From contig QBML01000025.1 in the NCBI GenBank assembly GCA_003242085.1, positions 1 to 64,000 on the forward strand: DNA of 64,000 nt. The letters are read 5' to 3'. Below the pieces are notes generated by a model that was not told the origin of the DNA, ran no database searches, and saw only the letters and a list, made by a program, of their open reading frames with translations. This DNA comes from Pseudanabaena frigida. Its GTDB lineage: Bacteria; Cyanobacteriota; Cyanobacteriia; Pseudanabaenales; Pseudanabaenaceae. Below are positions 1 through 64,000 of this stretch, one piece after another (position 1 is the stretch's first letter; each line of letters opens with the position of its first letter). Both the position numbers and the translations under genes were made by a program.

Positions 1-200
1 GCACCATTTATGCCAATAAATATAATAATATTTGAACTTTTAGGAAATGTTATTTCACAATCTCTAAAGCCACGAAAATCTTTTATTGATAGCCAATTTA
101 TTTTCATTGTATTTTTTTATATAGATTTACCAAGTGGTATTTATGATAAGTGCCACTTGGTAATTATAAATGTTTGAGAATATTCTAAATGATCGCAACT
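1..200. other. Intergenic window edge with a hairpin
   Basis: No gene is recognised here. A plus-strand open frame runs in from the window edge and stops near 177, but its AT-rich, low-complexity translation matches nothing I know, so it is not called. The stretch holds a perfect 11-bp inverted repeat (127-137 / 153-163, TTACCAAGTGG and its complement) just downstream of the minus-strand gene ending at 201. It is probably that gene's terminator. Confidence 0.5.
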
Positions 201-1586
201 TTAAGGTGTAGTCGTCACCGTTAAAACTTGGGGTGGCACAGCATCAGCGGGATAGAGAAAATCAAACTGGACAACTCGGCGATCGCTTGGTGGCATTGTT
301 AAAGTTACTAGAGGCTTACCGCGTTCACCACGCTTCATCATCAGATGCACATAACGAGTTTGCGCTAAGCCCTTGTCATCTCGAAAACGTACTCGAACTG
401 AACCTCGGAAAAAGACATCATCAGGTAAAGGTTCAAAAAATTGCAACCCACCAACAGGCTTATCGTATTTGATCGGATTTTGGAAAGAGAGCACAACGGT
501 CTGTGTTTCGTTAGTTGGATTTTGCAAAGGCATCGTCAAGTTATACTGCACACCATAATTACCATGAGCAGAATAAGCGGTGTCGGGATAGCGTACTTTT
601 AGCGGCGCAGTTTGCACTTGTCCTGTTCCCATTGTGCCGTATTGCAAAAGACTCAATCCGTAGGAATAGGATTCCCCACGTTTAGGAATCGCTAAGTCAT
701 TACTATCTTTATCGGTTAAGTTTCCAAACCATTGCGAACCCATCTGTATACCAGCCACACGACTATATTCAAAGGCTCCTTCCGTTAAATCGGGCGGTGT
801 AGGTACAACATCGCGAGGTTTAGAGAGTTCACCATTTTTGAGAATGTTTTCCCATTCAGCAAGATTAGGAGCACGTTCCGTTCCATCGGCATTTAGTCGG
901 GCGTAGAGGGCAAGCGTTGCAACGTAAACTTTGCCATCACTGCGTAACCGCGATAACCCCGAACGCCCATTTAAGGGTGGATCTAACTCCTTAACGGGAA
1001 TTGGCACATTCATTAACATGCGGCTCTGTTTTGGCGGAATTACGATTTGAGCAGGGAAAATATCTTGACGACGACCGCGCAAAATATCGAGCATGGCGCG
1101 ATCGCCAGGACCGCGATAGGTTTCGCCATTGTTATTTAATGAATAGTTGGGCGCATCGTAGAATGGAGCGTCGGGCTGACTGAGATAGCTTGCTCCTTGC
1201 AGAATATCAATCGTTACAGGCTTGTCAGTAGGATTATAGGCGATCGCCCCAATGTAAAGAGTTCGCAAGTCTACTGGTGGTGGAGCTTTAGAAATATGAT
1301 GTGTGAATAAATCAAAACGTCCCTGAAAAGGAAAGTTTAAATGTGCTTTGGGATATGCCATACCTTCAGGGGGAAAAGCTGAGAGCAAAATCCCTTCCGT
1401 TTGTACAATTTCAGGACTGTTACTATTAAACATTGGCACATCGTCAAGTTTGCCCATAAGCGGACGCATTTCTTGTCGATCTAAGATAATTTGGCGTTGA
1501 TTGGTAGCTTGAGCAACTGTCTTAACCGGATCCGGCGGCGAAACGATGGTAGTTGTCAGTAACGTCATTAAAAAAGCTGTCAACAT
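201..1586 (-). CDS. Secreted DUF3370-like protein
   Basis: This 461-aa protein has a short hydrophobic N-terminus (residues 1-16, MLTAFLMTLLTTTIVS) that fits a signal peptide, followed by a long soluble region rich in Pro, Gly and beta-type sequence. The pattern resembles the cyanobacterial DUF3370 family of exported proteins of unknown function. That assignment is from memory of the family, and I see no catalytic motif. It lies 32 bp downstream of a same-strand membrane-protein gene (1619-2113), so the two may be co-transcribed. A hairpin at 127-163 follows the stop codon. The function is unknown; a role at the cell surface or in the periplasm is inferred only from the leader. Confidence 0.75.
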   Translation of the reverse strand: MLTAFLMTLLTTTIVSPPDPVKTVAQATNQRQIILDRQEMRPLMGKLDDVPMFNSNSPEIVQTEGILLSAFPPEGMAYPKAHLNFPFQGRFDLFTHHISKAPPPVDLRTLYIGAIAYNPTDKPVTIDILQGASYLSQPDAPFYDAPNYSLNNNGETYRGPGDRAMLDILRGRRQDIFPAQIVIPPKQSRMLMNVPIPVKELDPPLNGRSGLSRLRSDGKVYVATLALYARLNADGTERAPNLAEWENILKNGELSKPRDVVPTPPDLTEGAFEYSRVAGIQMGSQWFGNLTDKDSNDLAIPKRGESYSYGLSLLQYGTMGTGQVQTAPLKVRYPDTAYSAHGNYGVQYNLTMPLQNPTNETQTVVLSFQNPIKYDKPVGGLQFFEPLPDDVFFRGSVRVRFRDDKGLAQTRYVHLMMKRGERGKPLVTLTMPPSDRRVVQFDFLYPADAVPPQVLTVTTTP

Positions 1587-1618
1587 AGGCTTAGATTTTT
1601 TATAAAACTGAGGTTATC

Positions 1619-2113
1619 TTACTGCCCTGACACTGCCATAAAAAAGGCGTCAGTAGTAGCAAGGGATGCAATCGCAATACCAATTCCTAGTGAAATCATG
1701 GCTTTGCGTAAAAAAGCTGTGCGTTCAGCTTTATAAATTTGTAGCGCCTCAATTTGCTGCATCCATGTAGTGGTGATTGCCGTTTGTAAACTGTCATTCT
1801 TTTGCATCAATACTTCAGGAGAAAGTCCAGTTGTCGATACTTTACGCGGATATAGCCCAAATACCGCAAAGGCGATCGCGATCGCTAGAGCTACACAGGC
1901 CGAAAGTTTTAGACTCAGGTAAAGAAAGTATAAATGGGCTTGTTCGGGTTTAACATAGATTTGAAACGTGGAAGTGACCCGCAAACCGAGCAATAATAAA
2001 GCACTAATTTCCATAACACCTGAAAGCTTAGTTCCCAAAGTGTCAACTCCGTGCTGAGCTTGCTCTAAGCAAAACTTAGTATATTCATAAAGAAAGTTTT
2101 GTCGATCTTCCAT
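1619..2113 (-). CDS. Small membrane protein, unknown function
   Basis: This 164-aa protein has three strongly hydrophobic segments: about residues 33-50, 66-88 (with the run AIAIAFAVFGLYP) and 140-160. They are separated by polar loops. The N-terminal 30 residues are charged and helical (MEDRQNFLYEYTKF). I do not recognise the family. The segments support an inner or thylakoid membrane protein. It is the first gene of a possible two-gene minus-strand unit with the DUF3370-like gene at 201-1586. The 170 bp upstream (2114-2289) contain no other gene. Confidence 0.65.
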   Translation of the reverse strand: MEDRQNFLYEYTKFCLEQAQHGVDTLGTKLSGVMEISALLLLGLRVTSTFQIYVKPEQAHLYFLYLSLKLSACVALAIAIAFAVFGLYPRKVSTTGLSPEVLMQKNDSLQTAITTTWMQQIEALQIYKAERTAFLRKAMISLGIGIAIASLATTDAFFMAVSGQ

Positions 2114-2289
2114 ATTCTCAATATCTTTGAAAAACGCTACAATTACAATTAGGGAAAATACTGCTGATTAATTACAATAATCCATGAAAATAAAACATGC
2201 AATTAAAGCGCTTTCAAAATTTTTCTTGGCTTAGATTTGAGCGGTAATTGCTATCAGTCTGTCCCTATAAAAATTAGCATTTTCAATAA

Positions 2290-2625
2290 CTATTCATGTG
2301 CCATCCATAGGGAATCATTAAGGCGCAAACACTCAAATGCAGCTGTAAAAGAAGAATTAAGAGGACTACAGGCATGGATACCAAAATGGACAGGTTGAGC
2401 GAATACTTCTTGGGGCGTGAGTCTGCCATTAGCTTCCGTATCACCAAGGACAGACAGATGCAAAATTCGCATTTGCTTGAAGCCTTTTCCATTGAGTGAA
2501 TGTTCAATTAAGAAATCAGCACCTGTGCGACTCAAACGAGGCAAAATGGAGTGAATTGTAGAAATATCCGTAGTTGCCCAATCTGAATATCCTTGATTAG
2601 TGACGACACTGCCTAGACGTGACAT
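2290..2625 (-). CDS. Hypothetical 111-aa protein
   Basis: This open frame begins with ATG and has a balanced composition (start MSRLGSVVTNQGYSDWATTD) with no low-complexity runs. That favours it over the alternative overlapping minus-strand frame at 2283-2507. No family is recognised and no Shine-Dalgarno sequence is evident. Its 5' end overlaps the divergent LuxR-type reading frame, whose most upstream start is the GTG at 2600. Either the two genes share overlapping 5' ends or the regulator starts later, for example at the GTG at 2645. Confidence 0.5.
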   Translation of the reverse strand: MSRLGSVVTNQGYSDWATTDISTIHSILPRLSRTGADFLIEHSLNGKGFKQMRILHLSVLGDTEANGRLTPQEVFAQPVHFGIHACSPLNSSFTAAFECLRLNDSLWMAHE

Positions 2626-2899
2626 ATCAGTATTTTTATACTCAGTGGTAGATCAAGTCAAGCTTGCCACGCCCACATCAAAAAACACATCGACAATCCC
2701 ACAGGGAACACTCTCAGACAGAGAAATGGAAGTATTGCGTTTGATCGTTGAAGGCTATAGCAATCCTGAAATTGCGAAGGCTTTATATTTGAGTGAGCAT
2801 ACGGTAAAGACCTATGTACGCGGAATTATGAATAAGCTCTTGGTCAACGATCGCGTGCAAGCGGCTGTACTAGCATTGCGATCGGGTTTAGTGGGCTGA
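2600..2899 (+). CDS. LuxR/NarL-type HTH regulator without a receiver domain
   Basis: The protein is about 99 aa from the GTG at 2600, or 84 aa from the GTG at 2645. The C-terminal 60 residues are a clear LuxR/GerE DNA-binding domain: LSDREMEVLRLIVEG, then the recognition segment SEHTVKTYVRGIMNKL. There is no receiver or ligand domain, only about 35 polar residues ahead of the HTH. It is therefore a stand-alone DNA-binding module, as found in several cyanobacterial small regulators. The target is unknown; the divergent hypothetical gene is a candidate. Its stop lies inside the 3' end of the convergent transporter gene (2888-3355), a 12-bp tail-to-tail overlap. Confidence 0.75.
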   Translation: MTTLPRRDISVFLYSVVDQVKLATPTSKNTSTIPQGTLSDREMEVLRLIVEGYSNPEIAKALYLSEHTVKTYVRGIMNKLLVNDRVQAAVLALRSGLVG

Positions 2900-3355
2900 G
2901 TTTTTGTTGGGCGAGTATTGAGTGAGCGCAACTGCGATTAATAACAGCACGATCGCCACAATTCTCGAAGGACTAATGGGATGAGGAGTAACTCCAAACC
3001 AGCCCCATTGATCGATCAAGAGAGAACCGATCATCTGACTACATACCACTGTTAGAGTCGTTGTCGTTAGTCCCAATTTGGGGATAATAATTGTGTTTAA
3101 GGTCACATAGATAACACCGAGCAAGCCACTTAAAAATGCCCACCAAGGAACTTGAGTTAGTCGATCCAGATGTTGAGCACCAAAAATTCCCAATAGAATT
3201 AGAAGGGTTAGAGTAAGAGAACCAACTATAAAATTGATCGTCGCGGCGGCTATGGAAGACTGCAAAGTTTTTCGCAATCGAGCATTTGCGGCTAAACCAA
3301 TCGCTAAAAAGCTACCTCCCGAACCTGCACCAATCAAAGCAATTAACATATCCAT
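2888..3355 (-). CDS. YdcZ/DUF606-type membrane transporter, copy 1
   Basis: This 155-aa protein has four or five hydrophobic helices and little else. Segments such as ATINFIVGSLTLTLLILLG and the motif PWWAFLSGLLGVIYVTLN fit the DUF606/YdcZ branch of the drug/metabolite transporter superfamily, whose proteins are about 140-150 aa and are often encoded as adjacent pairs. A related gene sits directly upstream on the same strand (3419-3913/3988), so the two may form a heterodimer. The substrate is not predictable. The pair is divergent from a MarR regulator, which suggests control by that regulator in response to a small molecule. Confidence 0.75.
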   Translation of the reverse strand: MDMLIALIGAGSGGSFLAIGLAANARLRKTLQSSIAAATINFIVGSLTLTLLILLGIFGAQHLDRLTQVPWWAFLSGLLGVIYVTLNTIIIPKLGLTTTTLTVVCSQMIGSLLIDQWGWFGVTPHPISPSRIVAIVLLLIAVALTQYSPNKNSAH

Positions 3356-3381
3356 AACATTTACCTAAATCATTTTCTATA

Positions 3382-3420
3382 AGTTATGAATAACAGCGCT
3401 TCGCGCTGTTATTCATAACT
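3382..3420. repeat. Perfect hairpin between the two YdcZ-type genes
   Basis: An 18-bp perfect inverted repeat (3382-3399 / 3403-3420) with the 3-nt loop TTC. The right arm runs into the stop codon of the upstream transporter gene (3419-3421). It resembles the other GC-tipped palindromes in this window and could act as a terminator or an RNA processing or stabilisation site between the paired genes. Confidence 0.7.
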
Positions 3421-3913
3421 ATTGAGGTTGTGCGAGAAAGAAGATAGCGACGATTAACAAACCGATCGCAAAGCGTCGATTGCGGGTGAGGCGATGTTTG
3501 GGTAAGTCTAACCAGCCATAATGATCGACGATGATACCTGCGAGGGACTGTCCTCCGACCACTAATCCCAAGGTTAAAGTAGTGCCTAGCACTGAGGTAA
3601 AGTAAGTACTCGAGCAGATATACCAAGACCCGAATATGCCACCTAGCAAACTCCATTTAGGTGTTTTCGCGATCGCCGACCAATCAGGACGACCAAACTT
3701 TTGAGTTGCGATTATTATCAATAAAATTAATGTGCCAACAATATAGGAAATGTCTGCCGCTAAGGGAACAGAATTTAGCGATCGGGCTAATTGAGCATTG
3801 CAACTAGCTTGGATGGGTAAAAGGGCTCCGCACAAGAGCGCAAGTAGTAAATATAAATAGATTTGATATCGCGTTGCAAACAAATGTAGCCGTTTTAAAG
3901 GAAGGGAAGTCAT
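3419..3913 (-). CDS. YdcZ/DUF606-type membrane transporter, copy 2
   Basis: The ATG at 3913 gives a 164-aa protein beginning MTSLPLKRLHLFATRYQ. An upstream ATG at 3988 would add 25 residues of untypical sequence, so the downstream start is preferred, although neither has a good Shine-Dalgarno. Several hydrophobic helices (YLYLLLALLCGALLPIQASC, then ADISYIVGTLILLIII) and WSLLGGIFGSWYICS match the DUF606/YdcZ transporter pattern. It is followed by its paralogue (2888-3355), which is consistent with a two-subunit transporter. A perfect -35 TTGACA on the minus strand lies upstream within the MarR control region. Confidence 0.7.
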   Translation of the reverse strand: MTSLPLKRLHLFATRYQIYLYLLLALLCGALLPIQASCNAQLARSLNSVPLAADISYIVGTLILLIIIATQKFGRPDWSAIAKTPKWSLLGGIFGSWYICSSTYFTSVLGTTLTLGLVVGGQSLAGIIVDHYGWLDLPKHRLTRNRRFAIGLLIVAIFFLAQPQ

Positions 3914-3993
3914 GGCAAAACAAGGATAAATGTGTGAGGTGCAATTGATAGAAGCCTTGTTCTGAAAACTGAGCGATGAAATATGCAAGTTTT

Positions 3994-4018
3994 AATTGCG
4001 TCGTAGGCGCAATTAAAA
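3994..4018. terminator. Inverted repeat upstream of the transporter pair
   Basis: An inverted repeat in which TTTTAATTGCG pairs with CGCAATTAAAA around a short centre. It sits between the palindromic MarR control region and the transporter start, in the probable 5' leader of the transporter transcript, so it could be a leader hairpin or a repeat remnant. No function is assigned. Confidence 0.4.
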
Positions 4019-4128
4019 CCTAAAACTCTTACTAGACTTGATTTTGTGTCTTCCAATGAGTATGTACTTCTTGGGAGATCGCTTTAAGAAACGACTTGCG
4101 ATCGCGGATCGCTAAATAGCTTTTTTAA

Positions 4129-4152
4129 ATTTATCTTTATATAAAGATAAAT
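4129..4152. promoter_or_regulatory. Perfect 24-bp palindrome, candidate MarR operator
   Basis: The sequence at 4129-4152 (core TTATCTTTATATAAAGATAA) is a perfect 24-bp palindrome. It overlaps the proposed minus-strand -10 of the transporter pair. MarR-family dimers typically bind palindromes of about 16-24 bp next to their own gene, so this is the best operator candidate. The binding itself is inference. Confidence 0.6.
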
Positions 4153-4195
4153 GATGTCAAGATAATTGTCAACTATCTCGACATCAAGATATAAT
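4144..4195. promoter_or_regulatory. Overlapping divergent promoters of marR and the transporters
   Basis: Minus strand: -35 TTGACA (4167-4172), a 17-bp spacer, then -10 TATCTT (4144-4149). Plus strand: TTGTCA (4166-4171), an 18-bp spacer, then TATAAT (4190-4195). The two -35 boxes occupy almost the same bases. A second imperfect inverted repeat (4153-4164 / 4174-4185, 11 of 12 pairs) surrounds them. The plus-strand -10 is only 7 bp from the marR ATG at 4203, so the regulator mRNA would be leaderless or nearly so. Confidence 0.6.
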
Positions 4196-4202
4196 TGCGG
4201 CT

Positions 4203-4706
4203 ATGGAAGAAGATAAGATCGACCAAATTTTTGACCAATGGCGGCAAGAAAATCCTTTATTGGATATTTCCCCGTTAGGCATAGTCGGGCGAGTGCTAAG
4301 GATTGCGAGTTTGCTCGAAAAACATCGCGAAATGGTACTGGCGGAATATGGGTTGAGCGTTTGGTCATTTGATGTATTAACTACGCTGCGGCGACAGGGA
4401 AAGCCCTATCAACTTAAGCCGACAGATCTATATAGTTTGCTCATGCTCTCATCAGGGGCAACCACCAATCGCATCGATCGCTTAGAACAAGAAGGGATTG
4501 TCGTGCGCCTGCGAGATCCTGACGATCGCCGCAGTGTGATCGTGCAACTTACACCTAAAGGGATTCAATTAGCCGATTTAGTAATTCCGATATTGTTGAA
4601 AAGCGAGCAAGATTTACTAAGTCAGTTTGCTAATCCTAATGAAAGGGAAGCTTTCATAGCTCTTCTACGCAGATTGCTGGTATCCCTTGACAACAAAGCG
4701 AAATAA
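4203..4706 (+). CDS. MarR-family transcriptional regulator
   Basis: This 167-aa protein is the usual length for MarR. The winged-helix region is clear: LKPTDLYSLLMLSSGATTNR (recognition helix), then IDRLEQEGIVVRLRDPDDRR (wing with the family-typical D-D-R-R), then VQLTPKGIQLADLV. The N- and C-terminal helices would form the dimer interface. It is transcribed divergently from two YdcZ-type transporter genes, and palindromes fill the shared intergenic region, which suggests autoregulation and repression of the transporters. The start at 4203 lies almost on the predicted transcription start. Confidence 0.9.
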   Translation: MEEDKIDQIFDQWRQENPLLDISPLGIVGRVLRIASLLEKHREMVLAEYGLSVWSFDVLTTLRRQGKPYQLKPTDLYSLLMLSSGATTNRIDRLEQEGIVVRLRDPDDRRSVIVQLTPKGIQLADLVIPILLKSEQDLLSQFANPNEREAFIALLRRLLVSLDNKAK

Positions 4707-4707
4707 C

Positions 4708-4941
4708 TCAACTACCACCGATGCCATGCAAAACTATCCCAGCCAAAAAGTGAGAGAGAATCGCATACTCCAATCCCCAACGCCAGTAGAGATAGCCAAA
4801 GGCAACGCCTAACAGAGAATTAAGTAAAATCGTGCGGATAATCACAATCGGGGTTAATGTCCAGATGGTTGCGGCAACGGGTAAATGGGCGATCGCAAAT
4901 ATTAAAGCCGCAGATGCGCTCCAGAATGCTAATTTTTACAG
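4708..4941 (-). pseudogene. 5'-truncated CPBP-family membrane protease remnant
   Basis: On the minus strand a frame without a start codon encodes about 77 residues. They include FAIAHLP (the FxxxH motif of CPBP/Abi intramembrane proteases), GVAFGYLYWRWGLEYAILSH and a final HFLAG segment, ending in TGA at 4708-4710. A TAA lies in frame just upstream (about 4942-4944), so the N-terminal transmembrane helices and first catalytic motif are missing. The remnant abuts the 3' end of marR. This looks like the C-terminal fragment of a decayed gene. Confidence 0.6.
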
Positions 4942-5083
4942 GATGATTTTTCGTTCTCAAAACCACGTTTCCAAAGTATCCAAGTAATCAGAGTCATTAG
5001 ATCCAATCAATTTCCTTAATCTAATGCGATCACACCATATTTTCTTTAGGTGATTGCTCTCACTACATCGCTTTGTGCTCAAA

Positions 5084-5135
5084 ACAAGAAAAATTTAAAA
5101 AACGTTGCTTCGCAACGTTTTTAAATTTTTCTTGT
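5084..5135. repeat. Long hairpin downstream of the ECF-type ATPase gene
   Basis: Inverted repeat: left arm 5084-5108 and right arm 5112-5135, with one bulged A and the loop TTC. The stem reads ACAAGAAAAATTTAAAA then ACGTTGC. It lies downstream of the minus-strand ABC ATPase gene and may end its transcript. The TTC loop and GC tip are shared with other palindromes in the window. Confidence 0.6.
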
Positions 5136-5198
5136 GGTTCATATAATTGGTACTTGATGCAAGAGACTTGAGGATGATATGAGTCTAAATCTTTAGAT

Positions 5199-5882
5199 TT
5201 AACTGCGTTCTAGCAATATTTGTTTTAGTCTTATCGGATCGCCTTTATCAATCACTTGACCACGCTCTAATAAAAACGCGCCATCAGCATAGTCAAGCTC
5301 ATTTAGTCGGTGCGTTACCCATAAAGCCGTGAGATTTTTTTTCTTGACTAGATCGCGTACAGATGCAACCAAATCGATCTGATTTTCGCCATCTAACAGT
5401 GCCGTAGGTTCATCCAGTAACAACACTGAGGCATGACGGGCAATCGCACCAGCGATCGCAACACGTTGTTTTTGTCCACCACTAAGGGCATATATGGGGC
5501 GACGGATCATTTGCGAGAGATTTACTGCACTGAGAGATTCTTCGACTCGTTGTCGGGTTTCAGAATAGGAAAGATTTTCGGATACTAAACCAAAGGCAAT
5601 ATCTGCACCCACAGTTGGCATTACTAATTGATGATCGGGATTTTGAAACACAAACCCCACGCGATCGCCGATCTCAATATTGCCAGACTTCGGTTTGAGC
5701 AATCCTGCTAATAGCCTGAGTAAAGTTGATTTACCACTACCGTTAGTACCTAACAGCATCCAAAATTCCCCTTTTGGGACTGATAAAGTACAGCGATCGA
5801 GGACAGTTTCGCCCGATGCCCACGCAAAGTTAAGATCGCGAACACTAATGGCACTAGTAGTTACAGATTGTTCGGTAGGCAT
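5199..5882 (-). CDS. ECF/CbiO-type ABC transporter ATP-binding protein
   Basis: A 227-aa ATPase with all ABC motifs: Walker A GTNGSGKST (about residue 45), Q-loop FVFQNPDHQL, signature ALSGGQKQRVAIA, Walker B VLLLDEP and switch histidine VTHRLNELD. The Q-loop FQNPDHQ and compact length are typical of the energy-coupling-factor group (EcfA/CbiO) that drives vitamin or metal-ion uptake. No membrane subunit or substrate-binding subunit is adjacent, so the substrate is unknown. Cyanobacteria often encode such an orphan ATPase. It is flanked by hairpins on both sides. Confidence 0.85.
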   Translation of the reverse strand: MPTEQSVTTSAISVRDLNFAWASGETVLDRCTLSVPKGEFWMLLGTNGSGKSTLLRLLAGLLKPKSGNIEIGDRVGFVFQNPDHQLVMPTVGADIAFGLVSENLSYSETRQRVEESLSAVNLSQMIRRPIYALSGGQKQRVAIAGAIARHASVLLLDEPTALLDGENQIDLVASVRDLVKKKNLTALWVTHRLNELDYADGAFLLERGQVIDKGDPIRLKQILLERS

Positions 5883-5990
5883 TGTTAGATTGCAAAAAGT
5901 TGTGTAATAGCCTGCAATTTGCCTAAAACAAATTACAAACCGCGAAGCCTTAATTTAGATTTATTTGTTTTTTGTGCTAATGCTTTTATA

Positions 5991-6029
5991 AAAATGGGGG
6001 CTGGACAATGAGTGTCCAACCCCCATTTT
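5991..6029. terminator. Terminator-like hairpin
   Basis: A GC-rich stem of AAAATGGGGG (5991-6000) with CCCCCATTTT (6020-6029) encloses a second stem, TGGACA / TGTCCA. It lies 7 bp beyond the stop of the minus-strand gene 6036-6293 and is followed by T-rich sequence in that direction, as expected for an intrinsic terminator. Confidence 0.75.
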
Positions 6030-6035
6030 CAAAAG

Positions 6036-6293
6036 CTATCCGCGTATAAAGCCAGCGCCCATGTTCGCAGAAGCCCCCGATTTTTCAGAAACCTGTACTG
6101 CCGAGATCTCGCCAACAAGTACTGAAACTTTTTTGCCTTCTTGTTTTTCGCAGGTTAATTCCAAGATTTTGGTATTACCGTTAGCGATCGCATTAGCAAT
6201 TTCGCGATAAAGCGCCTCAGCATTTTCTTGCTCCTTACGCTGTACAGACAAAGCGATTGGGTTGTTTTTGAGGGTGATTTCAACTGTGTACAT
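6036..6293 (-). CDS. Small conserved-type hypothetical protein
   Basis: The protein is 85 aa from the ATG at 6293 (MYTVEITLKNNPIALSV); an ATG two codons upstream (6299) is also possible. It has an alternating beta-strand and charged-helix pattern: QENAEALYREIANAIANGN, then KILELTCEKQ and KVSVLVGEISAVQV. The C-terminus is Gly- and Ala-rich. The single compact alpha/beta domain with an amphipathic helix resembles small soluble proteins conserved in cyanobacteria, but I cannot assign a function. It is a single gene followed by a strong hairpin. Confidence 0.65.
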   Translation of the reverse strand: MYTVEITLKNNPIALSVQRKEQENAEALYREIANAIANGNTKILELTCEKQEGKKVSVLVGEISAVQVSEKSGASANMGAGFIRG

Positions 6294-6612
6294 CAGCATT
6301 AATAGGTTTTCCTGCCTAGAGATAAAAATTAGGTAAAAGGGTTAGGTTGAGCTGCGTTAGTAATTTGCATGAGTGTTTGTATCCTCTCAGTATGCCATTG
6401 CCTCGGCTATAGAAGTTAGGTTTTGGAGTAGAGCATCCCGTATAAAGGCTCGAAGCGATTTATCTGGCAATTTGGCGATGGAGTACTAAAATCTTAAATG
6501 TCATAATTTCATAATTTATTTTTGTTTTTGTCATGTTTTGATCTCTGCGATACCGAACATTAGACTACAGGCACAGTAAATTTATGTGTGTTGGGTCAAC
6601 AAACAATAAAAC
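6294..6612. other. Intergenic region, no gene seen
   Basis: About 320 bp between a minus-strand and a plus-strand small gene. No tRNA-like fold and no coding frame with sensible composition was found. The region presumably carries both divergent promoters. The AT-rich tract 6490-6540 is the most promoter-like part. Confidence 0.4.
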
Positions 6613-6786
6613 ATGACGCATACTAATCTTCAAAAAGTTAGAACTCTTCGCCAACAAATCATTGCCGAAACCAATCATGGCTTCGCTGACTGGACTTTAG
6701 TCCAAAAGCTTTTAGATGAACTAATGGACAATCACCAGCAATACAAGCAGTTTGCAATTAAGGAAAACATTACTCCTTACATGTAA
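6613..6786 (+). CDS. 57-aa hypothetical protein
   Basis: A short open frame from ATG 6613 to TAA 6784-6786. It begins MTHTNLQKVRTLRQQIIAE and continues with the charged helical segments WTLVQKLLDELMDNHQQYKQ. The composition is that of a small soluble helical protein and unlike random AT-rich sequence. The family is not recognised. It is convergent with nadA and separated from it by 85 bp. Confidence 0.5.
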   Translation: MTHTNLQKVRTLRQQIIAETNHGFADWTLVQKLLDELMDNHQQYKQFAIKENITPYM

Positions 6787-6871
6787 GTTGAGGGCTTTCT
6801 AACTTCCTAAAAATTCTTGAGGATACAGAGCAAAAATTTAGTAGCCTTACTCAAGGATGATTTAGATATTA

Positions 6872-7849
6872 CTAGACAGACATTTCTAGCATTTTTAGCA
6901 TTGGTTTCAGCGCAGCTTGACGGATTGGCTCATTGAGAATAATTTCAGGCGATCGATTCTTCATCGTTAGGTACACTTTCTCTAAAGTATTGAGCCGCAT
7001 GTATGGGCATTCATTACAGGCACAATTACTGGTTGGCGGTGCTGGAATAAATTTTTTAAATGGAGTTGATTTTTGCATCTGGTGAATTACACCCGATTCC
7101 GTTACTACGATAAATTCTTGACGATCGCTCTTCTGCACATACTTCAGTAACCCTGTTGTCGAACCGATGTAGTCCGCATGGCGCAACACATTAGCTTCGC
7201 ATTCAGGATGAGCAATGATATCGGCTTCAGGATAATTGAGTTTGAGTTCAACAAGTTTACGTTCTGAAAAAATCTCATGAACCATGCAAGCGCCATCCCA
7301 TAGCAATAAATCGCGTCCAGTTTGTTCCATTACATAACGTCCAAGATTGCGATCGGGCGCAAAGATGATTGGGCGATCTTTGGGTATTTGATTGACGATC
7401 GCTACAGCATTAGAGCTAGTACAAATAATGTCGCTCAAAGCTTTGATCTCTGCCGAACAATTTATGTAGGAAATCACCAAATGATCGGGATGTTTAGCTT
7501 TAAACTCAGCAAAGCGATCGGGCGGACAACTATCAGCTAGAGAGCAACCTGCATTGAGATCGGGGAGTAATACTAACTTGTCAGGATTCAAGATTTTGGC
7601 GGTCTCTGCCATGAAGTGTACTCCTAGAAATACGATCGTATCAGCTTGGCAACTAGCAGCCGCTTGAGATAGACCGAGGGAGTCACCAATATAGTCTGCG
7701 ATATCTTGGAGATCGGGATCTTGATAATAATGTGCCAAAATCACGGTATTAAGCTCTTTTTTGAGATCGGTGATCGCTGTGAATAGATCGAGAGGAATAG
7801 CTTTGGGGGATGTTTGGCGCTCAACGGTGAGAAACATAGTTTGCCTCAC
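6872..7849 (-). CDS. nadA: Quinolinate synthase A
   Basis: NadA condenses iminoaspartate with dihydroxyacetone phosphate to quinolinate in de novo NAD synthesis, using a [4Fe-4S] cluster. The 325-aa length is normal. Family motifs are present: [20 protein letters not shown] near the N-terminus, [15 protein letters not shown], the cysteine-bearing [29 protein letters not shown], and the C-terminal [18 protein letters not shown] that carries the last cluster cysteine. The next gene upstream is the divergent M48 protease. The gene stands alone, and nadB and nadC are not nearby. Confidence 0.97.
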
Positions 7850-8190
7850 TAAATATATTTGCTAATTAATGGTTAAAGAATCTTTTGCATTTTGAATTCA
7901 ACGAATGATTTAGAACAGCTATAGCTACGATACTTATAGTGAAAATTATTCATTCGTTATATTTAATTATAGTAGAATCTACCAAAAATATATCCCTCGA
8001 ATGTATGAGATCGACTTTTTGCAACTTTTTCTATAGGTTTTTCGTCAATACGCTTCAGTAACTAGATAATAAAAATTTGCGATGCAAGTTTTAGTTGCTC
8101 TAGACTTTTTTTAGCTCAGTTGATGGGGATATAGCCTGAGATATAGATTGTATAAACAAAAGATAAGTAAAGTTTGAGATATTTGGAAAT
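7850..8190. promoter_or_regulatory. Divergent intergenic region nadA / M48 protease
   Basis: A 341-bp AT-rich gap without genes. It contains a perfect 9-bp inverted repeat, AACGAATGA (7900-7908) / TCATTCGTT (7950-7958), 50 bp apart, on the nadA side. Spaced repeats like this can be regulator sites, but no known NAD-regulator consensus is claimed. Confidence 0.35.
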
Positions 8191-9093
8191 ATGAAAACAT
8201 CGATTATGAAACTATCAAATTTAATTAGTCAGGAATACATAGCAACGACTATCCAGAGGCTGCGAGGTTACTGGAAATTGGCGATCGTTTCACTGATGTC
8301 TTTATTGTTGGCAGTCACTCTTAATCCTTTTGTTGCCAATGCGTTAGACCTATCTGATTTATTTAGAATTTTGCCATCAGCTATTCAAATCATTCAGCTT
8401 TCTAGCATTGGCGATAATGACGAGGTAGCTCTAGGACAACAAATCGATGGTCAAATTCGGCAAGAAGTGCGAATCAGTCGTGACCCTGCTGCTAATGCTT
8501 TAGTCAGTCGTCTAGGACAAATACTAGTTCCATCCAGCGATCGCCCTAACATTCCTTACACTTTTCGCGTAGTTGAAGATAACAACCTCAATGCATTCGC
8601 GACAATGGGCGGCTTTGTTTACATTAATACAGGCACGATTTCTGCTTCTGACAATGTGGCGCAATTGGCAAGTGTGATTGGGCATGAAATGGGACATATT
8701 TCTGGTCGTCACGCTCTAGAGCAAATGAAGCAGATGGCGATCGCGCAGGGGATTGCGACAATAGCTGGCGTTGGTGACGATCGCTTAGTTGGCATCGGTG
8801 TGGATCTTGCTCTACGGTTACCCAATAGCCGAGAAGCTGAGTTTGATGCCGATCGCCGAGGTTTGCTAAATATCACTAAAGCTGGGTTTGCGGCGAGGGC
8901 AATGCCTGCTTTTATGCAAAAACTAGCCAGTAGTTCAAACGGTGGCGGTGCTCCTTCATTTCTAAGTACTCACCCTGCAACAAATGAGCGAATTGCAGCA
9001 TTGAATCAGACTATCCAAGCAAATAATCTGAATACTTCGGGTGGCTTGAATGATGGGGAGTATCAAAGGATTTGGCGATCGCGCTTCCGTTAA
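8191..9093 (+). CDS. M48-family zinc metalloprotease, exported
   Basis: This 300-aa protein has a basic N-terminus and a hydrophobic stretch at residues 30-49 (AIVSLMSLLLAVTLNPFVAN) that looks like a signal peptide or anchor. The catalytic motif HEMGH is at 165-169. The third zinc ligand is probably Glu216 in REAEFDAD. FLSTHPATNERIAAL near the C-terminus is typical of the BepA/LoiP-like M48C group, which acts in periplasmic protein quality control. An in-frame ATG at 8206 is an alternative start. The gene is monocistronic and followed by a terminator-like hairpin at 9119-9145. Confidence 0.93.
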   Translation: MKTSIMKLSNLISQEYIATTIQRLRGYWKLAIVSLMSLLLAVTLNPFVANALDLSDLFRILPSAIQIIQLSSIGDNDEVALGQQIDGQIRQEVRISRDPAANALVSRLGQILVPSSDRPNIPYTFRVVEDNNLNAFATMGGFVYINTGTISASDNVAQLASVIGHEMGHISGRHALEQMKQMAIAQGIATIAGVGDDRLVGIGVDLALRLPNSREAEFDADRRGLLNITKAGFAARAMPAFMQKLASSSNGGGAPSFLSTHPATNERIAALNQTIQANNLNTSGGLNDGEYQRIWRSRFR

Positions 9094-9118
9094 CGTTGAA
9101 AAATTTCTCGTCAGTACT

Positions 9119-9145
9119 GCTCCAGAAGTTACAAGCTTCTGGAGC
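9119..9145 (+). terminator. Terminator-like hairpin after the M48 protease
   Basis: A perfect 10-bp stem (9119-9128 / 9136-9145, GCTCCAGAAG and complement) with a 7-nt loop, followed by TTCTATTTG. It is 26 bp beyond the stop codon and also faces the convergent gene ending at 9181. Confidence 0.7.
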
Positions 9146-9180
9146 TTCTATTTGTCAGTAGGATTAATTGGAACGTTAGT

Positions 9181-9663
9181 TTAATTTAATTCTGCGAACT
9201 CTTGGGAGTATAGCTGCGATAGAAACTCGTAGTTTATATTTTTACCTATGCCTGTTGCACTGATTGCTGGGGGATACATCAATTCATAGGCAACGGGTAA
9301 AATAATTCCAGCAGCTAATGCTATAAAGCCTAAAATGGTGAGATTTTTAAAGAGACAAATCCCCATAATGGCAACTCCAGACAGTGGTCCTAAATATTGC
9401 CAAATCTGTTTCCAGAAGTGATATCTTTTCAAACCTTTCTTACATTGATGACATACTTCTGGTTTGAGTGTAATTCTTCCGTTACTACCGATCCTACTGG
9501 TATCGAGAATAACATCTACTACATCTTCTGCTAGTGACTGGGGTGGGTTCGCAATTACGATTTTTAACTCGGCGATCGCATCAGGATTAGGGGATTCACA
9601 AACAACGCAACGGTGAGGAAATTTGGCATTTTGGAAAAATGAAAGAGCGATGTCGTGGGTCAT
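9181..9663 (-). CDS. Zinc-ribbon-like membrane protein, unknown function
   Basis: The start chosen is ATG 9663, preceded by a good Shine-Dalgarno (GAGAGGAAAT); this gives 160 aa beginning MTHDIALSFFQNAKFP. An upstream ATG at 9747 would add 28 untypical residues. Two CxxC pairs (CVVCESPNPD and CHQCKKGLKRY) could bind zinc. Two adjacent hydrophobic segments (YLGPLSGVAIMGICLF and ILGFIALAAGIILPVAYELM) follow. The predicted form is a cytosolic metal-binding head anchored by a helical hairpin. The family is not recognised. Confidence 0.7.
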   Translation of the reverse strand: MTHDIALSFFQNAKFPHRCVVCESPNPDAIAELKIVIANPPQSLAEDVVDVILDTSRIGSNGRITLKPEVCHQCKKGLKRYHFWKQIWQYLGPLSGVAIMGICLFKNLTILGFIALAAGIILPVAYELMYPPAISATGIGKNINYEFLSQLYSQEFAELN

Positions 9664-9790
9664 GATTAGATTTCCTCTCGCGACTGATACTTTATAGCGA
9701 TCGTATCGTAACCCATTCCCATGATGATTTTTTAGTGCTTGAAGCAAAAGTTGAAAAAGTCAGTAAAGTTGAAAAAGTCAGTAAATTTAT

Positions 9791-10297
9791 CTAGTCTCGG
9801 TGAAAACTATCAGACTGCCATAATAAGGGATTATTGGCGATGTATTGGCGTAGGCGATCGCAGGATTCGTGATCGCGGATAATGCGATCATAGTAATTTC
9901 TTTGCCATAACCTACCTATAAATGGTTGCCATTGTTCCTGATTAACGCCATGACGATATTTTGTGGTTGTGAAGGATTTGAATCGATGTACGATTTCTCC
10001 TAATGTCATCACAGGTTCTATTTGTGATGATTTCAGAATGATAATGCCATGTATGTGATTGGGCATTATTACAAAGGCATCTAATTCTAGATTTGGATAA
10101 TGGAATGGCATTTCTTCCCAAATTGTTTGCACCATTGTTCCCGCAGGGTTTGGGTGCATGATGCTATCGGCGATCGCGCCTAATAAGAGTTGGCGATGGT
10201 TGATGCAAATGGTGATGAAATATGCGCCTGCCTGTGAATAGTCGTATCCTTTGAGACGAATGGAACTGCGATGATGTATTTCTGGATTGTATAGCAT
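9791..10297 (-). CDS. REP-associated tyrosine transposase (RAYT, IS200-like Y1)
   Basis: A 168-aa Y1 HUH-type transposase. The HUH motif is HIH at residues 81-83 in VIMPNHIHGIII. The catalytic tyrosine is expected in WQRNYYDRIIRD (about residues 131-142). The N-terminal RSSIRLKGYDYSQAGAYFIT is characteristic of RAYTs, which are domesticated single-copy relatives of IS200 that mobilise REP hairpins by single-strand cutting. Three copies of a GTAG-containing palindromic repeat lie just upstream (10376-10427, 10551-10602, 10695-10735), which is the arrangement called a REPtron. The gene is complete and has no IS-type terminal inverted repeats. Confidence 0.9.
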   Translation of the reverse strand: MLYNPEIHHRSSIRLKGYDYSQAGAYFITICINHRQLLLGAIADSIMHPNPAGTMVQTIWEEMPFHYPNLELDAFVIMPNHIHGIIILKSSQIEPVMTLGEIVHRFKSFTTTKYRHGVNQEQWQPFIGRLWQRNYYDRIIRDHESCDRLRQYIANNPLLWQSDSFHRD

Positions 10298-10351
10298 GGT
10301 GCAATTTTTGTGGTGATCGCGATTTTATCAACACATTAGAAAATTTTCGCC

Positions 10352-10453
10352 GTATTTGGGGATTATTGGAGATCGGCGTAGAAGGGGCGAGCACGGGGGC
10401 ATCGCCCCTACCGATGATATTTTAAATTACGAATATCTGTTTGTGTGAATTTT
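10352..10453 (+). repeat. REP-like repeat copy 1
   Basis: The 52-bp core 10376-10427 (beginning GCGTAGAAGGGGCGAGCACG and containing the complementary stretches GGGGC and GCCCC and the end GCCCCTACC) is identical to copy 2. The flanks also match: TATTTGGGGATT upstream and a partial match to about 10453 downstream. Read on the opposite strand it starts GTAGGGGCGATGCCCC, a GTAG tetranucleotide followed by a hairpin, as in REPs served by RAYTs. It lies 55 bp upstream of the RAYT start. Confidence 0.85.
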
Positions 10454-10526
10454 GTGGGAATGGGGCGATCGCAATTTTACCGCCGCATTGGGGGATTGTT
10501 CGTGATCCGTGAAAACGGTGCACCCA

Positions 10527-10632
10527 GTATTTGGGGATTGTTGATGATCTGCGTAGAAGGGGCGAGCACGGGGGCATCGCCCCTACCGATGATATTTTAA
10601 ATGGTAAATATCGGTTTATGTGAATTTTGTGA
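10527..10632 (+). repeat. REP-like repeat copy 2
   Basis: A direct repeat of copy 1, displaced by 175 bp, with a 52-bp identical core at 10551-10602. Its upstream and downstream flanks are similar but diverged, so the duplicated unit is roughly 100 bp. Confidence 0.85.
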
Positions 10633-10664
10633 TTTGTGATTTGTGATGATCACAAATCACAAAT
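10632..10664. repeat. Perfect 16-bp palindrome with a 1-nt centre
   Basis: The arms ATTTGTGATTTGTGAT (10632-10647) and its complement (10649-10664) are separated by a single G. It lies between REP-like copies 2 and 3, which are in inverted orientation, so it may be part of a larger cruciform-prone composite. Confidence 0.7.
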
Positions 10665-10694
10665 AGAATGGAAACAAATTTTATCATTTCACCC

Positions 10695-10735
10695 GTAGGG
10701 GCGATGCCCCCGTGCTCGCCCTTCTACGCAGATCA
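10695..10735 (-). repeat. REP-like repeat copy 3, inverted
   Basis: The same core as copies 1 and 2 in the opposite orientation (starting GTAGGGGCGATGCCCCCGTG), with one G missing near its end. The flank read on the minus strand again contains GGGGATTGT. It lies downstream of the caspase-like gene. Confidence 0.8.
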
Positions 10736-10888
10736 CCGATGATTCATGACCGCACAATCCCCAATTTCATGAACGGATTTTAGGGTTGAAAAAAAATTGA
10801 TCGTCTAACGGCGAAGGGACTGACAAAGAAGTGTAAAGAAATATGAAGAAGTGAAAGGGCTGAGGCAAAAGAACAGAGAAGGGAGTCC

Positions 10889-13786
10889 TTACCGCACAAC
10901 ACACACAACCCGAAAACCGTAGTTGTCATCTTGAATACGCGCGTTGAAGCTGTAGCGATGTGCAGACCGACAATACCTATCATTGCTGAACCACGACCCA
11001 CCACGCAGCAGCTTTTTTGTTTCGTCATCTTCATGATTCTTAATATCTTTTGCCCAAATCTGTGAAACTTTTGGCGCTTCTTCATAACTGTCATGCCAAT
11101 CATCGGCGCACCATTCCCAAACATTGCCATGCATATCGTAAAGCCCCCAAGCATTAGGTTGTTTTTGTCCTACAAGATGAGTACCGTTATTGTTTTGCTT
11201 TAGTCGTTCTCAATATCGATTATTATCTTTATCCACTTCCTCCCAAATACGATCTGTATCGATCATGCGATCACCGCTATTGTTCCCATACCAACCATAG
11301 TCTTCCAACTGGCTAACATAATCACCAAAGCAATATTCATTATATTCTTCTGCTCCTGCACGACAGGTATATTCCCATTCCGCCTCACTAGGCAAACGAT
11401 AACTCTCTCCAGTCAGTTGTGATAGCCTCGCACAAAATTCTTGAGCTTCGTACCAAGTGACTTGCTCCACAGGTTTATTACCGCCGCGATGATAGGAAGG
11501 ATTTAGGCTCAAATCGATCTCGACCTTAGGCGACATCGCCACAGTTCGCCATTGCGCCTGAGTAACAGGATATTTACCCATCTGAAACGCGTTTACCGTG
11601 ACTTGGTGATAGGGCTTTTCATAGTCATTACCTTTCCCATCAGGCGATCCCATCCAAAACGTACCGCTAGGAATATCAACCATTTCAGGCAAATTCGCAA
11701 GATCAAGCCAAGGCTTATATTTATAACGATTGCGCTGCACAAAATTCTGTTGCTCAGGCGAGAGGTAATCATTAATCGCCACTTCCACTTCCTCAATTTG
11801 AGCCACCACACCTTCAGGCAACAAGAACTTGTCCTGATCCAACGCCCGATCGCATTCATCAAAGGCATCCTTCACCCGATCGCAAAGTCTTCTCAAATCG
11901 CGATCCTCAGATCGCCACTCAACAAACATTTGCCAACCATCCATCAAAGCCTCGTGCGCCAAATCCACAAAAGCAACATTATTCTCATCACTCGCCACCA
12001 ATAGCCGCCCATCAGCCCCCGCAAAAATTTCTAATAGATTAGCGATCGCCTCTCGATCAGCCTCCGATCTCGCCATCCCTAATAAAAACTGCTTCGACTG
12101 CCGCTGCCTTGTATCCCTAACATCCTGCCCCGTCCGCACCAACTTCAAAAACAACCGTTTCGCCCACTTGCGCTCCTCATCCGATCGCAATACTTCCTCA
12201 TACAACCGCTTAGCATGACGATCCAACGCGCCGCGTAACTTGCCCATCTCTAAATAGGCAACCAAGGTCAATCGGTGATTTTGACGATCGCGGCGTTCCC
12301 ATAACTCTGTCAGCGCAAACTCCAATAACGGCAAACTATTTGTCTCAGCTTCCACATCCTCACAAATTGCCTCTAGCAAACCCTCTGCGAGATCGTAGCC
12401 TTGCATTTGCGCGGGCTTAGCGATCGCCTCTTTCATCTCTGACAGTTCTAACGGCACTAACCAAAACACGCGATCGCGCTGGATTAACTTTGCCAAATCA
12501 GAATATTGCAACGCCTGTTCCACAAAATCTGCTCTCATGGTTGTCGCGATCGTTAAGTGCCCCTCTTGCTCGGCTCCTTCCACCAACAACCGTATAAAGT
12601 CTTGTCGTTCCTGCTCACTCGCACAAATCGTAAACAACTCCTCAAACTGATCCACCACCAGCAAAACTCGCGGCGATCCTTCAGGCAAAATCGCATTCAA
12701 ACCTTCCGACTCTAGCCGCGCATAAGCCTTCTGAATTTCCGAAGGCAACTTATAAAACTGCTGTACCAACGATTGCTTTAACATCGTCAATGGATTTGCC
12801 CAAGGCTTAATCGGCGGCATTACACACCAGCCCTGCTTTGCCAAATTCGTCATCAAACCCGCTTTCACTAGCGATGATTTGCCGCTACCAGAAGCCCCAA
12901 TTACAGGCACAAATCGCGATTTTTCAATCTTTCTCAACAACAAATCAAGCTGCTCTTCTCTACCATAAAAATACTGAGCAGTCTTTTGATCGAAGGCTTC
13001 CAATCCTACATAAGGACAAGCTTCATTCACCACAGGCGCAAGATTGCCCCTAGTTTTCTCAATCAAAGTAATCGCACCACCCATCGCCGATCGCACCACC
13101 TCTTGACCGCTTTGCTTTAACTTCTGCGATACCTCACTAAACAAACTATCAAGATCCACCGCTTCCCCAGCCATAACCCTTGCCCGTAGCACATCCAACA
13201 CCGCCGCCGTAAAAATGCCATGCTCCGCACCCTCACGCGATCGCTCAAACCCACGACAAGCCGCCATTAAGTAATAATTCTTCTTGTCATTAAAAATCTT
13301 CTGCATCGCCTGATATTGACTGCTCTCAATCAAATTCCCCGCATGACAACAATCCAGCAACACCACCAAATTATTTAACTCCGACCTCGCCACCAGCTTG
13401 GTAAAAACATCAAAACTCAAAGCATTCTGACCATCCTTACCCGCATCCGTCGCTGCCAAATAACCAATCTCATCGCCAACTACATCAGGGACAACAAACC
13501 CATGTCCCGCAAAATAAATCAGCGCATCTTTGCCCTTAGCTTACTCTAACAAAAAAGTTTTCAGCTTAGTTGTGAGATCGATCCCCTTCACCTCTTTCTT
13601 CGGATCGCGATCCAACTCATAGCGATTTTCATCCCCTGCGGCAAGCTTGCGCGGCAAAGGCTCGATCGCATAATGTCCATGTTGCTCCAAGATTTCCGCG
13701 ATCGCCCCTGCATCATTAACGGTTTTTTCAAGATTACGAAAATTGCTATAACGAGCAATGCCAATAACAAGGGCAGATCGAGCCAT
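10889..13786 (-). pseudogene. Caspase-nSTAND1-SUMF conflict protein with two in-frame stops
   Basis: One frame runs from ATG 13786 to 10889 (965 residues if read through), interrupted only by TAA at 13541-13543 (codon 82) and TGA at 11210-11212 (codon 859). Domains in order: caspase/peptidase C14 (1 to about 240), with His95 in YFAGHG and Cys147 in LLDCCHAG; nSTAND1 NTPase (about 255-620), with Walker A GASGSGKSS (297-305), Walker B VLLVVDQFEE (374-383) and the closing LAHEALMDGW; and SUMF/FGE-like domain (about 700-965), with LPSEAEWEYTCRAGA, GLYDMHGNVWEWC and LRGGSWF. Both stops lie in otherwise conserved sequence, and CAA and TGG would be natural precursors. This points to recent inactivation, assembly error or recoding. 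The first stop removes both catalytic residues from the N-terminal product. Such proteins are thought to act as NTP-gated suicide or defence proteases. Confidence 0.85.
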
Positions 13787-13872
13787 AATTCTTTGTTTAG
13801 AAATCTTTAAAAGTGAAAAGCAAGCGATCGGTTATCCTTGCAGAATAGTCCTATAACTATGGAGTGGTCAAG

Positions 13873-14229
13873 ATGTCAGAAGTGCAAGAGCTAGTTGTCA
13901 AAGACGAAAACGGCGAAGAATTCTCAATTTACATCGCACCCAAAGAACCCTACAACGAACCCGACTCAGAAGAAGGATATCGCGACAACTTACCCACCGT
14001 TGACCTCAAAAAAGTCCATGACACCATTCGCGGCTACACCACCTATGCGATCAGCGCATTTCGGAACTTAGGATCTGCCGATGTTGAGAAACTTACCCTC
14101 AAATTCAGTCTCAAGATTGGTGGTAAAGCTGGCATTCCCATGTTGACTGAAGGCTCTGCTGAAAGTAATTTTGAGATTCAAGTAGAATGCAAATTTCCAC
14201 TGAAACCCTCTTCTACTCCGCAAAGTTAA
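13873..14229 (+). CDS. Trypco1-like (CU044_2847-type) small protein
   Basis: The start chosen is ATG 13873, with GGAG at 13861-13864; a GTG three codons upstream is possible. The 118-aa product begins MSEVQELVVKDENGEEFSI. It has a beta-rich acidic N-terminus, a helix with IRGYTTYAISAFRNLGSADV, the strand LTLKFSLKIGGKAGIPMLTE, and an ending ESNFEIQVECKFPL. This pattern matches the trypsin-co-occurring domain 1 family as I remember it, in which LxFGxKxxGxAG-type strands precede a final strand. Those domains accompany trypsin, caspase and STAND proteins in bacterial conflict systems. It is divergent from the caspase gene, 86 bp away, and is probably its functional partner. Confidence 0.7.
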   Translation: MSEVQELVVKDENGEEFSIYIAPKEPYNEPDSEEGYRDNLPTVDLKKVHDTIRGYTTYAISAFRNLGSADVEKLTLKFSLKIGGKAGIPMLTEGSAESNFEIQVECKFPLKPSSTPQS

Positions 14230-14320
14230 ACATTCATAAACCATCAGCATTCTCAGACACCAAAATTCGCTATAGTTTTTGATGGTGTGGCTAGTAGCTT
14301 GCTCAAAACAAGAAAGAACT

Positions 14321-15550
14321 ATGAAACTAAATCCGATCGCGATCGCTGCTCTAATTACTAGTATTATTGGACTTTCGGCATTTGATGGATATTCTGCTCA
14401 AGTCATTAATTCGTCGAAAGTTATTCTATCTCAGACTGATATTCCCTCAGTCACACCTCAACAGGCGATCGCGCGTCTATTAAATTCTCCAAAGATTCAA
14501 GCTGAATGGTTTGCGCCTGAATTTTTAGAAAAAGTGCCACTTCCTAAAATGGAAGAAATTATTGCTAATCTACAAATCGCAGTTGGGAAATGTCAGCAAA
14601 TTCAAGGTCAGGATGTCAGCTATTTGGCAACTTGCGATCGGGGCAATATTCCAGTCAAAATTAAGCTCAATTCCGAAGGAAAAATTACCGCTATCTTTTT
14701 AGCCAAACATCAACAAACTTTCGAGCAAGCCGTATCGAGTTTTAAAGCATTAGAAGGGGACGTAAGCCTGCTAGTAATGGAAGGCAAGAATCAACGAGCA
14801 GGAATCCGTGCAGACGATCCGATGGCAGTTGGCTCTGCGTTTAAGCTAGCAGTTCTCAATGCACTAAAAAATCAAATCGCTGAAGGAAAAATTACTTGGG
14901 GACAGGTAGTTCCTCTTCAAGCTAAACAACAGAGTTTTCCCACAGGGATTTTGCAAGATTGGTCAGCAGGTTCTCTCTTAACAGTCGAAACTCTAGCAAG
15001 TTTGATGATCTCCATCAGCGATAACACTGCAACCGATGCGCTAATCGATTTAGTTGGCAAAAAAGAAGTAGAACGTTTCACCCTTCGTAATCGTCCATTT
15101 CTTAAAACTCGCGAAATGTTTACATTGCGCGGCTCCAAAAATACTGAACTATTAAAAAAATATCGACTTGCCAATACCAGCGATCGCTTACAGATTTTGA
15201 AGACAATCTCAAGTCAAGAGCTACCTGATATTTTAGAATTTGTGAAAAGCCCCAAAATTTCTCTAGATATCGAATGGATTTTTACAGTTCGTGAGTTATG
15301 TTCGCTTATTGAAGATGTCGCTGATTTACCTTTAATGTCCTTTAATTCAGGATTAGCCGATCCGACTGGATGGAAAAAGGTTGCTTTTAAAGGTGGCTCA
15401 GATGCTGGTGTGCTCAACTTCACAACTCTACTTCAGCCCAAAAACGGTAAATCCTATTGCATCTCAGTAACATGGAATCACACTGAACCTTTGAGTGAAG
15501 CCAAGTTAGCAACTCTATATAAAGGATTAATCGACACCCTATCGAAATAG
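14321..15550 (+). CDS. Serine hydrolase of the class A beta-lactamase fold
   Basis: The start chosen is ATG 14321 (MKLNPIAIAALITSIIGLSA), which gives a signal-peptide-like N-terminus and 409 aa; ATG 14279 would place extra residues ahead of it. The catalytic motifs are SAFK (Ser172, Lys175), SDN (233-235) and KGG (357-359), which correspond to SxxK, SDN and KTG of beta-lactamases. A roughly 110-residue domain precedes the hydrolase part. Cyanobacterial proteins of this kind may act as carboxypeptidases or esterases, and substrate activity against beta-lactams cannot be read from sequence. It acts in the periplasm by inference. Confidence 0.88.
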   Translation: MKLNPIAIAALITSIIGLSAFDGYSAQVINSSKVILSQTDIPSVTPQQAIARLLNSPKIQAEWFAPEFLEKVPLPKMEEIIANLQIAVGKCQQIQGQDVSYLATCDRGNIPVKIKLNSEGKITAIFLAKHQQTFEQAVSSFKALEGDVSLLVMEGKNQRAGIRADDPMAVGSAFKLAVLNALKNQIAEGKITWGQVVPLQAKQQSFPTGILQDWSAGSLLTVETLASLMISISDNTATDALIDLVGKKEVERFTLRNRPFLKTREMFTLRGSKNTELLKKYRLANTSDRLQILKTISSQELPDILEFVKSPKISLDIEWIFTVRELCSLIEDVADLPLMSFNSGLADPTGWKKVAFKGGSDAGVLNFTTLLQPKNGKSYCISVTWNHTEPLSEAKLATLYKGLIDTLSK

Positions 15551-15563
15551 GGTAGTGCTAATT

Positions 15564-15599
15564 TAGAGGCTAGGCATAGCGCTTTACGTCTAGCCTCTA
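15564..15599. terminator. Bidirectional terminator hairpin
   Basis: Inverted repeat TAGAGGCTAG (15564-15573) / CTAGCCTCTA (15590-15599) between the stops of two convergent genes (15550 and 15608). It can serve both. Confidence 0.7.
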
Positions 15600-15607
15600 G
15601 ATATGGA

Positions 15608-15928
15608 TTAATTACCAGAAAAATCTTCTGTTGATGAGCTTGTAGTTGTGAAGTGATTACTCACATAATCTTGCAAATGAGGACGCAGTACATTCGTTGC
15701 GGTTAATCCAAAAATTCCACCACCAATACCACCAGCGATCGCCGCGCCAATGATACCTAAGTATCTTGTACCCACAGCTACAAGAATGCCTAATACAAAT
15801 AAACTCACCCAACTTTCCCAATGCTTAAAAGCATATTTTTTATAGCAAAACTGCCATGCTTCCTTTGTCTGTTCTGGCGTAAGCCCCGCTAATTCAGGAA
15901 TTTGATTAATTGTCCAGTAGAATTGCAT
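15608..15928 (-). CDS. Small membrane protein, unknown function
   Basis: A 106-aa protein with an N-terminal cytosolic helix (TPEQTKEAWQFCYKKYAFKH) and then two close hydrophobic segments: WVSLFVLGILVAVGTRYLG, and a second that begins GIIGAAIAGGIGGG. The tail is polar and Ser/Thr-rich. The glycine-rich second segment suggests a helical hairpin in the membrane. No family is recognised. It stands alone between the serine hydrolase and carB. Confidence 0.6.
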   Translation of the reverse strand: MQFYWTINQIPELAGLTPEQTKEAWQFCYKKYAFKHWESWVSLFVLGILVAVGTRYLGIIGAAIAGGIGGGIFGLTATNVLRPHLQDYVSNHFTTTSSSTEDFSGN

Positions 15929-16045
15929 ATTTTATCCTCGTACTCATACGTTATTGGTACTACCAAAAATGTATGGATTTGGAGGCTTAGATAAATAAAG
16001 CTATACAAAACTTATTGATGCAATCGCGGCAATGTCCAAGAAATA

Positions 16046-16094
16046 AAGCCCCAAACAGAGTTGTGACAAAGTGTCTCAGATCTGTTTGGGGCTT
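16046..16094 (-). terminator. carB terminator hairpin
   Basis: The perfect 14-bp stem AAGCCCCAAACAGA (16046-16059) / complement (16081-16094) with a 21-nt loop lies about 50 bp beyond the carB stop codon on the minus strand. Confidence 0.7.
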
Positions 16095-16145
16095 AGATAG
16101 GTGCAATTTAAGCGTACCTATCTTTATCTCTTTAGTTTATATTCA

Positions 16146-19100
16146 CTAGGCGTAATCTTGGAGCGCTGTTACAGTAATGGCTCCAGTTTGCAAAGAGCGA
16201 ATGGCAGCGATCGCGGCTTTCGCACCTGCAAGCGTAGTAATTACAGGGATCTTGTAAGCAAGCGCCGTGCGTCGAATCATTTTGCCGTCGGCTTTTGCTT
16301 CTTCACCACTTGGCGAATTAATAATCAATTGGATTTGACCATTTTTCATTGAATCACCAATGTGAGGACGACCTTCGTGAACCTTGAGAACTTGCTTCGA
16401 TTCGATACTGTTACGGCGGAGGATCTTGTGAGTACCTTCAGTTGCTACAACCTTAAATCCAAGCTCGATAAAGGCTTCAGCAACCGTAGAAATACCACTC
16501 TTATCGCGATCGTTGACCGAGATAAATACAGTTCCTTCTAATGGTAGATGAGTTCCCGCTGCGATTTGGGCTTTAGCAAAAGCGCGACCGAACTCGGTAT
16601 CGATGCCCATGACTTCACCAGTCGATCGCATCTCTGGTCCCAAGATCGTGTCGGTTCCCGCGAACTTAGCAAAGGGAAGTACAGCTTCCTTAATCGAGAT
16701 GTGTTTGGGAATTACTTCTTCAGTTAAACCGAGTTCTGCAAGGGTCGCACCAGCCATGATTCGAGAAGCGTAGTTAACGAGGGGAACATTAATCGCCTTA
16801 CTAACATAGGGAACGGTACGCGATGCACGAGGGTTAGCTTCGAGAATAAATACCTTGCTCTCCTTGAGATTGTTGTTGTTCAACTGCACAGCATACTGGA
16901 TATTCATCAAGCCAATCACATTAAGGGATTTAGCGAGGCTAATTGTCCATTTGCGAATGGTAGCAAGAACTTCAGGAGGTAGTGAGAAAGTAGGAATCGA
17001 ACAAGCTGAATCTCCAGAGTGAATCCCTGCTTCTTCAATATGCTCCATAATGCCGCCGATGGTGACATTGCCAAGTTGATCAGCGATCGCATCGACATCA
17101 ACCTCGATCGCGCCTTCAAGGAAATGATCAATCAACACTGGATGTTCAGGCTCGATGATGATCGCCCGACGCATATAGTCTTCGAGTTCAGCATCTGAGT
17201 AGACGACTTCCATGCCACGACCGCCGAGAACATAGCTAGGACGGACAACCACAGGATAGCCGACTCGTTGGGCGATGACTACTGCTTCTTCTTCAGAACG
17301 GGCTAAGCCATTATTCGGCTGCATGATGCCAATTTCTTGACAGATTGCCTCAAAACGTTCGCGATCTTCAGCAATGTCAATGGAGTCGGGCGAAGTTCCC
17401 CAAATCTTAGTTGTGGAGTTGGTATCTTGAAGATATTTCAACAATGGAACCGAAAGTTTAAGCGGAGTTTGTCCACCAAACTGAATGATCACACCCTCAG
17501 GCTGTTCCGCTTCGATGATGTTCAGCACATCTTCACGGGTCAATGGCTCGAAGTACAGGCGATCGCTAGTGTCGTAATCAGTAGAAACAGTTTCAGGATT
17601 AGAGTTAACCATGATTGTCTCGAAACCTGCGGCGCGTAACGCATAGCTGGCATGACAACAGCAATAGTCAAATTCAATCCCTTGTCCAATCCGATTTGGC
17701 CCACCACCGAGAATCATTACCTTCCGCTTAGTGGAAGGTAGAATTTCTGATTCTTCTTCGTAAGTCGAATAGTGATAGGGGGTGAGTGCTTCAAACTCAG
17801 CCGCGCAGGTGTCAACGGTTTTATAGGAAGGAATCACACCCAAATCTTTGCGATAGGCGCGAACTACATCTTCGTTTGTACCAGTCAGATAAGCAATCTG
17901 GCGATCGCTAAAGCCCATCCGCTTAGTTTCGAGCATCTCTTCTTTTTTGACGCTATCAAGCTTCCGACCTTTGAGCGAAAGTTCGACATCGGTAATCTCG
18001 CGCATTTTTTGCAAGAACCAAGGATCGATATTGGTCAGTTCAAAGATCGCTTGTACCGATAAACCTGACAAAAATCCATCGCGAATTGAGAAAATGCGAT
18101 CGGGATTAGGAACTCTCAAACTATACTTAATTTTTTCGAGATCGGGTAAGGCTTCTTCGCGATCGCCACCAAAGCCAAAACGTCCAACTTCCAGCGATCG
18201 CAATGCCTTTTGGAATGATTCTTGGAAAGTGCGCCCGATCGCCATCGCTTCACCGACAGACTTCATCTGGGTGGTGAGAACTGGTTCAGACCCTGGGAAT
18301 TTCTCGAAGGCAAAGCGAGGAATCTTGGTAACGACATAATCAATAGTTGGCTCAAAACTGGCAGGAGTTTTCTTGGTGATGTCGTTAGAAATTTCATCTA
18401 GCGTGTAACCCACTGCAAGTTTTGCGGCAAATTTGGCGATCGGGAATCCTGTCGCTTTCGAGGCTAGCGCCGAACTACGGGACACGCGAGGATTCATCTC
18501 AATGACAACTACGTCGCCATTTTCAGGATTAATCGAGAACTGAATATTCGATCCACCTGTTTCCACGCCGATTTCACGAATAATCTTGATCGAATAGTCA
18601 CGCAAGCGCTGATATTCCTTATCAGTCAGGGTTTGGGCAGGAGCAACCGTAATCGAGTCGCCTGTATGGATACCCATAGGATCGATATTTTCGATGCTGC
18701 AAATGATCACCACGTTATCGGCGAGATCGCGCATCACCTCTAGCTCGTATTCTTTCCAGCCAATCAGCGATCGCTCGATTAGGATTTGAGATACGGGGCT
18801 AGCTTCTAAACCAGAGGCACAAATTTCTTCAAACTCTTCTTGGTTATAGGCTATCCCGCCACCAGTACCGCCCATCGTGAAGGCGGGACGGATAATTAAA
18901 GGATAGGAACCAATCTCATGGGCGATCGCACGGGATTCTTCCATAGTTGTTCCCAAGCCAGACGGACACATGGCAACACCAATGCGCTCCATCGCTTCTT
19001 TAAATAGCTTGCGATCCTCCGCCATTTCGATCGCTTCTAGTTTTGCGCCAATCAGTTCCACGCCATATTTTTCGAGAACTCCCATTTTTGCAAGTGCTAC

Positions 19101-19397
19101 GGCAGTATTTAGTGCCGTCTGTCCGCCCATGGTGGGTAAGATGGCATCAGGACGCTCTTTCTCGATAATTTGGGCGACAACTTCGGGGGTAATCGGCTCA
19201 ATATAAGTGCGATCGGCTGTAGCGGGATCGGTCATGATCGTCGCGGGATTGGAGTTAACTAGGATCACGTAATAGCCCTCGTCCCGTAAAACTTTACAGG
19301 CTTGGGTTCCTGAGTAGTCAAATTCGCAGGCTTGCCCGATCACAATTGGGCCAGCGCCAATCAGCAAAATCTTTTGGATGTCATTACGGCGGGGCAT
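16146..19397 (-). CDS. carB: Carbamoyl-phosphate synthase large subunit
   Basis: CarB makes carbamoyl phosphate from ammonia (released from glutamine by CarA), bicarbonate and two ATP, feeding arginine and pyrimidine synthesis. The full-length 1083-aa protein has the expected internal duplication. It starts [20 protein letters not shown]. Each half contains an ATP-grasp domain with [20 protein letters not shown] (first) and [20 protein letters not shown] (second). The oligomerisation domain lies between them, and the C-terminal MGS-like allosteric domain begins near [13 protein letters not shown]. carA is not adjacent, as is common in cyanobacteria. Confidence 0.98.
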
Positions 19398-19569
19398 ATA
19401 ATCTTGTATTTCTTAGGTAACTCGCAATACATTTTATAGCGTCATGGCGATCTCTTAGTATGTAGCGCATGATGCTAATTAGTTTGTTGGCTATGAACTA
19501 ACACTATTTCCCTGTGTCTTTGAGGGGTGTTAAGATGCAAATGGTTAGACGTATCGGAGATGTGCAGCC

Positions 19570-19842
19570 ATGTTAACGACAGAAACTTCTACTCGAAGCA
19601 ATATTAGGCGATCGCTAATCCAAGAAATCGAACAAACTTCAGATCATGTACTAAGTGAGGTTTTAGATTTTCTTTTGTTTGTGAGGGCGAAACATTCACA
19701 AGATGATTTGAATATAAATGCTGGTAGCGATGAAACTGATGAAAATTATGAGGATATTGCAGATGCTAAAGCTGCTCTAGCATCTATTGATTCTGAAGGT
19801 ACTATCTCTTGGGAAACGCTTAAGGCTGAGATTGGGCTATGA
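19570..19842 (+). CDS. Antitoxin-like protein of a RelE-type pair
   Basis: A 90-aa acidic protein. The N-terminal half has a helical segment, RRSLIQEIEQTSDHVLSEVL, that resembles DUF2281-type antitoxins. The C-terminal half is disordered and very acidic (SDETDENYEDIADAK), ending with SWETLKAEIGL. It overlaps the toxin start by 4 bp (ATGA, 19839-19842), the usual translational coupling of toxin-antitoxin pairs. The antitoxin would neutralise the toxin and repress the operon. The assignment rests mostly on the partner gene. Confidence 0.8.
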   Translation: MLTTETSTRSNIRRSLIQEIEQTSDHVLSEVLDFLLFVRAKHSQDDLNINAGSDETDENYEDIADAKAALASIDSEGTISWETLKAEIGL

Positions 19843-20096
19843 CGTATCGCATTGAGTTTGTAAAGCAATCTGCCAAACAGCTAAAATCTCTATCCACTGA
19901 AGAACAACAAAGGATTAAGATAAAAATTGATGCTTTAGCAAATATTCCTCGTCCTGATGGTGTGGTCAAACTGACTGGTGAAGATAATCTCTATCGCATT
20001 AGGGTTGGAAACTATCGCATAATCTACTTTATTCAGGATAATCAACTACTGGTTTTAGTGCTAAAAATTGGTCATCGTAGAGATGTTTATCAGTAA
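19839..20096 (+). CDS. RelE/ParE-superfamily toxin
   Basis: An 85-aa basic protein with the full RelE pattern: MTYRIEFVKQSAKQLKSLS, then IKIKIDALANIPRPDGVVKL, then LYRIRVGNYRIIYFIQDN, and the final VLKIGHRRDVYQ. The conserved RIRVGNYRIIY strand and IGHRRDVY end are characteristic of RelE-type ribosome-dependent mRNA interferases. The ORF is intact and follows its antitoxin with a 4-bp overlap. It is the first element of a small accessory stretch between carB and the urease genes. Confidence 0.92.
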   Translation: MTYRIEFVKQSAKQLKSLSTEEQQRIKIKIDALANIPRPDGVVKLTGEDNLYRIRVGNYRIIYFIQDNQLLVLVLKIGHRRDVYQ

Positions 20097-20126
20097 TTAG
20101 TAGAGGCGATCGTTTACTACATAGCA

Positions 20127-20150
20127 ACAGAAACTTTTACTCAAAGCGAT
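20127..20150 (+). repeat. Degenerate copy of the antitoxin 5' end
   Basis: This 24-bp stretch matches 21 of 24 positions of 19579-19602, codons near the start of the antitoxin gene (ACAGAAACTT, TACTC and AAGC are shared). It may be a scar of a former tandem duplication. The rest of the 20097-20368 gap shows no gene. Confidence 0.35.
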
Positions 20151-20368
20151 GCGAATTGTGTCGCACACTCGGTCAAGAATTTTAGGCTTTTGCTCTGTCG
20201 TATTAGCCTACATTTTTTTCTATAGCTCACCTATATGGAATATTACTCATATCAAATACCGTAATATTGAGCAAAATAATTGTATTACCCCGAAAGTTTC
20301 TGTATAATCATCAAATTCAAGGCGGTTAGGCTGAAATTTTTAGTATAGTTACTAATTAGGCTAATACC

Positions 20369-21049
20369 ATGTCGGGACAATCACAAGATGATATGTTTGA
20401 TGAAAAGGAACTTGCACAAAGGGTCATTGCTCTCACACTCGCACGCATGATTGGAACCAAAGCAATCGACCCATCCAAGATCAAGAGCAAGAAGAAATTC
20501 CATCAGTTAATATACCAGCTAGGAAGATCGGAAGATACTTCCTTTGAAATCCACATCAACCATATTCCAGAACGCATAAACAGTATTAGAATTACGTTGG
20601 AAAGCGGTGACCCACAATCGGCTATTGTGCTTCTTCACACCTTGATTGAAAGCGAAATGAATACTGTTGTCCGCCTTTTTCTACGGGTTCGCGGATTCTC
20701 AAATACCACGATTACGACAGCTATTGCAGGGATTGATTTGAAGTCCAAAGTCGATGTTTTACTTCCCGTGCTTGGGATACAGGTAAGTTCTCGAATTCAC
20801 CAATTGACCTCTGAGTCACAGCGAATCCGCAATGCAATCGTTCATTTCAAGGCAAACCCTACGCTCTTTAGCGACGTACATGAGGTTGCGGGTGACCACG
20901 AGGTATCTAAATTAAAGGCATCGGAGTTTTTTAGTCGCAATACTATCCTCGCAATTGAAAGGGATCTGGGGAGGTTTGTCGATGACTGTGCTTCTCAATG
21001 TTCGGAAATTCGAGCTGCACATGCATTACTTGAGCGCTATTCGGTCTAA
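20369..21049 (+). CDS. HEPN-like domain protein
   Basis: A 226-aa mostly helical protein. Residues 154-159 read RNAIVH, the RN-x3-H form of the Rx4-6H motif that marks active HEPN ribonucleases. It is preceded by a helix with AIVLLHTLIESEMNTVVRLF, typical of the HEPN four-helix bundle. The N-terminal 60 residues are charged and unrecognised. HEPN proteins often act in toxin-antitoxin, Abi and other defence systems. No partner nucleotidyltransferase (MNT) is adjacent, but a RelE pair precedes it and an IS follows it. Family assignment is from motif and helix pattern only. Confidence 0.55.
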   Translation: MSGQSQDDMFDEKELAQRVIALTLARMIGTKAIDPSKIKSKKKFHQLIYQLGRSEDTSFEIHINHIPERINSIRITLESGDPQSAIVLLHTLIESEMNTVVRLFLRVRGFSNTTITTAIAGIDLKSKVDVLLPVLGIQVSSRIHQLTSESQRIRNAIVHFKANPTLFSDVHEVAGDHEVSKLKASEFFSRNTILAIERDLGRFVDDCASQCSEIRAAHALLERYSV

Positions 21050-21272
21050 TCTATCATTTATCGGACATGCGCGAAAAGCTGTGCAGTTGATGAATTTAGA
21101 CCTTATAGCGAAGTGATACACCCGTTAAAGTTGTCTATTTCGAGCCAAGATTAGGCAGTCAAAAATGGTTACTTCGTTGTTGAGTTCTAAAAAGTTATTG
21201 GCGATCGCAATGACGAAAAATTTATTGGTGATGGGGTGCGATCGCGATTTTGTAAGAAGCGTTAATAGGATA

Positions 21273-22300
21273 TATAGCAAATTTCAATCTAGCGAGGTAT
21301 ATTAAAGAGGTATATTGTTCAGTTAGGATTCAGGATGAGAGCATATTCAATAGACTTGAGAGAAAAAATAGTCAAACTTTACGAAGAAGGCAAAATATCA
21401 CAGCGAAAATTAGCCAAGCAATTTGATGTTGCGCTAAGTTTTATCGAAAAGTTAATTAAGCAATATCGACAGACAGGCAGTGTTGAGCCAAAGAAGCGAA
21501 TAGTGCAAACCCCAACAAAACTAAACCATGAGCAGCTAATGGTACTAGAGAAATTAGTTGAGGAAAATAATGATGCAACGCTTGACGAGTTAAGTCAGAT
21601 GTTGCACGAGCAAACTGGAGTGCTGATTAGTCGAGTCACTGTAGCTAGAATGCTCAAGAAGCTAAATATAACCTTCAAAAAAAACATTGCATCCAACCGA
21701 AAAAGAGAGCGAAAGAGTTCAGCAACAGCGTTATGAATTCTGGCAATCAGTGCGAGGAATCCTTGCCAAGGACATGATCTTTATTGATGAATCAGGAATA
21801 AATTTAGCTCTAACTAGATTGTATGCTCGTTCACCCAAGGGAGAAAGAGCACGATGCTCAAGACCACTCAAACGGGGTTAAAATGTTTCTGTGATTGGTG
21901 CGATAGGGCTTAAAGGCTTGTTGACCCAAGTTAGTATCTTAGGGGCTGCTGATAGTCTTACCTTTGAAGCTTTTATTGCCACTAAACTAGTTCCTCAGCT
22001 TTGGACTGGTGCTTATGTGTTTATGGATAATTGCTCTATTCATAAGGGAGAAAATATCGAAGCTTTGATTGCGGCGTCTGGGGCAACCCTAATCTATCTA
22101 CCTCCTTATTCTCCTGACTTTTCACCAATTGAGAATTGTTGGTCAAAGATTAAGAGTATTCTGCGTTCTATGGGGGCAGGAAATTATCCTGATTTGCTCA
22201 AATCCCTTGATCGTGCTTTTAATAATCTTTCTCCTTCAGATTTTCTTTCTTGGTTTACTCACTCTTGTTACTGTACCTCTCTAGATTGATGTTTGCTATA
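21273..22300 (+). mobile_element. IS630-type insertion sequence
   Basis: The element is bounded by 27-bp imperfect terminal inverted repeats, 21273-21299 (TATAGCAAATTTCAATCTAG...) and 22274-22300 (24 of 27 positions match), with TA at each outer end as expected for TA target duplication in the IS630/Tc1 group. It carries one transposase gene, damaged as described separately. The right end shares its TATA with the start of a palindromic repeat (22297 onward). Confidence 0.85.
21335..22289 (+). pseudogene. IS630-family DDE transposase, split by frameshift and stop
   Basis: Three pieces make up one transposase. 21335-21736 encodes the N-terminal HTH part (MRAYSIDLREKIVKLYEEGK). The frame then moves by one base at the A8 run 21677-21684 into 21687-21881 (FIDESGINLAL, first catalytic Asp). 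A TAA at 21879-21881 interrupts the second piece, and the same frame continues to 22289 (VFMDNCSIHK, second Asp; YSPDFSPIENCWSKIK, Glu). The poly-A site may be a programmed slippage site, as in other IS630 elements. The TAA falls where KRG is normally followed by K or Q, so this copy is probably inactive. Confidence 0.85.
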
Positions 22301-22400
22301 ACGATGAAAGAGATCGCTAAGACAAATCAAAACCCAAATAAATAGAGGGCGCTTCGCGCCCCCTCTATTTATTTGGGTTTTATTTTCTAATATGTCTATG
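22297..22400. repeat. Palindromic repeat family, copy 1
   Basis: The left part TATAACGATGAAAGAGATCG, then CTAAGACAAATCAAAACCC, is followed by a 21-bp stem (22329-22349 / 22361-22381, AAAACCCAAATAAATAGAGGG). Nearly the same left part and stem recur at 49364-49475. The copy abuts the right end of the IS630 element and shares TATA with it. Confidence 0.8.
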
Positions 22401-22414
22401 GAAATATTAGAGCA

Positions 22415-22461
22415 TTCGGCTTAACTCAGCCAACGTGGACTTTTGGCTGAGTTAAGCCGAA
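22415..22461 (-). terminator. ureC terminator-like hairpin
   Basis: A perfect 19-bp stem (22415-22433 / 22443-22461, TTCGGCTTAACTCAGCCAA) with a 9-nt loop, 33 bp beyond the ureC stop codon. It is the last strong structure after the urease operon. A poly-U tail is not obvious on the minus strand. Confidence 0.7.
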
Positions 22462-22493
22462 GCCCCACTTAATTGCTTAGGAATGCCATAATC

Positions 22494-24209
22494 TTAAAAC
22501 AAGAAATATCTCTGAGCCATTGGCAACACAGAAGCAGGCTCACAGGTTAATAGTTCACCATCGGCACGGACTTCATAGGTTTCAGAATCAACTTCTATCC
22601 GTGGTAAAGCATCATTGAGCTTTAGATCGCGCTTGCTAATGTTGCGATTTCCCTTGGTTGCCAATACTTGTTTTTGTAGTCCTAGTTGCCGTGGAATTTC
22701 TCTCTCGATCGCAATTTGGGACATAAAAGTAAAGGAAGTCTTGGCGATCGCGCTGCCATAGCTGCCAAACATTGGACGCATGTGCACTGGCTGTGGTGTC
22801 GGAATGCTGGCATTGGCGTCCCCCATCTGCGCCCATGCAATAAAACCACCCTTAAGCACTAATTCTGGTTTCACCCCAAAAAAAGCAGGTGACCACAGGC
22901 AGAGATCGGCAATTTTACCGACTTCAATGGAACCCACATATTCGGAAATACCATGGGTAATTGCAGGATTGATCGTGTACTTTGCCACATAGCGTCGCGC
23001 TCGGAAGTTGTCGGCACGATTTAGTCCTTCTATATCTGCTAATGTACCTCGTTGGACTTTCATCTTGTGAGCAGTTTGCCACGTGCGCGTAACCACTTCA
23101 CCGACTCGCCCCATAGCTTGAGAGTCAGAGGAAATCATACTGAATGCGCCGAGGTCGTGGAGAATATCTTCAGCAGCGATCGTTTCGCGACGGATGCGTG
23201 ATTCTGCAAAAGAAACATCTTCAGGGATGCTAGGATCGAGGTGGTGACAGACCATCAACATATCGAGATGTTCATCAAGCGTATTTAAGGTATAGGGACG
23301 AGTGGGATTTGTGGAAGAAGGAAGTACATTCGCTTCGCCACAAATTTTGATAATGTCAGGGGCATGACCGCCACCTGCGCCTTCAGTGTGATAGGTATGG
23401 ATCACGCGATTCTTAAAAGCCGCGATCGTATCTTCTACAAATCCTGCTTCATTTAATGTATCGGTGTGAATGGCAACTTGCACGTCATACTCATCAGCAA
23501 CGCCTAAACAAGTATCAATAGTTGCAGGTGTGGTTCCCCAATCTTCATGGAGTTTTAAACCCATTGCGCCCGCTTCTATCTGTTCTACTAAGCCTTCAGG
23601 CTTGCTGCTATTCCCTTTACCTAAGAATCCTAAATTCATGGGAAAGGCTTCGGCGGATTCTAGCATTCGCGCCATATTCCAAGACCCAGGGGTGCAGGTG
23701 GTGGCATTAGTGCCTGTTGCGGGGCCAGTACCGCCGCCAATCATGGTTGTCACTCCAGAGGCGATCGCTACTTCTATCTGTTGTGGAGAAATGAAGTGAA
23801 TATGCGAGTCAATACCACCTGCGGTGAGAATCTTGCCTTCTCCTGCGATTACTTCTGTACTTGCACCGATAATAATATCGATATTATTTTGAATGTAAGG
23901 ATTTCCTGCCTTGCCGATCGCCACAATTTTGCCATCTTTGATCCCTACATCTGCCTTGACTATTCCCCACCAATCAAGGATTAGCGCATTGGTAATCACC
24001 ACATCCACTGCACCGCCTTCTCTTGTGATTGGAGATTGTCCCATGCCATCACGGATTACTTTCCCGCCGCCAAACTTGACTTCATCTCCGTAAGTGGTGT
24101 AGTCAAGTTCCACTTCGATAAATAGTTCTGTGTCTGCTAAGCGCACACGATCGCCAACTGTTGGCCCATAGGTTTCCGCATAGGCGCGGCGAGACATTCT
24201 ATAACTCAT
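22494..24209 (-). CDS. ureC: Urease subunit alpha
   Basis: UreC is the catalytic subunit, hydrolysing urea to ammonia and carbamate at a dinuclear nickel centre. The 571-aa length is normal. Nickel ligands are visible: HIH at 136-138 in GGIDSHIHF, and Lys219 (the carbamylated lysine) in [10 protein letters not shown]. Further His ligands fall in [10 protein letters not shown] and [13 protein letters not shown], and the active-site lid histidine in [13 protein letters not shown]. It is the last gene of the minus-strand urt-ure array and begins 3 bp after ureB. Confidence 0.98.
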
Positions 24210-24212
24210 AGT

Positions 24213-24524
24213 TTAATTCTCCAATTTTCCTTCTACCAAAGCATTAAATCCATAAACCTCGCGATCGCCCACATAGGGAACGAGATTTATCTCTTTCTCA
24301 TCTCCTGGCTCAAAGCGTACCGATGTCCCCGCAGGAATATCGAGATGTGTTCCTTTAGCGCGATCTCGATCGAAGATCAAAGCGCGATTTGTTTCATAGA
24401 AGTGATAGTGCGAACCAACTTGGATCGGGCGATCGCCTGAATTAGCAACTGTGAGTGTAATCACTTCTCGCCCAGCATTTAATTCAATATCCCCTTCTTG
24501 GGTAATTATTTCACCAATAATCAT
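24213..24524 (-). CDS. ureB: Urease subunit beta
   Basis: UreB is the 103-aa structural subunit of the (ABC)3 urease. It starts with the typical [20 protein letters not shown] and contains [39 protein letters not shown] and GFNALVEG, all hallmarks of the family. The position between ureA and ureC is canonical, except that a short Uma2-like reading frame (24569-24748) is placed between ureA and ureB. Confidence 0.98.
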
Positions 24525-24568
24525 AGGTTTATCTCCAATTATTAAGATTTTAATTTGATTATGCGGCT

Positions 24569-24748
24569 TTAGATGTTTAGAATTTGAGCAGCAGTTAAGT
24601 CTAATTCAGGAGATGTATCAACTACTCGACCGTCACTCAGTTCATAATGTCTGTCTTTAGAACAAAATTCTAGAAATTGCTCAAAGGTTAATTGAGATTT
24701 TGAATCTATTACATTGTGTTTATTCTGTGTTGCAGCGATCGCAATCAT
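24569..24748 (-). pseudogene. Uma2-like fragment inside the urease operon
   Basis: A 59-residue frame from ATG 24748 to TAA 24569-24571. The part SQLTFEQFLEFCSKDRHYEL, then [11 protein letters not shown], matches the N-terminal pattern of Uma2/DUF820 proteins (a PD-(D/E)XK nuclease-like family abundant in cyanobacteria: TFEEFL, YELxDGxIVxxSPE). The nuclease core is absent, so it is a truncated fragment or a small gene of its own. It fills most of the unusually wide 244-bp ureA-ureB gap. Confidence 0.5.
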
Positions 24749-24768
24749 CTCAAATCTCCACAGCTTAA

Positions 24769-25071
24769 CTAGCGAATAGGATTATGCACTGTAACAAGTT
24801 TCGTTCCATCGGGGAAAGTTGCCTCAACTTGCACATCATGGATCATTTCAGGAATACCTTCCATCACGTCATCACGAGTTAATAAAGTTGCTCCGTAGGA
24901 CATTAATTCGGCAACTGTGCGACCTTCCCTTGCGCCTTCTAAAATCTCGGCAGTAATGAAGGCGATCGCTTCGGGATAATTTAACTTCAGCCCTTTAGCC
25001 TTGCGACGCTCCGCTAACAGGGCAGCCGTAAAAATCAGCAATTTATCTTTTTCTTGAGGCGTAAGCTGCAT
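24769..25071 (-). CDS. ureA: Urease subunit gamma
   Basis: UreA is the 100-aa smallest urease subunit. It begins [20 protein letters not shown] and carries [40 protein letters not shown] and [20 protein letters not shown], diagnostic of the family. It is 68 bp downstream of ureD; that spacer contains a duplicated copy of the ureD 3' end. Confidence 0.98.
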
Positions 25072-25077
25072 GAATAT

Positions 25078-25161
25078 TTACCAAACTCTAGGTACGCATT
25101 TACTTGTTTTTTAATTTTAGCGAAGCCAAAATCAAAAAATTACCAAACTCTAGGTACGCAT
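25078..25161. repeat. 22-bp duplication of the ureD 3' end flanking a palindrome
   Basis: The last 22 bp of ureD (25140-25161, encoding CVPRVW-stop) are repeated exactly at 25078-25099. The roughly 40 bp between them form an imperfect hairpin: TTTTTTAATTTT, then GC-gaa-GC, then AAAAT-c-AAAAAA. This looks like insertion of a small palindromic element with a 22-bp direct repeat. Confidence 0.75.
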
Positions 25162-25964
25162 ATTGCTCTATCTCTATAGGATACACGTAAAAGCTGCCAA
25201 ATTTGCTGAAACCATTTACGCGCATCACTGGAAGAATCACCACAATATCGACAAACTAAACCACACAGCGATCTCGTGACTCCTGATACCCCCTGATAAT
25301 TACCTTGCTCCCAAGTGGAACGAATTAGCGTAATTAATTCAGGTTCAACTTGTACGCCTACAAAGATAAAACTCGCCGCGATCGCATAGTTATTTAATCC
25401 ATTAGGACTCCCTAACATTTCCGAATTTCCATTTAGATATTGGCGATCGATCCATAGGGGCATTTGGTCGCGCCATACCTCTGTATGCGATCGCCAATTA
25501 CCATCAATAAACTTTTCACCACTTGCCGTACGTCCAAATCTAATAATTTCCCATAGAGTACAAGTTGCGGATGGGGCTAGGTCAATTCTTGTGGTTTGCC
25601 GATATTTAGCTTCTGCAAAGGCGATCGTTTCTTGGGGAAACCATTCTAAACTTGCGCCTTCATCAATGCGAATATGGATATTTTGTAAAGATTCCGCACC
25701 AGTACTGCGATAGATTTTGCTGGCAGTTGCTGTAGTGATCAGAGCTTGAGCATGGGGTTGTAAATGAATTTTCGCAGATAGGCGATCGCCACCGACTAAA
25801 CCACCTGCGGTATGCAAGAGAATGCAATGACAAACTTCTTCACCTTCGGGATAAAGCGATCGCTGAATTTTCCAAGGTGCTACGGCGTAATTACGGGCTA
25901 ATACAGTTTGTTGATTTCGCTTAATAAAATCTAATTGTAATTCTCCCACCCAAGATGAAGCCAT
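25140..25964 (-). CDS. ureD: Urease accessory protein UreD
   Basis: UreD is the scaffold that binds apo-urease and, with UreF and UreG, passes nickel to the active site. It is 274 aa. Typical features are the GELQLDFIKRNQQTVLARNY start, LLHTAGGLVGGDRLS, ALITTATASKIYRS and the SLEWFPQETIAFAEA motif. It is first of the ureDABC group. A 27-bp hairpin separates it from urtE upstream, so it may have its own promoter in the region 25965-26016. Confidence 0.95.
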   Translation of the reverse strand: MASSWVGELQLDFIKRNQQTVLARNYAVAPWKIQRSLYPEGEEVCHCILLHTAGGLVGGDRLSAKIHLQPHAQALITTATASKIYRSTGAESLQNIHIRIDEGASLEWFPQETIAFAEAKYRQTTRIDLAPSATCTLWEIIRFGRTASGEKFIDGNWRSHTEVWRDQMPLWIDRQYLNGNSEMLGSPNGLNNYAIAASFIFVGVQVEPELITLIRSTWEQGNYQGVSGVTRSLCGLVCRYCGDSSSDARKWFQQIWQLLRVSYRDRAICVPRVW

Positions 25965-26016
25965 AGGAATATCTAGTTAATTCTGTGCAATAGGAAACAT
26001 AGCATTTAATACACCG

Positions 26017-26079
26017 AGGAAAACAATAAAAATAGGGAGGAAGCGCGATGCACTTCCTCCCTATTTTTATTGTTTTCCT
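26017..26079. terminator. 27-bp perfect hairpin between urtE and ureD
   Basis: Arms 26017-26043 and 26053-26079 pair perfectly with a 9-nt loop. The stem begins AGGAAAACAATAAAAATAGG. The right arm includes part of the urtE stop codon (26078-26080). It could end or attenuate the urt transcript before the ureDABC genes. Confidence 0.8.
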
Positions 26080-26800
26080 AAACGGCTAGGAATTTCTGAA
26101 TGACTTCATTACTTAGTTCTGATGTTTTGCCAGAAGCAACAATACCGCCTTTTTGCATGGCATAGTACCAGTCAGCTTGGCGCACAAAATGCAAATGCTG
26201 CTCCACTAACAAGATCGAAATACCTGTAGTAGCAACAATATGCTTAACCGCAGATTCAATCTCTAAAATAATTGATGGCTGAATTCCTTCTGTCGGTTCA
26301 TCGAGGATTAATAATCTGGGTTGTCCCATTAAAGCGCGGGCGATCGCTAATTGTTGTTGTTGACCGCCGCTAAGGTCGCCACCCATGCGATTGAGCATTG
26401 ATTTTAGTACTGGAAATAGCTCATGCACCATATCCAAAAGATTTTGGCGCACCGCAGGCGTGACAGGATGAGATTCTAAACCTAGTAATAGATTTTCTCT
26501 GACGGTCATCCGTGGCATTACTTCGCGACCTTGAGGCACATAGCCCACACCCATTCTCGCCCTTTGATCGGGAGTAAGTTGGGTGATGTCTTTCCCGAAA
26601 AAGGATACATCACCTAGTCTAGGTTTCAGTAATCCCATGATCGTTTTCAATAGAGTAGTTTTCCCTACCCCATTACGACCAATCAAGCAGACCATTTTCC
26701 CAGAAGCAACACCCATATCTACATTACGGAGAATATGACTCTCACCATAATAAACATTAAGATTATTCAGTCGCAAAATCGGGTCGTTAATTTCTTCCAC
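26078..26800 (-). CDS. urtE: Urea ABC transporter ATP-binding protein UrtE
   Basis: A 240-aa ATPase of the branched-chain amino acid/urea (HAAT) type and the second ATPase of the Urt system. Motifs: Walker A GRNGVGKTT, Q-loop GYVPQGREVMPRMTV, signature DLSGGQQQQLAIA, Walker B LLILDEPTEGIQPSII and H-switch VEQHLHFVRQ. The order urtA-B-C-D-E is the standard cyanobacterial one, and the linked urease genes support urea as substrate. Confidence 0.95.
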   Translation of the reverse strand: MEEINDPILRLNNLNVYYGESHILRNVDMGVASGKMVCLIGRNGVGKTTLLKTIMGLLKPRLGDVSFFGKDITQLTPDQRARMGVGYVPQGREVMPRMTVRENLLLGLESHPVTPAVRQNLLDMVHELFPVLKSMLNRMGGDLSGGQQQQLAIARALMGQPRLLILDEPTEGIQPSIILEIESAVKHIVATTGISILLVEQHLHFVRQADWYYAMQKGGIVASGKTSELSNEVIQKFLAV

Positions 26801-26872
26801 AAAGTACCTCTGTTCTAATTTGATTCTTTAGGGGTGAGCTATTAGCTTGTAAAGAACTGCAATTACCAAAAG

Positions 26873-27628
26873 CTAATGCTCCTCCTCTTCCTGCTGACCT
26901 AAATAGACCTCAATTACTCTTGGATCGTTCTGCACTTCTTCAAAGTTGCCTTCACAAAGTACACTGCCTTGATGTAAAACTGTTACCTTGCGCGCTATTT
27001 GACGCACAAATTCCATATCGTGCTCAATGACAATAATGGAATGAGTTTCCGCCAGCGACATCAAAAGTTCACCTGTTTTTTCTGTCTCTTCATCGGTCAA
27101 ACCTGCAACGGGTTCATCTACTAGTAGTAAATCTGGAGACTGAGCTATTAGCATCCCGATTTCTAGCCATTGCTTTTCACCATGTGATAGAAACTCTGCT
27201 TTCATCTCCGACTTATGAATTAGTCCGATTGTGTTCAAAAGATCATTGACCTTTTGCTTTTCTACTACTGATGGTGGCTTAAACAATGTGGAAAAGACAT
27301 TCTTATCTGGATTACTCGCTAGCTCTAAGTTCTCTCTTGGCGTAAGATTGAGGTATACGCGAGGAGTTTGGAACTTACGCCCCACACCCATTCTGGCAAT
27401 TTTATGCTCAGAAAGTGATCGCGTATTTTTGCCCTTAAATCTGACTTGACCTTGGGTAGGTTTTACCTTACCCGTAATTACATCTAGGAATGTAGTTTTA
27501 CCTGCACCGTTGGGACCAATGATTACCCTTAGCTCACCTTGTTCCATATCAAAGTTCAAGTTGTTGATGGCTTTAAATCCATCAAAGCTAACGGTAACAT
27601 CTTCAATTTCTAGGATTTTCCCTTTCAC
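26873..27628 (-). CDS. urtD: Urea ABC transporter ATP-binding protein UrtD
   Basis: A 251-aa ATPase resembling LivG. Walker A is GPNGAGKTT; IARMGVGRKFQTPRVYLNLT carries the Q-loop; the signature region reads LSHGEKQWLEIG (SHGE in place of SGGQ is normal for UrtD); Walker B is LLLVDEPVAGL. The start overlaps the end of urtC by 26 bp, which suggests translational coupling. Confidence 0.95.
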   Translation of the reverse strand: MKGKILEIEDVTVSFDGFKAINNLNFDMEQGELRVIIGPNGAGKTTFLDVITGKVKPTQGQVRFKGKNTRSLSEHKIARMGVGRKFQTPRVYLNLTPRENLELASNPDKNVFSTLFKPPSVVEKQKVNDLLNTIGLIHKSEMKAEFLSHGEKQWLEIGMLIAQSPDLLLVDEPVAGLTDEETEKTGELLMSLAETHSIIVIEHDMEFVRQIARKVTVLHQGSVLCEGNFEEVQNDPRVIEVYLGQQEEEEH

Positions 27629-28799
27629 TTTGCACCTCTGGATCTAACTCAAGACTAGGATATGTAACCGTTGGTCTGCCAAAAAAGATTCTCCTAAATA
27701 GCAATACGCCACTCGTGCGACACCAACCAACTAAACCATCGGGCAATACCATGACTACAATCAAGAACATTGCACCTTGAAAGAATAGCCAAATTTCGGG
27801 GAATTGCTCACTCAGTAAGCTTTTAGCAAAGTTGACTAAAATTGTACCGATTAATGCACCGATCAGTGTAGCGCGACCGCCTACAGCCACCCAAATCACC
27901 ATTTCAATGGAAAGAGCGATATCCATTGATTTGGGGGAAATGATTCCAGTTTGAGGTGTAAATAATGCACCACCAATGCCAGCTAAAACTGCTGAAATCG
28001 CAAATACTAATACCTTAAAACCTGTAGGATCGTAGCCAGAGAATCGAGCGCGGTTTTCATCATCTCTCAATGCGATTAACAAGCGCCCGAATCTACCACT
28101 AGTTAGCCAACGGCAAAGTGCATAGGCTAGTCCTAAAAAGACAACAGTTAAGATGTAGAAAACTCTTTGGGTCTCAGGAGCATTGATATCGTAGCCAAAA
28201 ATGGTTTTGAAATCAGTAAGTCCATTTGTGCCATTGATCAGTTGTTGCTGACCGTTAAAGAAGTTGAAAAAGATGATCGTGGTGGCTTGGGTGAGGATCG
28301 AGAAATACACGCCACGAATCCGATTTCTAAATACTAAGTATCCTAAGATTGCGCCAACAATCGCAGGGATTAACACGATCGCTAAAACGGTAAATTGGAA
28401 AGAATAAAATGGCTCCCAAAGGGCAGGAAGTTTATTAATGCCATAGAGAGGCATAAATTCAGGCAACTTCTGCGTAGCATCAGCGGGAAATTGCAGTTTT
28501 AAGTGCATCGCAAGGGCATAGCCGCCCAAGCCAAAAAACACACCATGACCTAAGCTTAAAAGTCCAGTAAATCCCCAGATCAGATCAATTCCTAGACCAA
28601 CGATCGCTAAAGCCAGAAATCGACCTAGCATCGTGATTCTAAAGGCTTGACCCGTTGCCGTAAAAATTACGGGAACTACAAAAACAAGGATCAGTGCGAT
28701 CGCTAAGCCGACACCAACTTCAATCCCTAGCGATCGCCAATTCTTCTGAGATGTCGATGGAGTTGGAATATTTTGAGAAATATCTTCTATCATGCTCAT
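27603..28799 (-). CDS. urtC: Urea ABC transporter permease UrtC
   Basis: A 398-aa permease of the LivM type with about ten hydrophobic helices. Family signatures are GLIDLIWGFTGLLSLGHGVFF-like sequence near residues 73-93 (GFTGLLSLGHGVFFGLGGYA), LRDDENRARFSGYDPTGFKV (the EAA-like cytoplasmic loop) and AVGGRATLIGALIGTILVN. It forms the urea channel with UrtB in the cytoplasmic membrane. Confidence 0.95.
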   Translation of the reverse strand: MSMIEDISQNIPTPSTSQKNWRSLGIEVGVGLAIALILVFVVPVIFTATGQAFRITMLGRFLALAIVGLGIDLIWGFTGLLSLGHGVFFGLGGYALAMHLKLQFPADATQKLPEFMPLYGINKLPALWEPFYSFQFTVLAIVLIPAIVGAILGYLVFRNRIRGVYFSILTQATTIIFFNFFNGQQQLINGTNGLTDFKTIFGYDINAPETQRVFYILTVVFLGLAYALCRWLTSGRFGRLLIALRDDENRARFSGYDPTGFKVLVFAISAVLAGIGGALFTPQTGIISPKSMDIALSIEMVIWVAVGGRATLIGALIGTILVNFAKSLLSEQFPEIWLFFQGAMFLIVVMVLPDGLVGWCRTSGVLLFRRIFFGRPTVTYPSLELDPEVQSERENPRN

Positions 28800-28829
28800 T
28801 TGTCTATTACATACTGATGTTCAGGACAT

Positions 28830-29999
28830 TTACAGCTCTACTGATCGACCTTTTTGAGGAAACATGCCCGCAGGCTTGTACTGTAAAAAGGCAACAATCG
28901 CAAGGAAAAGGAGTACTTTTGCCATGCTGGTAGTACCAAAGAAAGTGAAAAATCCTGCTACAGGACTTTGTGCACCAAACAAAGTGACAAAGGTTTGTGA
29001 ACCAAATAGATAGCTGGTGATCCCAATCGCCATCGCTGCCGCAATACTGCCAACTAACTTACCGACACCTCCAACTACGACCACCATAAAAGTATCAACT
29101 ATATAGTTCTGTCCAGTATTTGGTCCTACTGATCCAAGGAAGCTAACTGCACAGCCTGCAATTCCAGCTAGTCCAGATCCAAGAGAAAAGGTAAGCGCGT
29201 CAACGGTTTTAGTAGGAATCCCTAAACAAGAACTCATTTGGCGGTTTTGCATAACAGCACGGATGCGTAAACCCCAAGGCGATTTCTCTAGGAATAGATA
29301 GATACTAATTACGCAAACAATAGTTAGGACAATTATAAATAAACGCACGTAGGGAAACTGAATCGAGCCAATTTGCAAACCACCCCGCAACCATTTTGGA
29401 GCAGTTACATCCACGTTTTGCGCTCCAAACCAAGGTTGAGTCACTGCGATTTTATAGGTCTGAGCCATCAACACAGCTACAGCTCCTGAAATAGCAAGCG
29501 ATAGGGGCAATAAGATTGCGATCGCCCAACTACGGATTGATTCCCAATTCGGTCTTTTTTGGAGAATCCAGACTCCGACAAAATACAAAATGCTAAAAAC
29601 TACTAGACCAGCCAAAATCACCCAATTGACACTACGGACAAATTGTTGAAAAATCAGGCTCACGCCCCAAGTTGCCAGAAGCGTCTCTAGCGGTCGTCCA
29701 TACAGATAGCGAATCACTCCTTTTTCTAGGAGAAATCCAATCCCTGCGGTCACTAAAAAAGCGGCAATTAGTGCGGCAAAAACATAAAAATCTGTCCAAG
29801 GTTCTCCCAGCTTTTTGAAACCATTCTGCACTAAAAAAGTCGTATAGGCTCCAAACATCATCAGTTCGCCATGAGCCATATTGATTACGCCCATTAAACC
29901 AAAGACGATCGCCAAACCTAATGCAGCTAGCAACAAAACAGAACCTGTACTGATGCCGTTAAATACTCCCTGAAGAAGTTGGAGAAGATTCTCTGTCAT
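28830..29999 (-). CDS. urtB: Urea ABC transporter permease UrtB
   Basis: A 389-aa LivH-type permease. Recognisable parts: GISTGSVLLLAALGLAIVFG, LMGVINMAHGELMMFGAYTT (with the typical NMAHGE), RAVMQNRQMSSCLGI (the EAA-like coupling loop) and TFMVVVVGGVGKLVGSI. An inserted periplasmic stretch around residues 170-210 is usual for UrtB. A 218-bp gap containing two hairpins separates it from urtA. Confidence 0.95.
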   Translation of the reverse strand: MTENLLQLLQGVFNGISTGSVLLLAALGLAIVFGLMGVINMAHGELMMFGAYTTFLVQNGFKKLGEPWTDFYVFAALIAAFLVTAGIGFLLEKGVIRYLYGRPLETLLATWGVSLIFQQFVRSVNWVILAGLVVFSILYFVGVWILQKRPNWESIRSWAIAILLPLSLAISGAVAVLMAQTYKIAVTQPWFGAQNVDVTAPKWLRGGLQIGSIQFPYVRLFIIVLTIVCVISIYLFLEKSPWGLRIRAVMQNRQMSSCLGIPTKTVDALTFSLGSGLAGIAGCAVSFLGSVGPNTGQNYIVDTFMVVVVGGVGKLVGSIAAAMAIGITSYLFGSQTFVTLFGAQSPVAGFFTFFGTTSMAKVLLFLAIVAFLQYKPAGMFPQKGRSVEL

Positions 30000-30050
30000 G
30001 TTTCTATCAACATTATTTATCGGTACTGAGTATCCCTAAGATAAGGAAAT

Positions 30051-30202
30051 CCAGATTAAACCTTAAAGTGCTGATTTACAACGCTTCAAAATTTAATCTG
30101 GTATTTCTATCTAATTTTAATTAGCAAATAAGTTGAGGGGTATTTCGAACTCCTCTTTTATAATTCCAGTTATGGTAATCCGCGAACTGCCTTAACTGGA
30201 AT
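30051..30202 (-). terminator. Two hairpins in the urtA-urtB gap
   Basis: Inverted repeats TAACTGGAAT/ATTCCAGTTA (30163-30172 / 30193-30202) and CCAGATTAAA/TTTAATCTGG (30051-30060 / 30092-30101). Such structures after a binding-protein gene commonly stabilise its mRNA and allow partial termination, so that UrtA exceeds the membrane subunits. The role here is inferred. Confidence 0.55.
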
Positions 30203-30217
30203 CAAACAAGTTGAAGG

Positions 30218-31549
30218 TTAAGCCTTCTTGAATTTGCCGCCTTTCGCTTTATCTGAGTAGTCACATGCGTAACCTTTAGTTTCAGCAACAAATTGGTTCC
30301 ATGGCAATGGCGCAACTGCGGACTTAGTTTCGTAAACAACCTTGAACTGACCATCGGCTGTGACTTCACCAATCCGTACAAACTTGGACAAGTGATGGCT
30401 ATTTTCCATTGTTACCATACCTTCAGGTGCATCGAAGGTTTGACCGAGTGCAGCCATTCTTACCGCTTCGAGATCTTCAGCTTTACCTGCTTTCTCAACA
30501 GCTTTCTTCCAGATATTGACCGCAATATAGCCAGCTTCCATGGGATCGTTGGTGACGCGATCTGCGCCATACTTAGCTTTGAATGCTTCTACAAACTTCT
30601 TGTTGGTAGGGTTATCAACAGTCATGAAGTAGTTCCAAGCTGCATAGTGACCCTTGAGGAATTCAGGACCGATCGCCTTAACTTCTTCTTCCGCAATACT
30701 GACTGACATCGAAGGATATTTATCAGCAGTCAAGCCAGCGCCTTGCATCTGTTTGAAGAAAGCAACGTTACTATCACCGTTAAGTGAGTTGTAGATTACA
30801 CCGCCATTTGGCAATGCTTGTTTAATCTTGGCGATGATTGGGGTTACTTCAGAGTTGCCTAGTGGGAGGTAATCTTCACCAACTACCTTGCCGCCAGAAG
30901 CTTCCAATTGGGCTTTGATGATTGTATTGGCAGTACGAGGGAATACATAGTCAGAACCAACTAGGAAGAAGTCTTTACCCTTGTTCTTGAGCAGCCATTC
31001 TACAGAAGGCTCAATTTGTTGGTTAGGAGCAGCACCAGTGTAGAAGATATTCTTTGAGCATTCTTGTCCTTCGTATTGGACAGGATAGAAGAGTAAATGA
31101 TCCTTGGCTTCAAATACTGGTAGCACAGCTTTACGACTTGCTGAAGTCCAGCAACCGAAGACAACTACGACCTTATCTTGGTCGATCAATTTCTTAGCTT
31201 TTTCAGCAAATGTTGGCCAGTCAGAAGCACCATCTTCAACGATTGCTTCAATTTGCTTGCCTAGAACACCGCCACCCTTGTTAATTTCTTCGATCGCAAG
31301 TTGGGTCGCATCAACTAGGCTCTTTTCACTAATTGCCATTGTGCCACTCAAAGAGTGTAGGATGCCGACTTTGATCTTGCCACCGCTAGCTGCTGTACTT
31401 GTAGCAGTGGGAGAAGCAGATGTGGTTGCTGCTGTGGTAGTTGCGGCGGTTGTTGGGGTTGTAGTTGTTGTCGCTGGAGCGCAGGCTTTAATTAAACTAC
31501 TTACCCCTAGGGCAGCAGAGCCATAAACAATAAACTTGCGACGATTCAT
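30218..31549 (-). CDS. urtA: Urea ABC transporter substrate-binding protein UrtA
   Basis: UrtA is the periplasmic urea receptor. The preferred start is ATG 31549 ([15 protein letters not shown], 443 aa), with ATG 31561 four codons upstream. The N-terminus combines a twin-arginine RRKF motif with a lipobox-like LIKAC, followed by a long Thr/Ala-rich linker, so a Tat-exported lipoprotein is likely. The binding domain follows: [20 protein letters not shown], then [18 protein letters not shown] and [14 protein letters not shown], typical of UrtA. It is the first gene of the urt operon. Confidence 0.95.
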
Positions 31550-31561
31550 TTGACTGCTCAT

Positions 31562-31928
31562 TAAACTTTAACGCCTCCAAACTTGGATACTAGAAAACTT
31601 TTTAAGAAAAACTAGGATGGAGGTCGAACCTCACTCCTCTCACATTAACCAATCGAAACGACGGCTTTACAATCGTTATATAGATACCCTTGGCTGGTTG
31701 TATCACAGAATACATTTTATTCTTGGGACTTTTTGCAGTCAATGCCTAGTTCAACTTACTATTGAGTCATCATTACTGTCTAGTAAAAGCTGTAGAAGTC
31801 TTGCGTTATAAAAGCTTTTAAGTGTTTTGCTTGGCGATTGCACAGTAAATTTTTATACATTATAGTAACTGCTTGTATAAAACAAAAGAGAAGTGGCAAA
31901 AGCAGCGCTTCTCTTTTTTAGCATTAAT
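31562..31928 (-). promoter_or_regulatory. urtA upstream region with an NtcA-type box
   Basis: GTATCACAGAATAC at 31700-31713 matches the NtcA consensus GTAN8TAC exactly. On the minus strand a TATAAC (31675-31680) lies 19 bp downstream, as a possible -10. The usual NtcA promoter has about 22 bp there, so the exact -10 is uncertain. NtcA activation of urt genes under nitrogen limitation is established in other cyanobacteria. Confidence 0.75.
31884..31917 (-). terminator. ureG terminator
   Basis: The 10-bp stem AAAAGAGAAG (31884-31893) / CTTCTCTTTT (31908-31917) lies just beyond the ureG stop codon. Read on the minus strand, its second arm is followed by T-containing sequence. Confidence 0.7.
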
Positions 31929-32522
31929 TTACATTCTATTTATAATAAAATCCATAACTTTTGTTAAGCCTTCCTGAGTCTTAAGATTACTGAATACAAA
32001 AGGTTTTGTACCACGCATTTTTAGAGAATCGCGTTCCATTATCCCCAAGTCTGCGCCAACAAATGGGGCAAGATCGGTTTTATTAATCACTAATAAATCA
32101 GATTTTGTGATTCCAGGCCCTCCCTTGCGCGGAATTTTGTCTCCTGCGGCAACGTCAATTACATAAACAGTCAAATCAACGAGTTCGGGACTGAATGTAG
32201 AGGCAAGATTGTCGCCGCCACTCTCAACAAATATTAAATCTAAATTTTTAAAGCGAAGTTCTAGTTGCTCGATCGCAGCTAAGTTCATTGAGGCATCTTC
32301 ACGAATTGCTGTATGGGGGCAGCCTCCCGTCTCCACGCCAACAATTCGATCTCGCTCCAAAGCTTCACTACGCACGAGAAACTGAGCATCCTCTTGGGTA
32401 TAGATGTCATTAGTTACGACGGCAATTTGGAAATGCGATCGCATCGATTTACAAAGAGAATCTACAAGTGCAGTTTTCCCAGAACCAACGGGGCCAGCAA
32501 CCCCCACACGAAATGGTGACAT
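31929..32522 (-). CDS. ureG: Urease accessory GTPase UreG
   Basis: UreG is a SIMIBI-class GTPase that delivers nickel to urease with UreD, UreE and UreF. It is 197 aa. The P-loop is [15 protein letters not shown], and the metal-binding CPH motif lies in [20 protein letters not shown]. Also visible are [20 protein letters not shown] and the guanine-specificity loop [11 protein letters not shown]. It is divergent from ureE, 82 bp away, so the accessory genes are split between strands. Confidence 0.97.
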
Positions 32523-32604
32523 AGAGATTTATCCTTAACTCTTATAATTACTCATAGTGCGCTGCACAGACCATAATATGTTGAAAATCCAATATAATTA
32601 GCTC

Positions 32605-33060
32605 ATGCACATCATTACACAACGTTTATCGATAGAGGCAAGAAAACTGGTTAATTCAGATTCGCTTCTAACTTTGGCGCTAGTTGCTGAAGATAGAACT
32701 CGTAGTCGGCATCGATTCACGACAGTCGAAGGAGAAGAGATTAATCTCCAACTTCAGAGGGGGACAGTCCTCAGAGAAGGGGATATTCTCGCTGACGAAA
32801 ACGATCGGGCGATCGCCAAAGTTATTTCTAAGCCCGAACCAGTCTTGACTGTTACTGCTAAACAGCCTATCGATTTTTTACGTGCAGCTTATCATCTAGG
32901 TAATCGTCATATTTCCTTGGAAATTACCGAAAAATATTTGCGTCTATCGCCCGACTCAGTTTTAGAGGATATGATTTTGCAGCTAGGATTGACAGTAACT
33001 CAAGAAGTGCAACCTTTTCAGCCAGAATCTGGCGCTTACCATCATCACCATGATCGTTAA
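32605..33060 (+). CDS. ureE: Urease accessory protein UreE
   Basis: UreE is the nickel-storage metallochaperone. The 151-aa protein has the N-terminal domain with RTRSRHRFTTVEGEEINLQL and the C-terminal domain with AAYHLGNRHISLEITEKYLR, where the conserved His lies in GNRH. The short histidine-rich tail AYHHHHDR is a likely nickel-binding end. Its stop overlaps the ureF start by 11 bp. Confidence 0.95.
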   Translation: MHIITQRLSIEARKLVNSDSLLTLALVAEDRTRSRHRFTTVEGEEINLQLQRGTVLREGDILADENDRAIAKVISKPEPVLTVTAKQPIDFLRAAYHLGNRHISLEITEKYLRLSPDSVLEDMILQLGLTVTQEVQPFQPESGAYHHHHDR

Positions 33061-33811
33061 TTCTGAATCTCTGAAATTATTACGACTATTACAAATCACC
33101 AGTCCATCTTTACCTGTAGGTGCTTACAGCTATTCCGAAGGGATTGAATATTTATGTAGTTCGGGAATCATCCAAAATGAATCTGATTTGTGTCTTTGGT
33201 TAAAAAGAGAGATGAGTGATGGTTTCATCACCAATGAAGCGGCGATCGCACTTCGCGCTCATCAAGCCGCGATCTTTGGTGATATAGATGGTCTAAAATA
33301 CTGGAATGGCTGGTTTTCCGCGACACGAGAAACTGAGGAAATCCGCTTAGCAAGTTGGCAGATGGGACAATCGCTAATAAAATTATGGTGTCAACTTTCA
33401 GATTGCCAATCATCTAATTTGGCATCGTCAAATCTCAGTCTAAGTTCAACTAAAACAAGGCAAGAAATTAGCGAATTGTTACCAACAGCTAAAGATAATT
33501 CTGAAGGAAAGGGCTGTAATTATGTGATCGCTTTTGGAATTGTTGCTGCAAGTTTAGAAATTGATGCTTCTGATACAATTATTGGCTACATTTATAGTTG
33601 GCTATCTAATTTAGTTAGTGCCGCAGTTAGGTCAATTCCTTTAGGACAAACAATTGGACAGCAGATTATTTTTAGCCTTAGTTCAGATATTTTGCTCAGT
33701 TCTCAATCAGCGCTACAACGTTTGGATAGTGAATTGGAATGGTGTGGATGGGGAGCTAGTTTAGCTTGCTCTAATCATGAAACTCAATACTCTAGGCTAT
33801 TTCGCAGTTAA
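33050..33811 (+). CDS. ureF: Urease accessory protein UreF
   Basis: UreF acts as the GTPase-regulating partner of UreG in the urease maturation complex. It is 253 aa, slightly longer than usual because of a Ser-rich insert around residues 120-155. Typical parts: LLQITSPSLPVGAYSYSEGI, EAAIALRAHQAAIFGD and the C-terminal AAVRSIPLGQTIGQQIIFSL. Translation is probably coupled to ureE through the 11-bp overlap. Confidence 0.95.
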   Translation: MIVNSESLKLLRLLQITSPSLPVGAYSYSEGIEYLCSSGIIQNESDLCLWLKREMSDGFITNEAAIALRAHQAAIFGDIDGLKYWNGWFSATRETEEIRLASWQMGQSLIKLWCQLSDCQSSNLASSNLSLSSTKTRQEISELLPTAKDNSEGKGCNYVIAFGIVAASLEIDASDTIIGYIYSWLSNLVSAAVRSIPLGQTIGQQIIFSLSSDILLSSQSALQRLDSELEWCGWGASLACSNHETQYSRLFRS

Positions 33812-33814
33812 TCA

Positions 33815-33925
33815 TAATTAAGTGGCTTGAAACACCACCCACTAGAAAATAAAGTGAGAGCTTTATGCCCCTTTATTTTCTGGGTTTTATATTCTAAGAT
33901 TGCTGTAACCAAGACGAGAGTTCTG
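33815..33925. repeat. Degenerate palindromic repeat after ureF
   Basis: The sequence around 33843-33882 (AGAAAATAAAG ... CTTTATTTTCT, then GGGTTTTAT) and the right-side ATTCTAAGATTGCTGTA resemble the right half of the TAGCAATG-type repeat family, in decayed form. It may act as the ureEF terminator. Confidence 0.5.
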
Positions 33926-33988
33926 AGATTTTAGTGCAAGAAGTACTTTACGCTGCCTAATATACCTACCGCCAATAGTTAGAAAAGT

Positions 33989-34834
33989 ATGGAAACTGAA
34001 AATCATAGAATAGTTAATACTCAACAACTTTTCTTGGCTACGGTTGAAAGTCTAGAGAATGAAATCAATGAATTAAAAACTCAGAACTTTATTTTAAAAG
34101 CTCAGTTAGACGAAAAGGTCGCTCAACAAGAACACTTGTTACAAGCTAACAAGTGTATGCAGGCTGAAATAGTAGATCTCAAACTGACAGAAACTGCTCT
34201 GCGATTATCTCTAGATCGACTTTTGAGTGAAAAGAACGATCTAGAGATAATTCTTGATACGACGACATCGCATAGTGACACGATTGAAGCAATGATGTAT
34301 GACAAGGCTCTATTGCTAGCTCGTGAAGTAACTATTGATGGATTGACCCAGATTGCAAATCGACGCGCCTTTGACCAAAGATTAGAAAAAGAATGGCAGC
34401 GTTTAGCAAGAGAAAGTCTTCCCATGTCAATGCTGTTATGTGATGTTGATTTTTTCAAACGATATAACGATCGCTATGGGCATCCAACAGGAGATGAATG
34501 TTTGCGAACAGTTGCCAAAGCGATCGACGCATGTATTCGCCGTCCTGCCGATTTGGCAGCGCGTTATGGTGGGGAGGAGTTTGCAGTGATTTTACCGAAC
34601 ACTGAAAGAGAAGGTGCAACCTTTATCGCCGAACAGATTTGTCAAGTGATTGACGACCTAGCTATACCCCATGAAGCATCTTATGTGAGTAATCATGTCA
34701 CGATTAGTATTGGTATATCTTCTACTATGCCCGATTATAGAGTATCGCCCAAAAATTTGATTGAATCTGCGGATAAAGGTTTATATCTGGCTAAAAATCA
34801 AGGACGTAATCGTGCTGTCTTTAGTGGTAGTTAA
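33989..34834 (+). CDS. Diguanylate cyclase with coiled-coil N-terminus
   Basis: A 281-aa protein that makes cyclic di-GMP from two GTP. Residues 15-100 form a heptad-rich coiled coil (SLENEINELKTQ, then LLSEKNDLEIILD), a likely dimerisation or signal-input helix. The GGDEF domain follows (about 105-280): the active site GGEEF is at 194-198, and the inhibitory I-site RPAD is at 185-188, five residues ahead. The metal-binding DVDFFKRYNDRYGH is present. There is no transmembrane segment, so the protein is cytosolic. A partner receptor is not encoded nearby. Confidence 0.95.
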   Translation: METENHRIVNTQQLFLATVESLENEINELKTQNFILKAQLDEKVAQQEHLLQANKCMQAEIVDLKLTETALRLSLDRLLSEKNDLEIILDTTTSHSDTIEAMMYDKALLLAREVTIDGLTQIANRRAFDQRLEKEWQRLARESLPMSMLLCDVDFFKRYNDRYGHPTGDECLRTVAKAIDACIRRPADLAARYGGEEFAVILPNTEREGATFIAEQICQVIDDLAIPHEASYVSNHVTISIGISSTMPDYRVSPKNLIESADKGLYLAKNQGRNRAVFSGS

Positions 34835-34867
34835 TGCTTGGTGGTGCACTGTTTCCTAGAAAGTTTT

Positions 34868-34946
34868 TATAGCTGTCGTCAGTCATAATCAAAACCCGAA
34901 AGAGTATTGCGATGCTTTGTTTCGCAACACTCTTTCGGGCTTTGAT
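34868..34946. repeat. Palindromic repeat between convergent genes
   Basis: The left part TATAGCTGTCGTCAGTCATA, then AATCAAAACCCGAAAGAG, forms an imperfect stem with CTCTTTCGGGCTTTGATT (ending near 34946). The left end resembles the TATAGCAATG-type repeats. It lies between the cyclase stop and the dehydrogenase stop and can terminate both. Confidence 0.65.
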
Positions 34947-34951
34947 TGTTT

Positions 34952-35965
34952 CTATTTTGAGGCGATCGCCTTATCTATCTTTATCGCGTTAGCACAATCT
35001 CCAGTCTGCTCGAATTCAGAAATATTTGAAAGAGTAGTTTCTGCAATATTAGCAAGTGCTTCACTAGTAAAAAAAGCTTGATGTCCTGTAACGATAACAT
35101 TTGGGAAGGTTAGTAATCTCTGAAAAGTATCATCTTGGATAACTTGACTGGATAAGTCTTCAAAAAATAAATCAGCTTCTTGTTCGTACACATCAATGCC
35201 GAGATAACCGATCGCTCCAGATTTCAAACTGTCGATCGCTGCTTGTGTATCGATTAGCCCGCCGCGGCTAGTATTGATCAACATCACCCCATGCTTCATT
35301 TGAGCGATCGCTTCGGCATTAATCAAATGATGCGATTCGGCTGTAAGTGGGCAATGTAGAGAAATAATATCTGATTTGGCAAACAGTTCGGACATAGAAA
35401 CATATTCCATTCCTAACTTTAAGCAAACTGTATTTTGATAAGCGTCATAGCCTAATAATTTGCAGCCAAACCCATACATGATTTGAGAGAAGATGGCACC
35501 AATTCTACCCGTACCAATCACGCCAACCGTTGCTCCATGCAAATCAAAACCAAGTAATCCCTCAATTGAAAAATTTCCTTCTCTGACGCGATTGTAGGCA
35601 CGATGCACTTTACGATTGAGTGAAAGAATTAGAGCAGCGGCATGTTCGGCAACGGCGAATGGAGAATAGGCAGGAACGCGAACGATCGCAATTTCAAATT
35701 TGTTAGCCGCAACTAAGTCCACATGGTTAAATCCAGCCGATCTTAGGGCAATGAGCTTTGTCCCTCCATGAGCAAGTTTTTCTAGAATTTCCGCATCAAG
35801 ATAGTCGTTGATAAAAATGCAGACTGTGGAAAATCCTACAGCAAGTGAAACTGTCTCATGGCTAAGATGAGACTCAAAAAAGATAATCTCGTGTTGATGT
35901 TGCTCATTCGCTGAGTTGAAGGATTGGCGATCGTAGGACTTAGTATTAAAGAAGGCAACTTTCAT
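34952..35965 (-). CDS. D-2-hydroxyacid dehydrogenase (D-lactate dehydrogenase-like)
   Basis: A 337-aa NAD-dependent dehydrogenase; start ATG 35965 ([16 protein letters not shown]), with an ATG two codons upstream. The motifs are [20 protein letters not shown] (GxGxxG Rossmann fold), [20 protein letters not shown] with the catalytic Arg, and a His in [33 protein letters not shown] at the N-terminus matches the fermentative D-lactate dehydrogenase (LdhA) group, reducing pyruvate to D-lactate. The neighbouring glgP suggests a role in dark or fermentative carbohydrate breakdown (inference). Confidence 0.9.
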
Positions 35966-35993
35966 AATCAAGTTTTTCCTATTTTATAGCAGA

Positions 35994-36037
35994 ATCAAAA
36001 AAAGGAGGCAGTGCTAAGCGCTACCTCCCTTTTTTGA
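35994..36037 (-). terminator. glgP terminator hairpin
   Basis: An imperfect stem of TCAAAAAAAGGAGG with CCTCCCTTTTTTGA around a short loop, 13 bp beyond the glgP stop codon. Poly-T on the minus strand supports an intrinsic terminator. Confidence 0.75.
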
Positions 36038-36049
36038 ATTTAGAATATG

Positions 36050-38584
36050 TTAGCCGCCAACATTGAGCGTGGCGTTAGCAGGATCATAAGCTTCCATTTC
36101 TACCTTAACGGGTTGCACATTCCAGATATCATCACAATATTCCTTAATCGTGCGATCGCTGGAGAATTTGCCAGATCGTGCAACGTTGAGAATACTCATG
36201 GTTGTCCATTTTTCGACATCTTGATAGGCTGCACTGACTTTAGCCTGACAATCCGAATAGGCTTGATAATCCGCCAACAACATATAGTCATCGTGATACA
36301 TCAATGAATCAACTAGAGGCTTGAACAAGTCCTTATCGCCAGGGGAGAAATATCCCATGCCGAGGCGATCGAGAACATTGCGAAGTTCATCATTGCTTTG
36401 ATAGTAGGTTTGAGGATTATAGCCTTCAGCTTTCTTCTGTTCAACTTCCGCAGCCGTCAGACCGAAGAGGAAGAAATTATCATCACCGACTTCTTCGCGG
36501 ATCTCGATGTTTGCGCCATCAAGGGTTCCAATCGTCAAAGAACCATTCATTGTGAACTTCATGTTGCCAGTTCCCGAAGCTTCTTTACCTGCGGTGGAGA
36601 CTTGTTCGGACAAGTCAGCAGCAGGATAAATCAACTGACCGAGAGAAGCACTGAAGTTGGCAAGGAAGACAACTTTAATCCGACCTTGGACATCAGGATC
36701 GCGATTGACGACATCAGCAACCGCGTTGATTGCTTTGATAATCAACTTCGCCATGAAGTATCCAGGAGCCGCTTTACCACCAAAGATAAAGGTACGAGGA
36801 GTAATATTGATACTAGGGTTTTGTTTGATTCTCAAATACAAACCGATGATGTGCAGTAGATCAAGATGCTGACGCTTGTACTCGTGAATCCGTTTTACTT
36901 GAATGTCAAAGATGGAATTAACATCCACTTCCACGCCATTGTGAGTGCGGATATAATCGGCAATCTTTTGCTTGTTAGCCTGTTTAATCTGTCTCCAGCG
37001 ATCGCGGAAATCAGCATCGTCAACAAAGGCTTCCAGTTTGCGAAGTTCATCAAGATGCTTCAGCCAAGTGCCGCCGATCTTTTCGGAGATCAATTCCGAC
37101 AAAGCAGGATTAGCTAGCAATACCCAACGACGTGGTGTAACTCCATTGGTCTTGTTATTAAACTTCTCTGGCCAAAGCTTATAGAAGTCTTTCAATACAT
37201 CAGCTTTCAGCAATTCGGTGTGGAGAGCAGCTACACCATTGACTGCATGACTGCCGACTGTAGCAAGATTTGCCATCCGTACTTTTTTGCCGCCGCCTTC
37301 TTCGATAATCGATAGACGCAACAGCAACTCATCATCATCAGGGAACCAAGTCTTGACATCCTGTAAGAAGCGATGATTGATTTCATAAATGATCTCCAAA
37401 TGCCTTGGTAATAGACTTTCAAAGAGAGGAACACCCCATCTTTCCAATGCTTCAGGCATGAGGGTATGGTTGGTGTAAGCAAAAGTGCTTTGGGTAATCC
37501 GCCATGCTTCATCCCAAAACATGTGATGATCATCGACCAACAAACGCATCATTTCGGCAATGCTGATGGCGGGGTGAGTGTCATTTAACTGTACGGCGGC
37601 ATGATCAGCAAGATTGTCTAGACGACCATACTTGGTGAGATGGCGACGAATGATATCTTGGAGCGAACAGGATACGAAGAAGAACTGCTGCTCTAGACGC
37701 AATTGACGACCTTGGGGGGTGTTGTCGTTGGGGTAAAGAACCTTGGAAATGGTTTCTGATTTAATCTTGGTTGCCACAGCGCCATCATAGTCGCCAGAGT
37801 TAAAGGCTTGGAAGTTAAAGTCTTCACCTGCTTCAGCTTTCCAGAGGCGGAGAGTATTAACGGTATTAGTTTGATAGCCAGGAACAGGGGTATCGTGGGG
37901 AATGCCTTCAACCGTGAAGCTAGGAATCCAACGGGTATGCGGACGACCGCGATCGTCGTTATAAACTTCAGTATGACCGCCAAATTTGACTTGAACGGTG
38001 GATTCGTAGCGCACGACTTCCCAAGGATTGCCACACTTCAGCCATTTATCAGGAATCTCGACCTGCCAGCCATGCTGAATTGATTGATTGAAAATTCCAA
38101 ATTCGTAGCGAATTCCGTAGCCCATTGCAGGAATTTCGAGGGTAGCCAGAGAGTCGAGGAAACAAGCGGCTAAGCGTCCCAGTCCACCGTTACCTAATCC
38201 TGGATCGGGTTCTTGCTCTAGCAATTCGGTCAGGTCGAGTCCAGATTCCTTGACAGCTTGGGCGATCGATTCGTACAGATCCAGATTAATCAAGCTATTA
38301 CCAAGATGTCGCCCCATTAGAAATTCGGCGGAAAGGTAATAAACAGTTTTGATATCTTGTTCGTGGTAGACCTTGAGGGTTTGAAGCCAACGTTGCAACA
38401 GGCGATCGCGTGTAGTGTACGACAACGCCATATAGTAGTCGGTAAAATTTGCCTGAGAACCGAGTTTGCCTTGAATGTAGAACAGGTTATCGGCAAAGGC
38501 TCGCTTGAGGGTTTCGATGCTTAAACCTGTGCGATCGTCTTCTACCGTAATATTGCTGGTTTGATTAGCAACATTTGTTTGCAT
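36050..38584 (-). CDS. glgP: Glycogen phosphorylase
   Basis: GlgP releases glucose 1-phosphate from glycogen with pyridoxal phosphate. The 844-aa length is normal. Family motifs: VYYLSAEFLMGRHLGNSLIN, DPGLGNGGLGRLAACFLDSL, KFNNKTNGVTPRRWVLLANP and the PLP-lysine segment EASGTGNMKFTMNGSLTIGT. No regulatory extension is visible. It is a single gene divergent from a MASE1-PP2C phosphatase, and its terminator separates it from the hydroxyacid dehydrogenase. Confidence 0.98.
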   Translation of the reverse strand: MQTNVANQTSNITVEDDRTGLSIETLKRAFADNLFYIQGKLGSQANFTDYYMALSYTTRDRLLQRWLQTLKVYHEQDIKTVYYLSAEFLMGRHLGNSLINLDLYESIAQAVKESGLDLTELLEQEPDPGLGNGGLGRLAACFLDSLATLEIPAMGYGIRYEFGIFNQSIQHGWQVEIPDKWLKCGNPWEVVRYESTVQVKFGGHTEVYNDDRGRPHTRWIPSFTVEGIPHDTPVPGYQTNTVNTLRLWKAEAGEDFNFQAFNSGDYDGAVATKIKSETISKVLYPNDNTPQGRQLRLEQQFFFVSCSLQDIIRRHLTKYGRLDNLADHAAVQLNDTHPAISIAEMMRLLVDDHHMFWDEAWRITQSTFAYTNHTLMPEALERWGVPLFESLLPRHLEIIYEINHRFLQDVKTWFPDDDELLLRLSIIEEGGGKKVRMANLATVGSHAVNGVAALHTELLKADVLKDFYKLWPEKFNNKTNGVTPRRWVLLANPALSELISEKIGGTWLKHLDELRKLEAFVDDADFRDRWRQIKQANKQKIADYIRTHNGVEVDVNSIFDIQVKRIHEYKRQHLDLLHIIGLYLRIKQNPSINITPRTFIFGGKAAPGYFMAKLIIKAINAVADVVNRDPDVQGRIKVVFLANFSASLGQLIYPAADLSEQVSTAGKEASGTGNMKFTMNGSLTIGTLDGANIEIREEVGDDNFFLFGLTAAEVEQKKAEGYNPQTYYQSNDELRNVLDRLGMGYFSPGDKDLFKPLVDSLMYHDDYMLLADYQAYSDCQAKVSAAYQDVEKWTTMSILNVARSGKFSSDRTIKEYCDDIWNVQPVKVEMEAYDPANATLNVGG

Positions 38585-38862
38585 AGAATTATTCCTGAAT
38601 GGTTACTTGTCTTATTGCCGTTCTGCTGACCCTAAGGCGGAGGGTAATGCCCCTGTCCTATCCAACCATAAACTTTGAGATGTTGGACATTTATTAACTG
38701 AGAATTTATGTTTTGAGGGCGAAATATTTACGGTTTCCTGACATTGGCTTATATTTTTATGAAAAAAGCTAGGCTGATAAACTTTTTTCATAACTAGTAC
38801 ACCAAAACTTAGACATCTAAAATACTTACTACAATTTGCACGCTCTTTGAAAACAATATTTT
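38585..38862. promoter_or_regulatory. Divergent intergenic region glgP / PP2C phosphatase
   Basis: A 278-bp gap without genes. It contains a perfect 12-bp inverted repeat (38757-38768 / 38782-38793, TTATGAAAAAAG and complement), on the phosphatase side. No known consensus is recognised. Confidence 0.4.
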
Positions 38863-40761
38863 TTGCTGGGATTGTTATACAGCAATACTTCTAGTAGTAA
38901 AAAAGGAATTTTGCCAACAACCCTAGTAAAACACTCTATGAATTCCAACAAAATATTCAATAGAATCAATATTTCTTGGTGGATTGATAATGCAATTCTT
39001 GCTGCTGTTTATTTCATAATTTGTGCATTAGTCCTAAAATTACCGCAATCAGTACTCGGTGCACCACTTTTTCCTTCTGCTGGTATTGCAGTCGGAGCTT
39101 TATTGGCAAGGGGGCGATCGCGATTTTGGGGTGTATTTTTGGGGGCAGCACTAAATAGTCTTTTAATTGTCAAAGCACCTATATTTTTTGCGATTATTGC
39201 TGGAGCTATACCTGCGATTGGAGCTTTAGTCTCCACGACGTTAATACTATTTTTTAACCATAAAAATTATTTTTTAGGATACGTTAAACATTTTGTCCTA
39301 TTCACTCTAGCAATTACTTTTGGTGGAACTCTCATCCAGGCATTACTAGGAACTTTGAATGTATTGTGGGCAGGATTAATTCCATCGTCAATATATTTTA
39401 ATGTTGTATGGAGTTGGTGGGTTGGAGATGCTGTAGGTGTTTTAGTGTTTGCACCTCTAACTTTGGTGTGGTGGAATAAACAATCAAGGATAAAATTTAA
39501 TAATAAACTCAATCATAAATTTAATAGCAAATTTAACTATACTGAACTGTTATTTGTTTCGATTGGCTTAGTTTTTGTAAATTATTTTGTACTAATAGAA
39601 AGCAAACCAATTGAATATTTATTGTTGCCGCCTTTGCTATGGTCAGCCTTTAGGCTTGGAGAAAAAATAACCACTTTATTCGTAACAAGTATTACTATGG
39701 TTGCTGCTATTAGCACAGCCTATAAAATTGGCGTTTTCTATAAAGTTTCTGAAGATAATAACTCCTTGTTGTTACTGCAATTGTTTATGGGAGTAATTTC
39801 TATAACAACAATTACTGTGTTGTCCCTAGTAGCTGAAAACAATCGAGCTGCTGAAGAACTACAGGAACAAGTAATTCTGAAAAGTCAACTATACGATCGT
39901 CTAGATCTAGTTAACAAAAACTTAGAGAATATTATAGATGAGAGAACTAGCGAATTAGTCGCAGCTAATCGGGAAATTAGCTTTCTAAATCAGCAATTAA
40001 CTGTAGAAAACTTCCGTATGAGTTCGGAACTAGCGGTTACTCGGAAGCTGCAAGAAATGATTTTGCCAAGAACAAAAGAGTTAAATAGTATTAAAGAACT
40101 AGATATTGTGGGGTTTATGGAACCTGCTGATGAAGTAGGTGGTGACTATTATGATGTTTTACAACAAGATGGGCGTATAAAAATTGGTATAGGGGATGTT
40201 ACAGGGCACGGATTAGAAAGTGGGGTAATTACGATCATGGTACAAACTGCGATCCGCGCTTTACTAATTAATGGTGAAACCGATCCGATAAAGTTTTTAT
40301 CTACGGTTAATCGTACGATTTATAAAAATATTCAGCGAATGGATTCTGATAAAAATTTAAGCCTCATTCTCATGGACTATCATGAAAACATTCTGCATTT
40401 AAGCGGGCAGCATGAAAGCGTCATCGTGGTTCGAGCAGATGGGAAAATAGAGATTATCGACACTGATTCGTTGGGATTTCCGATTGGTTTAACGGATGAG
40501 ATTACAGAATTTATTTTTGAAGTGAAAATTCAATTAAACTTAGGAGATGTAGTTGTCTTATATACCGATGGTATTACTGAAGCAGAGAACCAAAATAAGA
40601 AACAATATGGCATAGAAAGACTAATTAAAGTAACTAGTGAAGCTTATCAACAAACAGTTGAACAAATTAGAGAGATTGTAATTGCCGATGTTCGAGAGTT
40701 TATAGGTTCCAATAAAGTCTATGATGATATTACTTTTGTCGTTATAAAACGGAAAATCTAA
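38863..40761 (+). CDS. MASE1-type membrane sensor with PP2C (SpoIIE) phosphatase domain
   Basis: The protein is 632 aa from ATG 38863; ATG 38938 (MNSNKIFNRINISWW) gives a more natural N-terminus of 607 aa. The first 310 residues contain about eight hydrophobic helices with LGAPLFPSAGIAVGALLARG and SWWVGDAVGVLVFAPLTLVW, typical of MASE1. A coiled coil follows (about 330-395), then the PP2C/SpoIIE domain: MEPADEVGGDYYDVLQQDGR, IGIGDVTGHGLESGVITIMV and VVLYTDGITEAENQ, with metal-binding Asp residues. It is probably a membrane-signal-controlled Ser/Thr phosphatase acting on an anti-sigma-factor antagonist. No such partner is adjacent. Confidence 0.92.
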   Translation: MLGLLYSNTSSSKKGILPTTLVKHSMNSNKIFNRINISWWIDNAILAAVYFIICALVLKLPQSVLGAPLFPSAGIAVGALLARGRSRFWGVFLGAALNSLLIVKAPIFFAIIAGAIPAIGALVSTTLILFFNHKNYFLGYVKHFVLFTLAITFGGTLIQALLGTLNVLWAGLIPSSIYFNVVWSWWVGDAVGVLVFAPLTLVWWNKQSRIKFNNKLNHKFNSKFNYTELLFVSIGLVFVNYFVLIESKPIEYLLLPPLLWSAFRLGEKITTLFVTSITMVAAISTAYKIGVFYKVSEDNNSLLLLQLFMGVISITTITVLSLVAENNRAAEELQEQVILKSQLYDRLDLVNKNLENIIDERTSELVAANREISFLNQQLTVENFRMSSELAVTRKLQEMILPRTKELNSIKELDIVGFMEPADEVGGDYYDVLQQDGRIKIGIGDVTGHGLESGVITIMVQTAIRALLINGETDPIKFLSTVNRTIYKNIQRMDSDKNLSLILMDYHENILHLSGQHESVIVVRADGKIEIIDTDSLGFPIGLTDEITEFIFEVKIQLNLGDVVVLYTDGITEAENQNKKQYGIERLIKVTSEAYQQTVEQIREIVIADVREFIGSNKVYDDITFVVIKRKI

Positions 40762-40819
40762 TTTCAAATATTTTCTGTCTGTGAACTAAGTAACTGGGTG
40801 CAATTAAATATAAAATCCA

Positions 40820-40858
40820 AAAACCTGTGGCGCACGCTGCGCGTGCGCCACAGGTTTT
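40820..40858. repeat. Perfect 18-bp hairpin
   Basis: Arms 40820-40837 and 40841-40858 (AAAACCTGTGGCGCACGC and complement) with a 3-nt loop. The position, 59 bp after the phosphatase stop, makes it a candidate terminator. Its GC-rich tip recalls the other palindromes of the window. Confidence 0.7.
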
Positions 40859-40961
40859 GACTCTGATTTTTGATTATGCCTAGCTACTTATTGCCGAAAT
40901 TATCAGCGCAAACTACTCATTTAAATTTTCTTATTTTTCCTAAAAAACATAGTCGATATTT

Positions 40962-42425
40962 ATGCATGGAACAGCTAATAATTTAGGAGAAGCGATCGCC
41001 CAAAGCCCGATCGCTTTAGTCTGGCATCGGCGCGACTTACGAATTGATGACAATCCTGCTTTGCATGAAGCGATCGCGCAGGTTGGGGAGCGGGGGATCG
41101 TGATGGGACTATTCATTTTCGATCCTGATATTCTCGATGATGGAGTAACTGAAGGTAGTAAGGTTGATTTCATGCTGGGGTGTTTGCGTGAGTTGCAAGC
41201 TAACTATCGACGGTTGGGCAGTGAATTGTTATTTACGATCGGTCATCCTGTTAATTCGATTTGTGAATTAGCTAAGAAGATTAGTGTAAGTCATGTCTTT
41301 TTCAATCAAGATGTGGAACCCTTTGCAATTAAACGCGATCGCGCAGCAACTCAGGCTCTACAAGAAATCGGTGTCAAAGTTCAGAGTTTTATTGATATTG
41401 GTTTGATTGCACCAGATGCGATCGCCACTCAGTCTGGAGAACCCTATAAGGTTTACACCCCATTTTGGCGTAATTGGCAAAGCAAACCAAAGCCAAGTCC
41501 TTTTGATACGCCACAGAAATTAAACGGGTTAGAAAGTTATGAGAATCTGCCAGTAATTTCTTTGCCTAGTTTACGTGAACTCAAATTTATTAACGATATT
41601 ACTTTGCCGAAAGCTGGTGAAGCTGCTGCTTTAGAACTATTAGTCAGCTTTTGCGATGGCAATGGGATTTTGCGTTATCAAACGGAGAGAGATTTTCCTG
41701 CCCACACTGGGACATCCTCACTAAGCCCGCATTTGCGCTTTGGGACAGTGGGGATCAGGAGAGTTTGGGAAGCAGCGATCGCCTCAGAGCAAATTGCTCG
41801 GAGCGAAGAAGAATCAACAGGAATCACCACATGGAAACAAGAACTAGCATGGCGCGAGTTCTATCAGCACGTACTTTTTTACTTCCCTGAGTTAGAAACA
41901 GGTGCATATCGTCCACAAATGCGAAATTTTCCTTGGGATGATGACGAGGAGAAATTTGTGGCTTGGTGTGAGGGGCTCACAGGCTATCCGATTGTCGATG
42001 CGGCGATGCGTCAACTCAACCAAACTGGTTGGATGCATAACCGTTGTCGAATGATCGTCGCTAGTTTTTTGACTAAGGATTTAATTATCAATTGGCAATG
42101 GGGCGAACGCTATTTCATGCAGAAGCTATTAGATGGGGACTTAGCGGCAAATAATGGCGGATGGCAATGGAGCGCCTCTAGTGGCATGGATCCAAAACCT
42201 TTACGGATTTTTAATCCTGCTTCACAAGCTCGTAAATACGATCCCGACGGAGAATATATTTTGCGATGGTTGCCTGAATTACGTGGTTTAACGATCGCCG
42301 AATTATTAAGTGGCAACATCCCACCGCACCAATGCGATCGCCGTAATTACCCTTTGCCGATTGTCGATCATAATATTCAGCAGCAAAAGTTTAAAAAGCT
42401 CTATCAAGATTGCAAAATTATTTAA
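40962..42425 (+). CDS. phrA: Deoxyribodipyrimidine photolyase (class I CPD)
   Basis: The enzyme repairs cyclobutane pyrimidine dimers using light through FADH- and an antenna cofactor. The 487-aa protein has the N-terminal alpha/beta antenna domain (ALVWHRRDLRIDDNPALHEA) and the C-terminal FAD domain: RDFPAHTGTSSLSPHLRFGT, TGWMHNRCRMIVASFLTKDL, GDLAANNGGWQWSASSG and MDPKPLRIFNPASQ. This is the class I CPD photolyase group. It is followed immediately by a P-loop protein gene. Confidence 0.95.
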   Translation: MHGTANNLGEAIAQSPIALVWHRRDLRIDDNPALHEAIAQVGERGIVMGLFIFDPDILDDGVTEGSKVDFMLGCLRELQANYRRLGSELLFTIGHPVNSICELAKKISVSHVFFNQDVEPFAIKRDRAATQALQEIGVKVQSFIDIGLIAPDAIATQSGEPYKVYTPFWRNWQSKPKPSPFDTPQKLNGLESYENLPVISLPSLRELKFINDITLPKAGEAAALELLVSFCDGNGILRYQTERDFPAHTGTSSLSPHLRFGTVGIRRVWEAAIASEQIARSEEESTGITTWKQELAWREFYQHVLFYFPELETGAYRPQMRNFPWDDDEEKFVAWCEGLTGYPIVDAAMRQLNQTGWMHNRCRMIVASFLTKDLIINWQWGERYFMQKLLDGDLAANNGGWQWSASSGMDPKPLRIFNPASQARKYDPDGEYILRWLPELRGLTIAELLSGNIPPHQCDRRNYPLPIVDHNIQQQKFKKLYQDCKII

Positions 42426-42478
42426 GTCGTATTTCGGAAAGCCATGCTTTGCGTAACTTGCTGAAATCTTGGTTTGCT

Positions 42479-43078
42479 ATGATGGCTGGTCTAAATCTCT
42501 CTGATGATAAAACTATGCAAAAAGCTCTGCAAAAAGGTTTTCAGAGTTGCGGTCAACGCATTTCTATTGTCGGGACTTCGGGATCGGGGAAAACGACCTT
42601 AGCGCGTCAAGTTGCTCATCAGCTTCAGATGCCTCATATAGAGTTAGATGCACTACATTGGGAGCCAAACTGGACTGAGGCTGAGGATCGAGTATTTCGC
42701 GATCGCATATCAGAAAGTTTGAGTGGCGATCGCTGGGTTGTTGATGGCAACTACAGCAAAGTTCGTCCGATTATTTGGAGCAAAGCCTACACAGTTATAT
42801 TTCTGGATTACCCTTTTTGGCTAGTAATATCGCAACTGCTGCGACGCACCTTAAAACGGTCTTTGTCTCAAGAAGAATTATGGAGTGGCAATCGGGAAAG
42901 CCTTCGTAAAGCATTCTTAAGTCAAGATTCCATTTTGATGTGGATGTTGAAAACCTATGCCAAAAACCGTAAAAAGTATCCTGCTTTACTAAATCAACCA
43001 GAGTACTCACATTTATCCTTTATTCACTTGCGATCGCGCAAAGACACTGACGCATGGTTGTTAAGCCTACTCGACTAG
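42479..43078 (+). CDS. P-loop kinase-like protein (topology-modulation/adenylate-kinase type)
   Basis: The start chosen is ATG 42479 (199 aa); a TTG at 42410 would run back into the photolyase, and ATG 42515 is also possible. The P-loop reads ISIVGTSGSGKTTLARQVAH. MPHIELDALHWEPNWTEAED and the following RWVVDGNYSKVRPIIWSKA match the FlaR/topology-modulation group of small nucleoside-kinase-like proteins. The R-rich lid LLRRTLKRSLSQEELWSGNR is typical. The substrate is unknown. It overlaps the convergent patatin gene by 4 bp. Confidence 0.8.
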   Translation: MMAGLNLSDDKTMQKALQKGFQSCGQRISIVGTSGSGKTTLARQVAHQLQMPHIELDALHWEPNWTEAEDRVFRDRISESLSGDRWVVDGNYSKVRPIIWSKAYTVIFLDYPFWLVISQLLRRTLKRSLSQEELWSGNRESLRKAFLSQDSILMWMLKTYAKNRKKYPALLNQPEYSHLSFIHLRSRKDTDAWLLSLLD

Positions 43079-44010
43079 TCGGCTAAAATTTCCCGCAATT
43101 TAGGAATACAACGCCGAGTTTTTTGATAACCCTCTTCGATGATTAAATCGGCTTGATGAAAATCAAAAATCCCAAATTTACTTAAATCGGGCTCAACTAG
43201 CAGTTCAGGGGCATCAATTTCTAAATTTAATCTTGTGACTTTCTGCTCCATGATATTGATCGTTGTGCCGATAATGTCAAAGATATTGATTTGAGGGCTT
43301 TCTGTCGGCGACCATTGTTCGAGCTTTGCTTTAAATTTTTCGGTCAAAGTCTGGTACTGAGATCTGATCGCAGTGACAAATTCTAATTCAAGATTACTTT
43401 CAGGAACTTCTTCTTCAAGTACTATCTCCTCCACATCAGAACTTACAACTACTTCCGCTAAATAATTGTGATTGAGATTCACGGCTAACACTACATCCGC
43501 TCCCATCTCGCGGACTACATTCACAGGTACGGGGTTGACAATGCCACCGTCGCCAAGATACATGTCATTTTTTCTAAAAGGAGTAAATACTCCTGGCATA
43601 GAGATGCTGGCTCGAATCGCATCCGCCATCAATCCCGAGCGCAATCGTACTTCTTGCCCTGAGATTAAGTCTGTTGCCACGCAACAAAAGGGAATTTGGG
43701 CTTCTTCGATTTTGAGATTTTTAATATGTTCGGTCAGTAGGTCATAGATCTTATTGCCGTCTAAAAGTCCTTGCTTGGGGAATACCAAATCAAAATAGGA
43801 GAGCATGATTTTCCAATCCAATTCAAGCACAAATGCTTCCAGTGCTTTGATTTCTCCTGCTGCACATACCCCTCCGACAAATGCGCCAATACTAGAACCA
43901 GCAATATAACTAATTGGGATTTCAGCTTTAGTTAATGCTTTAATTACGCCAATATGCGCCCACCCTCTTGCTCCACCACTGCCTAGAGCTAATCCTAAAG
44001 TTTTAGTCAT
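43075..44010 (-). CDS. Patatin-like phospholipase
   Basis: A 311-aa serine lipid acyl hydrolase of the RssA/YlbK group. The oxyanion hole GSGGARGWAHIGVIKAL lies at the N-terminus. The nucleophile Ser is in GSSIGAFVGG, and the catalytic Asp in YLGDGGIVNPVPVNVVREMG, so the Ser-Asp dyad is intact. The C-terminal 100 residues are helical and charged. There is no signal peptide, so it is a cytosolic enzyme acting on membrane lipids. It is followed on the minus strand by no gene of its own operon. Confidence 0.92.
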   Translation of the reverse strand: MTKTLGLALGSGGARGWAHIGVIKALTKAEIPISYIAGSSIGAFVGGVCAAGEIKALEAFVLELDWKIMLSYFDLVFPKQGLLDGNKIYDLLTEHIKNLKIEEAQIPFCCVATDLISGQEVRLRSGLMADAIRASISMPGVFTPFRKNDMYLGDGGIVNPVPVNVVREMGADVVLAVNLNHNYLAEVVVSSDVEEIVLEEEVPESNLELEFVTAIRSQYQTLTEKFKAKLEQWSPTESPQINIFDIIGTTINIMEQKVTRLNLEIDAPELLVEPDLSKFGIFDFHQADLIIEEGYQKTRRCIPKLREILAD

Positions 44011-44050
44011 ACCCTATCAAATTTATAAACTTTATAGATTTTTACAAGCA

Positions 44051-44175
44051 TATAGCAATACAAGAGATAGTTAGGAAAAATCAAAACCCAAATAAAGAAA
44101 GGCGGCGCATCGCGCCGCCTTTCTTTATTTGGGTTGAGAAAAACCTTACATTGCTACAAGAGGTTTTTCTCAACC
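44051..44175. repeat. Palindromic repeat family, copy 2
   Basis: The left end TATAGCAATACAAGAGATAG leads to a perfect 24-bp stem (44085-44108 / 44112-44135, starting AACCCAAATAAAGAAAGG) with a 3-nt loop. The right end is ACATTGCTA (to 44156). A second perfect 14-bp inverted repeat (44132-44145 / 44162-44175, GGTTGAGAAAAACC) overlaps its right side and extends to 44175. Confidence 0.85.
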
Positions 44176-44224
44176 TAAATTGGAAATGAAAAAATCAAAA
44201 AAGTATTGCCTTACTGATTTTTGC

Positions 44225-44671
44225 TTATTTTTGATTAGAGGCTTGTAACTCATTGAGTTGGATGTTTTGACTGCGGATACGGCGGGATAGTAACCGAATA
44301 ATATTTACAGCAATATCAGGAGTCTCATCGATCGCCTCGTAAAGTTGTTGCTGTGTTAACACCAGACAATCACAGCTGGAAATCGCTGTTACTGAAGCCG
44401 ATCGCGGCTCGGCATCAAATAGTGACATTTCGCCAAAGCAGCTCCCTTTATCTAAAACTGCTAAATCCTTATCTCCTAAATGTACCCGAACTTTCCCTGC
44501 TACCACGATGTAAAGCGATCGGCCTTCTTGACCTTGAGCAAAAATCATTTTGCCAGATGGATATGATACCTCGTTCATGATCGAAGCAAGACGCACCAAG
44601 AAGTCATCACGCAACTCCTTAAAAATTGGAACGCCTCGTACTAATAACAACCGATCAATACTGGTTAGCAT
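44225..44671 (-). CDS. Cyclic nucleotide-binding domain protein
   Basis: A 148-aa protein made almost only of a CAP/Crp-like ligand-binding domain: VPIFKELRDDFLVRLASIMN, FAQGQEGRSLYIVVAGKVRV, and the phosphate-binding cassette GSCFGEMSLFDAEPRSASVT, whose G-E and R-S residues contact the cyclic phosphate. There is no DNA-binding HTH. It starts 3 bp after the stop of the preceding transporter/HEAT gene on the same strand, so it is probably a regulatory subunit of that protein. Confidence 0.9.
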   Translation of the reverse strand: MLTSIDRLLLVRGVPIFKELRDDFLVRLASIMNEVSYPSGKMIFAQGQEGRSLYIVVAGKVRVHLGDKDLAVLDKGSCFGEMSLFDAEPRSASVTAISSCDCLVLTQQQLYEAIDETPDIAVNIIRLLSRRIRSQNIQLNELQASNQK

Positions 44672-44674
44672 CGC

Positions 44675-47600
44675 CTAAGACTCCCCATACCCATTTGGTT
44701 TGCCGATCATTCTGGCTTTTATTTCAGTATCAATTTCTTTCCTCTCATGGGAATTATCACTTAGATTTAGGGTGTTTTCCCCATTATTTTGAAAATAATA
44801 TGAAATTGCTCTAGCTTGAGCTAGCACTAAGGAATCACGATCCTTTAATAAATGCGGCAATATTTTAACTAGCGATCTTGGCGAAGCAATTTGTAAGTAA
44901 GAAATCACTGCCTCTCTCACAAAACCTGTTGGATGTTCCAAACACTTTAGCATTGCCTCCGCAGGTAAGCTCCAAAATTGAGTTCGTGCTATATGAAAAC
45001 AGCAAGCTAATGTCCAGTCCGACAAACAATAGCGCAGATCCACGAGCTGCTGTAATCGCCTGAGTGGAGATAGTGGTTTATAAGGATGAATCACTGAAAG
45101 GATACTTAACTTATCAGCAATCGATCGACTATCAACTACCGATAATAAAACTTGCTTAACACTTAGATCGACAGTATTGTCCAAAATTTCCATACCGCGA
45201 GCGAGGCTACTCTTAGAGCCTGACAGAATATTAAAAGCAGCTGCTTGAATTGCCGATGCCGAGTAAAGTAGCTTCATCAACAGAAAAATCCTCTCCAAGC
45301 TATCAATCGCCTCATTTTGGAGCGCCTCTAGCAATAAGGATGTCTCTGTTGTCGAAACTCGATCCGACGGCATATCCTCAACCCCAGCCCAAGCTTCTGT
45401 CATCACTCCTAGTTCTTGAATTACCATTTTTTCAATTCCGCTGCGACCAATAAGCTCAAGGATTGTCTCAATGCCCTGTTCTTGAGGAATTCGAATCAAG
45501 GTACGCAAAATTTGACGTCGATGCTTACCCCAAGATTTTGGCAAATTGTTGGCAAGTACCGAAATTGAAGTTGGCGTTGCGATTTCTCCTAGAATGTCCC
45601 ATGCTTGAATGCGAACATTATCAGGACTACGGTGGCTATAGGCTAGTTCTAGCAATGCACTAATTGCATCGTCACCAAGCATAACTAGTGCTTCATGAGC
45701 GGCTTTACGAGTGGCTTTGTAATGTAAACCACGGATAATCGAAGGGAAATATTCGCTTGCCCTTGTCGCTGCGATCGCTCTCAGTAACGCACAACGCACC
45801 TCTATCGAAGGATCTTGTAGTAATTGCGGCACATAAAATCGTAAAGACTGCATAAAGGCAGCTTCAGCTAATGCTCGACAGCCCAGAACTCTTTCGGGCT
45901 GTGACGAACTCGTAATCATATGCCGCAAAGTATTTGTTGCCTCAGCTACCTGTGATGAAGCTCCTAGACGCATCATTAGTGCAACAGCAGTACCACGAAT
46001 AATGGGGTTTTGCTCTGGCCCCAAATAGTTTCGCAAGCTATCGATGTCACGGTTCTTTTCGTCAGCCAACAATACGTAGCGCAGACACAAAGCCTGTACT
46101 TGAGGCGATGCATGGGGTGACTGCATCACTTCACGAATATATGGCAAATACTTTGGCTCAGGATTTTCCAACATGGCATCAATGCTTTGCGCCTGTAAGT
46201 CTGGAGTCATCTGAGATAGTAATGGCGCAAGGGACTCACCTACGGCCTGTGGTGCAATTTGTGTTAATAAATCGATGCAAACTGATTGCTCGATTTGCGT
46301 GTCTGCTCTGGTCATTGACTCAGACACTGCTCGTCGTAGTTCGCGAGTATCTACAGCCAACAAACTCAGTTGTCCTCTCTCCACACTTTGAATTAAAAGC
46401 TCTAAATATCCCCGCCGTAGCAACCAGATAATTACGACCCAAACTATAGCGACTAGGACAATTACCGCCGCAAACCAATGGGAGAAAATATCTACGCCAA
46501 TGCGCTGCTGTTTAAAAATTTCGCTAACAACCCAAATCAAAACCCCCGCCCCACCAGTTGCCAAAGGATCGGCGATCCCTCTAACAAAGGATTGAATTTG
46601 ACTGCGAAACAGATCTGGCACCGCTTGAAACAGGGTAGGCGCAGTTGCTGCCACAATCGTAAAGCGAAATAGTTCGTCAAAAAACTTTAAAACCACAAAG
46701 CCTGCTAGTAAGCCAAACGGAGCAAAGCCTGCGATTGTGCCTGTGATGATAATGCCTATAGGTGGCATCAGTACCGCAAAAAATACCCCAATTCGCTCAA
46801 TGATTCGACTAGAGCCAAAAAGCTGTAATGTCAGCTTGAAAACTCCCATTATCCCGCCAAATATTCCTAAAAAGCTCCCGATCGCTTCTTCTGTTTTTAG
46901 ATTAGTTTCGAGTTGCGTCTGATACTGAAACTCGATCATAAAGAACAAGATTTGAGCAGCGATAAAAAAGCCAAATAGGAGCCATACATATTTACGGAGG
47001 TTGCCCTGTAGAGAGCGGGGGGTGAGGTCACTATCTTCTTCACCGTTATAAACTGAGTTAGGAAATGCTTGGCGATAGCGAGTACTCAGATAAAACAGCA
47101 AACACGAACCCATAAATAGCATCAAGCAGGTTGCGATGGTCATGTTTGCTGCCCCAACCCAACTTACCAAAAAGGGATAGGAAAACCCGCCCACAATTTC
47201 GGCAACAATAATTCCCGTGCTAATTAATGGAAATGCTCGTTTGATTTCACGAATATTAAATAATTGATTGGCAGCAATATCGTTATTGATATTACTAAGT
47301 ACATAAATGCCTTCAACCCATAGTCGAATTCCAAATACGGCTGCCAAGTATATAAATGTGCCTTTTTGCATGAGTCCCATCCATGCAAGTGGCAGTGGTA
47401 ATGCTAGTAAAAAGGAGATACCCAGCATCACCCAACGTAAGGGGAAAAGTTTTTGTAGCCACGAGTAGAAAACTCCAAAAGCGGTAACTACAAAAGCGGT
47501 AGCAATATAGACCCAAGTGAGATTTTCGGCTTTATAGGCTTCAAGAAATAAGGTAGAACTAGAATACTCAAGCCATACCGCTCCGATCGATGTCGCACAA

Positions 47601-47710
47601 TAAAATAAAAACATCAAAAACGTGCGTTCAGCTTCATCTGGACGCAGGTTGACGATTTTTAAAAATCGGCGCATCGGTGAATTAGAGTCGGGAATGGCGG
47701 GTGCACTCAT
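44675..47710 (-). CDS. Nucleotide-transporter-like membrane protein with HEAT repeats
   Basis: A 1011-aa protein. Residues 25 to about 440 contain about twelve hydrophobic helices with the pattern of the ATP/ADP-translocase (Npt/Tlc) branch of MFS-like carriers. The remaining 560 residues are helical repeats of HEAT/PBS type, for example NPIIRGTAVALMMRLGAS and DPSIEVRCALLRAIAATRAS. The cyanobacterial homologues are thought to sense or transport nucleotides, but the substrate is not proven. The adjacent cyclic-nucleotide-binding gene suggests regulation by cAMP/cGMP. The ATG at 47710 is 24 bp from the divergent nuclease ORF. Confidence 0.85.
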   Translation of the reverse strand: MSAPAIPDSNSPMRRFLKIVNLRPDEAERTFLMFLFYCATSIGAVWLEYSSSTLFLEAYKAENLTWVYIATAFVVTAFGVFYSWLQKLFPLRWVMLGISFLLALPLPLAWMGLMQKGTFIYLAAVFGIRLWVEGIYVLSNINNDIAANQLFNIREIKRAFPLISTGIIVAEIVGGFSYPFLVSWVGAANMTIATCLMLFMGSCLLFYLSTRYRQAFPNSVYNGEEDSDLTPRSLQGNLRKYVWLLFGFFIAAQILFFMIEFQYQTQLETNLKTEEAIGSFLGIFGGIMGVFKLTLQLFGSSRIIERIGVFFAVLMPPIGIIITGTIAGFAPFGLLAGFVVLKFFDELFRFTIVAATAPTLFQAVPDLFRSQIQSFVRGIADPLATGGAGVLIWVVSEIFKQQRIGVDIFSHWFAAVIVLVAIVWVVIIWLLRRGYLELLIQSVERGQLSLLAVDTRELRRAVSESMTRADTQIEQSVCIDLLTQIAPQAVGESLAPLLSQMTPDLQAQSIDAMLENPEPKYLPYIREVMQSPHASPQVQALCLRYVLLADEKNRDIDSLRNYLGPEQNPIIRGTAVALMMRLGASSQVAEATNTLRHMITSSSQPERVLGCRALAEAAFMQSLRFYVPQLLQDPSIEVRCALLRAIAATRASEYFPSIIRGLHYKATRKAAHEALVMLGDDAISALLELAYSHRSPDNVRIQAWDILGEIATPTSISVLANNLPKSWGKHRRQILRTLIRIPQEQGIETILELIGRSGIEKMVIQELGVMTEAWAGVEDMPSDRVSTTETSLLLEALQNEAIDSLERIFLLMKLLYSASAIQAAAFNILSGSKSSLARGMEILDNTVDLSVKQVLLSVVDSRSIADKLSILSVIHPYKPLSPLRRLQQLVDLRYCLSDWTLACCFHIARTQFWSLPAEAMLKCLEHPTGFVREAVISYLQIASPRSLVKILPHLLKDRDSLVLAQARAISYYFQNNGENTLNLSDNSHERKEIDTEIKARMIGKPNGYGES

Positions 47711-47761
47711 AGGTGATGGCGATCGTTTGACGATATGGTACTACAAGAACGCAAATCTACA

Positions 47762-48559
47762 ATGACAGCTACTTCGGCAATCACCTCAATTTCTCAAGGA
47801 CATCTCAATATCTGGGAAACTTGTCAGCGCAAGTATCAATATAAATATTTGCAGGAATTGAGTTTGTCTGAAGCTGATTTGAGTACTCAAGAAAAATTGT
47901 TATTGGGAGCAAATTTTCACTTACTCATGCAGCAAAAGGAGTTAGGTCTTGATGTATCAGTATTGGCCAGTAGTAATGTCAAGTTGCAGTTGTGGCTAAC
48001 TGCGTTTGAAAATCAACCTCCAAAGATGATTGTTGGCGATCGCCTGTGCGAGCATCGTCGAATTTTGGAAATACCAATAGAAATGTCGCTGCATCATAGT
48101 CAGAATCGCGATCGCGGTCAAGGGTATTTTGTCCTAACTACAATTTATGACTTTTTGATTTTGGGCGATCGCCAAGCGCAAATCCTTGATTGGAAAACTC
48201 ATCAAGTAGCAATCCCCCATGACCAACTAAAAAACAATTGGCAAACTCGTCTCTATTTATATGTATTAGCTAAAACTACCAGCTATGCCCCCGAACAGCT
48301 ATCGATGACTTATTGGTTTGCCAATACTGCTGAGTCAGTGATCGTTTGCTACTCTCAGGAGGAATGCGATCGCACTGAAAAAAAATTACAGCAAATTTTG
48401 CTAGCGATCGCCCAAGCTCAAGACTATCCAAAACTACCAATTAATAGTTCAGCTTGTGATTTTTGCGAATTTCGCGATCGCTGCGATCGTGGGGATTTCG
48501 TAAATAAGTTTTTGCCAAGCAGTATTGAAGATATTCCGGAAATTATAATCTCAGCCTAA
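47762..48559 (+). CDS. PD-(D/E)XK nuclease family protein (RecB/Cas4-like)
   Basis: ATG 47762 gives 265 aa (MTATSAITSISQGHLNIWET); an ATG nine codons earlier is also in frame. The N-terminal SISQGHLNIWETCQRKYQYKY resembles the SxxxxxxxxCPxxF/Y entrance motif of RecB-like nucleases. The active-site pair falls in QAQILDWKTHQ (D...WK), and the C-terminal cysteines CDFCEFRDRC, with an upstream Cys in TCQRKY, could bind a 4Fe-4S cluster as in Cas4/AddB. It is a stand-alone gene with no cas genes nearby. The DNA repair role is inferred from fold. Confidence 0.85.
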   Translation: MTATSAITSISQGHLNIWETCQRKYQYKYLQELSLSEADLSTQEKLLLGANFHLLMQQKELGLDVSVLASSNVKLQLWLTAFENQPPKMIVGDRLCEHRRILEIPIEMSLHHSQNRDRGQGYFVLTTIYDFLILGDRQAQILDWKTHQVAIPHDQLKNNWQTRLYLYVLAKTTSYAPEQLSMTYWFANTAESVIVCYSQEECDRTEKKLQQILLAIAQAQDYPKLPINSSACDFCEFRDRCDRGDFVNKFLPSSIEDIPEIIISA

Positions 48560-48922
48560 AAGATGGTAGGTAATGCGAATAGTTATCGCCAATCTTTAAA
48601 TACTCAACGATTAATGATGCTTTTGAAAATCGAAATCCTTCTTTAGCAATCTAAGAGATAGCTAGTAAAAATCACAACCCAAACAAATTAAGAAGGCGTG
48701 AATCGCTTTTATTTATTTGGGTTTTATAACGTAAGCAAAACTTGGATTTATCCCCGTAGTTGCACAAAAAGTTTTAATTGGTGGTTATCTCTTGCATGAC
48801 TTCTACCTGCGTCAATTACGAATGCCTAAATACCAATACTTAGGTTTGTAACTGTTGCACTAATTTTGAGTTATGTTAATACGACTATGATTTTTAATAA
48901 ATTTTTTTCAAGGTTTTAAGAA
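48560..48922. other. psb28 upstream region with a decayed palindromic repeat
   Basis: No gene is seen. A degenerate member of the repeat family lies at 48644-48740: TAGCAATCTAAGAGATAGCT at the left, ACAACCCAAACAAATTAAG and TTTATTTATTTGGGTTTTAT in the arms, then GTAAGCAAAACTTGGATT. The psb28 promoter must be in the AT-rich 48850-48922 segment. Confidence 0.6.
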
Positions 48923-49264
48923 ATGACAGCAAAAATACAGTTATCAATCGGTATTGATGAAGAAGCTACGGACGTAAAAATCACGCGATCTAAAGATGGG
49001 GATACTAGTGTTGCTGTATTTATCTTCGATTCGCCCAACTGTATGACTGGCGAAAATGCCAGCAATAATGAAATTTTGGGGATGTACATGATTGATGAAG
49101 AAGGCGAAATGGTGACTCGTAATGTCAATGCCAAATTCATCAATGGTAAATCGGCTGGGATCGAGGCAATTCATAAAATAGAGGGTGAACGCGACTGGGA
49201 ACGTTTTCTCAGATTTATGAATCGTTATGCTGAGTCCAATGGTATGAGTCTGAACAAAGCCTAA
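48923..49264 (+). CDS. psb28: Photosystem II assembly protein Psb28
   Basis: A 113-aa protein that binds PSII assembly intermediates at CP47 on the stromal or cytosolic face. The family pattern is clear: MTAKIQLSIGIDEEATDVKI at the start, then EILGMYMIDEEGEMVTRNVN, AKFINGKSAGIEAIHKIEGE and WERFLRFMNRYAESNGM. It matches the single-domain Psb28 length; Psb28-1 versus Psb28-2 cannot be decided here. It stands alone, and confirms an oxygenic phototroph. Confidence 0.95.
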   Translation: MTAKIQLSIGIDEEATDVKITRSKDGDTSVAVFIFDSPNCMTGENASNNEILGMYMIDEEGEMVTRNVNAKFINGKSAGIEAIHKIEGERDWERFLRFMNRYAESNGMSLNKA

Positions 49265-49363
49265 ATTTTAGATCCCGTTGTGTTTGACATTCCCTCCTAG
49301 GCGCAAGGCATTCCTGTGTTTGTTGTAATGCGATTTGCTAAGAGGCTTGCCAAGATCATGCGA

Positions 49364-49475
49364 TAGCAATGAAAGAGATAGCTAAGACAAATCAAAACCC
49401 AAATAAATAGAGGCGGCACAAAGCGGCGCCTCTATTTATTTGGGTTTTATGTTTTAAGCAAAACCTGCATTGCTA
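49364..49475. repeat. Palindromic repeat family, copy 3
   Basis: A 112-bp element with perfect 8-bp terminal inverted repeats, TAGCAATG (49364-49371) and CATTGCTA (49468-49475). Inside, AAGAGATAGCTAAGACAAAT precedes a 21-bp perfect stem (49394-49414 / 49428-49448, AAAACCCAAATAAATAGAGGC). It is the best-preserved copy in the window. Confidence 0.88.
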
Positions 49476-49529
49476 CATCGGCTAATTGGTTGGCGTCTAA
49501 TCTTAAAAGTTTTTGTGAGTTTGCAGTTA

Positions 49530-49640
49530 TAGCAAAAAAAGAGTTAGCCAGTAAAACCAAAACCCAAGAAATGAGTTGCGGCGCTTCGCGCCGCAACTCA
49601 TTTCTTGGGTTTTATGTCCTAAGCACACCTTGCTTTGCTA
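49530..49640. repeat. Palindromic repeat family, copy 4
   Basis: A 111-bp element with left end TAGCAAAAAAAGAGTTAGCC and right end TTTGCTA. Its core is a perfect 26-bp stem (49559-49584 / 49588-49613, starting AAAACCCAAGAAATGAGTTG) with the loop TTC. Only 54 bp separate it from copy 3. Confidence 0.85.
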
Positions 49641-49752
49641 TCACTCTAATCATCAAATTTAATCTCTAATCTTATTAAGTTAGGTTTATACAAACTGAGA
49701 TCGCGATCGCTGTTAACATCGATACTAATTTCTGGAAAGGAGACAGCATTCG

Positions 49753-50715
49753 ATGTCCGCAGTCAATCAGCAAGAAGTTTTGGCAAGCTTTAAGGTTTTG
49801 GTAAGCATGGCAAAAGCCGATGGCAAACTTCTCGAAGAGGAGTTTACAAGTCTTGCCGACACTTTTGAAGAGATTCATTTACCAGAAGGCGTTACCGTCG
49901 ATCGCCTCTTGAATGAAGACGATGAACCAATCGATACATTACTCGCGCAAATTACTAGCGACATTGCGCAGGAAATGGTTTATCAGTCAGCTTACGCAAT
50001 GGCAAATATTGATGGTGAATACAGTCCTGAAGAACAAGCACTTTTAGAAAAGATTGGTAAAACCTTTACTAACTCCAAACTTTGGGGTAAGCAAGAATGG
50101 TTGGAAACTTTAGAGCGTCGCTCTACTAGATTGTCTATCTCCGAGCAAATCAGCCAAATTGACGATCCTGAAAAACGGGCAGTTGAGGTCGAAAATGCAA
50201 TTACCGATACTTGTTTTCTCAATGCAGTCTTAGGTGCTTTTCCGCTTCCTGGAATTGCGATCGCCTTTGATATGCTGATTTATTGGAATCAACTCGATCT
50301 CGCACAGACAATCGGACAAAGTTGGGGCTACGATCGCGACAAAGAAAATCTTCGCAAAGCTCTATTTGGCAGTTTGGGTATTACTGGCACGAGAATTGCA
50401 GTTAGCAACTTAGCCAAACTAGTACCCGTGTTTGGGATGGTTGTCGGAGCAACTACAGCTTTTGCTAGTACATGGGCGCTTGGTAAAGTTGCTAATGAAT
50501 ATTTTGCCTCGGGCGGTGAAATGGATGCATTTAGCCTTCGTCAAGCTTTTAAAAAGGCAAAGAAAGAAGGCGAAGCAGTTTATAAAACCAAAGCTGATGA
50601 AATTACTGCTAAGAAGCAAGCAATTGAACCTGTGGTTCAATTGCTAAATGAAGAGTTAAAAGCAGGTAGTATTAGCCCTGAAGAATATCAAATTAAGATC
50701 AAAGAGCTTCTTTAG
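49753..50715 (+). CDS. TerB-like / DUF697 protein
   Basis: A 320-aa protein with a strong Shine-Dalgarno (GGAAAGGAG, 49734-49742). Residues 5-110 form a helical TerB-like domain, with acidic turns KADGKLLEEEF and NIDGEYSPEEQ that could bind metal. Residues about 150-250 contain two hydrophobic helices and the DUF697 pattern: DTCFLNAVLGAFPLPGIAIA, and LVPVFGMVVGATTAFASTWA. The C-terminal tail has a SHOCT-like end, ELKAGSISPEEYQIKIKELL. It is probably membrane-associated; the function is unknown. Confidence 0.8.
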   Translation: MSAVNQQEVLASFKVLVSMAKADGKLLEEEFTSLADTFEEIHLPEGVTVDRLLNEDDEPIDTLLAQITSDIAQEMVYQSAYAMANIDGEYSPEEQALLEKIGKTFTNSKLWGKQEWLETLERRSTRLSISEQISQIDDPEKRAVEVENAITDTCFLNAVLGAFPLPGIAIAFDMLIYWNQLDLAQTIGQSWGYDRDKENLRKALFGSLGITGTRIAVSNLAKLVPVFGMVVGATTAFASTWALGKVANEYFASGGEMDAFSLRQAFKKAKKEGEAVYKTKADEITAKKQAIEPVVQLLNEELKAGSISPEEYQIKIKELL

Positions 50716-50811
50716 AGATATCTATCAAAGGGGTTGATTGCCGAGTCATTTTTTTATGTGTATGGCTTCAACTTCCTTTAAATAGAAGCTTACGATAAGT
50801 GAGCGGAGTTG

Positions 50812-50871
50812 AACGCTTAGACCAAAAAGAGGGTTGCGGCGCGCCGTAACCCTCTTTTTGGTCTAAGCGTT
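50812..50871. repeat. 60-bp near-perfect loopless palindrome
   Basis: Arms 50812-50835 and 50848-50871 are exact complements (AACGCTTAGACCAAAAAGAG ...), and the centre GCGGCGCGCCGT adds a self-complementary CGGCGCGCCG with one mismatched pair. There is no loop. The right arm contains the last codons and stop of ispE, so part of the coding end is repeated in inverted form. Confidence 0.85.
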
Positions 50872-51771
50872 GAAGATAGAGCTAATTAAACTTTTAACGA
50901 CCCAAACATCAAGATCTTCAGTCCTAACTGCTTCAGCAATCTGATAGGCTCGATCTAGATCTGGCGCGATCGCGAATACTGTCGAGCCAGAACCCGACAT
51001 CATCGCACCGAGACATTCTCGATCTAGCAATTTATTTTTGAGATCGGCGATCTCAGGATATTCAGGTAAAACTACACGCTCAAGATCGTTATACAGAAAG
51101 CGCCCAATTTTTGTCGGTGCAGACTCTCCACCAGAGGCGATCGCGGTAACCATTTGACTTGATAGATTGCGATCTTTGACTTTACTCGTGGCAAGCAAAC
51201 CTTGCGACCTGAAAGTCTGATATGCCCATGCAGTAGAGATTGCAATATTACGGGGCTTGCAGATAACCAATACTAGATCGATTAGATCTGGCAGGGGCGA
51301 AAGGCTCTCACCTCGGCCCGTAGCCAAAGCTGTGCCACCAGCAACACAAAATGGGATATCTGAGCCCAATTGGGCTGCAAAATCGCATAGCTGTGACTGC
51401 GTGAGTCCCAGATCCCAGAGTCGATCGATCCCCACCAAAACTGCTGCTGCATTTGCTGAACCTCCAGCTAAACCAGCACCCATCGGAATTTGCTTGTCGA
51501 TCGCAATTTCTATCCCCCCAATATTAGGATATGTATTTTGCATCAAGGCTGCAGCCTTGTAAGCAAGGTTAGTGCGATCGCATGGTACTTCGGGATTATT
51601 ACATAGAACGTGAATCTCATCATTACCGATTTTACGCATATCTATGCGATCGCATAGATCGATACTCTGCAAGACCATCACCAGATCGTGATAACCATCA
51701 GGACGATTGCCTGTAATCTCTAGATAGAGATTAATTTTTGCGGCAGACTTGAGAGAAATACGCGAAGTCAT
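50863..51771 (-). CDS. ispE: 4-diphosphocytidyl-2-C-methyl-D-erythritol kinase
   Basis: IspE is a GHMP-family kinase of the MEP isoprenoid pathway that phosphorylates CDP-methylerythritol. It is 302 aa. KSAAKINLYLEITGNRPDGY, QIPMGAGLAGGSANAAAVLV (ATP-binding glycine-rich motif) and AMMSGSGSTVFAIAP are the three GHMP motifs. The start overlaps the stop of pipX by 4 bp (ATGA, 51768-51771), so the two are translated as a coupled pair. A loopless palindrome ends the transcript. Confidence 0.97.
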   Translation of the reverse strand: MTSRISLKSAAKINLYLEITGNRPDGYHDLVMVLQSIDLCDRIDMRKIGNDEIHVLCNNPEVPCDRTNLAYKAAALMQNTYPNIGGIEIAIDKQIPMGAGLAGGSANAAAVLVGIDRLWDLGLTQSQLCDFAAQLGSDIPFCVAGGTALATGRGESLSPLPDLIDLVLVICKPRNIAISTAWAYQTFRSQGLLATSKVKDRNLSSQMVTAIASGGESAPTKIGRFLYNDLERVVLPEYPEIADLKNKLLDRECLGAMMSGSGSTVFAIAPDLDRAYQIAEAVRTEDLDVWVVKSLISSIFNA

Positions 51772-52037
51772 TGGGAAAAAGTTCGCTTGTATATGTGTTG
51801 GAGATTTTTTTGATCGGTATCAGAACCTAGGCGACGCAGCGATCGCATCTGATTTTCAACCATGAGCTTAGCATCAGCACGCGAGACAGGCTCAAACAGG
51901 ACTCCTTCGGGACTATTTGTAATCAAGAAGAATAACCTTTGTGCGTAGAGAGTGGTAAACAAGCTACGAAATTCATCTACTTTACACAAGCGAGATAGCA
52001 AGCCAAAAGTAGGATGATTTAGATAATGTTCGGACAT
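51768..52037 (-). CDS. pipX: PipX, PII-interacting co-activator of NtcA
   Basis: An 89-aa protein beginning MSEHYLNHPTFGLLSRLCKV, with TTLYAQRLFFLITNSPEGVL, the SRADAKLMVENQMRSLRRLG helix and the C-terminal YKRTF. This is the complete PipX pattern: a Tudor-like fold plus two helices. PipX binds PII (GlnB) when nitrogen is sufficient and NtcA when it is scarce, sharing transcriptional control by 2-oxoglutarate. It is coupled to ispE. NtcA targets such as the urt operon of this window could respond to it. Confidence 0.95.
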   Translation of the reverse strand: MSEHYLNHPTFGLLSRLCKVDEFRSLFTTLYAQRLFFLITNSPEGVLFEPVSRADAKLMVENQMRSLRRLGSDTDQKNLQHIYKRTFSQ

Positions 52038-52273
52038 TTGGCGGGCAGAGAAATTTATTGAGTAGAAGGAGCAGAATTTTTCTGTATCGTAAACAACATG
52101 AGTTTAACGAAGAGATCGCGATTGAGCATTTAAGATAAAGCTTAAAAACTCCTAGAAATTAGACAATACAACCTATTCGAAAATATTGTGATTACTATTC
52201 TGATATGTTTCGTGCGATTAATTAGAAAATGTTATCAAACCTTAACGACTTTTTATCGAAGTCCGAGCAAATT

Positions 52274-52681
52274 ATGTACCAAGTATTTAACTTTCGGATT
52301 CTTGCCAGAATTTTCTCAGTCATTGTCACAATTGCTATTATTTTCGCCTCACCTAGTCACGCGATCGCTGCCGAACGTCGCCCTATAATTCCTGCTCATG
52401 GTCAGCCGATCCTTAGTGGCAATATGCATGGCTCCGATTGGATTGCCGCCTCTGAAGAATCGAAGCTAGCCTATTGCGAAGAAGCTTTTGCCGCCTTTCG
52501 CGGCTCTGCAGCTCAGAGCTATATCATCAGTCATAATATTCAAAGCTTGAGTCCCCAAGGGTTATGCGATCGCATGGATCAGTACTACAGTCTCGAAGAC
52601 TACATAGACGATCAACTGGGATCGGCAGCAGCGATCGCCCCGATCCTGTTTGCTGATACTCCTCTTGGAACTAAATACTGA
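52274..52681 (+). CDS. Small secreted protein, unknown function
   Basis: The preferred start is ATG 52274 (MYQVFNFRILARIF, 135 aa); an earlier ATG at 52229 has an unusual N-terminus. Residues 11-33 are hydrophobic and end in SPSHAIAA, a good signal-peptidase site. The mature part has two Cys (in AYCEEAFAAF and GLCDRMDQYY) that might form a disulfide, and is rich in acidic residues. The family is not recognised. It is probably periplasmic. Confidence 0.65.
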   Translation: MYQVFNFRILARIFSVIVTIAIIFASPSHAIAAERRPIIPAHGQPILSGNMHGSDWIAASEESKLAYCEEAFAAFRGSAAQSYIISHNIQSLSPQGLCDRMDQYYSLEDYIDDQLGSAAAIAPILFADTPLGTKY

Positions 52682-53042
52682 GCTAGAAATTAGATTAAAA
52701 AAGCTCTGCTTAAACCCAAACAGTCTTATATGTAGCAGTCCTAAATCATTTTCGAGATTCAGGGTTTTGAGGAAGCATCCCCCCTTCGGGTGTACTATCT
52801 CAAAACATAAGTGGGAACGGCTATAAAAACTACAGGATTACTTAGGGAACAAGAGTGCCAAGCTCCTTGTCTGTAATGCATAGAGTCGAGATAAACATTG
52901 GTTAAACCGATCTTAATCCGTATAATTACTCATTAGATATGTTTATGGATATACAAAAATACACATGACATAGGCTAAAATCTGATGCATAAATATTTTT
53001 GTGGTGTGATCGTAACGCTTTAAAAGCGTTTTAAAAGGAAGT
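52682..53042. promoter_or_regulatory. Upstream region of the desA operon
   Basis: A 361-bp gap without a gene. Around 52760-52805 a GTTTTGAG ... CTCAAAAC inverted repeat with a short GC-rich centre recalls the palindromic repeats. The sequence 52900-53042 is AT-rich and must hold the promoter. CGTAACGCTTTAAAAGCGTTTTAAAAGGAAGT ahead of the ORF includes an AACGCTTTAAAAGCGTT palindrome (about 53011-53027) and a GGAAG ribosome-binding site (53036-53040). A temperature-related role is only a guess from DesA biology. Confidence 0.5.
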
Positions 53043-53225
53043 ATGAGCAAACAAACTGAAGCCCCAACAAAAGAGATTTCTCCATTGAACGTAACTGCTA
53101 AAAAGTTGTATTCCGAAGAAGTGCAAGCTGAACTTGCGGAACTGCAATCAGATATTGATGTTCTTTTACAGCAATTGCAAAGCTTGAGCCGTCAACGCCT
53201 GACCACAGTAGGGAGTGCTCAGTAG
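53043..53225 (+). CDS. 60-aa helical protein coupled to desA
   Basis: Starts at ATG 53043 behind GGAAG and runs to TAG 53223-53225. The sequence is [20 protein letters not shown], then a long coiled-coil helix ([20 protein letters not shown], then [14 protein letters not shown]). There is no transmembrane segment. Its stop shares one base with the desA start (GTG 53225), so translation is likely coupled. The family is not recognised; it may be a small regulatory or assembly factor of the desaturase. Confidence 0.6.
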
Positions 53226-54265
53226 TGGTTGCCATACAAAACTCCTCACACACTCTTACCCCTGAGACTACCCTCCGCGACATTATCAAAACTATCCCTT
53301 CTGAATACTTTGAGAAGAAACCTCTCAGAGCTTGGTTGGGCGTGTTGCTTTCCTTAACAGCCGCTGCACTTGGTTATGCGAGCATCGCTTCGTCTCCATG
53401 GTACTTGTTACCTTTCGCTTGGATTTTCACTGGTACTGCCCTAACAGGCTGGTTCGTAATTGGTCATGACTGCGGACATCGTTCCTTCTCCAACAAAATT
53501 TGGGTTAACGATCTCGTCGGACATATTGCTTTCTTGCCACTACTTTTCCCTTTTCATTGTTGGCGCTTCAAGCACGATCACCATCACCTACACACCAACA
53601 AGATGGGTGAAGATAATGCTTGGTATCCCTTTACTGTTGAAGAATACGAGCAAGGAAAAGGTTTGACTTCTGGCGTATATCGCTTAATTCGTACTCGTTT
53701 TTGGTGGATTGGCTCAATTATTCATTGGGCAAACTTGCACTTTAATGCAAATCTATATCCTGAGCGTCAGCAAGAACAAGTTAAGTTTTCTTACCGCTTA
53801 GTAATCGTTTTTGGTGCGATCGCTATTCCTGCTTTGATAATCACTACTGGCTTCTTAGGATTTATAAATTTCTTTTTGATGCCTTGGTTGGTCTATCATT
53901 TCTGGATGAGCACTTTCACTATTGTTCATCACACAATGCCAGATATCCAATTTAAAGATAAGGATAAATGGCGCGCAGCAACCGATCAACTGACTGGAAC
54001 CGTACATTGTGATTATCCAGCTTGGGTGGAATGGCTATGTCACGATATTAACGTGCATGTTCCTCATCACGTTTCCACAGGTATTCCTTCCTACAACTTG
54101 CGTCTCGCACACAAGTCTCTTGATGAAAATTGGGGAAAATGTATGTATAAGACTAAGTTCTCTTGGGAATTGATGAAGGATATCGGCGATCGCTGTCATA
54201 TCTACGACGCTGAAAAGTGCTATAAAACTTTTGCTGAAGTTGATGCTTCTAGTAAAGTTATTTAA
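53225..54265 (+). CDS. desA: Fatty acid delta-12 desaturase
   Basis: DesA inserts the second double bond in oleoyl chains of membrane lipids using two non-heme irons and ferredoxin. It is 346 aa. Three histidine boxes are intact: HDCGH (81-85), HDHHH (117-121) and HVPHH (278-282). The start is GTG 53225, overlapping the upstream TAG, with AGGGAG about 12 bp ahead. Several hydrophobic helices ([30 protein letters not shown]) fit a thylakoid or plasma-membrane protein. A hairpin at about 54293-54330 follows. Confidence 0.95.
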
Positions 54266-54292
54266 TTAATAATTAATCTAACTAGTTTATTA

Positions 54293-54332
54293 ATAATAAA
54301 AAGAGGTCGTTTTACGTCCTCTTTTTTATTGT
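54293..54332. terminator. Bidirectional terminator desA / glucosidase
   Basis: The inverted repeat AATAAAAAGAGG / CCTCTTTTTTATT with a roughly 10-nt loop lies between the converging genes ending at 54265 and 54355. The T-run on the plus strand fits an intrinsic terminator for desA. Confidence 0.75.
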
Positions 54333-54354
54333 CATCGGCATAGCTATGGAAATC

Positions 54355-56613
54355 TTAGGCTTCAATGATCACGCGAGCATTACCACGTTTTTTATTGACA
54401 CGACAAGCAGTTGTATCTCCAGAACGCTCAAACTCCAGATCTAAAAGTGTTTGTCCAATCCGTAAATTCTGAATTGATAGTCGTTTAATAGAATTTAGTA
54501 AACAGGGATCGATAATATGAAGCTGATTATTGGTGGCATCAGGTACGAGATTAGCCATTATCGAAACTAATTGGAAGATGGTTCCTGTTGCCCAAGCTTG
54601 TGGCGAACAGGCGACAGGGTACTGTACAGGCAGACTAAAACCATCATGCTCATAGCCACACAGTAACTCAGGAGGTCGTTGATAGGGCTGGGCTATGGTC
54701 ATATCAATCAAACCTTGAGCAATTCTCAATGATTGCTTAACCAAACTGTGCGATCGCATACCGAGAGCTATCAGGCTATTATCATGCGGCCAGACCGAAC
54801 CAATGTGGTATCCCATTGGATTGTAAGCAGGAGAAAGGCTGCTCAATGTCCGAATCCCCCATCCATTAAACATATCAGGTGCATTTAAACGGGCGGCGAC
54901 ACTGAGAACTTTTTCATGATCGAAAATACCTAAATTCAAACAATGTCCGGGATTAGAAGTAATACTATCGACAGGCTGACCTTTGCCATCTAATGCTAGG
55001 GCGCAATAGTCCTGATCGGGTAGCCAAAAATCTTGATTGAACCGTAACTTCAAATCTTTTGCCTGCGATCGCCAAAGTTCGGCTAATTCAAATAGCTGCT
55101 TTCTCTCAGCTAATTCACTCATTCTAATTTTGGCGGCATAGACATATCCTTGCACCTCGCATAATGCGATCGCCCCTTCCGCAAGTTCTCCTTTACTATT
55201 AACAATACAATTCTCAGAATCTTTCCAACCTTGATTGAGTAGACCTTTTTTAGAGGAGCGAAAATAACTAAGATAGCCAGTCTCTTGGCAGTTGCGATCA
55301 ATCCATGCCATCGCTGAGAGAGCGTTTGGCCATAGGGTATCTAAAGTGGATTGATCGGCAGTCCAAGCAAAATACTCCGCATAAAGCATCAACCAGAGTG
55401 GTGTGGCATCAACAGTTCCATAGTAGGGAGTATGCGGTACTTCTTGACAACGAGCCATCTCACCTAGCCTGATTTCATGAAGAATTTTCCCCTTTTGTTC
55501 GTCACGCCATTCATTATCAACTTTGCCTTGAAAATACGCTAAAACGGAAAGAGTATCACGGGCAATTTTGGGATCTAAAACTAAGGTTTGGGAAGCTGCA
55601 ATTATGGAATCTCTACCAAATAAAGTTGAAAACCACGGTACTCCCGCTGAGAGAAAATTATTTTTCTCAGAAGTTTGTCTTAATAAATAAATATCCTGTA
55701 CAGCGCGATCGATCACTTGATTTAGTGACTTATTATCAGTTTGAATTTTAGTGATTTGCTCAGTCCAGATTTTCTCTTCTAATAACTCTTCACCTTTTGC
55801 CTGAGCAAAGGTTTCAGGAACACTAACAATTGAGGTGGGACAATTATTGGTAAATAAATGAATGCGATATCCGATTGTTCTTGATTCATGGGCGGCTAAA
55901 TCTAAATGCCAGATAGCTGTATATCCTTGAATCTCTTGGGGCTGAAAAGAATCAAATTGAATTCGTGATTCCATCAAAGAACCATCTAATCCTTCATAGG
56001 CAAGCACAATTTCCTTAGGCAATATTTCCATAGATTTCTGATCTTGATTCGGTAGATAGCGGAGAAAATTACCTCTTTTTTCACGCTTACTTCCTCTCAC
56101 TTCAAATAAATCTAGGAAATCAGCATCAAAGCTTAAACTGAGCGTAAACCTAACTGGATGTGTATTGTAATTGGTTACTTGTGTCTGCTCAAAAAAACCA
56201 CCTTTGATCAAGATTTCCCGATGGATATCAATGGTTTCTGCCTTGATGAGACCACCTTCTGCATTTTCAATCTCAGGATTTGCACCTAAAACTGTCATTG
56301 CAAATCCTTTGCGAGCGGTACTGCTAAAAGCAATAGGCGATCGCCCATCAATTTGTAGCTCCAGACGACTGAGAAACCTTGTATCACGGCAAAAGAAGCC
56401 CATGCTATCTTCAATGCCGCCAAGGCGACAGCTAAGATCGGAAATATTCCCTAAAGTATCCGTAATTAGGAATAAATCGTCATCTTTCAAGGTCAGTGTG
56501 GAAATAGGATGCTCCCCTATTAAACAAACCCACGGTACAATTTGTGTCTTATCGATAGGAATAAATCTCCTTCCATCAACTTCAATTGTGGTAGGTTCAA
56601 TTATGTCGGGCAT
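54355..56613 (-). CDS. Amylo-alpha-1,6-glucosidase-like (GDE) protein
   Basis: A 752-aa protein. The N-terminal third is a beta-sandwich of the glycogen-debranching N-terminal type (DLFLITDTLGNISDLSCRLG, GFFCRDTRFLSRLELQIDGR). The remainder is an (alpha/alpha)6 barrel: GVPWFSTLFGRDSIIAASQT, then GYHIGSVWPHDNSLIALGMR. FGRDS and WPHDNSL are motifs of GDE-type GH15/GH133-like glucosidases. The substrate is probably an alpha-glucan or glucoside, but substrate specificity is uncertain. It is the last gene of the sugar cluster. Confidence 0.88.
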   Translation of the reverse strand: MPDIIEPTTIEVDGRRFIPIDKTQIVPWVCLIGEHPISTLTLKDDDLFLITDTLGNISDLSCRLGGIEDSMGFFCRDTRFLSRLELQIDGRSPIAFSSTARKGFAMTVLGANPEIENAEGGLIKAETIDIHREILIKGGFFEQTQVTNYNTHPVRFTLSLSFDADFLDLFEVRGSKREKRGNFLRYLPNQDQKSMEILPKEIVLAYEGLDGSLMESRIQFDSFQPQEIQGYTAIWHLDLAAHESRTIGYRIHLFTNNCPTSIVSVPETFAQAKGEELLEEKIWTEQITKIQTDNKSLNQVIDRAVQDIYLLRQTSEKNNFLSAGVPWFSTLFGRDSIIAASQTLVLDPKIARDTLSVLAYFQGKVDNEWRDEQKGKILHEIRLGEMARCQEVPHTPYYGTVDATPLWLMLYAEYFAWTADQSTLDTLWPNALSAMAWIDRNCQETGYLSYFRSSKKGLLNQGWKDSENCIVNSKGELAEGAIALCEVQGYVYAAKIRMSELAERKQLFELAELWRSQAKDLKLRFNQDFWLPDQDYCALALDGKGQPVDSITSNPGHCLNLGIFDHEKVLSVAARLNAPDMFNGWGIRTLSSLSPAYNPMGYHIGSVWPHDNSLIALGMRSHSLVKQSLRIAQGLIDMTIAQPYQRPPELLCGYEHDGFSLPVQYPVACSPQAWATGTIFQLVSIMANLVPDATNNQLHIIDPCLLNSIKRLSIQNLRIGQTLLDLEFERSGDTTACRVNKKRGNARVIIEA

Positions 56614-56647
56614 ATTATTTAGTAATATTATTTTTTTGAAAGAATGA

Positions 56648-57943
56648 TTATGCAGATCTGCTTATGCTCGATCTTTTATGATTCCAAGCTTGATCGTGCA
56701 TAATTGACTGAGCAAGAACATGGCGATAGAGTTCGCTTAACTGAATAGATACTCCTGTCCAACTAAATCGCTGATTTACATTTGCAGATGCTTGCTTACG
56801 CATCTTCCTAACCCACAAATCATCAAATAGAATCCGATGAATACCATTAGCAAAAGCATCAATATCTTTAGGCTCGACTAATAGACCCGTTTCTTCGGGA
56901 ATGATTGTAAACTTCAAGCCACCAACATTAGAAGCGACCACAGGTACACCACAAGCCATCGCCTCGATCGCAACTAATCCAAAGGGTTCGTAGTGACTGG
57001 GAATTACGCAAACATCAGCAGCTGTATAGTAAAGAGGCAAAATATTATGCCCGATCCTACCCGCAAAAACAGTACAATCTGTCAGCCCTAACTCATTGAC
57101 AATATTTTCAATCCTTTGTTTTTCATCACCGTCAGGCATATTTGCTGAACTTCCACCAACAACGATCAGCTTGAGATTTTGGAGATTCTGTTCCTTAAGT
57201 AGAGCAAATGCTCTGACTAAAGTCTCAATCCCTTTCCGTTCGTCGAATCTTCCCACGTAGAGAATAATTTTCTCATGACTACCTAATTTCAATTTGGTGC
57301 GTGCATTAGACTTAGAAGTTAACCGAAAGTTATTGGTATCTGTTCCGCAGGGAATAACTTCAATTTGACCGCTAGTAGAAACAAGCGATCGCAAAGTGTC
57401 CTGTTCTTGAGGGCTAGTGGCAATTACACAGTTGGCCCGTTCTAAGATCTCTCTCTCAATCCTCAGACGAGTATTCGCAATTTGGGGGATTTCTACCAAA
57501 GATTGATACTTCACTGCTCCTAGAGAATGATAAGTGTGTACCAGTTGGATACCACTAGTTTTTTGCAACTCCATCCCAGCCCAAGCAGATAGCCAATAAT
57601 TAGTATGAATTAATGGATAATTTAAGCCGTGAGTCCTTTGAAATGATTGGAATGAACTTACAAACTCTGGCATATGTTCAAATAATCGATCCCTAGGAAT
57701 ATAGGTCTCGGCACCTGCTTTAAGTCGAATCGTTCGACAATAAGGAGAATGTTGCACAATTACATCATCTTCAGCGTGGACTTTACGGGTAAACATATCC
57801 ACTTGCCAACCCAATGCCGCAAGGGTTTCGCCAATATGACGCACATACACATTTTGTCCACCCGCCTCTTCTAATCCAATTTCTGCTGCAGGATCGGCAT
57901 GATCGGAAATGAGGGCGATCGCCTGTCTGTTTAAACTAAGCAT
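56648..57943 (-). CDS. Glycosyltransferase family 4 (sucrose-synthase/SPS-like)
   Basis: A 431-aa GT-B retaining glycosyltransferase. The N-terminal EEAGGQNVYVRHIGETLAAL is characteristic of the sucrose-phosphate synthase and sucrose-synthase clade. GRFDERKGIETLVRAFALL opens the donor half, and EPFGLVAIEAMACGVPVVAS is the E-x7-E donor-binding motif. It lacks the sucrose-phosphate phosphatase domain of true SPS, so acceptor and product are not certain. It starts 81 bp after a second GT4 gene, and the invertase in the same cluster supports sucrose-related chemistry. Confidence 0.9.
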   Translation of the reverse strand: MLSLNRQAIALISDHADPAAEIGLEEAGGQNVYVRHIGETLAALGWQVDMFTRKVHAEDDVIVQHSPYCRTIRLKAGAETYIPRDRLFEHMPEFVSSFQSFQRTHGLNYPLIHTNYWLSAWAGMELQKTSGIQLVHTYHSLGAVKYQSLVEIPQIANTRLRIEREILERANCVIATSPQEQDTLRSLVSTSGQIEVIPCGTDTNNFRLTSKSNARTKLKLGSHEKIILYVGRFDERKGIETLVRAFALLKEQNLQNLKLIVVGGSSANMPDGDEKQRIENIVNELGLTDCTVFAGRIGHNILPLYYTAADVCVIPSHYEPFGLVAIEAMACGVPVVASNVGGLKFTIIPEETGLLVEPKDIDAFANGIHRILFDDLWVRKMRKQASANVNQRFSWTGVSIQLSELYRHVLAQSIMHDQAWNHKRSSISRSA

Positions 57944-58024
57944 AATATTTCTCCTTTTTTAATGATTCTAAAGATCCCCCTCAATCCTCCTTAAGATGGG
58001 GGTTGGGGGGATCGCAAAGATTGT
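57944..58024. repeat. Intergenic G/C-block repeat between two GT4 genes
   Basis: An imperfect palindrome of GATCCCCCTCAATCCTCC with a GGGGGTTGGGGGGATC arm (about 57972-58013). Such GATCCCCC blocks recur in many cyanobacterial genomes; only this copy was recognised here. It separates the two glycosyltransferase genes and could fold in the transcript. Confidence 0.5.
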
Positions 58025-59095
58025 CTATTGCATTACCAGATCTCGGTTTTGTCCATTCCGAGAATATTTCTCGCCTAGTAGCTTCTGATATACGGCTTCA
58101 TATCCATCTGCCATCCTTTTTGCGGTGAAGTTAATTAAGACATGCTCTCGACAGGCATAACGATCTAACTGAGCGGCAAGGGCGATCGCATCTATACACT
58201 CATTCACGTTATGGCAGAGAAATCCACTTACTCCGTGGGCAATCACTTCAGGAGCTGAGCCCAAACTCATTGCAACTACAGGAGTACCGGTTACCATGGA
58301 CTCAATCATTACTAGCCCAAAAGGTTCTCTCCATGTAATTGGAAATAGCGTTGCTACAGCTCCGCCCATGAGAATGTTTTTTTGTTGATGATTAGCCTCA
58401 CCGAGAAATTCGATTTGCTTTCCATCAATATGTGGTTGAACTTGGTTCTTAAAGTATTCCAAATCTACAGCATCAATTTTCCCAGCCATTTTGAGATGCC
58501 ATCCTGAACGTTTAGCAATTTCAATCGCTAAATGAGCGCCCTTTTCTGGTGACATTCGACCTAAAAAAGCCAGATACGGTGGATGTTCTGGCTGAGGATA
58601 AAAGTTATAAGTATTTGGAGCGATACCGTTATAAATTGTGGATACATAGTTTAAGCCTAAACTCGTATCCCTCTGGGAGTTAGAAATGCTAACAAATGGT
58701 TGTTTGCGCACATGAGTAAATAATTTCTCATTATCAGACGTGAAAATACCGTGTAAAGTATGAACTGTAGGTGTTTTAACTAGATTTGTATAGGGCAATG
58801 CTACACAACCGACATGGGAATGAATGATGTCAAATCGTTCGGCATTCTCATAGACTCGGCTTATATTGAGCATGTCATAGATATTAGGATCTTTAACACT
58901 CGTGTCTAAACGTAAGGCTCTAGGATGGACAGATTCTAGTTTGGCGGAGGTTGTAGAGTCACCTGAGGCAAATAGAGTAACATCATGACCGCGCTTAACT
59001 AATTCTTCGGTGAGTAAACTTACTACGAGTTCAGTGCCGCCATAAGCGGGAGGTGGAACCTGTTCCCATAGTGGAGCAACTTGAGCAATTCTCAT
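58025..59095 (-). CDS. Glycosyltransferase family 4
   Basis: A 356-aa GT-B enzyme. The N-terminus MRIAQVAPLWEQVPPPAYGG is characteristic of a GT4 group common in cyanobacteria (PPPAYGGTE). GRMSPEKGAHLAIEIAKRSG and EPFGLVMIESMVTGTPVVAM carry the donor-binding segments. The substrate is not predictable. Position and strand place it in the same transcript as the SPS-like GT4 and the glucosidase. Confidence 0.9.
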   Translation of the reverse strand: MRIAQVAPLWEQVPPPAYGGTELVVSLLTEELVKRGHDVTLFASGDSTTSAKLESVHPRALRLDTSVKDPNIYDMLNISRVYENAERFDIIHSHVGCVALPYTNLVKTPTVHTLHGIFTSDNEKLFTHVRKQPFVSISNSQRDTSLGLNYVSTIYNGIAPNTYNFYPQPEHPPYLAFLGRMSPEKGAHLAIEIAKRSGWHLKMAGKIDAVDLEYFKNQVQPHIDGKQIEFLGEANHQQKNILMGGAVATLFPITWREPFGLVMIESMVTGTPVVAMSLGSAPEVIAHGVSGFLCHNVNECIDAIALAAQLDRYACREHVLINFTAKRMADGYEAVYQKLLGEKYSRNGQNRDLVMQ

Positions 59096-59566
59096 TATGA
59101 ATCTCCTGTCTATAACTTTTGATGCAGGCGATGATAACGGCTGTTTCTAAAGGTTGTTATCTTATTAAGGAGACTATAACTGAGCGATGATTGAGATCGC
59201 GTATATCCAAATCTTTAAATTGGATAAGTTGTATTGGAATGTATTGAAACTTTATAGAAAAGTGAGTTTAATCAAGCTTTTTTTATTCTATATAGTGCGA
59301 TCGCTTCTATAGAATAAATGATTTGTGTGGGACTTCTACCTCGCTTAGATAGCTTCTTATACTAATGACAGATGGGGGTAAAACTTTACTACATCTTAAG
59401 ACGTATTGGCATTATTCCTATCAGTAAAGTATACATTTTTCTATTCCTGTAATTTTTCTATTTCAAAACTATAATTTCCTACTACTAACTTTGCACTCAA
59501 AAGAAAGCATTGACCGATCGGAGAAATAACATTTATTCGTGTCGATCGCTTCATTTTTTATTCGTA
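59096..59566. other. Long intergenic region, promoter of the GT4 genes
   Basis: 471 bp with no gene and no tRNA-like structure. The region is AT-rich and carries many TATA-like tracts near 59270-59310. It probably holds the promoter for the GT4 genes on the minus strand and the 3' untranslated part of the invertase transcript. No regulator site is claimed. Confidence 0.4.
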
Positions 59567-61021
59567 TTAAAGATTTTTAAGGTTTGGTAAATCCATAATA
59601 TTCGCATCATCAGGATTTACTTTGAGAAAGTGATGCGTTAATAGAAAACTAACAATAGTCCATGTTTGATATAGCCTTGCTTGTTGACCTACCCAAATCC
59701 CGTTAGGCCCATCAAAATACTCTGCCCAATTCTCTTGAGGTAATCTTTTTAAGAGAATCTCATAATTATCTTGCAGTAGGATATCGATCGCAACATTATC
59801 AATAGAAGATTGATGCTGTTTATGACGTAAGGTTGCAATTACAAAAAACCAAAAAAGACATGGCCAATGCCCTGCATTGTGATAACACCAAGGTAGATTT
59901 TTGCGATCGTAGCCAGTTTTTTTACGCCAGTCTTCACTTTCTAAAGGTGGATGACAGATTCTTAAAGGCATTTGAGCAAATAGATCTGCCTGATTTTGGT
60001 GCATGAGACGAAAGAGAGATCGCTGTTGTGCCAAACTAATTAGATCGAAGGTGGCTCCTAGACAGTTCCCTAGCGTAAAAAAACGAAAGTCTGGTCTACC
60101 CGTTCGCACATTGCCAATTAAATATCCACCGCGATCGCCTAACCATTCCTGTAGCCAGTGAGGAATAGTTTCTGTTTGGATATTGTACTCATTTGCTACG
60201 CGATCGCCGTATTGTTCAGTAGGTCGGCGGCGAATGGTTTGGACGATTTTAGAGTTTACCCAATAATGCTTGAGCATATAGCTTCTAAGCTTTTTTAACC
60301 AAGCGATCGCGTAGGCTTTTAAATGGATTTGTTGTTCGATTAATGCGTTGCTAGGATCGTGGAAATTGTCTGTAGCTCGTTCATCTGCATATCCTTTTTC
60401 ATCCAAATCAATTTGGATTAGTCCCACGGCACTTAATAAAGCGCCATACAAAAGTGCTTGTATCTCTAAAGGATTGCCCCAAACATCAAGAGGGCGATCG
60501 ATCATAAATGCCCCATCAGGTACAAAAAGGGTTGGGGCATCTCGAAAAGATGGATGAAGAATTAGATTTAGAAGACCTTGAATGCCAATCTGAACTTCAG
60601 AGGTTGTTGCCCATTCGCGATCGCCCGATCTCTTCACATATAAGTAAGCCAAAATTGCCCACCACAAGCTGGCATCTACCGAGCAAACTCTGCCAATCGC
60701 TCTTTGTCCATAATCAGCAACTAGGTTCCCTTCAGTTTCAACAAAGCTAGTAGGAAATATGCCTCTAGTTTGGAATTGATCGCTTTGTAGCTTCAGGCAT
60801 GTATTTAGGAAATGCTTGACAATAGTAAACTTTCCTTCAAGGAGTAAATAGATCATTACAGGTACGTTATCCCGAATGAAAATCTCACTGTAATTTAAGT
60901 CTTGATTGTTTTGGTTTCTAGGAATTGCAGCTATAGCCCCAACAAATTCTCCATTGATTTTCACTAATGCTTTTTCATACAAAAGAGATTTAGCTAATTG
61001 CACTAATGATTCTTCTTTCAT
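59567..61021 (-). CDS. Neutral/alkaline invertase (GH100)
   Basis: A 484-aa cytosolic enzyme splitting sucrose into glucose and fructose. The GH100 pattern is clear: EIFIRDNVPVMIYLLLEGKF, DYGQRAIGRVCSVDASLWWA (catalytic Asp region), and FTLGNCLGATFDLISLAQQ. CYHNAGHWPCLFWFFVIATL and the GPNGIWVGQQARLYQTWTIV ending complete it. It is of typical cyanobacterial length. It lies upstream of two GT4 genes and a glucosidase on the same strand, which supports sucrose metabolism in the cluster. Confidence 0.95.
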   Translation of the reverse strand: MKEESLVQLAKSLLYEKALVKINGEFVGAIAAIPRNQNNQDLNYSEIFIRDNVPVMIYLLLEGKFTIVKHFLNTCLKLQSDQFQTRGIFPTSFVETEGNLVADYGQRAIGRVCSVDASLWWAILAYLYVKRSGDREWATTSEVQIGIQGLLNLILHPSFRDAPTLFVPDGAFMIDRPLDVWGNPLEIQALLYGALLSAVGLIQIDLDEKGYADERATDNFHDPSNALIEQQIHLKAYAIAWLKKLRSYMLKHYWVNSKIVQTIRRRPTEQYGDRVANEYNIQTETIPHWLQEWLGDRGGYLIGNVRTGRPDFRFFTLGNCLGATFDLISLAQQRSLFRLMHQNQADLFAQMPLRICHPPLESEDWRKKTGYDRKNLPWCYHNAGHWPCLFWFFVIATLRHKQHQSSIDNVAIDILLQDNYEILLKRLPQENWAEYFDGPNGIWVGQQARLYQTWTIVSFLLTHHFLKVNPDDANIMDLPNLKNL

Positions 61022-61274
61022 TAACTACCTGAAATTAAATTTATGGAACTTCGCGATCGAACAAAAATCTTAGCCTTGACTCTAGCGCAAAGTGATGTAA
61101 TTCTTTTGGATTACTTATAAAGACTTTGACTTCACTGACAACACTTTGCACTAAAGTCAAAACTTTCCTTGGTTTGCTTGATTGTTAATTGCTATAGTAA
61201 TCTAGACTGATGGCTGAGCGAAGCGATGCACTGAGATTGCCGAAGTGTCGAAGCCTCTTGTTAATCTCGTGAAT

Positions 61275-63668
61275 TTATAATGGATAGATTTTAATTGGGA
61301 GCAATCGCATTAGAGCTTGTCCTAATCGATGAGCTTGGGTGTCATACATTGGTAACTCGATCGCGGCAGGAAGACTTTCCATAAATCGACGGGCAAGTTC
61401 AAGATCGCAACCTGAAATATTTTTGAGCTTGTTACCAGCATCTAGCAACACACTGGAATTTAGAGGTGGTTTGGCTCGCAATTGCCAGCGTTTTGGCAAG
61501 TGGAGATTGCCAAGCTCGATTCGCCGTAGCCCCGAAATTGAAGCCAGAATCGTTAGACGATCGCCTACATTCATTACCTCATCATCAGACGGCATATAAA
61601 CTTCATTATGTCCATCGGCTTTAGGTCGAGCGGTTTTTAAATAAATTGGTACGACTGTATAGCCATAGGAAATTTGTGACAAATTTTTACCAACTAACGT
61701 ATCATTTTTGGAAATTATATATTCTGCAACTAGTACGGTGCGCTGATTGAGACGAAATAGGCTTAACATATTTTCGCCAAATGCCGCTCCCGCAAAAGCT
61801 TCAGCTGAGAGAGCATAGGCACAAAAAGATTGAGAATTTGGTAAAAGTTCCGCTAGGTTTTCGCTAAAGTAACGATCGTAGGTGCGAATCGCGAGATTCA
61901 TCTGGCGATCGATCTTTTTGGCAGCATCACGAGCTAGCAAGGCTGCTTCGAGATTGAGCATTTGATCGTCTGTGACCGTGAGAATACTCTTTGCTTTGGC
62001 AAGATTTGTTTTTGCTAGTTCTTCAATGATGTTGCCTGTAAACCAAGGGACTTTAGTTGCCAGATCGCAGTCGTGTGGATTTTCACTAACGATCACAATT
62101 GGAATTTGTAGCTTAAACAATAAGTCGGCAACTCTTTGTCCGAGCCGACCAAATCCAATGATCACAATATGGTCGCGCGCGGGTAGAGGGAGCGATCGTT
62201 TAAAAAACTCGAATTTGGAGCTGAGGATGCGATCGGCAAGCAATCCTATAACACCTAAAACAAATAGTAGGCTGATCAGAGTAATTAAGATGCAAAAGAG
62301 CATTAACCATAGAGGCACTTGATCCTCGCCTCCTAGCCCACCAAAAACATCGCCATATCCACCCAAGAGTAAAATTACGCTGGTTGAGATGGCTTTCTGT
62401 AATGAAATATTCGGTACATTCATCAATAAAACTGCGGAGCTAATTACCAATAGCAGAATGGCAATAATAATTCCCCATAAAATTAAACGGCGCGATCGCT
62501 CCGCCCGAAACCAAGAGACAATTTGATTCCATCGAGATTGCCAAAAAACTGGACTGGCGAGTTTTTTTAATAGTTGCAGGATATTTCTGAGAGACTGAAA
62601 ATTAGATTGACGAATGGGTTCAACTAGTTCTAATTGACTGTTCCCGAATGTAGCAAATTCATTTTCCACATATTCGATATAGGCAATCTTATCGCCAACT
62701 TCTACCATTGTATCGGGATGCCATTGAAAGAATAGGCGATCGGGATTGAGATCTGCGATACTCAAAAGCCGCGATTGCTTTTTATGCAGTAGATGGGCTG
62801 GAGTCTTAAGAAACCGATAGTTATCAGCCTCTACCCTACATTCAACTACACGTAATTTGCGATCGCCGATTTGAAATAGACCTAACGAACCTTCACCCAA
62901 GCCTGCAACCGCAAAGGACGCGGCAGGTAACTCCACGGGATCGAGTGCGACAAAGCTTCCTAATTGATCTTTAAGTAATTGATTGAGATTTAGACGAGAA
63001 GATCGTACAACAATATGCACGTTCGGATTGAGGCGACGTGCAGAGATTGCTGTTTCAATATTGACATTCTCATTACTAGTAACTAGCAAAATTGCCCGAC
63101 AATTATGAATGCCAGCTTTGAGAAGAACTTCAGTACGACGGCAATCGCCCAAGATAATTGGCTCATCGAGTAACTCTGTAAAGTTATCAAGTTCCATTAT
63201 CTCAGGCTGAATTTTATTGATCGCGCAGATTTTTACTTCATACTCACCATAGGCAAATTTTTTTAAGTTAAATACAGAGTGCTGTCCTAAACTACCTAGA
63301 CCACAAACAATAAAGCGATCGCATAATGTTGTTTCGATATTTGACTCTAAATTTGCGCCTGATTTTTCGGATGAGAAGTCTTTCTTTTCTTTGTCATTTG
63401 AGGCGATCTTATCGAGATCGAGGTCAATTTTCTCTACCCATTGAGGCAAAGGTTGACCGAAAAGAAATGTATAAATCCGAGCTGCTTCTAAATTTTTATC
63501 TAGATCGACAAGGCATTTACCGATCGTTTCCACGAGTAATTCACGATCGCCAAAATAGGTGGACTCCAGTAAAACATGGAGTTCTTTGCGCTTTTGTCTG
63601 ACTGTGACATTGACCTTGATATCTAAGTCAAGTAAAGAGTTTTTGATGAGAGCTGCAAGCGATCGCAT
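61275..63668 (-). CDS. K+ channel protein with RCK/TrkA domains before and after the pore
   Basis: A 797-aa protein. Residues 117-345 contain a Rossmann TrkA-N domain (FIVCGLGSLGQHSVFNLKKF) followed by a TrkA-C-like segment. Residues 395-478 are two transmembrane helices around a pore loop with the selectivity filter GGYGD (436-440). A second TrkA-N domain (HIVIIGFGRLGQRVADLL, 500-640) and TrkA-C follow. The tandem order RCK-pore-RCK in one chain is the arrangement of some bacterial ligand-gated potassium channels. It is likely controlled by nucleotide or divalent cation binding. It is divergent from gltX. Confidence 0.9.
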   Translation of the reverse strand: MRSLAALIKNSLLDLDIKVNVTVRQKRKELHVLLESTYFGDRELLVETIGKCLVDLDKNLEAARIYTFLFGQPLPQWVEKIDLDLDKIASNDKEKKDFSSEKSGANLESNIETTLCDRFIVCGLGSLGQHSVFNLKKFAYGEYEVKICAINKIQPEIMELDNFTELLDEPIILGDCRRTEVLLKAGIHNCRAILLVTSNENVNIETAISARRLNPNVHIVVRSSRLNLNQLLKDQLGSFVALDPVELPAASFAVAGLGEGSLGLFQIGDRKLRVVECRVEADNYRFLKTPAHLLHKKQSRLLSIADLNPDRLFFQWHPDTMVEVGDKIAYIEYVENEFATFGNSQLELVEPIRQSNFQSLRNILQLLKKLASPVFWQSRWNQIVSWFRAERSRRLILWGIIIAILLLVISSAVLLMNVPNISLQKAISTSVILLLGGYGDVFGGLGGEDQVPLWLMLFCILITLISLLFVLGVIGLLADRILSSKFEFFKRSLPLPARDHIVIIGFGRLGQRVADLLFKLQIPIVIVSENPHDCDLATKVPWFTGNIIEELAKTNLAKAKSILTVTDDQMLNLEAALLARDAAKKIDRQMNLAIRTYDRYFSENLAELLPNSQSFCAYALSAEAFAGAAFGENMLSLFRLNQRTVLVAEYIISKNDTLVGKNLSQISYGYTVVPIYLKTARPKADGHNEVYMPSDDEVMNVGDRLTILASISGLRRIELGNLHLPKRWQLRAKPPLNSSVLLDAGNKLKNISGCDLELARRFMESLPAAIELPMYDTQAHRLGQALMRLLPIKIYPL

Positions 63669-63786
63669 TCTTAATTACATTCTCAAGCTGGTAAATTTGT
63701 CAAAAAATTAATCATAGACCACAAACATTAATAGAAGTTTATCTCGAATATTGCCTTAGGTTTTTAGACACCGTTGCGTGATATGA

Positions 63787-64000
<214 letters not shown>

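What the first reader, a model, noticed from the sequence alone, without database searches (positions are those of the whole stretch)
10889..13786. Caspase-nSTAND1-SUMF gene broken only by two in-frame stops
A 965-codon frame with three intact domain modules carries TAA at codon 82 and TGA at codon 859 and no frameshift. The first stop sits just before the catalytic His95 and Cys147. Readthrough keeps all motifs, so this is either very recent loss, base-calling error, or translational recoding of a self-destructive protein.
Basis: partly seen in the sequence, partly recalled or inferred. Interest (0 to 1): 0.72.

Follow-up and report, generated by a model that had tools for sequence, protein, structure and literature searches.

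The report
Freshly broken cyanobacterial immune-like caspase gene
A bacterial "self-destruct" type protease gene, of a kind whose sensor tip is deliberately mutated in related strains, seems to have been switched off very recently in this strain by two stop signals that the relatives examined lack; it is most likely an ordinary young broken gene, not a new way to read stop codons.

Summary
In detail: minus strand 13786-10889 is one 965-codon frame (orthocaspase, nSTAND1 NTPase, FGE/SUMF lectin-like domain) interrupted only by TAA (codon 82) and TGA (codon 859). The genome is Pseudanabaena-like. Seven of seven same-genus relatives examined that have the fused caspase are open at codon 82. Four of four that have the codon-859 segment are sense there; four lack the segment. 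So the stops look private. One relative (UWO311) is broken independently by a frame change. Constraint on the caspase and NTPase parts is not relaxed, so the loss is recent.

New context: the last ~100 bases are a diversity-generating-retroelement (DGR) variable region. Variation sits in codon positions 1 and 2, and a relative's template matches with A-biased differences. I found neither such a template nor a DGR reverse transcriptase in this genome, so the gene looks like an orphan DGR target. Its 3' module seems exchanged. A Trypco1 gene stands head-to-head with it, as in 8 of 8 related loci. These parts are of published kinds. Recoding is very unlikely; assembly error is disfavoured but not closed. 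Two of seven caspase genes here carry nonsense codons, against 1 of 112 elsewhere in the genus.

The parts
10889..13786 (-). Caspase-nSTAND1-FGS reading frame, 965 codons, interrupted in frame
13109..13780 (-). Orthocaspase (Peptidase_C14) domain; His95 at 13504-13502, Cys147 at 13348-13346
13541..13543 (-). In-frame TAA, codon 82; frame open there in 7 of 7 relatives examined that have the fused caspase
11849..13015 (-). nSTAND1 NTPase domain (Walker A-like GASGSGKSS 12898-12872; Walker B-like LLVVDQFEE 12664-12638)
10904..11692 (-). FGE-sulfatase/SUMF (FGS) C-type-lectin-like domain
11210..11212 (-). In-frame TGA, codon 859, in a segment present in 4 of 8 relatives aligned and sense in all 4
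10904..11005 (-). DGR-type variable region (RGGSW...GFRVV) at the end of the FGS domain
13864..14229 (+). Divergent neighbour, Trypco1 (PF19493), intact; a homologue lies divergently beside the gene in 8 of 8 related loci compared
   Evidence: gene positions
11837..11989 (-). Approximate crossover of the mosaic (codons ~600-650): lw0831-like upstream, G022-like downstream
   Evidence: identity by bins; two small trees

Best explanation
The gene is a very recently inactivated copy of a Trypco1-linked caspase-nSTAND1-FGS conflict (self-destruct type) protein. In intact relatives the FGS tip most likely senses an invader or ligand, the nSTAND1 NTPase switches or oligomerises, and the N-terminal orthocaspase then cleaves targets (inferred from architecture and literature). 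The tip is of the type that a DGR rewrites, and whole DGRs stand beside such tips in several genomes of the genus (shown by sequence). In this strain no DGR template or DGR reverse transcriptase was found, the FGS module seems to have been exchanged by recombination, and two nonsense codons not seen in relatives now separate the start from the catalytic pair and the NTPase from the variable tip. Without readthrough no product from an ATG, GTG or TTG start can hold both the pair and the tip (shown from the frame; expression not tested).
For: Private stops: codon 82 is sense in G019, G003, G022, G012, G005 (alignment), and the frame is open across it in G008 and G017: 7 of 7. Codon 859 is sense in G022, G020, G015, G008 (4 of 4); the segment is absent in G019, G003, G012, G005. 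Recent: over codons 1-640, outgroup G003, the own branch has 35 silent and 13 replacement changes against 28 and 18 on the G019 branch; neutral N/S would be 2.72; at most 9 extra neutral changes (one-sided 95%). The Trypco1 partner frame is intact. Independent loss: G008 is split by a frame change. In 26 genomes 3 of 119 caspase places have internal stops, 2 of the 7 here (Fisher p 0.009). DGR signature: pairwise mismatch by codon position 0.48/0.41/0.26 in the tip against 0.13/0.12/0.29 in the FGS before it, 9 sequences. Against the G022 template, own tip: A same/different 20/14, non-A 85/15, p 0.003; within G022 13/20 against 99/1, p 4e-14.
Against: A clean downstream frame is also what readthrough or an assembly error would give. 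No reads, transcripts or peptides were available. With other outgroups the own branch is not lower than its sister: G022 as outgroup, own 27 silent/14 replacement and G019 22/10; with G008 and G003 together over about 460 codons, own 38/28 and G019 38/24; own against G019 with G008 alone 25/18. All stay far below neutral, but the bound of 9 rests on the G003 counts only. The own tip is only moderately A-biased against a foreign template. The caspase count was not planned beforehand and sees only stops inside the domain match.
Confidence: 0.82

Rival explanations
1. One or both stops are base errors or minority-strain consensus in the assembly; the gene is intact in the cell.
For: The frame is otherwise clean and constrained. 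The assembly is a 67-contig draft and no reads are available.
Against: Random errors dense enough to give one stop in codons 1-640 (about 21) are rejected on the G003 counts (2dLL 8.1). An unselected 482 kb of the same genome gave 1 candidate in-frame stop, against 0 in 400 kb of G019 and 2 in 400 kb of G022. Two stops in this gene and two in the C13 caspase would be needed, all in frame. A rare or special kind of error is not excluded.
Confidence: 0.11
2. A shortened product is kept: an internal TTG start (13459) gives a 749-aa nSTAND1 plus partial FGS protein working as a regulator or decoy.
For: The 749-aa frame exists. In G020 and G015 the nSTAND1-FGS part is in a frame without the fused caspase, and G020 has a separate 361-aa caspase-like frame beside it.
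Against: The 749-aa frame lacks the catalytic His, and stop 2 removes the variable tip, which the G020 and G015 proteins keep. The TTG start is untested.
Confidence: 0.05
3. Programmed or conditional readthrough at both stops arms a self-destructive protein only when translation is faulty.
For: In-frame only; both flanks of both stops are coding-like; constraint is not relaxed.
Against: No relative examined has either stop. TAA and TGA would both need reading, so no single ordinary suppressor serves. TAA, TAG and TGA end 119, 70 and 17 open stretches of 250 codons or more in the own sample. No selB match over cut-off. No Rfam recoding element in 9500-15600.
Confidence: 0.02

Closest known systems
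[quoted passage not shown] passages and section 7 read)
   Same: Orthocaspase N-terminus grafted to a C-terminal lectin-like domain with a 3' variable region; remote targets, and a target without proximal reverse transcriptase, are described there.
   Different: Here neither template nor DGR reverse transcriptase was found in the genome, and the gene carries two nonsense codons. The word Pseudanabaena has 0 occurrences in its main text.
STAND NTPase-FGS and Trypco conflict systems (PMC7159879 and PMC8195603; passages read)
   Same: NTPase-FGS fusions, often DGR-linked (PMC8195603); peptidase effectors and Trypco1 neighbours (PMC7159879).
   Different: The PMC7159879 passages tie Trypco1 to trypsin-like peptidases, whereas here and in 8 related loci it stands beside a caspase gene.
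nSTAND1-FGE DGR targets in multicellular bacteria (PMC10907252; passages read)
   Same: nSTAND1 with a C-terminal FGE variable tip; Trypco1/2 adapters and caspase-like effectors near DGR loci.
   Different: There whole DGR loci in Thiohalocapsa and others; here an orphaned and broken target.

Membership tests
Orthocaspase (Peptidase_C14, PF00656) | Domain match with His-Cys pair | tested here: met
   69.8 bits over a cut-off of 21.4 (cut-off); GHG at 94-96, DCCHAG at 145-150; the motif is recalled
Orthocaspase (Peptidase_C14, PF00656) | Protease activity | not testable with these tools
   No expression; stop 1 precedes the pair
nSTAND1 NTPase (PF20703) | Profile match with Walker A and B | tested here: met
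   E 5.6e-100; motifs
DGR target (variable protein) | Variable region at the 3' end of a lectin-like domain, variation in codon positions 1 and 2 | tested here: met
   0.48/0.41/0.26 against 0.13/0.12/0.29 over 9 sequences
DGR target (variable protein) | Adenine-biased mismatches to a template repeat | tested here: met
   Only against the template of another genome, G022: p 0.003
DGR target (variable protein) | Template repeat in the same genome | tested here: not met
   G022 template as query: the only own match is the gene's own tip. The same query finds templates in G001, G003, G013 and others at 78-83%
DGR target (variable protein) | DGR reverse transcriptase in the same genome | tested here: not met
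   One RVT_1 match, without [LIV]GxxxSQ (motif recalled). The same search finds eight motif-bearing enzymes in relatives. Hence an orphan, former target
Trypco1-linked peptidase conflict system | Adjacent Trypco1 gene | tested here: met
   E 5.7e-16; 8 of 8 related loci
Recoded (readthrough) gene | Stop conserved in frame among relatives | tested here: not met
   0 of 7 at codon 82, 0 of 4 at codon 859
Recoded (readthrough) gene | Full-length product | not testable with these tools
   Needs peptides or a reporter
Pseudogene | Inactivating change absent from intact relatives | tested here: met
Pseudogene | Relaxed constraint or further decay | tested here: not met
   Not yet: 13 replacement, 35 silent. 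Read as youth, not as function

The most novel reading that the evidence does not exclude
Readthrough as a safety catch: the full caspase-NTPase-sensor is made only when the ribosome misreads both stops, so translational failure during infection would arm a protein that is otherwise off. A milder novel reading: once the diversifying DGR is lost, a fixed sensor becomes dangerous, so orphaned caspase targets are selected to be switched off.
Probability: 0.04. Interest if true: 0.8.

Novelty: new member of a known kind. Interest (0 to 1): 0.24.

Why it matters
It shows one strain caught apparently just after losing a self-destruct type gene whose relatives are mostly intact and of a family diversified by DGRs. 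This allows a test of whether orphaned DGR targets with protease effectors are selectively lost. As a recoding case it matters little, because the evidence is against it.

Tried and rejected
Recoding: rejected on private stops, stop usage, no selB match over cut-off and no Rfam recoding element. The Rfam MIR8007 match at 10539-10743 is below its gathering score and lies in the repeat cluster downstream. The selB matches below cut-off are taken to be other translation GTPases; not checked.

A DGR at the C8 reverse transcriptase: rejected; that enzyme lacks the DGR motif, and a search of the gene's end against the own stretches then held showed no template there.

Genome-wide excess of nonsense codons (error, hypermutation or suppression): suspected after a kinase at C22:54872 also showed one TAG; not supported by the coding-potential scan. 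At the 0.1 threshold with the start filter the scan passes 3 of the 5 stops I knew, so it undercounts.

Kinase control over the genus: the table was cut, so I used only the own-genome list (1 of 39). Stretches fetched from G005, G020 and G019 were not analysed; the G005 caspase with one TGA was not followed up. In one search the search for the G016 relative's frame printed nothing; its openness rests.

Literature: no paper held orthocaspase + premature stop codon + cyanobacteria, or stop codon readthrough + bacterial pseudogenes + functional. Other searches. PMC13092985 and PMC3521204 were seen in listings only.

Full report
WHAT IS THERE. The minus strand 13786-10889 is a 965-codon frame with exactly two internal stops, TAA at codon 82 and TGA at codon 859, and no frame change. 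Pfam places an orthocaspase domain across stop 1, an nSTAND1 NTPase (E 5.6e-100) between the stops and an FGE-sulfatase (FGS/SUMF) domain across stop 2. His95 and Cys147 lie after stop 1.

WHERE. The window is contig 17, bases 1-64000, of a 5.39-Mb, 67-contig genome listed as 99.99% complete. Its closest orthologue among the genomes searched is in G019, 89% protein identity, which is Pseudanabaena sp. lw0831. One search also names G003 (FACHB-1998), G008 (UWO311), G005 (SR411) and G012 (Phormidium tenue FACHB-1050). That the window's own organism is a Pseudanabaena is inferred from these same-genus handles.

ARE THE STOPS SHARED? Not in what I examined. Among 58 genomes, 8 besides the own carry a clear orthologue at 54-89%, and G017 a more distant one at 44%. 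Codon 82 is sense in the five full-length orthologues aligned, and the frame is open across it in G008 and G017: 7 of 7. G020 and G015 have no fused caspase in that frame and say nothing. Codon 859 lies in a stretch of about 28 codons present in G022, G020, G015 and G008, sense in all four, and absent from G019, G003, G012 and G005. G008 is itself broken by a frame change in the nSTAND1 part (its own reads not seen). Intact copies therefore exist, and breakage has arisen at least twice.

HOW OLD? For codons 1-640, with G003 as outgroup, the own branch has 35 silent and 13 replacement changes and the G019 branch 28 and 18. Neutral change would give N/S 2.72. On these counts a profile likelihood allows at most 9 extra neutral changes (one-sided 95%); about 21, the number that goes with one random nonsense hit, is rejected (2dLL 8.1). 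Other outgroups are less favourable but still far from neutral. With G022: own 27/14, G019 22/10. With G008 and G003 agreeing over about 460 codons: own 38/28, G019 38/24. With G008 alone: own 25/18 (all silent/replacement). The stops are therefore young. This cannot tell loss from readthrough or error, because all three leave the frame constrained; the privacy of the stops speaks against readthrough.

ERROR? A coding-potential scan found 1 candidate in-frame stop (first start more than 10 codons on) in 482 kb of unselected own sequence, 0 in 400 kb of G019 and 2 in 400 kb of G022. It passes 3 of the 5 stops I knew, so it undercounts. Without the start filter the counts are 11, 14 and 8, no excess for the own genome. 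The genome is thus not littered with false stops, but reads are needed to close the matter.

CASPASES OF THIS GENOME. Of 119 caspase places in 26 genomes of the genus, 3 contain stops: this gene, a second own gene at C13:20771-21508 (two TAG) and one in G005 (2 of 7 against 1 of 112, Fisher p 0.009, not planned beforehand). The C13 gene's relative in G016 is 97% identical over the 217 residues compared and open for 341 codons. One of 39 own kinases has an internal TAG, and 1 of 9 own FGS places has a stop, this gene.

THE VARIABLE TIP. Across nine FGS ends the stretch between RGGSW and GFRVV differs mostly at codon positions 1 and 2 (0.48, 0.41, 0.26), while the FGS before it differs mostly at position 3 (0.13, 0.12, 0.29). 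That is the mark of DGR rewriting of AAY codons. Relatives hold whole DGRs: A-rich templates (A fraction 0.31-0.41) beside variable copies, with reverse transcriptases bearing [LI]GNLTSQ, in G003, G001 (two loci), G012, G021, G013 and G014. G004 has such an enzyme, but the one repeat copy in the stretch held has an A fraction of 0.23. G022 keeps a template, but the reverse transcriptase frame beside it is only 149 codons; its other three RVT_1 matches were not checked for the motif. The G022 template against its neighbour copy differs at 20 of 33 A and 1 of 100 other positions; against the own tip at 14 of 34 A and 15 of 100 others, p 0.003. In the own genome that template finds only the tip itself, and the single RVT_1 enzyme lacks the motif, as does the single G019 enzyme. 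The own gene looks like an orphan DGR target. Neither stop lies in the tip, so the DGR did not make them.

MOSAIC. Own against G019 identity is 0.94 (codons 1-600), 0.85 (601-645) and 0.76-0.82 after that, where G022 is nearer (0.87, 0.85, 0.86 in three bins; in codons 860-925 G005 is as near as G022). At the tip, codons 926-965, G019 is again slightly nearer (0.78 against 0.74). The N-half tree pairs own with G019 (support 0.40), the C-half tree own with G022 (0.94); six sequences each. The sensor module was probably exchanged. Stop 2 lies in the exchanged part; whether it came with it cannot be told.

PARTNER. The divergent gene at 13864-14229 is Trypco1, intact, with a homologue divergently beside the relatives' genes in 8 of 8 loci compared. 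The passages I read in PMC7159879 tie Trypco1 to trypsin-like peptidases; those in PMC10907252 list it with caspase-like peptidases as well.

MECHANISM. Shown: domains, motifs, tip signature, partner, stops, their absence from the relatives examined. Inferred: tip senses, NTPase switches, caspase cuts, in line with what is proposed for STAND-FGS systems and variable orthocaspases (PMC8195603 passages; PMC7517822 section 7). From the start codon this strain would make an 81-residue peptide. An internal TTG frame of 749 codons would lack the catalytic His and the tip.

VERDICT. A young, apparently private inactivation of a known kind of DGR-diversified conflict gene. Ordinary as recoding; mildly interesting as a snapshot of loss where the diversifier is missing.

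Noticed in passing
L020:3751-4776 (own genome C13): Second caspase gene with two in-frame TAG codons and no frame change; 97% identical open relative in G016.
   Followed up: partly
L158, minus strand (own genome C22:54872-55624): Ser/Thr kinase with one in-frame TAG in an otherwise clean frame.
   Followed up: partly
L090:3180-5923 minus (G022): DGR locus with an A-rich template and two variable copies, but a reverse transcriptase frame of only 149 codons.
   Followed up: partly
L086, L087, L088, L089, L091, L092, L093: DGR loci of the genus with template-variable pairs and [LI]GNLTSQ reverse transcriptases.
   Followed up: partly
L095:188-312 (G004): At the place where the similar G014 locus has its A-rich template, the copy looks itself diversified (A fraction 0.23); a rewritten template or an assembly mix.
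   Followed up: no
window 9791-10743: IS200-like transposase (Y1_Tnp) and a repeat cluster just downstream of the gene; the repeats also match beside 5 of 6 relatives' genes compared.
   Followed up: no
window 21335-22289: IS630-type transposase in two separate ORFs (HTH part and DDE_3 part), perhaps frameshifted.
   Followed up: no
L018:10804-12375 (own genome C8): 523-aa reverse transcriptase without the DGR motif, lying between two caspase genes of the same contig; perhaps a defence enzyme.
   Followed up: no
L062 (G020): A caspase-like frame and the nSTAND1-FGS frame occur as two separate neighbours, suggesting fused and split forms.
   Followed up: no
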